From: an uncultured Lachnospiraceae bacterium
GTDB taxonomy: Bacteria > Bacillota > Clostridia > Lachnospirales > Lachnospiraceae
NCBI GenBank assembly: GCA_946630825.1
Contig: CAMOZG010000002.1
Coordinates: forward strand, 1 to 36,929
Reading direction: 5' to 3'
DNA length: 36,929 bases
Both the position numbers and the translations under genes were made by a program. Of this stretch, positions 1 through 36,929 are shown one piece after another. Each line of letters starts with the position of its first letter. Position 1 is the first letter of the stretch. The notes beneath the pieces were generated by a model. The model was not told the DNA's origin. It did not search any database and saw only the letters and a list, made by a program, of their open reading frames with translations.

Positions 1-54
1 ATTGCTACCACAGGCACCTGAAGCCTGCGCGTCTGCCAATTCCGCCACTTCCGC
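1..54 (-). tRNA. tRNA-Leu (anticodon CAG), partial; 3' part lies outside the window
   Basis: Reverse complement reads GCGGAAG-TG-GCGGAATTGGCAGACGC-G-CAGGC-TTCAGGT-GCCTG-TGGTAGCAAT: acceptor 5' strand, Leu-type D-arm, 5-bp anticodon stem and loop TTCAGGT with CAG anticodon; variable arm begins before truncation. Confidence 0.88.
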
Positions 55-84
55 TCGTCGTCGCAAACTCCACTCGTATGTCGT

Positions 85-172
85 CACAAACTTCCTTTGT
101 GCCGACGAACTCGTTTCGTTGCTCCTCCTCTTCCCCACAAAACTTCGTTTTGCGGGGACCCCTCTTTGGGTC
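85..172. repeat. Run of consecutive short inverted repeats (hairpins) next to tRNA-Leu
   Basis: Read directly: CACAAA-CTTCC-TTTGTG (85-101); ACGAA-CTCGT-TTCGT (105-119); CCCCaCAAAAC-TTC-GTTTTGcGGGG (133-157); GACCC-CTCTTT-GGGTC (157-172). Confidence 0.75.
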
Positions 173-202
173 ACCCACTTGAGGTCGGATCCACAGTAAT
201 CA

Positions 203-226
203 CCCGACGTCACGAATGACGCCGGG
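203..226 (-). other. UUCG-tetraloop hairpin (minus-strand RNA)
   Basis: Minus strand CCCGGCGTCA-TTCG-TGACGTCGGG: 10-bp stem with one G-U pair closed by UUCG. No U-tract follows, so not a clear terminator. Confidence 0.55.
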
Positions 227-251
227 CGCCGATTAACATAATATATATAGA

Positions 252-806
252 TTAGAAAAGATCAACAGAACCGGGAATTGTGCCGTTTACAATGTAGTAA
301 ACCTTATTCTCTGCTGCCTTAACGAAAAGCTTGATCTCCTTAACAGCTACACGCTTGTTGCCCTCTTTGAAGTTGGCGATAGCGGCTGCGTAAACATCAT
401 CCATAGTCTTTTCGTTACCGTAATTATCCTGAAGAACTGCGCTCTTTGCAACATCCTTCTTTGCGGCTGTAGCCTTGGCAGAAACCTTTTTAGCTGCTGT
501 AGAAGCCTTAGAAGCTGTCTTCTTAGCAGAAGTAGATGCCTTCTCTGCTGTCTTCTTGGCAGACTCGCTAGTCTTTTTAGCAGAAGCTGATGCCTTTGCT
601 GCTGTCTTTTTAGCAGACTCGGTAGTCTTTTTAGCAGAAGCTGAAGCCTTTGCTGCTGTCTTCTTAACTGACTCGGCAGCCTTCTCAACATTCTTCTTTA
701 TAGACTCACCTGTCTTAGCAACCGACTCCTTAGCCATCTCTGCAAGCTCTGCAGCAGTCTTCTTAGTGTCAGCAGATGCACTGGTTGTCTTTTCCTTAGC
801 GTCCAT
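252..806 (-). CDS. Lys/Ala-rich histone-H1-like repeat protein with C-terminal DUF6465-like domain
   Basis: ORF start moved to MDAKEKTT... because AGGAG lies just upstream (CGGAGAGGAGAAACAAAAATG). Middle is (AAKASASAKKTxESAKKT)n; C-terminus ...YYIVNGTIPGSVDLF resembles the DUF6465 ending. Confidence 0.8.
   Translation of the reverse strand: MDAKEKTTSASADTKKTAAELAEMAKESVAKTGESIKKNVEKAAESVKKTAAKASASAKKTTESAKKTAAKASASAKKTSESAKKTAEKASTSAKKTASKASTAAKKVSAKATAAKKDVAKSAVLQDNYGNEKTMDDVYAAAIANFKEGNKRVAVKEIKLFVKAAENKVYYIVNGTIPGSVDLF
490..700 (-). repeat. In-frame degenerate tandem repeat, about 54 nt / 18 aa period
   Basis: AAKASASAKKTTESAKKT / AAKASASAKKTSESAKKT / AEKASTSAKKT... visible in protein and DNA. 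Confidence 0.7.
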
Positions 807-867
807 TTTTGTTTCTCCTCTCCGTATGACCAAAGCCATACATCTAAATTCTTTTTACCCAACAGCC

Positions 868-895
868 ATTATACTCTACTATAGTAAAAAATCAA
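868..895 (-). promoter_or_regulatory. Putative sigma-A-type promoter for the 252..806 gene
   Basis: Minus strand TTGATT - 16 nt - TATAAT upstream of the CDS. Confidence 0.55.
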
Positions 896-965
896 ATAGT
901 AATTTTGTTTATTTATACAATTTTTGAATTTTGTGTTTTGTTAAAATTATACTAATGAGTATTAA

Positions 966-1949
966 CTAAAACTTCAGATGGGACTCCAGCACAGAGAAAA
1001 AACTGTCTGTAGCCACACCGTCATCCTGCAGGGTGATATCATTCCAATACTCTGTATCGATCTGGGAATCGTATTCCTCATACTGATCCTTGATTATATT
1101 TTCGATCACCTCTTCCTTTCTTCTGGTTACTATGGATGCCTTGTTTATCTCGGAAAGTTCATCATCATATTTGTCCGTACACATCACAAAATAGTATCCG
1201 TCCGTACCCTCTATCTGATCGGAGATCTCACCGTCATCAAGTCCGAATATAACACTCTCCACAGCCTCATCATAGGTACCTCTGCCAAAGGAAAGCTGTC
1301 CGATATCCCCTTCCCCGTAGGTGCTTAACAGAGCCATAAAATCCTTGCCCTCCTTCAGCCCCTTTTTAACCTTTTTCGCCTTGGAGGCATCCTTGGTATA
1401 GAGCACATAGGCATCCATGATTCTGGCTTCATCCTCACTGACCTCTTCATCCACCTGGTTCATAAGATTGGAATAGACCTTCATGGCTGTGGCATACCTT
1501 ACATACATATCATATATGTCCTGACGGGATACTCCGAAATACTCCTTTTCATTTTCAGACAGGGATTCAAAATATTCATCCGCCGCATCAGACACCCGGG
1601 TCAGTTCGATATCCGTAAGCTCCACTTCATTTTCCTGGGCGTAAATATCAAGGGTATAGACCCTGGTCAGATGTCCAAGAACATTTTTTTTGACCCCCTC
1701 CTCTAAGGCATCTGTGGGAAAATCACCGGACCACAGGCTTACATCCCCAACAACTCCATATAGATTTTTTGCATTCGCCAGATATACCAGCGCCTCGGAT
1801 TTCGGGCAGGACATGGGACCTATGCTGAACACATTAAAAACCCCGGGACCACCCCCAAACCTTATGGTGGTATCCCCTACCTCACATCCGCAAAGCATAA
1901 TTCCGCACAGTAAACAAATACCAAGAAAAATCCCACTCTTTCTTTTCAT
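966..1949 (-). CDS. Lipoprotein, PrsA/parvulin-like peptidylprolyl isomerase
   Basis: Lipobox ...CGIMLCGC; PPIC-like stretch AYVLYTKDASKAKKVKKGLKEGKDFMALLSTYGEGDIGQLSFGRGTYDEAVESVIFGLDDGEISDQIEGTDGYYFVMC; SD GAGGG before ATG. Confidence 0.75.
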   Translation of the reverse strand: MKRKSGIFLGICLLCGIMLCGCEVGDTTIRFGGGPGVFNVFSIGPMSCPKSEALVYLANAKNLYGVVGDVSLWSGDFPTDALEEGVKKNVLGHLTRVYTLDIYAQENEVELTDIELTRVSDAADEYFESLSENEKEYFGVSRQDIYDMYVRYATAMKVYSNLMNQVDEEVSEDEARIMDAYVLYTKDASKAKKVKKGLKEGKDFMALLSTYGEGDIGQLSFGRGTYDEAVESVIFGLDDGEISDQIEGTDGYYFVMCTDKYDDELSEINKASIVTRRKEEVIENIIKDQYEEYDSQIDTEYWNDITLQDDGVATDSFFSVLESHLKF

Positions 1950-1951
1950 AT

Positions 1952-2209
1952 CTATCCCTCAACTATGAGATATCTGCCGTCGGGTATGGGAAAGACCTCC
2001 ATAAGCCCCAGTATCTCATCATCTGTCAGATCTGATGCATCCATCTCATCCCTTACATACTCTATTACATCATTTTTGTTATCGCAGACAATGGCGCAGA
2101 CATCCTCTAAAAAGTACGCTGCCTCCTCTTCGGTTTCCGCCACCTTCTCAGGAAAAAGCTTAAGCTGCTGCTCCAAAAAAGCCTCTATAACTGCATCATC
2201 AAAATCCAT
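1952..2209 (-). CDS. Small acidic protein of unknown function
   Basis: Start placed at MDFDDAVIE, preceded by AGGAGTTGTGAA; stop is 2 nt upstream of the PrsA-like start. Confidence 0.6.
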   Translation of the reverse strand: MDFDDAVIEAFLEQQLKLFPEKVAETEEEAAYFLEDVCAIVCDNKNDVIEYVRDEMDASDLTDDEILGLMEVFPIPDGRYLIVEG

Positions 2210-2287
2210 TTCACAACTCCTCATACATAGTAATCCGTTAAACCTCTCAATACACTATATAATATTTCAGTGATTAATACCAGCATT

Positions 2288-5200
2288 TCATATCACGATC
2301 TCTTCCCCCAGATAAAAGGAATAAAGTATCTTTTCCTTCACAGACTTTGAAAACCCACGTTCCAAAGCGTCGGCATAAAGCTCCATCTGCTTTTTATATT
2401 TTTTCACAAGCTCCCCGGGGGATGATACCCTGTCAGTCTTATAGTCCACTAAAACTATATTGTCATCCTCCACAAAAAACGCATCTATGATCCCCTGTAC
2501 CAAAAGCATTGGTGAGCCCTCATCATTCGGAAGCTTTACATCCGGATAGTATTCCCCCAGAAGCTCTCCGGGATGATCTCCCATTACAAAGGGCTTTTCC
2601 CTGAACAAAAGCCGGTTTGATGCCGCCGCTTTCATTCTGCCAAAAAGCTTTCCCATCAAAAAATCATTAAGCCTTTTTACATCCAAAGAGTCAGCCTGCT
2701 CCTTTGTCATATACCCTTTTTGAAGCATATACTCTATCTGCTCTTCTATGGAAGCCTCCTTCATAAAATCAAAATGCTCCATAAAAAGATGCATGGCAGT
2801 ACCGCGGAAAGCTCCGCCCCCTTCGGCTTTCACCTCATCTGTTTTTTCCTCAGAAAACGCAAGTTCTATCGACTCAGGATCAAAAGCGTTCTCCATGGAT
2901 CTGTGCTTAAGCTCCGACACACTGTATTTTGCCTTAAAGCTTATCTCCCCCTTTTCCCTGTTAAAAAGATGGTATCTGTCATATATGGCTGCCGCTTCGT
3001 CACTGGAAAGCTCCCCTGCCTTTTTCACATCCTCCCTGCCTATCACCTTTTTTAACTCATCTCCGGTTTCAAGCATCACCTGATCTGACGTGGTAAATTT
3101 CTCCACCTTTATACCGCTTTTTCCGGCAAAGATCGTGGGATATAAAAAGTCCGCATAGCTTCCGGCACCAATCCTTCCGATATGGTTAAGCTTCTTTTTA
3201 CCATAGCTGTAAAGATCCTCATCAGCCTCGCAGGTCCCGGTCAAAATAAGCTTTTCCTTTGCCCGGGTCATTGCCACATATAAGATCCTCATCTCCTCTC
3301 CCAACATATCCTCCCTGATCTTTTTAGACAGGTAGGATCTGTATAAATACCCGGCTTTAATGCGCCTTTCAGGATCCACATCCTCCGGTGCTATCCCGTG
3401 CTCCGCTGAGACTATTACCTTGCCGGATGCGTCAGAGAGATTGAATTTTTTATTTATCCCGGACAAAAATACCACAGGAAATTCCAGTCCCTTGCTTTTA
3501 TGTATCGTCATGATCCTTACGGCATCATCATCCTCTCCGATAAGATCTGCCGTACCCATATCCTGCTGGTATTTTTTCAGTTGCCTGATGTAATTTATAA
3601 ACTTAAAGCAGCCCCGAAACGAAGTCTTTTCAAAATCCACCGCCAGGTCTATAAGCCGTTTTAGATTCCCTCCCCGGATCTCTCCGTCAGGCAGGGCTCT
3701 AACGTAATCCAGATAACCCGTCCTGTCATAGATCTCCTGCAAAAGTCTGTGGATAGGTATCTCCTCTGCTTTTTTATGATACTCACTTATAAAATCCAAA
3801 AAGTCCTTATGCTTCTCATCCCCCTCATAGGACATTACCGCCTGATAAAAAGGCACCGTAGGGTTTGACGCCTTTATTTGTGCCAGCTTCTCATTGCTGT
3901 AGGAAAAAATCGCCGACCTCATAACGGCCGCCAGGGGTATATCCTGCCTTGGATTGTCAAGCACGGAAAGTAATGACAGCATCACATCCACTTCTCTGCT
4001 TTCAAAATATCCCGATTCATCCGTCACATGGGCAGGTATCCCAAACAGCATCAGGGTGTCCAAAAGCTGTGAGCCCCTGCCCTTTACGCCCCTCATGAGT
4101 ATCACTATATCCGAATACTTAATGGGACGGGATCCCTCCTTTTGGTCAAAGACCTTAAATTCCTTTTTCAGCTTTAAGATCCGGGAAGCTATCATCCGGC
4201 CTTCATAATCAAAGTCCTCATCAGTGATATCTTCATCCTTTTGCGCCAAAAGCAGCTCGCTTGAATAGTCCTGACCCTCTATGGGTGTCAGGTATTCGGC
4301 ACCGAATTTTAACATGGCACTGCTGTCGTAATCCACCCCTCCCACACTTTTATCCATAAGTGGTAAAAAAACATTGTTTACCGTATCCACCACCTGAATA
4401 CGGCTTCGGAAATTTTTGTCCAGGTCCACCCTTTGACGTTCTGATTCCTCTAAGGAAAAGCTCTCGTACTTTCCGGCAAATATCTGGGGTCTTGCCTGTC
4501 TGAAGGCATAGATGCTCTGCTTAATATCTCCCACCATAAAGTAGTTATGCCGCCCGGACTCCTCCCCGGAAATGGTACGGAGTATGGTCTCCTGGAGATA
4601 GTTGGAATCCTGGTACTCATCTATAAGCACCTCATCATAAAACTCCCGAAGCTCTAAGGCAGTTTCAGTCGGCTCTTTGGTATCAGCATCTAAAAGTATA
4701 TCCAGCGCCAGATGCTCCACATCCGAAAAATCAAGTACATTTATTTTGTTCTTTTTCTCAAAAAACCTGCGACCGTAATCTAAAGTAAGATCAATAAGGG
4801 TGGTCAGATTTCTTCTTACCCGAAGCATGGACTCCTTTGCTTCGGTCTTGCTCTGAAAAGCCAGTTCTGATGACATTTTAGTAAGTAAGTCCTTATATTC
4901 CTTCCGGGTATTTTTCACCCTGTCCTTAAAGCCCTCCTCCGGTTCGGCAAACTTTTTTGAGGACAGCCGTTCAAAGCTTAGTGAGGACAGCCCATCATAA
5001 AGGGCTTCATAGGTATCGCATTTTAAAAGCTGCTCCAAAAGCACCTTATCACAGGCTATTGCATTTTCATAGGGACAGTCCGTCATCCCGGCAGTCACAT
5101 ACTTATACAGATCATCTACCATTTCAGCAATACATCTGATCTGCACCGTAATATCCTGCACCAGACCCTTAAGCCATCCCGGCTCTTCATCCCCTTTTTC

Positions 5201-5815
5201 ATCCCAGTCAGCTATTTCATCATAATCAGACAAAAGCCCCAAAAGCCACTCCCTTGGCCAGGGCGCCGCAGATGCCATCTCATGCAGTGACAGGATCATA
5301 TTGCAGATGGCATCATCCCTGTTTCGCACGGAATAGGAATCCATGAGTCTGATAAAATCAGGATCTCCCTTTTCATAATACTCCTCCATCATCTCATCCA
5401 TCACTTCGGAGGATATAAGCGCCAGCTCCCTGGCATCTCCTATACGAAAATCCGGCTGTGCCCCCACCTTAAAGAAGTAGTTTTTAAGCAGATAATTACA
5501 AAAGGCATCTATAGTGGTGATCTGGGCATGAAAAACAAAGGATGCCTGTCGGTTAAGTCTCTCGTTTTCCGGATCCTTTTCCAATGCCTCCTCTATGGCG
5601 CATCTGATCCTCTCCTTCATCTCACCGGCTGCTGCCCGGGTAAAGGTCACCACCAGTATCCTGTCTATATCCACAGGATCTTTTTCGTCCGTTATCTTTT
5701 GTATGATCCTCTCCACCAGCACAGTGGTCTTTCCGGAGCCTGCAGCGGCAGACACTAAAATATCCCTGTTCCGAAGATCTATAACTTTTTTCTGCTCCGG
5801 GGTAAAGTCCCTCAT
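2288..5815 (-). CDS. addA: ATP-dependent helicase/nuclease subunit A (AddA)
   Basis: Walker A VSAAAGSGKTTVLVERI, UvrD motifs (DEYQDSN, GDIKQSIYAFRQA, MTIHKSKGLEFPVVF, YVAMTRAKEKL), nuclease motif VDYKTDR; overlaps addB stop/start by 4 nt. Confidence 0.96.
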   Translation of the reverse strand: MRDFTPEQKKVIDLRNRDILVSAAAGSGKTTVLVERIIQKITDEKDPVDIDRILVVTFTRAAAGEMKERIRCAIEEALEKDPENERLNRQASFVFHAQITTIDAFCNYLLKNYFFKVGAQPDFRIGDARELALISSEVMDEMMEEYYEKGDPDFIRLMDSYSVRNRDDAICNMILSLHEMASAAPWPREWLLGLLSDYDEIADWDEKGDEEPGWLKGLVQDITVQIRCIAEMVDDLYKYVTAGMTDCPYENAIACDKVLLEQLLKCDTYEALYDGLSSLSFERLSSKKFAEPEEGFKDRVKNTRKEYKDLLTKMSSELAFQSKTEAKESMLRVRRNLTTLIDLTLDYGRRFFEKKNKINVLDFSDVEHLALDILLDADTKEPTETALELREFYDEVLIDEYQDSNYLQETILRTISGEESGRHNYFMVGDIKQSIYAFRQARPQIFAGKYESFSLEESERQRVDLDKNFRSRIQVVDTVNNVFLPLMDKSVGGVDYDSSAMLKFGAEYLTPIEGQDYSSELLLAQKDEDITDEDFDYEGRMIASRILKLKKEFKVFDQKEGSRPIKYSDIVILMRGVKGRGSQLLDTLMLFGIPAHVTDESGYFESREVDVMLSLLSVLDNPRQDIPLAAVMRSAIFSYSNEKLAQIKASNPTVPFYQAVMSYEGDEKHKDFLDFISEYHKKAEEIPIHRLLQEIYDRTGYLDYVRALPDGEIRGGNLKRLIDLAVDFEKTSFRGCFKFINYIRQLKKYQQDMGTADLIGEDDDAVRIMTIHKSKGLEFPVVFLSGINKKFNLSDASGKVIVSAEHGIAPEDVDPERRIKAGYLYRSYLSKKIREDMLGEEMRILYVAMTRAKEKLILTGTCEADEDLYSYGKKKLNHIGRIGAGSYADFLYPTIFAGKSGIKVEKFTTSDQVMLETGDELKKVIGREDVKKAGELSSDEAAAIYDRYHLFNREKGEISFKAKYSVSELKHRSMENAFDPESIELAFSEEKTDEVKAEGGGAFRGTAMHLFMEHFDFMKEASIEEQIEYMLQKGYMTKEQADSLDVKRLNDFLMGKLFGRMKAAASNRLLFREKPFVMGDHPGELLGEYYPDVKLPNDEGSPMLLVQGIIDAFFVEDDNIVLVDYKTDRVSSPGELVKKYKKQMELYADALERGFSKSVKEKILYSFYLGEEIVI

Positions 5816-8800
5816 GCCTTTGTTTCCTCTCTCATCTTTTCAATGATATCCTCTTTTTTACCCAGCTTTTCCAGCCGGTGATATTCATATCCCGGCAGCC
5901 CCTCATCAAAGCCGCAGACGGATCTGTAGCTGCAGTAGGTACAGGCACTTTGGTCCTTAAACCTGTATGGATCCACTGCTATCCTGCCGGAGATCATCTC
6001 TTCTCCGATACGCTTTACAGTCATAAGCACATGGTCACGCATTACATCCATGTCCTCTCCATTTATGGTCTCGCTGTATGCAGAATACCCTCCGTCCTTT
6101 TTAATGTCGATCCTGGCAACATCAGATTTATATGCTTCCTTTTTGAATATTGCCTCTGCTGCCTTTTCATCTATTGCAGCCACCACCTCTGCATCATTTC
6201 TGATACTGCCTGTGGGTCGAAGCTCCCTTATCATTCGATCACGGATCTCCTCATTTGAGGTGTCCATCTTCGTCTCTATAATGGGATCATCCAGATGATA
6301 ATAGAAAAAAGCCGCCGGTATTATCTGCTTTTCCGGCTTCCTTTCCTTCATACCCTCTATTGCCGCATTCATATAAAATACAAGCTGGATCTGCAGCCCA
6401 TAGTACATGGACATAAAGTCAAGTGCCTTGTTACCGGATTTGTAGTCAACTATTTTTACCAGCACCCGGTCATTTTTCTCGCAGGTGTCTATACGGTCTA
6501 TCTGCCCGGAAAGCACCAGCCTGCTATTATCGGAAAGCTCGTAGGTAAGCGCCGACATGGAACCTATCTCGGAAAGCTGCACCTCAAATTCCTTCGGTTC
6601 AAATTCACCCTCCTGCACCTGACGGTGGATCGCCCACACTGTCCTCCTTAAGGTGTTTTTCATTCCATCCAAAATATGTCTTTTTCTCTGACTGTCCAGC
6701 ACCTCCATACCGGCAGCGGCATCATAAGCCATCACCACTGCACGATCCAGATAGGTCTCCCTTTCCTCCTCCTTAAGATCTCTCCAGCTTTTTTTATCCT
6801 CCGAAAGAAGCTTTGAATAATTCTTTAGCGCCTCATGATAAAGGGTACCCATGTCACTTAGTTCAAATTCATTTTCCCTGCGCTCCACAAGTCCCAGCCC
6901 GTAGTTTAAAAAATAGGCATAGGCGCAGGCGGCATACTTTTCTATCCGGCTCACCGACACATGCAAAAGTTCCGTATTGATAGCCTTCATCACTGCCCTT
7001 GATATGACCTCATCCTTATGCGAATAAAAGGCTGCCGACAAAATATCCGAAAGCTTTTTTTCCATGGACCCCTCAAGTCTGTTATAGAGGGTGCCAAAAA
7101 GCACCGCCCGATCCTTAGGCATCTCTCCTATGTCTAAAAGCTGTCTTAAAAGCAGGGTAAAGGTCTCCTTTGCCTCCTCGTCACTAGAGGTCCAAAACTC
7201 CGGTCTAAAGCCCCGGTCGTAGCGATATATCTCCATGTCTGAAAAGAGCCTCTCTATCCTGTCTATGATGTAGGAGGGTCTTAAGGAAGCGCCATCCATC
7301 CCCCGGTCGGCATAGGTAATATAAAGCCCCTCGCTGCCCTGAGTCAAAAGCTCATAGAGATAAAACCTCTGCATAAAGGATCTCTCTCTTAGGGTGGGTG
7401 CCAGCTCCACTCCCCCCTCCATTATCATCATCCTCTCACTTTGTGAAAGGATATTGGGGGAGGCTGTCCCCGAGGGTATCACTCCGTCATTTGCCCCGAT
7501 CAGAAACAGCTTTTTTATTCCTGAGAGTCTGGTACGCTCCATATCTCCAAATATCACACGGTCATAGTCCTGGGGAATGGTCCCAAGGGATATGGCATCC
7601 AGTCCCGCAGAAAGCAGATCGCAAAACTCCTGTCCATCCACCACTATATCCGAAAGGACGGCATCCATTTTGTCAAAAAGCTCCATCAGCGCCCCGTACA
7701 CCATGCCGTACTCCATGGCAGCTTTGGCGTCCCCCTCTTTTTCAAGCTCCTTTTGTCTTAAAAGCAGTTTTTCCTCTATGCCATATCCATTTAAAAACTC
7801 ACGAAGGATGGCAGTCTTTTTTGCCACAGTTCCCCTGGCATAGTACCCTTCCATAACCGGGGCAAAGTGCGACATTATATCCTTTCTTATCTCATTTACC
7901 CGTGTCAGTTCCTCCGGTATAAACTCCTTTGGTCTGTACATGAAGGTGACGCCGTATTTTCCTTTTCCCCTGATACCTGTACGATAGAGATACTGGTCAA
8001 AAAGATCCACATCCTCCACCGGTATATCCGTCAGATTTGTTTTCAAAAATCCTATTACATCATCATATCTGAAATCACGGTTTAAAACAGAAAGTGCCGA
8101 CAGCAAAAACTCCAGACAGGGCTGAAAGACTACCTGGGTCTTTTCATCAGCAAAGACCGGTATGTCATACTTTAAAAACACCTCTTCAATATAGGGGGCA
8201 TAGGTCTCATAGGCTCCTGTGACAATGGCAAAATCCCTGTATCTGACAGGACGCATTTCTGCCGTTTTATCCGCCACCATCCTCCTTATCATGGTCGCTA
8301 CAAAGCAAAGCTCCTCGTAAGGATTGCCCAGTGAAAAAATACGGATCTCATCCCCGGACTTACCGGAATACTTTTTGTAGGGCTCGCTTTTTCTGATATT
8401 GGAAAAAATATTCTTTTCCAAAAATTCAAGTCTCCCTCCGGAAATAAATCTCCTGCCCCCGGTGTCACGAAGCACCACCGGCTCATCCACTTCCACTTCC
8501 ATGGACTCTGCCATGGTCCTTAGGGATCTTATCATCTTTTTACTCATGGCAAAAAGCTCATGCTCCGCTCCGCCGTATATGTTTTCCCGTCCGTCTATGG
8601 TAACAGTCACATAGCAAATATCCGCCAGTGATATTATCTGCCTGAGAACGACATTTTGAATTGGAGTAAAACCGGTATAGCCGTCCAAGACCACCACCGC
8701 ATCCTTTAAAAGAGCTGACTGGGGCAGAAGCTGTGCAAGCCTCTCATATCTTTTCTCACTGCTTACATGATCACGGCTTATATATTCCATATATCTGTCA

Positions 8801-9288
8801 TATATAAGTCTGATATCAGAAAGCTTGTTTTTAAGTGCCGGTGAAAGTCCCTTCATTTCGGAAAGCTTAGATACGCTGTCACTGTCTATGCTGTACTGCT
8901 CAAATTCGGAGAGAAGTGATTTGACCTGGTCTATGTATCCGGGAGTCTTTATCCTGTTTTTAAGCACCAGAAGCTGATCCGATACCTCCTCTGCCACACG
9001 GCGGAGTATCAGATTTTTTCCCGTGTCATCCAAAAGAGTCAGACCGCTTTCACCGAGCTCGTCAAAGACTCTGTAGGAAAGCCTGTCAAAGCTTAGTATA
9101 TCTATGTTTACAATGGAATGTGCAGGGTGCAGCTCCACCAGCCGTCTCTGTGTCTCCAAGGTAAACTGCTCCGGCACTATGACTAAAAACCTGCGGCTCA
9201 TATCCGCCATTGACTCAGTGATTATCCTATTGTAAATATAAGTGGATTTTCCGCTGCCGCTGCTGCCTGTAATAAACTTAAGACTCAT
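5812..9288 (-). CDS. addB: ATP-dependent helicase/deoxyribonuclease subunit B (AddB)
   Basis: GSSGSGKSTYIYNRI near N-terminus; Fe-S cysteines (YAACAYAYFL... CTYCSYRSVC); IVDYKSG nuclease motif; adjacent to addA. Confidence 0.95.
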   Translation of the reverse strand: MSLKFITGSSGSGKSTYIYNRIITESMADMSRRFLVIVPEQFTLETQRRLVELHPAHSIVNIDILSFDRLSYRVFDELGESGLTLLDDTGKNLILRRVAEEVSDQLLVLKNRIKTPGYIDQVKSLLSEFEQYSIDSDSVSKLSEMKGLSPALKNKLSDIRLIYDRYMEYISRDHVSSEKRYERLAQLLPQSALLKDAVVVLDGYTGFTPIQNVVLRQIISLADICYVTVTIDGRENIYGGAEHELFAMSKKMIRSLRTMAESMEVEVDEPVVLRDTGGRRFISGGRLEFLEKNIFSNIRKSEPYKKYSGKSGDEIRIFSLGNPYEELCFVATMIRRMVADKTAEMRPVRYRDFAIVTGAYETYAPYIEEVFLKYDIPVFADEKTQVVFQPCLEFLLSALSVLNRDFRYDDVIGFLKTNLTDIPVEDVDLFDQYLYRTGIRGKGKYGVTFMYRPKEFIPEELTRVNEIRKDIMSHFAPVMEGYYARGTVAKKTAILREFLNGYGIEEKLLLRQKELEKEGDAKAAMEYGMVYGALMELFDKMDAVLSDIVVDGQEFCDLLSAGLDAISLGTIPQDYDRVIFGDMERTRLSGIKKLFLIGANDGVIPSGTASPNILSQSERMMIMEGGVELAPTLRERSFMQRFYLYELLTQGSEGLYITYADRGMDGASLRPSYIIDRIERLFSDMEIYRYDRGFRPEFWTSSDEEAKETFTLLLRQLLDIGEMPKDRAVLFGTLYNRLEGSMEKKLSDILSAAFYSHKDEVISRAVMKAINTELLHVSVSRIEKYAACAYAYFLNYGLGLVERRENEFELSDMGTLYHEALKNYSKLLSEDKKSWRDLKEEERETYLDRAVVMAYDAAAGMEVLDSQRKRHILDGMKNTLRRTVWAIHRQVQEGEFEPKEFEVQLSEIGSMSALTYELSDNSRLVLSGQIDRIDTCEKNDRVLVKIVDYKSGNKALDFMSMYYGLQIQLVFYMNAAIEGMKERKPEKQIIPAAFFYYHLDDPIIETKMDTSNEEIRDRMIRELRPTGSIRNDAEVVAAIDEKAAEAIFKKEAYKSDVARIDIKKDGGYSAYSETINGEDMDVMRDHVLMTVKRIGEEMISGRIAVDPYRFKDQSACTYCSYRSVCGFDEGLPGYEYHRLEKLGKKEDIIEKMREETKA

Positions 9289-9306
9289 TGCCCCATTCCC
9301 TCTTCA

Positions 9307-9338
9307 TATGCAAAAGGAGACGGAAGCCCCGTCTCCTT
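9307..9338 (-). terminator. Probable intrinsic terminator after telA-like gene
   Basis: Minus strand AAGGAGACGG-GGCTT... pairing with CCGTCTCCTT (10-bp perfect stem, 9314-9338) followed by a short TT run (CTCCTTTTGC). T-tract is short. Confidence 0.6.
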
Positions 9339-9367
9339 ATAATACTTGTGTCATTTACTATACTGAC

Positions 9368-10507
9368 TTATGATCTGGAAGCCTCCATCATCTTGCTCTT
9401 AAGTTCATTTTCGATATTGGCAAGTTCCGCCTCTGCAGCCCTTCTCTTTTCCTTGCCCTCAGCCTGGATCTTTAATACCTCATCCATGGTAGATATGAGC
9501 TGCTGATTGGTATGCTTTAAGGTCTCCACATCCACTATACCCCTCTCTGACTCCTTTGCCGTCTCAATGGTTGCCGTCTTAAGGGCATCCGCATTCTTCT
9601 TAAGAAGCTCGTTGGTCATATCCGTGACCTCACGCTGCGCCTTGGCTGCCTGGTTGGAGTGCTCCACCCCAATGGCTATGACCATCTGGTTTTTCCAGAG
9701 TGGAATTGTATTGACTATGGTGGACTGGATCTTTTCCGCCATCATGGTATCACTGCTTTGTACCATGCGGATCTGGGGTCCGCTCTGCAGGGCTATGGTC
9801 CTGGTAAGCTGCAGATCGTAAAGCTTCTTTTCAAATCTGTCACACATTGCCGCCAGATCCTTTGCCGCCTGTACATCCTCGGGAAGTCCCGAAGCGTCAG
9901 CCTTTGCCTGAAGCTCCTTAAGCTCACCCTCCCTGACCTGGGAAAGCTTCTGCTTACCGGCGGCGATATACATGGTAAGCTCCTTGAAATATGCCAGGTT
10001 TGCATCATACATCTTGTCCAGCATATCCACATCCTTAAGGAGAGTCACCTGATGCTTTTCCAGCTCTGAGGTGATGACATTTACATTGGTCTCCACCTTG
10101 GCGTACTGGGCTTTAAGCTCCGTCACCCGGTTGGCACTCTTTTTGAAAAGTGCAAAGAGCCCCTTTTCATTTTCCTCCACATCAAAATCCTTAAGCTCGC
10201 CTATGAGTTTGGTGATCATATCTCCCACCTCGCCCATATCCTTGGTGCGGACAGACTCCAATGCCTTTTCGGAAAAGTCCGAAAGCTTTTTCTGGGTGCC
10301 TGCTCCGTAGTTTAGGATAGCATTGGAATTGGTAATATCGATCTGCTTTACAAACTCATCTACCTGAGCCTGCTCCTCCTTTGACAAGGTGATCTCCTCT
10401 GTCATATCCTTGTCTGCGGGGGCTGCGGCAGGCAGCTCCTTTGAATCCGGGGCGGCTGCGTCAAATACAAGTGTAGGTGCTTCTGTTTTAAATTCCATGT
10501 CTGACAT
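9368..10507 (-). CDS. telA: Toxic anion resistance protein, TelA family
   Basis: Coiled-coil protein with TelA-like core (KTANRVTELKAQYAKVETNVNVITSELEKHQVTLLKDVDMLDKMYDANLAYFKELTMYIAAGK; QSGPQIRMVQSSDTMMAEKIQSTIVNTIPLWKNQMVIAIG; actual ORF begins the first motif KKSANRVTELK). Confidence 0.88.
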   Translation of the reverse strand: MSDMEFKTEAPTLVFDAAAPDSKELPAAAPADKDMTEEITLSKEEQAQVDEFVKQIDITNSNAILNYGAGTQKKLSDFSEKALESVRTKDMGEVGDMITKLIGELKDFDVEENEKGLFALFKKSANRVTELKAQYAKVETNVNVITSELEKHQVTLLKDVDMLDKMYDANLAYFKELTMYIAAGKQKLSQVREGELKELQAKADASGLPEDVQAAKDLAAMCDRFEKKLYDLQLTRTIALQSGPQIRMVQSSDTMMAEKIQSTIVNTIPLWKNQMVIAIGVEHSNQAAKAQREVTDMTNELLKKNADALKTATIETAKESERGIVDVETLKHTNQQLISTMDEVLKIQAEGKEKRRAAEAELANIENELKSKMMEASRS

Positions 10508-10519
10508 TTCTCTCCTCCT

Positions 10520-11677
10520 TTACAATAGCGCATCCTGCTTCATCATAGTCTTCATAACCGATATGTCGGAAGATATATCCCATGCATCATCCAAAAAGAG
10601 CTGATTTAAAAGCTTTACAAATGCCTCGTTTATCACATCCATGGCATCCTCGATCTCAGCTCTGGCATTTTTGACATTTTCAATACTATCGTCCTCTTTT
10701 CCCAGCTTCACATAGCTTGTAAGAAGCTTCTCCGTGGTGGGCAGATAGTAGTTCATAAACTTTCTGAGATCAGAAGCGGTCTCCGGCTGCTTCTGAACCT
10801 TTTTAAAAATGGAAAGCACCGTGGCCTCCAAGGTATAAAGCTTGTCTGACATACTCTCGCTATCCGGGATCATGTCATTGTAGCTTCTGATACGGTTCAG
10901 ATAATCATTGCCGTCCTTGAGGATCGCCTTTACATCCTCCGGCAGTGACTCATCTATTTTATAAAAGCTCATCTGGTTTGAAGAGGTCTTTGGCACCTCC
11001 ACTGTTTTTTGGGCTGCTTCCCGTTCTGAGGCGGCTCTTACAGACCTGGCATATTCCATGTATACCTCGTCTGTCAGCATAAGGGTGGAGTGATCTCTGT
11101 CAAAGGTGGCGGTGGGCAAAAAGCCCTTCATCTTCATCTTCTTAAGATCCGACATCACCTCGTCTTCACCCCTGTCGGTTTTGTCAGCCAGCTCACGTAT
11201 CAGTATGTAGCTTCTGTCTCCGACTATTTTACCATATTCGTAAAAACGTGACACCAGTTTTTTCATGGAAGCCCCGGACATGACCACTCCGATCCCCACA
11301 GCCATAACCACGGCTAAAAAGATCATCCCTGCCACGGCGGGTATTTTCATACCACCTATGAAAAAAGGAACGGACACCCCGGCTAAAAGCACAAAGGCAA
11401 AAGCAATCATGGCTGCCCCTGCCCATATCTGACCCTTACCCAGATCGTGGCTTACCTCCTTTGTGAAAAATGGCGGTCTGTAGGATACTGCTTTTCTGGT
11501 GGCTTTTATCACATCAGAAACTGCCCCCACTCCGCTTTTTATCACCGTGGAGGTGGTATCCGACACCACACTTCTAAGCTGTGTCCCAAGTCCTGTATAG
11601 TCATGGGTAGAAAGTGCCTTGTCGATCTTTTCTATCATATTGTCTCCTGCCAAAAGCAGGTCGTCTATCAAAGCCAT
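10520..11677 (-). CDS. XpaC-like membrane protein (5-bromo-4-chloroindolyl phosphate hydrolysis family)
   Basis: Two TM segments then soluble C-terminal domain; immediately upstream of telA, the known XpaC/TelA neighbourhood. Confidence 0.75.
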   Translation of the reverse strand: MALIDDLLLAGDNMIEKIDKALSTHDYTGLGTQLRSVVSDTTSTVIKSGVGAVSDVIKATRKAVSYRPPFFTKEVSHDLGKGQIWAGAAMIAFAFVLLAGVSVPFFIGGMKIPAVAGMIFLAVVMAVGIGVVMSGASMKKLVSRFYEYGKIVGDRSYILIRELADKTDRGEDEVMSDLKKMKMKGFLPTATFDRDHSTLMLTDEVYMEYARSVRAASEREAAQKTVEVPKTSSNQMSFYKIDESLPEDVKAILKDGNDYLNRIRSYNDMIPDSESMSDKLYTLEATVLSIFKKVQKQPETASDLRKFMNYYLPTTEKLLTSYVKLGKEDDSIENVKNARAEIEDAMDVINEAFVKLLNQLFLDDAWDISSDISVMKTMMKQDALL

Positions 11678-11685
11678 TTTATCAC

Positions 11686-13434
11686 CTATGTCCTCTGTCC
11701 GTGGATAATGTGATCCATGTATAAAGCCCTGCCTAACTCAGCGGCGATAAGCTCTCCCATGTCGTACATCTTCCCGGATATCTCGCATGCCAAAAGTCCA
11801 AAGATCTGTTTTTCGCAAAAGACAGGAAAGGTTATATAGCCCATGCCCACAGCGGGAACCTCCTCCCGGATGAACATATCCCGCACACTGCCCTTTTGCT
11901 TGCTTTTGGATATCATATAAAGCTGGCCGTCCCTTATCATGCACTTAAGATTAATTGTGTCGGGATATTTCTGTTTATCACCACCGTAGGTCTGGGGCTC
12001 AGTGTACATATAAAACAGCATGTTTGTCACGCCGATCTTTTCCAGCATCCTTATGGATATCTCGGTAGGATCCCCGGACTTTTCTTCCGTGGCGGACCTG
12101 GCAGACAAAAACTGCCTCATCCTCTCCCGTTCCTCAGCGGTCTGACGGATGACCTTTTCCTTTTCCCCGGAGGTTATATATATCATCCGGTCCTTGAAAC
12201 GTAAAAAGAGACGGTTGATGAGCACATTGGCTGCCACGGATTTCTGAGCCACATTTATGGTTGCCTGCATAAGTCCCAGACTCCTCATCAGACGCTGGGT
12301 GTCGGTGTAGTCCATGGCACCGTTGTCTATGAAGACATCTATCATATCGCAGATATCCCGGAATTCTTCCGGACTTAAATACCTGCTTTTTACAGCCTTG
12401 ATCATACGATCTACGATCTCTCCGAAAAGCCTTTTTAAGTTTACATCCGTTCGCCTGTAGGTGTCTGTGCGGTATCTGTAAAAGCATGTATCAAAAAGCC
12501 TGTCAATGGCAGGACGGTCCATACCTATCACATCCATGGAGCTTAGATCCCAGATCTCATAGTCCATGGAGGCTCTCATGTATATCTTGGTGGAGACCTG
12601 TTCTGATAAGACCTCCTTGCCGTCGATCTTATTTACGACCATCTCCAGGGCTTTCTTTCCCACCGTCATCTCCTTAGGGCCAATGGAGGAAAGGGGCGGA
12701 GACATCTCTCCTGCCATTCTGGTATTGTCAAAGCCAAATACCATTATATCTATCCCCGGCACCAGTCCCCGTTTTTTAAGCACGGTATAAAGCGCCTTTG
12801 CCACAGAATCATTTACGCAAAATACTGCCTCTGCATCAGGATTGTCGTCCAAAAGCTTTCCCGCTTCCTCAGTGCAGTTTACGGACATATCCGTATTTAT
12901 GTGTCCATGCTCCGGTAGCTCCAGACCTCTTTCCTTCAGGCAGCGCTTAAGTATCTCCCGTCTTTCAACGGCATCAAAATTATCCTCCCTGCCTCCAAGC
13001 ATGACTATCCTGCCAAGTCCTCCCAAATTGACAAGCATATCCACGGCTTCTCTTATGCCGGATTCATTGTCATACTTGACCACAGTCTCATTTGGAATGC
13101 TTGCTGAGATAAAGACCCTGGGAATATCTGAAAATCTTCCCAGAAATTCCAAAAGCTCCACCTCTTCCATCTCACGAAGAGCCCCCAAAGCTATTATCAG
13201 TCCGTCAAATCTGCACGCCCAGCTTAAATTGAAAACAGAATTGTATATGACCCTGTGCTCATGAAGCGCCTGATTCTGCTCCCTTCCGTCATCCATCTTT
13301 CCGGCAATGGTAATAAGCCTGATATCCCTGTCCTCCGGTATGGCACGGTAGATAGTCCTGACGATATCCTGGGTGTAGTCGGTTGACAGATCCTCAACCA
13401 GAAGTCCGATTGTAATGGTTTCCCCCTTAGTCAT
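11686..13434 (-). CDS. Cytosolic LacI/PBP1-type ligand-binding sensor protein without HTH; C-terminal GAF-like region
   Basis: N-terminus TITIGLLVEDLSTDYTQDIVRTIYRAI starts directly at the PBP1 fold; AVFCVNDSVAKALYTVLKKRGLVPGIDIMVFGFDNTRMA is LacI-like; no HTH before it and no GGDEF after it. Confidence 0.72.
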   Translation of the reverse strand: MTKGETITIGLLVEDLSTDYTQDIVRTIYRAIPEDRDIRLITIAGKMDDGREQNQALHEHRVIYNSVFNLSWACRFDGLIIALGALREMEEVELLEFLGRFSDIPRVFISASIPNETVVKYDNESGIREAVDMLVNLGGLGRIVMLGGREDNFDAVERREILKRCLKERGLELPEHGHINTDMSVNCTEEAGKLLDDNPDAEAVFCVNDSVAKALYTVLKKRGLVPGIDIMVFGFDNTRMAGEMSPPLSSIGPKEMTVGKKALEMVVNKIDGKEVLSEQVSTKIYMRASMDYEIWDLSSMDVIGMDRPAIDRLFDTCFYRYRTDTYRRTDVNLKRLFGEIVDRMIKAVKSRYLSPEEFRDICDMIDVFIDNGAMDYTDTQRLMRSLGLMQATINVAQKSVAANVLINRLFLRFKDRMIYITSGEKEKVIRQTAEERERMRQFLSARSATEEKSGDPTEISIRMLEKIGVTNMLFYMYTEPQTYGGDKQKYPDTINLKCMIRDGQLYMISKSKQKGSVRDMFIREEVPAVGMGYITFPVFCEKQIFGLLACEISGKMYDMGELIAAELGRALYMDHIIHGQRT

Positions 13435-13440
13435 AAATCA

Positions 13441-15966
13441 TCAACCTCTCACGTCTAAATCCGGGCTCGGCTTGGAAAAATAATATCCCTGGGAATAATC
13501 CACCCTGTATTTTTTGATTATCTTTTGTATTTCCTCATTCTCCACAAACTCCGCAATGATCCTGAATTTGTGTGACCCCAGATGCCGCCAGCTTGCAATG
13601 AGTGAAATGAGTCTTTCCGACTCAGGATTGTCACAGCACCTTTTTATTATGGAACCGTCTATCTTAAGGTAATCCAGCTCGATACTTAAGATGTGCTGCA
13701 GGTTTGAAAAGCCGCTTCCGAAATCATCTATGGCTATCTTTGCTCCCAAGTCATGGATCTTGTCCACGAAATTGATCAGATACTCATAGTCATCCACATC
13801 CTCATTTTCAAGTATCTCGAATATAAAGTTTTCCGGATGCTCGGAGGATCTTAAAAAATCGTAAATATACTGCACCAGCTCATGGTTTTTGATATCACGG
13901 AATCCCAAATTTACACTGACACTCACGTCATTTATGCTTTCAAATTTCTTGAAAACCTTTTTAATCATTATCATGGAAATGGAATCATACAAAAGCCCAT
14001 AGGTCCTTGCCACGTCCAAAAATGCCCCGGGGGCAAGTATATTTCCGCTCTCATCCATGAGTCTCATGAGAGCCTCATAGTGGTGGATCCGCTTTTCCTT
14101 ATTGTCATATATGCCCTGGTAATAGGGAATGACCTTGTCATGGGCTATGGCATAGTTTATTACATTCACCATGCGATAGCGCTCCCGTAGCTTTTCCGTA
14201 TCGAGGGCATTCATCTCTGCCTTCGTCAGCATGAACTGTATGTTTTTCTGCGCCATCTCCACCTTGGAGGATCTGTAGGTATCATAGATATTGTCCACGG
14301 TGCAGTCATCTATCAGGCAAAACTGGGGAACTATGGCGATAAAATCCTCTGTTGCCTCAAACAGATTTTTCTGCAGCTCCTCCATATCCAAAAGAAACTG
14401 GGGCAAGGATACCATGTATGAGGTGGCGCCTATTGCCACATCCCATCCATTCAACACATAGAAGCGGTACTTTTTTGCCCTTGCAAAAGCCGCACATTTT
14501 TTGGTGTAGTTGTGGTAGGTAAGCTCTATCACATCCTCTGAAAAAACTGCACGCATATTGGAGATGTCGCTTACACTTATCATGCAGACCCGGTCATAGC
14601 CCTTGGTTTTGATGTCCATATTAAGCGCCGCCGCATTGGCATATTCTTCACCGCCGGAGTATAAAAGTTTATTTTTGTAATCCTGTAAAAGACTTGCCAG
14701 ACCCTCGGGCATATTTTCCGTCTCATTTCCGTACTCCTCCTGAAGTCCGGCTATATAGGTCAAAATCCCCTGGTCGTCCTGGGTCAGTTCATCCGTGTAG
14801 GCAAAAACAAAGGGATTAAATTCCTGGGAAGCCTCGTTTTCCCCGGTCACAGCCATTACAAAGGAGCTGTTCATATATACATTTTTACCCCGGACATTTG
14901 AGATCTCACCATTGGTGACGCAGCCGAACATATTGGAGTTTTCATATACGGAAAGCTCCCATCTTACGGAGTTGGGGTACAGCCCGTATCTTAAGGAACA
15001 GGAATAAGCCAGGATCATTTCGGATTTTTTGAAATTCTCCACCTGCATAAACATGGCTCTGTCGTCCGCTATGATCTTGCCGGTGTAGATAAATCCCCGT
15101 CTGATCTCCCTGTTTTCATCTATACGGTTAAAAGCCCAGAGCAGGTGTCTGTCCCTGTCGTAATTTACAAAAAGAGGCACATCATCACTGTCTGAATATA
15201 CATAGGGCAAAAGTCCGGTTATCTGGGGATCTTTCTTTACAGCCTCACCGGTACCGTCTAAATATACGTCTGCCGCATTTTTCCCGTCTATCTTTAAGAT
15301 ATTTATATCCGAGGTCTCTGTAATAAACTGTCTGGGGCCCACCGGCTGTGCTCCTGTGGCACAGCTAGCCATTGCCTCCACTTCTTCTCCGCTAATGGAA
15401 GCCACAAAAATGCTTCTTTCCGACCAGCTGTTTTCGTCAAATACAAAGCCGTGGGTAACCAAAAGTGGACTGGAGGGATCCGGTTTATTTGCGATTCCTC
15501 CTATCATCCTGATGCCGGGAAATACCTGATTGCTTTTGTCCACAAACCTGGATACCTCCGAGTACCAACCGGATACAAAGGTAAGAAGCAGCTTTGTGTC
15601 ATCCGAGATCACCGCATCCTTTACCATATGGCACATCTCATCCGCCAAGTACAGGGTGTCATCCCCGGACATAATGGGAAGCATGGCAGTTTTGACCTTG
15701 CCTCTTTCCATCTGTGTTACGGAGATAATACACTGGTTCGGCAGGTACTTTCCCCAGCCGATAACAGCCGAAGCACTGGTACCGTAGATGTAGGCACCGG
15801 GGATATTTTGCTTGATAAAACGCGCAAGATCCACAGCCTCATCCCCTGAATGGATAGAGGTGTGGATCCTGACTAAAATATCGCCTTTTTGTGAATTAAG
15901 CATGAGCTGATTGAAAACCTCCGCCAGCCTTGCTTTTGAAATATACTGGAAATTCCATGTAAACAT
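13441..15966 (-). CDS. FIST-domain / degenerate GGDEF-like / EAL-domain protein, predicted c-di-GMP phosphodiesterase
   Basis: FIST-type N-terminus (GAYIYGTSASAVIG, VSGWYSEVSRFVDKSNQVFPGIRMIGGIA); EAL motifs YEALMRL, FEILENE, IAIDDFGSGFSNL, YLKIDGSII, AEFVE, YSQGYYFSKP. Confidence 0.88.
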   Translation of the reverse strand: MFTWNFQYISKARLAEVFNQLMLNSQKGDILVRIHTSIHSGDEAVDLARFIKQNIPGAYIYGTSASAVIGWGKYLPNQCIISVTQMERGKVKTAMLPIMSGDDTLYLADEMCHMVKDAVISDDTKLLLTFVSGWYSEVSRFVDKSNQVFPGIRMIGGIANKPDPSSPLLVTHGFVFDENSWSERSIFVASISGEEVEAMASCATGAQPVGPRQFITETSDINILKIDGKNAADVYLDGTGEAVKKDPQITGLLPYVYSDSDDVPLFVNYDRDRHLLWAFNRIDENREIRRGFIYTGKIIADDRAMFMQVENFKKSEMILAYSCSLRYGLYPNSVRWELSVYENSNMFGCVTNGEISNVRGKNVYMNSSFVMAVTGENEASQEFNPFVFAYTDELTQDDQGILTYIAGLQEEYGNETENMPEGLASLLQDYKNKLLYSGGEEYANAAALNMDIKTKGYDRVCMISVSDISNMRAVFSEDVIELTYHNYTKKCAAFARAKKYRFYVLNGWDVAIGATSYMVSLPQFLLDMEELQKNLFEATEDFIAIVPQFCLIDDCTVDNIYDTYRSSKVEMAQKNIQFMLTKAEMNALDTEKLRERYRMVNVINYAIAHDKVIPYYQGIYDNKEKRIHHYEALMRLMDESGNILAPGAFLDVARTYGLLYDSISMIMIKKVFKKFESINDVSVSVNLGFRDIKNHELVQYIYDFLRSSEHPENFIFEILENEDVDDYEYLINFVDKIHDLGAKIAIDDFGSGFSNLQHILSIELDYLKIDGSIIKRCCDNPESERLISLIASWRHLGSHKFRIIAEFVENEEIQKIIKKYRVDYSQGYYFSKPSPDLDVRG

Positions 15967-15986
15967 ACGGTCTATCTTCTCCTATC

Positions 15987-16451
15987 CTATCCTATTCTCT
16001 GTATGTCCTCAGGATTCTCGACTCCATACCGCACTATGAAGTCCCTTAGATCATCATCATTTTTTATCAGTGTAACCGGTTCAAACTTTCCCGTGGTCTT
16101 GTCTATGAAACCTGCCACCTGCTCCCCGTTTGCTATGCTGGTCCTAAGTACCGGATGCTTGATCCTTGGATCGTAGCTGTGCTTTTTTCTGTCGGGGAAA
16201 AATGCATTGTATTCCTTGTCCAGCTTTTTGTATGCACTTACCTCTTTGTCCAAGGCATCCTCCCGAAGAGGCTTTTTTTTCGCCAGTCCCAGAAGTCCCC
16301 CCACTGTAACACAGATCAGTAAAATGACCGCACCGTAAGAACTGTGCCCCAGAAACAGGGATACCAAAAAGATCACCCCGCCTATTATACCGCCGTACAT
16401 AGCTCCTTCCGACAGATAGGTATCTGTTGTGTCATTACTGCTCTTTTTCAT
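15987..16451 (-). CDS. Small membrane protein of unknown function
   Basis: Two hydrophobic segments (GGIIGGVIFLVSLFLG; GAVILLICVTVGGLLGL) plus soluble C-terminus; 3 nt from sufU stop. Confidence 0.65.
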   Translation of the reverse strand: MKKSSNDTTDTYLSEGAMYGGIIGGVIFLVSLFLGHSSYGAVILLICVTVGGLLGLAKKKPLREDALDKEVSAYKKLDKEYNAFFPDRKKHSYDPRIKHPVLRTSIANGEQVAGFIDKTTGKFEPVTLIKNDDDLRDFIVRYGVENPEDIQRIG

Positions 16452-16454
16452 GGA

Positions 16455-16910
16455 TTACAGTATATCTCCCTCAGACATTGTATGTCCATCCCGGACCATT
16501 TCCTCCATGGTATGCCAGCCCAGCACGGCACACTTGACCCTGGCAGGCATATGGGATACATCCTGAAGCACTCCTGCCTCCTCTAATTCATCCCTCTCTT
16601 CATCACTTATGCCCTCTTTTATCATCCGCATAAATATGTCTGAGAGCCTTAATGCCTCATCCTTGCTTTTGCCTATAATAAGATCCAGCATCATGTCGGC
16701 GGAAGCCTGGGATATGGCACAGCCATCCCCCTCATATGCTCCGTCCACTATCATATCATTTTCCACCTTAAGGTTTAAAATGATATCATCCCCACAGGAA
16801 GGATTCACTCCCTCCAATGTCAGATTTGCATCCGCAAGCTTTTTTTTATGCCCGGGATTCATGTTGTGATCAGTGAGTATCTCGTTGTAAAAAGTGCTCG
16901 ACTGCTGCAT
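16455..16910 (-). CDS. sufU: SUF system Fe-S/sulfur-transfer scaffold SufU
   Basis: Conserved Cys motifs NPSCGDDI, DGCAISQAS, RVKCAVLGW; start MQQSSTFYNEIL preceded by GAGG. Confidence 0.93.
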   Translation of the reverse strand: MQQSSTFYNEILTDHNMNPGHKKKLADANLTLEGVNPSCGDDIILNLKVENDMIVDGAYEGDGCAISQASADMMLDLIIGKSKDEALRLSDIFMRMIKEGISDEERDELEEAGVLQDVSHMPARVKCAVLGWHTMEEMVRDGHTMSEGDIL

Positions 16911-16926
16911 TGTATTAACCTCGCTT

Positions 16927-18150
16927 TTAATCCGAAAAGCCCATTTCCCCCCTGATATGGGACAGGGTCTCCACAAAGGCATCTATGTCCTCGTGAGTGT
17001 TGTAAAACGCCAGGCTTGCCCTGGTGGTGGACATCCTCTTAAGATGCTTGTGAAGGGGCTGTACACAGTGATGACCTGCCCTTACGGCTATGCCGTGGGA
17101 ATCAAAAATAGTTGCCACATCATGGGGGTGAACTCCCTCCAATACAAAGGTAAGTATACCATGATGTTCGGCGGGATCCGTGGATCCCAATATCTCCACA
17201 TGACCAATGTTTGTCATCTTTTCATAGGCATAGGTGGTAAGTTCCCTTTCCACAGACTCTATTTTATCAAATCCTACGCGATTCATAAAGCGTATTCCTT
17301 CAGCCATGCCTATGGCGCCTCCGGCATTTACCGTACCTGCCTCAAATTTGTGGGGAACCTCCGCATAGGTGGCACCGCAGCGGGTCACATACTCTATCAT
17401 CTCGCCGCCGTACAAAAAGGGAGGCATCTTTTCCAAAAGCCCGCTTTTGCCATAGAGGGCGCCTATGCCCATTGGACCGTACATCTTATGTCCCGAAAAG
17501 GCGAGAAAGTCCACATCCAGCTCCTGCACATCCACCGGAATGTGGGGCACACTCTGGGCACCGTCACAGACAAAGACCGCTCCCTTTTCATGGGCGATCC
17601 TTGCAAAGGCCCTGATATCATTTACCCTGCCAAAGAGATTTGAAACCTGGGTTATGCACACCAGCTTTGTATGCTCATTGCAAAGCTTTTCAAGCTGGTT
17701 CGGGTCTAAATATCCCCTCTCATCACATTCAAAAAATACCAGCTTTGCTCCTGTGTGCTTCGCCACCTGCTGCCAGGGAAGGAGGTTGCTGTGGTGCTCC
17801 ATTATGGACACTACGATCTCGTCATCATTGCGAAGAAAGTTCATGCCATAGGAGTATGCCACCAGATTAAGGCTTTCGGTGGCATTTCTGGTAAATACTA
17901 TGTCCTCCTTTTTAGGAGCATTTATAAGCTCTGCCACTGTAGCTCTGGCATCATCATAGGCATCAGTAGCCTCAACCGAAAGGTCATAGAGCCCCCGGAG
18001 GGGATTTGCATTGTGATCTCTGTAATACTGCTCCACTGCATCCATTACACACCGGGGCTTCTGGGATGTGGCTGCATTGTCTAAATATATTGTACTTCTA
18101 TTTTTCAAAAGAGGAAACTGCTCTCTTATCTCTTTTTCAAAATCCGTCAT
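16927..18150 (-). CDS. sufS: Cysteine desulfurase SufS
   Basis: IYLDNAATSQKP, VSIMEHHSNLLPWQ, FLAFSGHKMYGPMGIG (PLP Lys), RAGHHCVQPLH (catalytic Cys). Confidence 0.96.
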   Translation of the reverse strand: MTDFEKEIREQFPLLKNRSTIYLDNAATSQKPRCVMDAVEQYYRDHNANPLRGLYDLSVEATDAYDDARATVAELINAPKKEDIVFTRNATESLNLVAYSYGMNFLRNDDEIVVSIMEHHSNLLPWQQVAKHTGAKLVFFECDERGYLDPNQLEKLCNEHTKLVCITQVSNLFGRVNDIRAFARIAHEKGAVFVCDGAQSVPHIPVDVQELDVDFLAFSGHKMYGPMGIGALYGKSGLLEKMPPFLYGGEMIEYVTRCGATYAEVPHKFEAGTVNAGGAIGMAEGIRFMNRVGFDKIESVERELTTYAYEKMTNIGHVEILGSTDPAEHHGILTFVLEGVHPHDVATIFDSHGIAVRAGHHCVQPLHKHLKRMSTTRASLAFYNTHEDIDAFVETLSHIRGEMGFSD

Positions 18151-18159
18151 AGTTTTTTA

Positions 18160-19095
18160 TCACTCCATAAATTTTGCAATAAGCTCCCGGCTTACTTCGT
18201 CGGGGATGTAGGAGGCAATGGCATCTATCCTGGCTCGCGCCATCATTTCATATATCCTCTGCTCCGGTATCCCCCGGGATCTGAGGTAAAACATCATATC
18301 CTCCGACAGCTTTCCTATGGTGGCTCCGTGGGTTCCCTCCACATCCTCCTCTGCACAGAGGATGAGAGGTACTGTCTTATTTACCACTCCCTCATCCATG
18401 AGAAGCACGTCCTCTATCTCGGCACCCACCGATCCGGCGCATCCCCTTTTAAAATCTATGGAGCCTCTGAAAAGCTTGCTCGCCTTATCCCTAAGGACTC
18501 CGTTGACCTTTATGTCGGAGGTGGTCTTTTTTCCTATCTGGTTTGCCACATAATTTATGTCCAGTGAATCGTCATTTTGCACCTGATAAGCCAGCTTGAT
18601 ATCCAGTGCCCCATGGCGTCCTAAAAGCTCTGCGGTGCAGCCTAAATAGGTTTGGTGTCCGCCTAATATCACCTGGATCAGCTCAAAGGTTCCATTGTCC
18701 ATCACCTCACCGGTAATGTCATCAATGAAGGTAACATCCCTTCCCAGCCTCTGGGTCTGGACTATGGTAAGCTTTCCTCCCTTTTTGATACTGTAGTGAA
18801 TCTTGATCCCGGCGGTGGCACTCACCTGGGGCGCGGAATAAAAATCCATTATCAAAATGGCACTGGCATCCTCTTCCACCTGAATGTCGTAAGAGTCCAC
18901 CTCCTGCCAGTCCTGTGTATATTCAAAGGAAAGCCTCATGGGCTCAGCCATGACGGTGTGAGCCTCCACCTTAAAGCTCTCGGTCTCCACCGGCATCTGC
19001 CAGATGGCTCCCGCCTCATCCGAAAGCCGGGCTTCGTTTACATGAAGCCAGTTCCAGGTAGGAGTTGGAATTTTATTTATAGTTATATTTGACAT
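18160..19095 (-). CDS. sufD: Fe-S assembly protein SufD
   Basis: SufBD-type beta-helix core (DISGEVMDNG.. KVNGVLRDKASKLFRGSIDFKRGCAGSVGAEIEDVLLMDEGVVNKTVPLILCAEEDVEGTHGATIGKLSEDMMFYLRSRGI); 1-nt overlap with sufB. Confidence 0.93.
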   Translation of the reverse strand: MSNITINKIPTPTWNWLHVNEARLSDEAGAIWQMPVETESFKVEAHTVMAEPMRLSFEYTQDWQEVDSYDIQVEEDASAILIMDFYSAPQVSATAGIKIHYSIKKGGKLTIVQTQRLGRDVTFIDDITGEVMDNGTFELIQVILGGHQTYLGCTAELLGRHGALDIKLAYQVQNDDSLDINYVANQIGKKTTSDIKVNGVLRDKASKLFRGSIDFKRGCAGSVGAEIEDVLLMDEGVVNKTVPLILCAEEDVEGTHGATIGKLSEDMMFYLRSRGIPEQRIYEMMARARIDAIASYIPDEVSRELIAKFME

Positions 19096-20516
19096 CAGCC
19101 AACCGTTCCTTTCATCTCAAGGCGGATCAGGTTGTTCATCTCCACCGCGTATTCCAAAGGCAGCTCCTTGCTGACATTATCTGCAAAGCCGCTGACTATA
19201 AGTGCCCTGGCATCCTCCTCGCTCATTCCCCGGCTCATAAGATAAAAAACAGTCTCGTCGGAGATGCGTCCTATACGTGCCTCATGTCCTATATCGCAGT
19301 CTGCGCAGCGCACATCCATTGCGGGAATGGTATCCGACCTGGATATGTCATCAAGCATCAGGGACTCACAGGATACTGCGGACTTTGTGCCGTGGGCTTT
19401 TTCACTGACAGTCACCGCACTTCTGAAGGTGCTTATACCGCCGCTTTTGGAAATGGATTTTGTATTTATGTAGGATGAGGTATTTGGTGCGGCGTGTACC
19501 ACCTTTGTACCGGTATCCAGATTCTGTCCGTGACCGGCAAAGGTAACTCCTGTAAACTCGCACCGTGCCCCCTCACCTGAAAGTACACTCATGGGATAGA
19601 GATAGGATACATGGGAGCCAAAGGATCCTGACACCCATTCCACCTTTCCTCCCTCTTCTACCCTGGCACGCTTGGTATTGAGGTTATACATATTTTTTGA
19701 CCAGTTCTCTATGGTGGAATACCTGAGTCTGGCATTTTTCCCTACAAAAAGCTCCACGCACCCGGCATGCAGATTTGCCACATTGTACTTAGGTGCGGAA
19801 CAGCCCTCTATAAAGTGAAGATCAGCTCCCTCATCCACGATAATAAGGGTGTGCTCAAACTGACCTGCCCCTGCGGCATTGAGTCTGAAATAGGACTGCA
19901 GGGGTATCTCCACCTTGACTCCGGGAGGCACATACACAAAGGATCCGCCGGACCATACTGCTCCGTGAAGGGCGGCAAACTTGTGATCCGTAGGGGGCAC
20001 AAGCTTCATGAAATGGGACTTTATCATGTCCGCATATTCACCGTGCAGGGCGCTTTCCAGATCGGTGTAGATGACACCCATGGCTGCCACCTCGTCCTTT
20101 ACATTGTGGTATACCAGCTCCGAATCGTACTGGGCTCCCACTCCTGCCAGGGACTTGTGCTCCGCCTGGGGTATCCCCAGCTTTACAAAGGTGTCCTTGA
20201 TCTCGTCGGGCACATCCTCCCATTTGGTCTGCATCTTGTTGTCCTTGGGTCTGACATAGGTAAGTATATGGTCCATGTCCAGCCCCTCAATGGAGGGACC
20301 CCAATCGGGAACAGGTATCTCATTATATTTTTCAAGACATGACAGACGAAACTCTGCCATCCACTCGGGATCATTTTTTTCTTTGGATATCTGACGGACA
20401 ATATCATCTGTCAGCCCCTCATCCAGCTTATATGCATCCCTGTCTTCATTTCTGAAATCGTAGAGGCTCCTGTCTATGTCCTCTACGTAGGTTTTTTCCT
20501 TGCTCAAAACCGGCAA
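19095..20516 (-). CDS. sufB: Fe-S assembly protein SufB
   Basis: FAALHGAVWSGGSFVYVPPGVKVEIPLQSYFRLN; VEWVSGSFGSHVSYLYP; SCESLMLDDISRSDTIP; SRGMSEEDARALIVSGFA. Confidence 0.97.
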   Translation of the reverse strand: MPVLSKEKTYVEDIDRSLYDFRNEDRDAYKLDEGLTDDIVRQISKEKNDPEWMAEFRLSCLEKYNEIPVPDWGPSIEGLDMDHILTYVRPKDNKMQTKWEDVPDEIKDTFVKLGIPQAEHKSLAGVGAQYDSELVYHNVKDEVAAMGVIYTDLESALHGEYADMIKSHFMKLVPPTDHKFAALHGAVWSGGSFVYVPPGVKVEIPLQSYFRLNAAGAGQFEHTLIIVDEGADLHFIEGCSAPKYNVANLHAGCVELFVGKNARLRYSTIENWSKNMYNLNTKRARVEEGGKVEWVSGSFGSHVSYLYPMSVLSGEGARCEFTGVTFAGHGQNLDTGTKVVHAAPNTSSYINTKSISKSGGISTFRSAVTVSEKAHGTKSAVSCESLMLDDISRSDTIPAMDVRCADCDIGHEARIGRISDETVFYLMSRGMSEEDARALIVSGFADNVSKELPLEYAVEMNNLIRLEMKGTVG

Positions 20517-20531
20517 ACTCCTTTCATGGGA

Positions 20532-21278
20532 TCATTCTGTGATAAATCTTTCAAATCCCCTGTCATTGATCTCTTCAATAAGGGCAGCATCACCGTTTTC
20601 CACAATACGGCCATCCACTAATACATGGGTGGCATCCACCTTAAGAGCCTCAAGGATCCTGGTGCTGTGGGTTATGATAAGAAGCGCTCCGCCCACGGAC
20701 TTTTTGTACTCCCTGATGCCTTCGGAAACAGTACGCACTGCATCCACATCCAGTCCTGAATCCGTCTCGTCTAAAATGGCAAGCTTGGGCTTAAGCATCA
20801 AAAGCTGGAGGATCTCCGCCTTTTTCTTCTCACCACCTGAAAAACCCACATTAAGATCTCGCTCTGCATATGAAGGATCCATGTCCAAGATCTCCATGGT
20901 AGCTTCCAATTTTTTCTTAAAATCCCAGACCCTGATATGCTCCCCGGTCCGCTGTTCCAAGCTTGTCCTTATGAAGTTTGAAAGGGTGATACCCGGCACC
21001 TCTATGGGATTCTGGAAGGATAAAAACATCCCCATATTGGCTCTCTTGTCAGTGGAAAGTCCGGTGATATCCTCTCCTTCAAAAAATATGCTGCCTCCTG
21101 TGATCTCATATCTGGGATCTCCCATAATGGTATTGCCCAGGGTGGATTTCCCGGCACCGTTGGGTCCCATGATCACATGCACTTCCCCGGCGTTAAGTTC
21201 CAAGTCGATCCCGTGAAGGATCTCTCTTTCCTCTATGCCGGAGCTTAGGTTTTTGATCTCTAACAATATATCTGACAT
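20532..21278 (-). CDS. sufC: Fe-S assembly ATPase SufC
   Basis: ABC ATPase: GPNGAGKSTLGNTIMG, VGFSGGEKKKAEILQLLML, AILDETDSGLD; start MSDILLEI preceded by AGGAGATCAGATT. Confidence 0.96.
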   Translation of the reverse strand: MSDILLEIKNLSSGIEEREILHGIDLELNAGEVHVIMGPNGAGKSTLGNTIMGDPRYEITGGSIFFEGEDITGLSTDKRANMGMFLSFQNPIEVPGITLSNFIRTSLEQRTGEHIRVWDFKKKLEATMEILDMDPSYAERDLNVGFSGGEKKKAEILQLLMLKPKLAILDETDSGLDVDAVRTVSEGIREYKKSVGGALLIITHSTRILEALKVDATHVLVDGRIVENGDAALIEEINDRGFERFITE

Positions 21279-21368
21279 AATCTGATCTCCTATGTATTCT
21301 ATAATGCTTGTGCATTTCACAGCCCGAAAAAATCACGCGAGACTGTGATACGATCCACAATCTTTGAG

Positions 21369-21374
21369 ATTATA
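21369..21374 (-). promoter_or_regulatory. Putative -10 box of the suf operon promoter (poor -35)
   Basis: Minus strand TTATAATC with TATAAT about 90 nt upstream of sufC; the -35 position reads TTTTAT. Confidence 0.4.
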
Positions 21375-21419
21375 ACACACTTTTCTATTTTATAAAACAT
21401 ATAACATTATTCTTTTTGT

Positions 21420-21448
21420 TTGACATGAAATAACTAAAATGTTATATT
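21420..21448 (+). promoter_or_regulatory. Near-consensus plus-strand promoter with no downstream ORF
   Basis: TTGACA (21420-21425) - 17 nt - TATATT (21443-21448). Confidence 0.65.
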
Positions 21449-21469
21449 GTTAGTCAGAACTAACGTTAG
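21449..21469. promoter_or_regulatory. Palindromic operator-like element overlapping the predicted +1
   Basis: GTTAGT-CAGA-ACTAAC (21449-21464) overlapped by the perfect palindrome CTAACGTTAG (21460-21469). Confidence 0.6.
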
Positions 21470-21484
21470 GCAAAGCAGTGTAGC

Positions 21485-24400
21485 CTATGCTATCACATCT
21501 ATTTCAGGTACCGTTGCCTCAAGCACATCCAAAAGTATGCGGACAGTGTCCAATGAGGTAAAGGTGGTCACACCGTTTTGGACAGCACACCTTCTTATGG
21601 CTGCCCCGTCCTCATAGTGTACTCCCGACAATATGGCACGGGTATTTATCACGTAGCTTACATACCCTGCCCTGATGGATTCCAGTATCTCTTCGCTTCC
21701 GTCACTCATCCTGCCCCGGATCCGGGTGCGGATATTGTTTTCCTTTAAAAAGGTTCCCGTGCCCATGGTTGCCTCTATATTAAATCCCAGATCGTAAAAT
21801 CTTCTGATGAGAGGCAGAGCCTCATCCTTGTCTTCATCCGCCAGTGTCACCACCACAGTTCCGTAGTCCTTCATTTTAATACCTGATGCCTGAAGTGCCT
21901 TATAAAGGGCAATATTAAGGGATCTGTCATAGCCTATTGCCTCTCCTGTGGACTTCATCTCAGGGGACAGATAGGTGTCCATCCCGGTCAGCTTCTCAAA
22001 GGAAAAAGCTGGGGTCTTTACATACCATTTCTGCACCCGGCTCTCATCCCTTGCCTGACTGCTGTAGGACGTGCCCTCTTTAAGAAGCGAAAGCCCCATG
22101 TCGCAAAGCTTTTCCCCCAGCATGACCTTGGTTGCAATATCCACCAGGCTCTTTCCGCTGGACTTTGACAAAAAGGGTACGCTTCGTGATGCCCTGGGAT
22201 TTACCTCTATCACATACACATCATCATTTTTATCCACTATGAACTGGATGTTGTAAAGTCCGCAGATCCCAATGGTAAGCCCCAGGCGTCTGGTGTATTC
22301 CGCTATGGTATCCTGCACCTTTTTGGATATTGAAAAGGGAGGGTATACACTGCTGGAATCCCCGGAATGCACACCGGTGCGCTCCACCAGCTCCATGATC
22401 CCCGGAAGGAAAACATCCACTCCGTCACAGATGGCATCCACCTCTACTTCCTTGCCCTTAAGGTATTTGTCGATAAGCACCGGCCTCTCGCTGTCCATAT
22501 CCACGGCATTTCCCAGATAGTGCCTTAACATTTCTTCATTTGCCACTATCTCCATGGCACGTCCACCCAGTACGAAGCTGGGTCTCACAAGGACGGGATA
22601 GCCGATCTTTTCTGCAGTCTTTACTCCTTCTTCTATGTCTGTAACTGCATGCCCCTTGGGGTTGGGGATCCCTGCCTCATGGAGCACCGCATCAAAGGAG
22701 TCCCTGTCCTCTGCCCTTTCTATTGCCTTAAAGTCCGTTCCGATAATATGGACTCCCCGCTTTGTCAGGCTCTCCGCCAGATTGACCGCAGTCTGTCCTC
22801 CCAGGGTGGCTATGACTCCCATGGGCTTTTCCAGATGGACTATATTCATCACATCCTCTGTCGTCAGAGGCTCAAAGTACAGCTTGTCCGCCGTGGTATA
22901 GTCCGTGGATACCGTCTCAGGATTGTTGTTTATAACTATTGCCTCATAGCCCATTTCGTGAATGGTTTTTACCGCGTGTACCGTGGAATAGTCAAACTCC
23001 ACTCCCTGACCTATCCTGATGGGACCGGAGCCTAAAACTATCACCTTCTTTTTGTCGGTTATGAGGGATTCGTTTTCCTCCTCATAGGTGGAGTAAAAAT
23101 AGGGTACATAGCTTTCAAACTCTCCTGCACAGGTGTCGATCATCTTGTATATGGGATGAAGTCCCAACTCACACCTCAACTCATACACCCGGTCCTCATG
23201 CCATTTCCAAAGCTCCGCCACATAGGCATCCGAAAATCCCATACGCTTTGCCCTGGATAAAAGCTCCACATCTCCGGGGGCATCCTCCAACTCTCTTTCC
23301 AGATCCACGATCTTTTTGATCTTTTCCAAAAAGAACATATCTATCCCGGTGATATCGCAGATCTGTGTGTAGTCCCCCCCAAGCCACAAAAGCTGGGATA
23401 TGGCGTAGATCCGATCGTCCGTCCCCTCCTTTATGTAGTCCAAAAGCTCATCCACACTCATATGCTCCTTGTCGAACTTTTCCATATGAATATGGTTTTT
23501 CCCGTCCTCCAATGACCTGATGGCTTTAAGCAGGCTCTCCTCAAAGGTCCGCCCCACGCTCATGACCTCCCCGGTAGCCTTCATCTGGGTGGAAAGGGTG
23601 TTCATGGCGGCAGGGAATTTATCAAAGGGGAACCTGGGCATTTTGGTTACCACATAATCCAAGGAGGGCTCAAAGCAGGCTGGTGTATTTTTAAGTTCTA
23701 TCTCATGGAGATCCATACCCACGGCGATCTTTGCCGAGACCCGGGCTATGGGATAGCCGCTGGCTTTCGAAGCCAAAGCCGAGGATCTGGAAACTCTGGG
23801 ATTTACCTCTATGACATAGTATTTAAAGGAAAGGGGATCTAAGGCAAACTGCACATTACAGCCGCCCTTTACATCCAAGGCACGGATGATCTTAAGGGCT
23901 CCGGTGCGGAGCATCTGATACTCCTTGTTGGTCAGAGTCTGGCTGGGAGCCACCACAATGGAATCCCCTGTATGGATCCCCACCGGATCCAGATTTTCCA
24001 TATTGCAGACTGTAATGGCGGTATCATTTGCATCCCTTATGACCTCATACTCGATCTCCTTAAAGCCCTTTATGCTCTTTTCGATAAGAACCTGATGCAC
24101 CGGGGACAAAGCCAGGGCGTTTTTCATCATTTCAGAAAGCTCCTGACTGTCGGAGGCAAAGCCACCTCCCGTACCTCCCAAGGTAAATGCGGGACGAAGT
24201 ATCACAGGATAGCCTATCTCCTCTGCTATGCGCTGGGCATCCTCATCACTGTAGGCGATTCCTGAGGGCACCACCGGCTCTCCTATCCTCTCGCAGAGCT
24301 CCTTAAAAAGCTCCCTGTCCTCTGCACACTCAATGGATGCAGCATCTGTTCCCAAAAGCTCTATCTCACACTCTGCCAATATACCCTTTTTATAAAGCTG

Positions 24401-24700
24401 CATTGCCAGATTAAGTCCTGTCTGACCGCCTATCCCCGGAACTATGGCATCCGGTCTTTCATAGCGGCAGATCCTTGCCATATACTCTAAGGTGAGGGGC
24501 TCCATATATACCTTGTCAGCCACCATGGTATCCGTCATGATGGTGGCGGGATTTGAATTGGCAAGGATCACCTCATATCCCTCTTCCTTCAAAGCCAGGC
24601 ATGCCTGGGTACCGGCATAATCAAACTCTGCTGCCTGACCTATGACTATGGGACCGGATCCTATCACCAGTATCTTTTTTAAATCTTTTCTCTTAGGCAT
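21485..24700 (-). CDS. carB: Carbamoyl-phosphate synthase large subunit
   Basis: [34 protein letters not shown]; duplicated ATP-grasp halves; C-terminal MGS domain. The ORF upstream of this ATG overlaps carA in another frame. Confidence 0.97.
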
Positions 24701-25793
24701 GATATCTCCTCTTCGCTTTTTCCATGTTTTCAATAAACCTGCCAAACAGGTAGCCGGAATCCTCCGGTCCCGGACAGGACTCGGGATGGTACTGTACCCC
24801 AAAAGCCAGATCCTCGGCACAGGATACACCCTCCACCGTGTTATCCAACAGGTTTTTATGGGAAACGTAAAGCTTTGTATTTGAAAGTGATGTCTCATCT
24901 ACAGCATAGCTGTGGTTCTGGGAAGTGATGTCGATCTTATTTGTGGCGATCTCCATGACCGGATGATTTCCGCCACGGTGTCCGAATTTGAGTTTGTAGG
25001 TCTTTGCGCCATAGGCAATGGAAAGGATCTGATGACCCAGGCAAATGCCGAATATGGGAAGCTTTCCCCGAAGCGCTCCTGCAGTTTCTATAACAGGAGT
25101 CACATCCTCGGGATCCCCCGGACCGTTGGAAAGAAGAATGCCGTCAGGCTTCATAAAAAGTATTTCCTCGGCAGTGGTGTTAAAGGGCACCACCGTCACA
25201 TTGCAGTGGGCGGCATTCAAACTTTTTATAATACCAAGCTTCACACCGCAGTCCACTACCACCACATTGTATTTGGGATCCGGTGTCCTGGAATACCAGC
25301 GTTTTTTACAGCTTACCCTAAGTACCGCATCATGGGGAACGGGGGTCTCTTCTATTTTTTTAAGCCCCTCCTCCACAGTGGTATCCTCCCCTGTGATTAT
25401 GGCTCTTTTGCTTCCCAGATCCCTGATGCTCTTTGTCAGCATCCTGGTATCTATACCGCTGATGCCGGGAATTCCATTCTCCTCCAAAACCTCGGAAAGG
25501 GTCTTGGTATAGCGGAAATTGGAGGGGGAATCATTGTAATCCCTGACCACCATCCCTCCTATGGAGGGCACCTTACATTCGTAATCATCATCAGTCATGC
25601 CGTAATTTCCAATAAGTGGATAGGTCATTACCACAGCCTGATCCGTGTATGAAGGGTCGGATACGATCTCCTGATAGCCTGCCATTGAGGTGTTAAAAAC
25701 CAGCTCGCAGACGGCTTCTTTACAGGCTCCAAAGCCGGTGCCAATGTATTCGCTCCCATCCTCAACTATTAGTTTTCGTTTATTTTGTGCCAT
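24693..25793 (-). CDS. carA: Carbamoyl-phosphate synthase small subunit
   Basis: Class I glutamine amidotransferase [42 protein letters not shown]; 8-nt overlap with carB. Confidence 0.97.
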
Positions 25794-25809
25794 ATATTCC
25801 TCCTGAAAA

Positions 25810-26559
25810 TTAGTTACTGCCCATTATGCTTTGCATTATCTGATCATACCACAGACCATAGGTCGCCTCGTCATAGTGGAGCCCGTCTACGGTATGGATA
25901 TCCTCATAAAGCATGGTGTATGAGTCTATACACTTCACCCCCGCAGGCAGGTGGCTTTTTAGAAAGCTGTTGTATTCCATGACCTGCTCATTGGTGATGC
26001 TGTAGCCGTAGCCTGCTGCCTTTTCCTCATCCACTGCCGTAAGTGTCAGGGCATACACATTTAAAAAGCCCATGCTTTTAAGATCCTCAAGGGCTTTTAT
26101 TTCCTCCCTGGGTTCGATACTGTTGATCCCCAGCTCGTATACTATCACCGTGTCTCTGTCAAGGGCTTCTATCTCGTCCCTGTTTTTCCAGTACCAGTTG
26201 TGACCTACTCCGTCCTCTGCTATCCAGGTGATATTATTCTCTTCGCCCCTTGTCTCCCACATGCCCACAAAGCGGGAATCCCCGATCATACAGACGGGTC
26301 TCTCACTGCCTGCATAACTCTGATAGTAGGTGGGTCGGTTCTGCTCCGTGACATCCATCCCATTTTCCTCCCCTGCAGGGACAGCATCCACCACCGGATC
26401 CTGATCTGCAGGGGAAATGGAAGTTTCTCCTACCACGAATTTAAAACCATGTCTATTTGCTTCGGCAAGTATATTGACTCCGCTCATCTCATAATAGATA
26501 AAAGCTGCCAGCGCCGCCGCAAATACAATATCCATTATTATTACAAGCCCTTTTTTCAT
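25810..26559 (-). CDS. SGNH/GDSL-like hydrolase with N-terminal membrane anchor/signal
   Basis: MKKGLVIIMDIVFAAALAAFIYY then VCMIGDSRFVGM, VYELGIN and VDGLHYDEATYG in SGNH-like order. Confidence 0.65.
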   Translation of the reverse strand: MKKGLVIIMDIVFAAALAAFIYYEMSGVNILAEANRHGFKFVVGETSISPADQDPVVDAVPAGEENGMDVTEQNRPTYYQSYAGSERPVCMIGDSRFVGMWETRGEENNITWIAEDGVGHNWYWKNRDEIEALDRDTVIVYELGINSIEPREEIKALEDLKSMGFLNVYALTLTAVDEEKAAGYGYSITNEQVMEYNSFLKSHLPAGVKCIDSYTMLYEDIHTVDGLHYDEATYGLWYDQIMQSIMGSN

Positions 26560-26585
26560 TCCTGAAAAACACCCCCGGCAGTTTA

Positions 26586-28565
26586 TCAGTTTGCCATGCA
26601 CTCATTGACCCAGGTAATAAAGTTGCTGTCGGAATCGCCGTTACGCTCAGCCTGGGTGTGGCCTGCTCCCCAGATAGTTTCAAAATCCACCTTGGATCCA
26701 TAGGAAGCCAGCGCCAGTGCCAGATCTACCTCGGTACATACTGCGGTATCCCCCTGGGACAGACCGGTGCGGATACGGAAGTAGGGAGCCACCACTGAGT
26801 AGTTGGAGCTTTCCTCACTTACATCCTTGCCGCCCCCATAGTATTCGCAGAGATAGTACATGGGATTGTACATATTGACTCTTGCCGCCATCCCCACAGA
26901 AAGGGAATCCGTCTTTTTCAGATCCTCGGTAAAGTCTGCCTCATAATCTGTTCCTGCCAAAAGCTTTGCCTCTATTTCGTCAAAGTGGAGGCCGTTTCCG
27001 TCCCCTATGCCAAAGAGGGTGTTTTCCCCCTGGGAACGGTCTAATGCGTCAAATGCTCCCACATCCTTTGAAGGGGACTTCATGTATTTTGCAAAGTCGT
27101 CAATGCTGGTTACGGTAACCTCCCCTGTGGACTCATCATAGCTTACCCACTGGCTTTCTGCATTTAAGGCAGCTATGTAGTCTGCCGGTGTATCGTAGGT
27201 ATCGGTAAGAGTCAATCCACCTGAGGATGAATTTCTGTTGATGTCGTCAATGGCGGTATAGTCGGTATCCTCGTCGTAGTCACCTCCGGGGCCGCCTCCC
27301 ATACCCATTGCCTTGTCAGTTTCTCCGGTACCCTTTGATGTGTCAAGCACATCACCTTCACTTACATCAGTACCCTTGCTGTTGTCGATAAAATCAAGAC
27401 CTTCTTCGGGAGCATCTCCCTCTTCCGTATCCTCACCGCCAAAGTCACCGGGAGGCTGTACACCCTCGGGAGCTTCTCCGTCAAAGTCACCATCAGGTTT
27501 CTGACCGCCACCGCCATGACCCATTCCGCCTGAGGATGCCTGGCTTCCGTCATAGGGCCACTGGGTATCTGTTATAAAATGTTCTAATGAAGTCTCGATC
27601 ACATCAAGTATATAATCGTTATAGCTTCCAGACTTATATATACCCTCTGAGGACTCGGAAAGTGTCAGCACATTGCCATCAGCATCCGTAAGCTTTAACT
27701 CATTTATGTACTTTGCAAACTCCTCTGAAAGTCCGTCAGAAAGCTTTTGACTTTCCTCATCCAGATCAGATCTGGCGCTTCCCATATTCCACTCATAGGC
27801 TGCATCTGCCACATCCAGATTTGTTATGGGACACCAGCACATGGAACCGTAAACCGCATCACTGATGCCATTTGAAGCCTGATGTACTCCCTTGACTGCC
27901 CCTATTGCAGAAAGATAGGTGTCATAATCCACTGCATCACCTGTGGAGCCCAAAAGAGCGCTTTGTGCACCGCCGCCGCTCATGCCGAAGGAGAAAAGCT
28001 TCTCTCCGTCACCGGGAAGTATGTCGTCATTGTATCTGAAATACCTGATGGCAGCCTTAAGATCTGTCACACCGCAAGGCGCACCGTGGTCCCTGCCCCT
28101 GCAGCCTGCATAGACATATATAAATCCTGCCTCCATATATGAAGAAACATCCGTATAGCCATCAGGGGGATCCATGGCGGAGTAGCCCGGAGTATTCACC
28201 GGCATCACTGCAGGAGCCGTAAGGGCCGTGTAATCTCCCACCTTTCCCTCTTCATTGATCTGGCAGGTGTAGGTGTCGTCACTGTTTTTTTCTGCGGTAA
28301 AATATGCCCCCGGCACATATATGCCCATGGTCTCATAGCTTTCGTCCGCAGGAGTCTCACAGTAGGATATCCCTGTCTGATAATAGGTGTCCGCATCCTC
28401 CTCATAAAGCCATTTGCTCATGTCTATGGCAGGCAGGCCCGTAATGGTCTCTTCTGTCTCTGCCTCTTCAGTTTCAACCGTTTCACTCTCCTCCTTTTTG
28501 GCGCATCCCGCCATCAGAGAGAAAACCAGGGCAGTGCAAAGCAATGCTGATATAAGTCTCTTCAT
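26586..28565 (-). CDS. Lipoprotein, subtype-B-tannase-like / alpha-beta hydrolase esterase
   Basis: Signal and lipobox LVFSLMAGCAKK; YVYAGCRGRDHG; nucleophile elbow FGMSGGGAQSALLG; late Asp/His region VDFETIWGAGHTQAE. Confidence 0.7.
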   Translation of the reverse strand: MKRLISALLCTALVFSLMAGCAKKEESETVETEEAETEETITGLPAIDMSKWLYEEDADTYYQTGISYCETPADESYETMGIYVPGAYFTAEKNSDDTYTCQINEEGKVGDYTALTAPAVMPVNTPGYSAMDPPDGYTDVSSYMEAGFIYVYAGCRGRDHGAPCGVTDLKAAIRYFRYNDDILPGDGEKLFSFGMSGGGAQSALLGSTGDAVDYDTYLSAIGAVKGVHQASNGISDAVYGSMCWCPITNLDVADAAYEWNMGSARSDLDEESQKLSDGLSEEFAKYINELKLTDADGNVLTLSESSEGIYKSGSYNDYILDVIETSLEHFITDTQWPYDGSQASSGGMGHGGGGQKPDGDFDGEAPEGVQPPGDFGGEDTEEGDAPEEGLDFIDNSKGTDVSEGDVLDTSKGTGETDKAMGMGGGPGGDYDEDTDYTAIDDINRNSSSGGLTLTDTYDTPADYIAALNAESQWVSYDESTGEVTVTSIDDFAKYMKSPSKDVGAFDALDRSQGENTLFGIGDGNGLHFDEIEAKLLAGTDYEADFTEDLKKTDSLSVGMAARVNMYNPMYYLCEYYGGGKDVSEESSNYSVVAPYFRIRTGLSQGDTAVCTEVDLALALASYGSKVDFETIWGAGHTQAERNGDSDSNFITWVNECMAN

Positions 28566-28610
28566 ACAAAGCTCCTTTCCATATCGTATCCCCAAATAGC
28601 CTTTAACAGG

Positions 28611-30509
28611 CTACTCCCCGCTATAGATCAGGCTCTCATCATATACCGATTTGATCCTGTCATATACTCTTTCGTAATTTTTCCTGCGTCCGTTGGACAA
28701 AAGATAGGACAGATCCGCTAAAAACTCCCCGTCCTTAAAAAGCTCCGTCAGATACGGGGCATATCGTGTGCCCGCTCCCTCGTTAAGCTCCCTGGCAAAT
28801 TCAAACATGGTCTTGCCCCGGCTGTATGATCGACCCACAGTATCTGTGGCAGCATCCAGGCAATCGGCACAGGTCACAATATCTATCAACACCCTCTCCG
28901 GTACGGAGGTGTTGTCAAAATCCTCAGGGTAGCCCTTTGTGCCGTCATACCATCTGTGATGTCCCCTTGCCACATTGGCATAGAGGGCTGTGGACTTGTA
29001 GTCCTTCATGATGTCCGCTCCCACCCCGGGATGCTTTTTAATGAGATCAAATTCACTGTCCAAAAGCCTGCGGCCATAGACCATGATGGTATCGGTAATG
29101 AGTATCTTTCCGAAGTCATGACATCTGGCAGCGTGGAAAGCATAGCTTAATACCTCATCCCTGTCATCAGTACCCAAAAGCTTAAAGATATTATTAAAAA
29201 GTTCCGGCTTAAGTCTCATGAGATGTCTGGTAATACATCTGGTAAGCTGTGCCACCATGGTGCTGTGAACATAGGTAGGGGGATGAAGTGCAGCAATACA
29301 GCTTAAGCAAAAATCCTCAAAGGTCATTACACCCGGGATCTCAATAAAATTGCTCATAAGCATGGACAAAAATTCCAGCATAAAGCTCATGGAATCCCTG
29401 CCGGACATATTAAAGGCATAGCTTAGGGCATTGGAATAAAACTTTGCCAGAGTATGCTTTTCGTACTCCGTCACATGGTCTGGATCCAAGGTCAGGATAT
29501 ACTCCGTAGGAAGCATGAGATTCATTGTCATCCCGTAAAGACCGTAATCCGAAGGATCCCTCATGTCATAGAGGGCTCGCATGTTTTTGTGATAGGTGTC
29601 AATATCCATTCGCCCGCTTTCAAACCTGGCGCGGAGCCGGTGAAGTTTCAGCTCATTTTCCTCCATAAGCTGGCTGTAAAACTCAGGCTCGTCATGCCAG
29701 AGCCGGTCCATCTCATCCACCCTGTCTGCCACCTTGGAAACCACCTCAGGGGGCATACCCCTCCTGTTGTGGTAGTCCAAAAGCATGGAAATATAGTTAA
29801 GGGACCTGAACTTATGATTTCGCCAGTTGTAGTCGGGAAGTCTTTTGACATACTCGGGATCGTCCGCCAAAGAAAGTGCCTTGACCAGCATTTCGTAATT
29901 GCGTCTTGATTCATCCTCTGAAAGCCTCTGACCCTCATAAAGGGACCACATATATCTGGAGTTTATAAGCACAAGCTCCCTGCTTTCGTCATCAGGCAAG
30001 GCGGCAAAGGCCTCAGGATCCAAAAGATCCACTATCTGGGCTGCTGCGTTAAAGCCCCTTTTCCTGTAGGCATCTGCGATCTCCGGGAAAGAAATAAGCC
30101 GCTGGGTAATATTCATCATGGTATAGCATGACACTATCTCCCTGTCTATGCCCAAGACCACCTCTCCTGCATCCTCATCATCCCTGGCGGTGTCCAAAAG
30201 CTTTCTGGAAAGCATATCATGTATGGCAGGATCCAGATTATCCAGATTGTAGGCATCCAAAAGCTCATCACAAAACTCCCCCAGGTCATTAAGCTGTTCC
30301 TGGGAAATATGTACCCCATCCTCTAAATAGGGAAAAAGCTCCTCCTGTAGGATCTGTCGGTTTTCATTTGCCAGTTTGCCAATGGAAATGAAATTATGAC
30401 GAAGCCTCATGCTGTAATCTGCAGCATTTTTCATATTAACGACCTCGGGTGTGGAAAGTTCCCGGATCTTAGCCGTATTTTCTACATATTTTTTCAATCT
30501 GTCATTCAT
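28611..30509 (-). CDS. HD-GYP-like domain protein (predicted phosphohydrolase) with helical N-terminal region
   Basis: HPPTYVHS...RCHDFGKILITDTI...KKHPGVGADIM...GHHRWYDGTKGYP...VTCADCLDAATD. Confidence 0.82.
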   Translation of the reverse strand: MNDRLKKYVENTAKIRELSTPEVVNMKNAADYSMRLRHNFISIGKLANENRQILQEELFPYLEDGVHISQEQLNDLGEFCDELLDAYNLDNLDPAIHDMLSRKLLDTARDDEDAGEVVLGIDREIVSCYTMMNITQRLISFPEIADAYRKRGFNAAAQIVDLLDPEAFAALPDDESRELVLINSRYMWSLYEGQRLSEDESRRNYEMLVKALSLADDPEYVKRLPDYNWRNHKFRSLNYISMLLDYHNRRGMPPEVVSKVADRVDEMDRLWHDEPEFYSQLMEENELKLHRLRARFESGRMDIDTYHKNMRALYDMRDPSDYGLYGMTMNLMLPTEYILTLDPDHVTEYEKHTLAKFYSNALSYAFNMSGRDSMSFMLEFLSMLMSNFIEIPGVMTFEDFCLSCIAALHPPTYVHSTMVAQLTRCITRHLMRLKPELFNNIFKLLGTDDRDEVLSYAFHAARCHDFGKILITDTIMVYGRRLLDSEFDLIKKHPGVGADIMKDYKSTALYANVARGHHRWYDGTKGYPEDFDNTSVPERVLIDIVTCADCLDAATDTVGRSYSRGKTMFEFARELNEGAGTRYAPYLTELFKDGEFLADLSYLLSNGRRKNYERVYDRIKSVYDESLIYSGE

Positions 30510-30515
30510 AGGGAT

Positions 30516-30544
30516 ATTTTATAATAATCCTCTTTTTTGGTCAA
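30516..30544 (-). promoter_or_regulatory. Predicted promoter for the minus HD-GYP-like gene
   Basis: Minus strand TTGACC - 17 nt - TAAAAT; ATG begins 7 nt after the -10. Confidence 0.65.
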
Positions 30545-30556
30545 ACAGATTTGACC
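30539..30556. promoter_or_regulatory. Inverted repeat GGTCAAA-CAGA-TTTGACC containing both -35 boxes
   Basis: Perfect 7-bp arms, 4-nt spacer, centred between the divergent promoters. Confidence 0.7.
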
Positions 30557-30579
30557 TAAAATGTCTTATAAATTATAAT
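30551..30579 (+). promoter_or_regulatory. Predicted promoter for the plus HD-GYP-like gene
   Basis: TTGACC - 17 nt - TATAAT, followed by AAAGGAGAT SD and ATG at 30600. Confidence 0.75.
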
Positions 30580-30599
30580 CACTTTAAAGGAGATAGTAT

Positions 30600-32501
30600 A
30601 TGGCAGCTCAAAGTGTATTAAAAACAGAATTGGATGCTTTTGTCCAGAGGACCCTTCTCATCAGAAAGCTTTCATCACCGGACATAAATCTTGCAGAGAC
30701 CGCTGATGAATACAGTGCTTTGCTTAAAGAGAATTTCAGTGATATAGGTGAGTTGGCTACCAAAAACCGGGATATGCTAAAAAAGTATGTGTACCCCATT
30801 ATCGAGTCTGATGAGCTTTTGGATGATGCTGTGGTCTCGGATCTGACGGAGTTTCTCCACTTTCTTTTAAACCCCTGGCCCGAAGAGGAACTGGATCTTA
30901 CCCTGCTTTATGTGATCTCCTCACGTCTTTTGGATGACGCCGTAAAAAAAGCTGACGACGAGCTTATCATAGAGCATGCCAGCAATCACATCTACGCCTG
31001 CTATAACAATATGGACCGGGTCAACCGCATCAGGATCTCAAAGGAGCTTCCGGAAAAATATCTGCGGGACGGGCTTAGAGCCTGGGGACTCATGGAAAAA
31101 TATCTTGACCATGACAAATACCTTACCTTAAGTGTGGATGCCAGATCCACCCTGCTGTCCCAGTCCAGATTCTATGCTGCTTTATATGATACCTATTACA
31201 CCACTGATGAAGCCACCAATGATCTGCGGATCAATGCACTGGTCACATCCATTGACTACGCTGATGATGCTTTTTACGTGGACAATACTCCCGGCTTTGA
31301 CTGGCAAAAACACGTCATCCGGTGTATGGAGCATATGGGACAGCTTACCGAAAACGGCAATCAGTGGCATCTTACCCCTCTTCAGTGTAACGAGGTGGCT
31401 GAGTATGTAGATCGGCTTAAGGAGCTTTGGAACAGTGATCCCGAGACCTGCGACAAGCTTTTGCCTGTTGTACATCTGGATCTTATCGTTTTGAGAAACT
31501 CCTACTACTCCGGCAGGATAGATCTGTCAGAGTACAGAGAGAGACTTCTTCTCATGTACGAGAAGTACTCCAATAAAAAATACGATATGTACTCCGTCAT
31601 TGCCAATATTTTCATTCCCACCGAATACATGGCTACGATCAATGCCGACACCATAAACGAGGACGCCTATGACACCCTGCGGTGGCTGTACCGGCAGATC
31701 TCCGAGTACATTCTCCACAGCAAAAATTCCGAGTCGTTTTCATTTTTGCTGGAGTATCTCTCCTCATTTTTAGAGCGGTTTGTTGCCATTCCCGGAGAGA
31801 TAAATTTTGAAAAAATGGGACTTAACTGCATGGCAGCACTCCACCCTCCCACCTACGTACACAGCCTTCAGGTGGCAGGGATATCACGTTGTCTCTGCGA
31901 GCATCTTTTGATGGAAGATCCTGACGCCTTTGTAGGGGTAATGGGATATAAGGATGTAGATGAGGTCATCAGTCATAAGAGCGATATCCTCTTTCGTGTG
32001 TATCACGCAGCCATGTGCCATGATTTCGGCAAGATCTGTATGACCGATACAATTTTCATCTACTGGCGCAATATTTCTGATGAGGACTATGAGATAATCA
32101 TGGAGCATCCCCAAAATGCCGTCCACCATTTGGACCGTTACCGCGCACTTGCCAAGTATCACGACATAGTGGTGGGACACCACTGCTGGTATGACGGATC
32201 CCGTGGATATCCCAAGGGCTTTGATATTGTAAACTCCCCCGACAGGCTGCTTATATCCATAGTGACATTGGCAGACTGCATTGATGCTGCCACCGACAGC
32301 ATTGGCAGATCCTATAAGGATAATTCTGTCACTGTCAAAAACCTTATGCAGGAATTTCGTGATGGTGCCGGCAGCCGCTACTGCCCCGAGGTGGTAGCCC
32401 TCTTTGACAAAAAAGAAGTGCAGAATGATATAGATTTTCTTTTGCACCAGGGCCGTGAAGATAATTACAAAAATGCCTATATGCTTTTAAGTAAGATATA
32501 G
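30600..32501 (+). CDS. HD-GYP-like domain protein, paralog of 28611..30509
   Basis: HPPTYVHSLQVAG...YHAAMCHDFGKICMTDTI...MEHPQNAVHHL...GHHCWYDGSRGYP...VTLADCIDAATDSIGRSY; good SD. Confidence 0.84.
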   Translation: MAAQSVLKTELDAFVQRTLLIRKLSSPDINLAETADEYSALLKENFSDIGELATKNRDMLKKYVYPIIESDELLDDAVVSDLTEFLHFLLNPWPEEELDLTLLYVISSRLLDDAVKKADDELIIEHASNHIYACYNNMDRVNRIRISKELPEKYLRDGLRAWGLMEKYLDHDKYLTLSVDARSTLLSQSRFYAALYDTYYTTDEATNDLRINALVTSIDYADDAFYVDNTPGFDWQKHVIRCMEHMGQLTENGNQWHLTPLQCNEVAEYVDRLKELWNSDPETCDKLLPVVHLDLIVLRNSYYSGRIDLSEYRERLLLMYEKYSNKKYDMYSVIANIFIPTEYMATINADTINEDAYDTLRWLYRQISEYILHSKNSESFSFLLEYLSSFLERFVAIPGEINFEKMGLNCMAALHPPTYVHSLQVAGISRCLCEHLLMEDPDAFVGVMGYKDVDEVISHKSDILFRVYHAAMCHDFGKICMTDTIFIYWRNISDEDYEIIMEHPQNAVHHLDRYRALAKYHDIVVGHHCWYDGSRGYPKGFDIVNSPDRLLISIVTLADCIDAATDSIGRSYKDNSVTVKNLMQEFRDGAGSRYCPEVVALFDKKEVQNDIDFLLHQGREDNYKNAYMLLSKI

Positions 32502-32511
32502 ATCGTGTTTA

Positions 32512-33675
32512 TCAGGTCTCAATCTTAACAGAAATAAAGTTTGGAAGTTCAAGCTCCTTGAACTTCTTTTTTGCTATATTTAATATGTGCTCGTAGGACT
32601 TTTTCTCCACGCTCTCCGAAAGCCGTCCAAAGACACTCCACAAAAGCTCCTGGTCCTCCTTGTCAAGCTCCTTGATGCTTCTTAAAATATCAGTGATCTT
32701 TTTAATACCCCCGGCTACGAAATCGTCTGTGGTATTGACTCCGCCTGCCATCAGAAGATCAAAGAGTATGTCCACAAATTTCTCACGCTTTTCGTCAGAT
32801 ATTCCCAAAAGCCAATCGTGCATTGCCTTATCCACCACCTCTGACTCCGCGGACTTATTGGTGTATTCAAATTTATTTCCCAACACCTGCCAGGTGGTGG
32901 CATCATGCTGTTCTATGCCCTTTTTGGAGCTTTTAACATACATGTTCTTAAGCTTGTTGGACTGGATGACGCTTACAAGGGTCTGCTCGGGAGCAATGGA
33001 GATTATCCTGGGGAGGATATTGTTATACCCCGGTGCATTTATCACCTCATCCCTGAATCCCGGACCGTCATTGGAGTACACGTTTATGATCCTATCCTGA
33101 ATTGATTTCAGACAAAATGAAGCGGCAAAAACCGCAAAATTGCCGCCCTTGGAATGTCCTCCTACTCGGAGGGGCTTGCGGCATCTTTTAAACTTGTCGT
33201 TAAGATACATGACGGCAGCCTTTTGTCCCGGAGTCTCATAAAGGTAGGACATGTTAAAATCCTCCTTCCAGCCTATCATGGAGCTGTCAGTCCCCCTGTA
33301 TGCCACATAGTAGGTATTGTCGGGAAGCAGAAATGTCACTGCCGAAAACTGGATCTGGGTGTCGTTATCTATCTCGTTTACATAGGCGCAGAGCTTAAGC
33401 TTTTTAAACCGATTGCTTTCCACCATGGGCTTCATAAGAAAAGGAGCCACCTTTACGGACATGACTGTATCCATGATCTCCTCTTCGGTATGCATTTCAA
33501 AAAACTTAGCGCATACGTCCTTAAGGGGTATGGGCTCATTTTTATCCGAAGAGACGATACCGCCGAAATCCGTATATGCCAGCTCCGCAAGTATCAGATT
33601 ATCAACCTCGTTAAAGGGATCCACATCAAAGGTCAGATCCCCTCTCCATTTTATATAATCATAAATATTTGCCAT
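32512..33675 (-). CDS. DUF2974 (Mbeg1-like) alpha/beta hydrolase-fold protein
   Basis: MANIYDYIKWRGDLTFDVDPFNEVDNLILAELAYTDF start; YYVAYRGTD; nucleophile elbow VGGHSKGGNFAVFAA; VYSNDGPGF. Confidence 0.85.
   Translation of the reverse strand: MANIYDYIKWRGDLTFDVDPFNEVDNLILAELAYTDFGGIVSSDKNEPIPLKDVCAKFFEMHTEEEIMDTVMSVKVAPFLMKPMVESNRFKKLKLCAYVNEIDNDTQIQFSAVTFLLPDNTYYVAYRGTDSSMIGWKEDFNMSYLYETPGQKAAVMYLNDKFKRCRKPLRVGGHSKGGNFAVFAASFCLKSIQDRIINVYSNDGPGFRDEVINAPGYNNILPRIISIAPEQTLVSVIQSNKLKNMYVKSSKKGIEQHDATTWQVLGNKFEYTNKSAESEVVDKAMHDWLLGISDEKREKFVDILFDLLMAGGVNTTDDFVAGGIKKITDILRSIKELDKEDQELLWSVFGRLSESVEKKSYEHILNIAKKKFKELELPNFISVKIET
32544..32572 (+). terminator. Intrinsic terminator for the plus HD-GYP-like gene, inside the DUF2974 CDS
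   Basis: GAAGTTCAAG-CTC-CTTGAACTTC (10-bp perfect stem, 32544-32566) then TTTTTT, 43 nt after the stop at 32501. Confidence 0.85.
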
Positions 33676-33684
33676 ATCCCCGTG

Positions 33685-34587
33685 CTATTCCTCTTCAAAA
33701 ACCGTCTCGTCCGGCTCCTGGTTCTTTTTCTTTGCTCTAAGGGCGGTAAGCCTTTCCTTAAAGGAGAGCTTTTTCTCCTTTTCCTGCTCTACTATGCCCT
33801 CTTCCTCAAAGATATCATCCTCTGTATCCTGCCCATCCCCGGTCTCCGGGGCAGCCTTATCGGGATTTTCATCCTCACTTTTCTTGTCCTCTATCCGGTC
33901 GTGATCCGGCACATCAATAACGTGCTCCTCAGGCTTTTTGCCAATGCCCTGGGTGGAGTTATTGTATGCAAAGAAGTCCTCATCCAAATATCTCTTTTTT
34001 TGAACCATGATGTCATGCTCAAAATGTCTGATCCTGATACCTACGCAAAGCAGGGACAAAAGTCCCAAAAGTCCGGAGCCTGCCAGCAGGTAGTAGGTCA
34101 GAAGTCCGGTGGAAAACATGCCGTTATAGTCCAAAAGTATGGCTGCAGAAAACAAAACCAGAGCTGCCGAAAGGATCAGAGTCACCACCCAGCCTGCGGA
34201 CTTAAGCGCCTTAAGGGCAAAGGTATGCTGAAGCAGGGTCACTCCCAAAACCAGCACCAATGCACCGAATATCATATATATAAATGCTGCCGCCGCCTCG
34301 GCTCTTACAATAAGCACACAGCCTGCTATCAAAAGTATGACTCCCGCCGAGAAATCAAAGTTTGCTATGTTGCGGTACTCCTCCCTGATAAAGTACCTGA
34401 CTATCTCCCAGGCACCTGCCACCAGAAGGAAGCCTCCCATGACATAGACAAAATTCATAATGTGCACCTGGGGGAAAAATATCATGATGCCGCCAATGAC
34501 CAGAAACAAAACAGAGATCATTACGACAGCCATCATACCCGTGAAATTGGAATTTTCCCTGGCTGTATTGCTTTCGTTTTTTTTCAT
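33685..34587 (-). CDS. DUF308/HdeD-like multi-TM membrane protein with acidic C-terminal tail
   Basis: Repeated hydrophobic helices (MMAVVMISVLFLVIGGIMIFF, YVMGGFLLVAGAWEIVRYF, AGVILLIAGCVLIV, IYMIFGALVLVLGVTLL); charged tail ending TVFEEE. ATG at 34587 preferred over upstream GTG because GAGGG precedes it. Confidence 0.75.
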   Translation of the reverse strand: MKKNESNTARENSNFTGMMAVVMISVLFLVIGGIMIFFPQVHIMNFVYVMGGFLLVAGAWEIVRYFIREEYRNIANFDFSAGVILLIAGCVLIVRAEAAAAFIYMIFGALVLVLGVTLLQHTFALKALKSAGWVVTLILSAALVLFSAAILLDYNGMFSTGLLTYYLLAGSGLLGLLSLLCVGIRIRHFEHDIMVQKKRYLDEDFFAYNNSTQGIGKKPEEHVIDVPDHDRIEDKKSEDENPDKAAPETGDGQDTEDDIFEEEGIVEQEKEKKLSFKERLTALRAKKKNQEPDETVFEEE

Positions 34588-34690
34588 TTCATCCCTCACG
34601 ATTCCTGTGCATCCGTGTGTACTTTAATTTACATCATCCATTGTACTACAACACCGGGGATATTACCATCAAAAATAGAGATTCCCCATT

Positions 34691-36929
34691 TTACCGTTTG
34701 GAACCCTTGGTATCCCGGTTGGAAATATGCAGACGGTTAAGGGCGATCTTTTTACCCTTTACCTCTACCTCCGTATTGTCACCGCTGTGCAAAAGATAGG
34801 CGGCAACCAGCTCATCCTTTTTGTCCAGCTTCATACCCCGGACTCCAATGGCAGCTTTTTTCTTTTCGGGAACAGTCTCTGCCTCGATACGCAAAAAGTA
34901 GCTGTTTTTAGACTGCATCACCAAAGTGTCATCATAGCTTATAGCACCCACGCAGATGACCTCGTCACCCTCAGCAAGCTTTGTAGCCATGGAATCCCGC
35001 CTTGTCACATCAAATTCCTCTCCCATGACCAGCTTTATCATACCGGTTTTGGTACAGAACAAAAGCTTTTTTGCCACCAGATTATTCATTGCCTCGATAT
35101 AGAGCACCCTGTCAGTGGAGGCGTCAAATTTACTTACATTGTCAATGGGCTGACCCTTGTCCCTGAACTTTCCGAAGGGCAGATCCAGGACCTTTATCAT
35201 AAACTGCCTGCCTGAGGCGGTAAAGGCAAAAAGCTTGTCCACGTTTTTGCAGAAGATGATCTTTTTGCACTCTGCCTCAGCAGCTTCTTTATTTCTCTCG
35301 TAGGTAGGCATATCCACAACCCTGGCATAGGCAAACCTGTCTAAAAGCACAGCCACATCCATTTCTTCAATGGGCTTTTCCTCCACCACTGCCTCAGCCA
35401 CATTGTCAAGGGTGGTCAGGCGCTCTTTGGAGTATTTCTTTTTATACTCCTTAAGCTCCTTTATGATGACCTTTGCCATGGATGAGCGCTTTTCCAGAAT
35501 ATCGGTGTAGTCGGCTATGCGCTGCATGGTCTCGGCATACTGTGACCGGAGTGCTTCTATCTCCAGTCCTACCAGTTGTCTAAGCCTCATCTGAAGAATG
35601 GCATCTGCCTGGCGCTCGGTAAATTCCAAAAGAGCCGCATCTTTTTTGGACTGTTCCGATTTGAATTTGATGTTTTTGGTCTCACCGTGGGTAAGGCACT
35701 CTCTGGCATCTCCCACACTCTTTGAGCCCCTGAGGATCTCGATTATAAGGTCAATTACGTCACATGCCTTTATGAGTCCCTCCTGGACCTCCTTTTTCTC
35801 CCGCTCCTTTTTAAGGAGGGTGGTGTATTTTCTGGTTGCCAGTTCAAACTGGAAGTTCACATGGTGGCGGATAATGGGGACCAGTCCAAGGGTCTCGGGC
35901 TTGCCGTCTGCCACCGCCAGCATATTTACTCCAAAGGTATCCTCAAGCCTGGTCTTTTTGTATAAAAGGTTTAGGAAATAATCTACGTCAGCTCCTTTTT
36001 TAAGCTCAATAACTATCCTTATGCCCTCCTTGGAGGACTGATTGGAGATATCCACTATGTCATTGGTCAGCTTGTTTTCGGAAAGAGCTGCCACATCCAC
36101 TAAAAACTTGCCGATACCGGCGCCTATCATGGTGTAGGGGATCTCTGTGACCACCACTGCTGTGTGGCCTCCCTTAAGCTGCTCTATCTCCACTTTGCCA
36201 CGAAGCTTGATCTTTCCGGTGCCGGTGGAGTAAATGGCATGGAGCTCATCCATGTTTGTCACTATGCCACCTGTGGGGAAGTCCGGTCCCGGAATGTACT
36301 GCATCATCTCTTTGGTATTGATATCCGGGTTTTTCATATAGGCAATGACCCCGTCTATCACCTCTCCAAGATTGTGGGTGGGAATGGAGGTTGCCATACC
36401 TACCGCAATACCCTCGGCACCATTTATCAAAAGATTGGGCACACGAACCGGCAGTACCACAGGCTCCCGCTCGGTCTCGTCAAAGTTGGGCATGAAGTCC
36501 ACCACATCCTTGTCCAGATCGGACAGGTATGCATCCGCCGTAAGCTGCTGAAGCCTTGCCTCGGTGTATCGCATTGCCGCTGCTCCGTCACCTTCTATGG
36601 AGCCGAAATTACCGTGTCCGTCCACCAGGGCACAGCCCTTTTTGAAATCCTGTGCCATAACCACCAGTGCTTCATAGATGGAACTGTCACCGTGGGGATG
36701 GTATTTACCCATGGTATCACCCACTATACGGGCACACTTACGAAAAGCACCGTCAGGGCGGATCCCCAGCTCATGCATGTCATAAAGCACCCTTCTTTGC
36801 ACCGGCTTAAGACCGTCTCTCACATCCGGCAGGGCTCTGGCTATGATCACGCTCATGGCATAGTCAATGTAGGATTTCTGCATCACCTCGCTGTACTCGG
36901 TATGCACAATATTTTCTATTGTCTGCTGT
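34691..36929 (-). CDS. parC: DNA topoisomerase IV subunit A-like (ParC), N-terminus truncated by window edge
   Basis: HTEYSEVMQKSYIDYAMSVIIARALPDVRDGLKPVQRRVLYDM; KYHPHGDSSIYEALVVMAQ; catalytic AAAMRYTEARL; short C-terminal domain without a visible GyrA-box QRRGGKG. Reading frame stays open past the GTG at 36907 (QQTIENIVHTEY) to the edge. Confidence 0.88.
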   Translation of the reverse strand, partial: QQTIENIVHTEYSEVMQKSYIDYAMSVIIARALPDVRDGLKPVQRRVLYDMHELGIRPDGAFRKCARIVGDTMGKYHPHGDSSIYEALVVMAQDFKKGCALVDGHGNFGSIEGDGAAAMRYTEARLQQLTADAYLSDLDKDVVDFMPNFDETEREPVVLPVRVPNLLINGAEGIAVGMATSIPTHNLGEVIDGVIAYMKNPDINTKEMMQYIPGPDFPTGGIVTNMDELHAIYSTGTGKIKLRGKVEIEQLKGGHTAVVVTEIPYTMIGAGIGKFLVDVAALSENKLTNDIVDISNQSSKEGIRIVIELKKGADVDYFLNLLYKKTRLEDTFGVNMLAVADGKPETLGLVPIIRHHVNFQFELATRKYTTLLKKEREKKEVQEGLIKACDVIDLIIEILRGSKSVGDARECLTHGETKNIKFKSEQSKKDAALLEFTERQADAILQMRLRQLVGLEIEALRSQYAETMQRIADYTDILEKRSSMAKVIIKELKEYKKKYSKERLTTLDNVAEAVVEEKPIEEMDVAVLLDRFAYARVVDMPTYERNKEAAEAECKKIIFCKNVDKLFAFTASGRQFMIKVLDLPFGKFRDKGQPIDNVSKFDASTDRVLYIEAMNNLVAKKLLFCTKTGMIKLVMGEEFDVTRRDSMATKLAEGDEVICVGAISYDDTLVMQSKNSYFLRIEAETVPEKKKAAIGVRGMKLDKKDELVAAYLLHSGDNTEVEVKGKKIALNRLHISNRDTKGSKR

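Follow-up and report, generated by a model that had tools for sequence, protein, structure and literature searches.

A DtxR-type operator and promoter facing the 3' end of carB in an uncultured Lachnospiraceae genome, probably stranded by rearrangement

The window, by which we mean the whole stretch of 36,929 nucleotides analyzed here (contig CAMOZG010000002.1 of the uncultured Lachnospiraceae assembly GCA_946630825.1), includes a short intergenic region between sufC and carB. The first of these is gene 1 of the suf operon (20532-21278, minus strand). The second encodes the large subunit of carbamoyl-phosphate synthase; it is intact, also lies on the minus strand (21485-24700, with its start inferred at about 24700), and its stop codon occupies 21485-21487. 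A suf promoter, TTTATA-16-TATAAT with a TGn extension, is predicted at 21369-21396 on the minus strand. Divergent from it, on the plus strand and therefore antisense to carB, the sequence reads as a promoter with 11 of 12 consensus matches (21420-21448): a TTGACA -35 element at 21420-21425, a 17-nt spacer, and an extended -10 element, TGT-TATATT, at 21440-21448, of which TATATT itself covers 21443-21448.

Abutting this -10 element is a perfect palindrome of the iron-repressor type, GTTAG-N6-CTAAC (GTTAGTCAGAACTAAC, 21449-21464), which covers the predicted +1 at about 21455 and is the sole match in the window to GTTAGTNNNNACTAAC at zero to two mismatches. An extra GTTAG half-site follows at 21465-21469, creating CTAACGTTAG at 21460-21469, and resembles the opening half of a second operator fused to the first. 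The remaining gap before the carB stop codon, 21470-21484, is where we place a putative rearrangement junction.

A first-pass annotation of this DNA had ranked the promoter among the best in the window, placed a palindromic operator over its start, and noted that transcription would enter carB antisense with no plus-strand ORF to read. All of this holds. Only two promoter-like sites in the window reach at least 11 of 12 matches, and of these only the one beside carB has TGn. When the window was resampled ten times under a first-order Markov model, such sites averaged 0.3 per resample, and none had TG. (The other site, at 30551, lies between two divergent HD-domain genes, 28611-30509 on the minus strand and 30600-32501 on the plus strand, whose openings are alike.) No plus-strand gene follows the promoter for about 9 kb. 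The first ATG ORF past the predicted +1 begins at 21487, has 24 codons and lacks a Shine-Dalgarno sequence, and no credible plus-strand ORF was found downstream; small plus-strand ORFs were accordingly rejected as the target, the best ATG candidate being this one of 24 aa with no ribosome site.

The half-sites had been described as DtxR-like, with a genome scan for the motif at metal-transport genes proposed as a check. Counts from pattern searches of the genomes bear this out. GTTAGN6CTAAC has three perfect matches in the genome, versus none for the reversed control, although once a single mismatch is allowed the control outnumbers the forward pattern (19 versus 5). Both of the other perfect sites lie upstream of feoA-feoB on another contig (C29). 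Between feoA and a YitT-like gene is encoded (C29, 4630-4992) a 120-residue protein that exceeds the cut-offs for both PF01325 and PF02742, and it is the only protein of the genome above the PF01325 cut-off. Eight genomes of the genus together contain 54 copies of the motif but only 3 of the reversed control, and most of the 54 fall in short intergenic stretches ahead of genes. Its targets include feoA, ZIP transporters, ABC exporter pairs, a methyltransferase (PF04072), a DUF3793 gene followed by a flavodoxin gene, divergent pairs of rnfC and an RNase H-like gene, a pyruvate formate-lyase-like gene, and others; regulon genes with no Pfam call were named from sequence alone. In four genomes (G000, G004, G005, and G006) the repressor gene itself adjoins a motif site. 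Because the sites stand at feoAB beside a DtxR-like gene, and because of the 54-to-3 excess across the genus, the motif points to a real regulon of metal and redox genes, and assignment of the window operator to the DtxR-family type is supported. The DtxR-type regulon loci of genomes G001-G006 are L047-L084. Our literature searches found no paper linking DUF3793 with iron, and none on DtxR with feoA in Lachnospiraceae.

The geometry of the promoter also recurs in the genus. Zero spacing between the -10 element and the operator is found at the DUF3793 promoters and a ZIP promoter of the closest relative, G006, and at a methyltransferase promoter of G004, where the -35 and -10 elements score 12 of 12. 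A fused tandem operator, GTTAGN6CTAACGTTAGN6CTAAC, is present in G001, G004, and G005, upstream of DUF3793; among the genus sites examined, DUF3793 follows all three fused tandem operators, and the -10 element is TATATT. The extra GTTAG after the palindrome in the window matches the start of this fused double operator. At the DUF3793 promoter of G006, the two operators are separated, not fused.

What is out of place is carB. Orthologues with 89-92% identity occur in G006 and G007, and in both dapL comes next. In G006 it begins 10 bp after carB, within a gltBD-glnA-regulator-carA-carB-dapL cluster, and the carB gene of the window ends at the same final codon, with the operator, rather than dapL, following it. 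In the studied genome, dapL is on another contig, beside a cysK-like gene, and carAB is flanked by the suf block on one side and an unrelated block on the other, three blocks that G006 has on three contigs. Since the closest relatives have dapL after carB, the carB-suf neighborhood is, as far as these sequences go, private to the studied genome. The junction falls within about 20 bp, with the end of carB and the operator both undamaged. A search for mobile-element repeats flanking carAB returned one 8-bp inverted match, compatible with chance. The comparison of the sufC-carB interval among relatives that the first-pass annotation had suggested thus did reveal altered synteny, carB being followed elsewhere by dapL, but not the original gene: no intermediate genome with that gene in place was found among the relatives examined. 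Separately, in G000 a 183-aa ORF on contig C132 (L123:3627-4178, minus strand) has the start of CarA and the end of CarB and sits between glnA- and asnB-like genes; it is an apparent internal-deletion remnant of a second carAB.

We propose, with a probability of roughly 60%, that the site is a true promoter of the local DtxR regulon, repressed by iron, and that it was stranded by a rearrangement that removed its gene. A metal-loaded repressor would occupy GTTAG-N6-CTAAC over the transcription start and shut out RNA polymerase; a shortage of iron would then let plus-strand transcription begin. A lineage-specific rearrangement would then have set the carAB pair, originally part of a gltBD-glnA-carAB-dapL cluster as in the nearest relative, just downstream of the operator, deleting the original target. 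What remains would be a stranded control region, probably with no selected function.

That the region might be the leftover control sequence of a lost gene was already among the options given for this locus, with feoA as the example. The option fits best; the example does not, as feoAB is present on contig C29 with two operators of its own. The DUF3793-flavodoxin operon would be a better candidate for the lost gene; its promoters elsewhere in the genus share the fused tandem start. DUF3793 was not found in the studied assembly, which is weak evidence because the draft is 81% complete and in 195 contigs, and the identification is weakened because the closest relative has separated operators at DUF3793. 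A search of the window for remnants of eight regulon proteins found none, the ABC matches landing on sufC. An undamaged promoter and operator would, moreover, be unexpected in an old relic, and this counts against a leftover.

The same intactness favors a different possibility, namely that the promoter drives a working antisense RNA: under iron limitation, transcription would run into the 3' end of carB and lower its expression. In other Lachnospiraceae, a conserved noncoding RNA or leader can stand behind the tandem operator, so the family does have iron boxes with no start codon next to them. TATATT joined to the start of the fused operator was searched for as a pattern and turned up in nine places: four DUF3793-flavodoxin promoters, one in an Acholeplasmatales draft genome, and four Lachnospiraceae sites downstream of map (L110:2902-3036, QOUV01000007.1; L111:1-131, minus strand, ONIH01000023.1; L113:1629-1763, minus strand, ONBW01000012.1; and L114:1692-1824, JAQYAY010000023.1). 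In three of these last four genomes, mfd comes after the operator, the L111 locus ending first. After the map-linked operator come 42 invariant nucleotides, AGTTGCCTCCACTACATACTTTTCATACATACTTTTCCAGTT, and then a hairpin that differs in sequence among members but, through compensatory changes, stays paired in most of them; three of the four elements fold clearly better than shuffles. An Rfam search of the element gave no match, and its covariance model, run over 299 genomes of the family, gave one weak match lacking the conserved core, which we take as chance. The element may be an iron-regulated sRNA or a leader of mfd, and its CCUCC could pair with Shine-Dalgarno sequences.

The window site bears no resemblance to this element, and the covariance model has no match in the studied genome, so an sRNA of the same kind was rejected. 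Nor does the window offer positive evidence for the antisense RNA or sRNA that the first-pass annotation had listed among its options. Within 300 nt, the plus strand has a single weak terminator-like site; the downstream RNA folds much as shuffled sequences do (z -0.35); and there is no Rfam match above the gathering score. Over the final 60 codons of carB, comparison with G006 reveals no surplus of synonymous conservation, the fraction of identical codons among identical residues being 0.46, among the lowest of 18 segments, and the promoter-carB arrangement occurs in no relative examined. A functional antisense RNA is therefore unlikely. It is more doubtful still that a live low-iron promoter, sending antisense RNA through carB, ties iron starvation to carbamoyl-phosphate synthesis in a new, lineage-specific way that arose with the rearrangement.

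The contig might instead be misassembled, wrongly linking the carAB and suf regions while the true downstream gene sits on another contig. The draft is fragmented (195 contigs), and both G006 and G007 have carAB elsewhere. However, a false join would have to hit a gap of some 20 bp with an intact carB stop on one side and an intact operator on the other, and there is no shared repeat longer than 8 bp between the two ends. Furthermore, carAB meets a different neighbor at its other end too (25810); with foreign neighbors at both ends, misassembly needs two joins, and we regard it as improbable. The last option, also raised in the first-pass annotation, has the operator acting from upstream on the divergent suf operon and so making Fe-S cluster assembly responsive to iron status; the operator does lie 170 bp upstream of the sufC start, and DtxR control of a suf operon has been predicted in Corynebacterium diphtheriae (PMC524172), but it sits about 90 bp ahead of where suf transcription is predicted to begin, overlaps the plus-strand promoter and not the minus-strand one, and recurs in 0 of the 34 other sufC upstream regions of the family (up to 500 bp, at most one mismatch), which makes this quite unlikely.

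A promoter orphaned by rearrangement thus remains our preferred explanation. In its terms, the locus would be a clean example of a repressor-controlled promoter parted from its gene, and, should the promoter still be active, it would offer a natural way to learn whether newly arisen antisense promoters do anything. The setting is of use as well: the sites suggest that an undescribed rumen-type Lachnospiraceae genus has a DtxR-type iron regulon whose members can be defined and whose operator, GTTAG-N6-CTAAC, is simple. Of the earlier interpretation as a whole, the DtxR-type operator is supported, the lost gene is the best of the three options, and the suf site and the sRNA are the less likely ones.

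Among known systems, FsrA of Bacillus subtilis and IsrR of Staphylococcus aureus likewise pair an iron-repressor operator with a promoter that has no ORF. Both are Fur-controlled and have terminators and C-rich regions; downstream of the window promoter, by contrast, neither feature is evident. The 120-residue repressor resembles MntR in being short, and its best solved-structure matches are MntR proteins. It keeps the Glu-His pair and has Asp at the position of MntR Asp8; unlike MntR, it has Cys aligned with Glu99, which we take to be as in the primary metal site of DtxR/IdeR. The window operator is presumably not MntR-like, and the regulon, unlike that of MntR, includes feoA and other iron-linked genes. 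The 19-bp DtxR/IdeR consensus is TTAGGTTAGCCTAACCTAA, which by simple sequence arithmetic holds two overlapping TTAG-N6-CTAA units 5 bp apart. The window site has one such unit, at 21450, plus the extra half-site, instead of two interleaved units, and differs further from DtxR/IdeR iron-box promoters in having no target gene downstream. It shares with them the TTAG/CTAA half-sites, their placement over the -10/+1 region, and, in this genome, a DtxR-family gene beside the feoAB sites.
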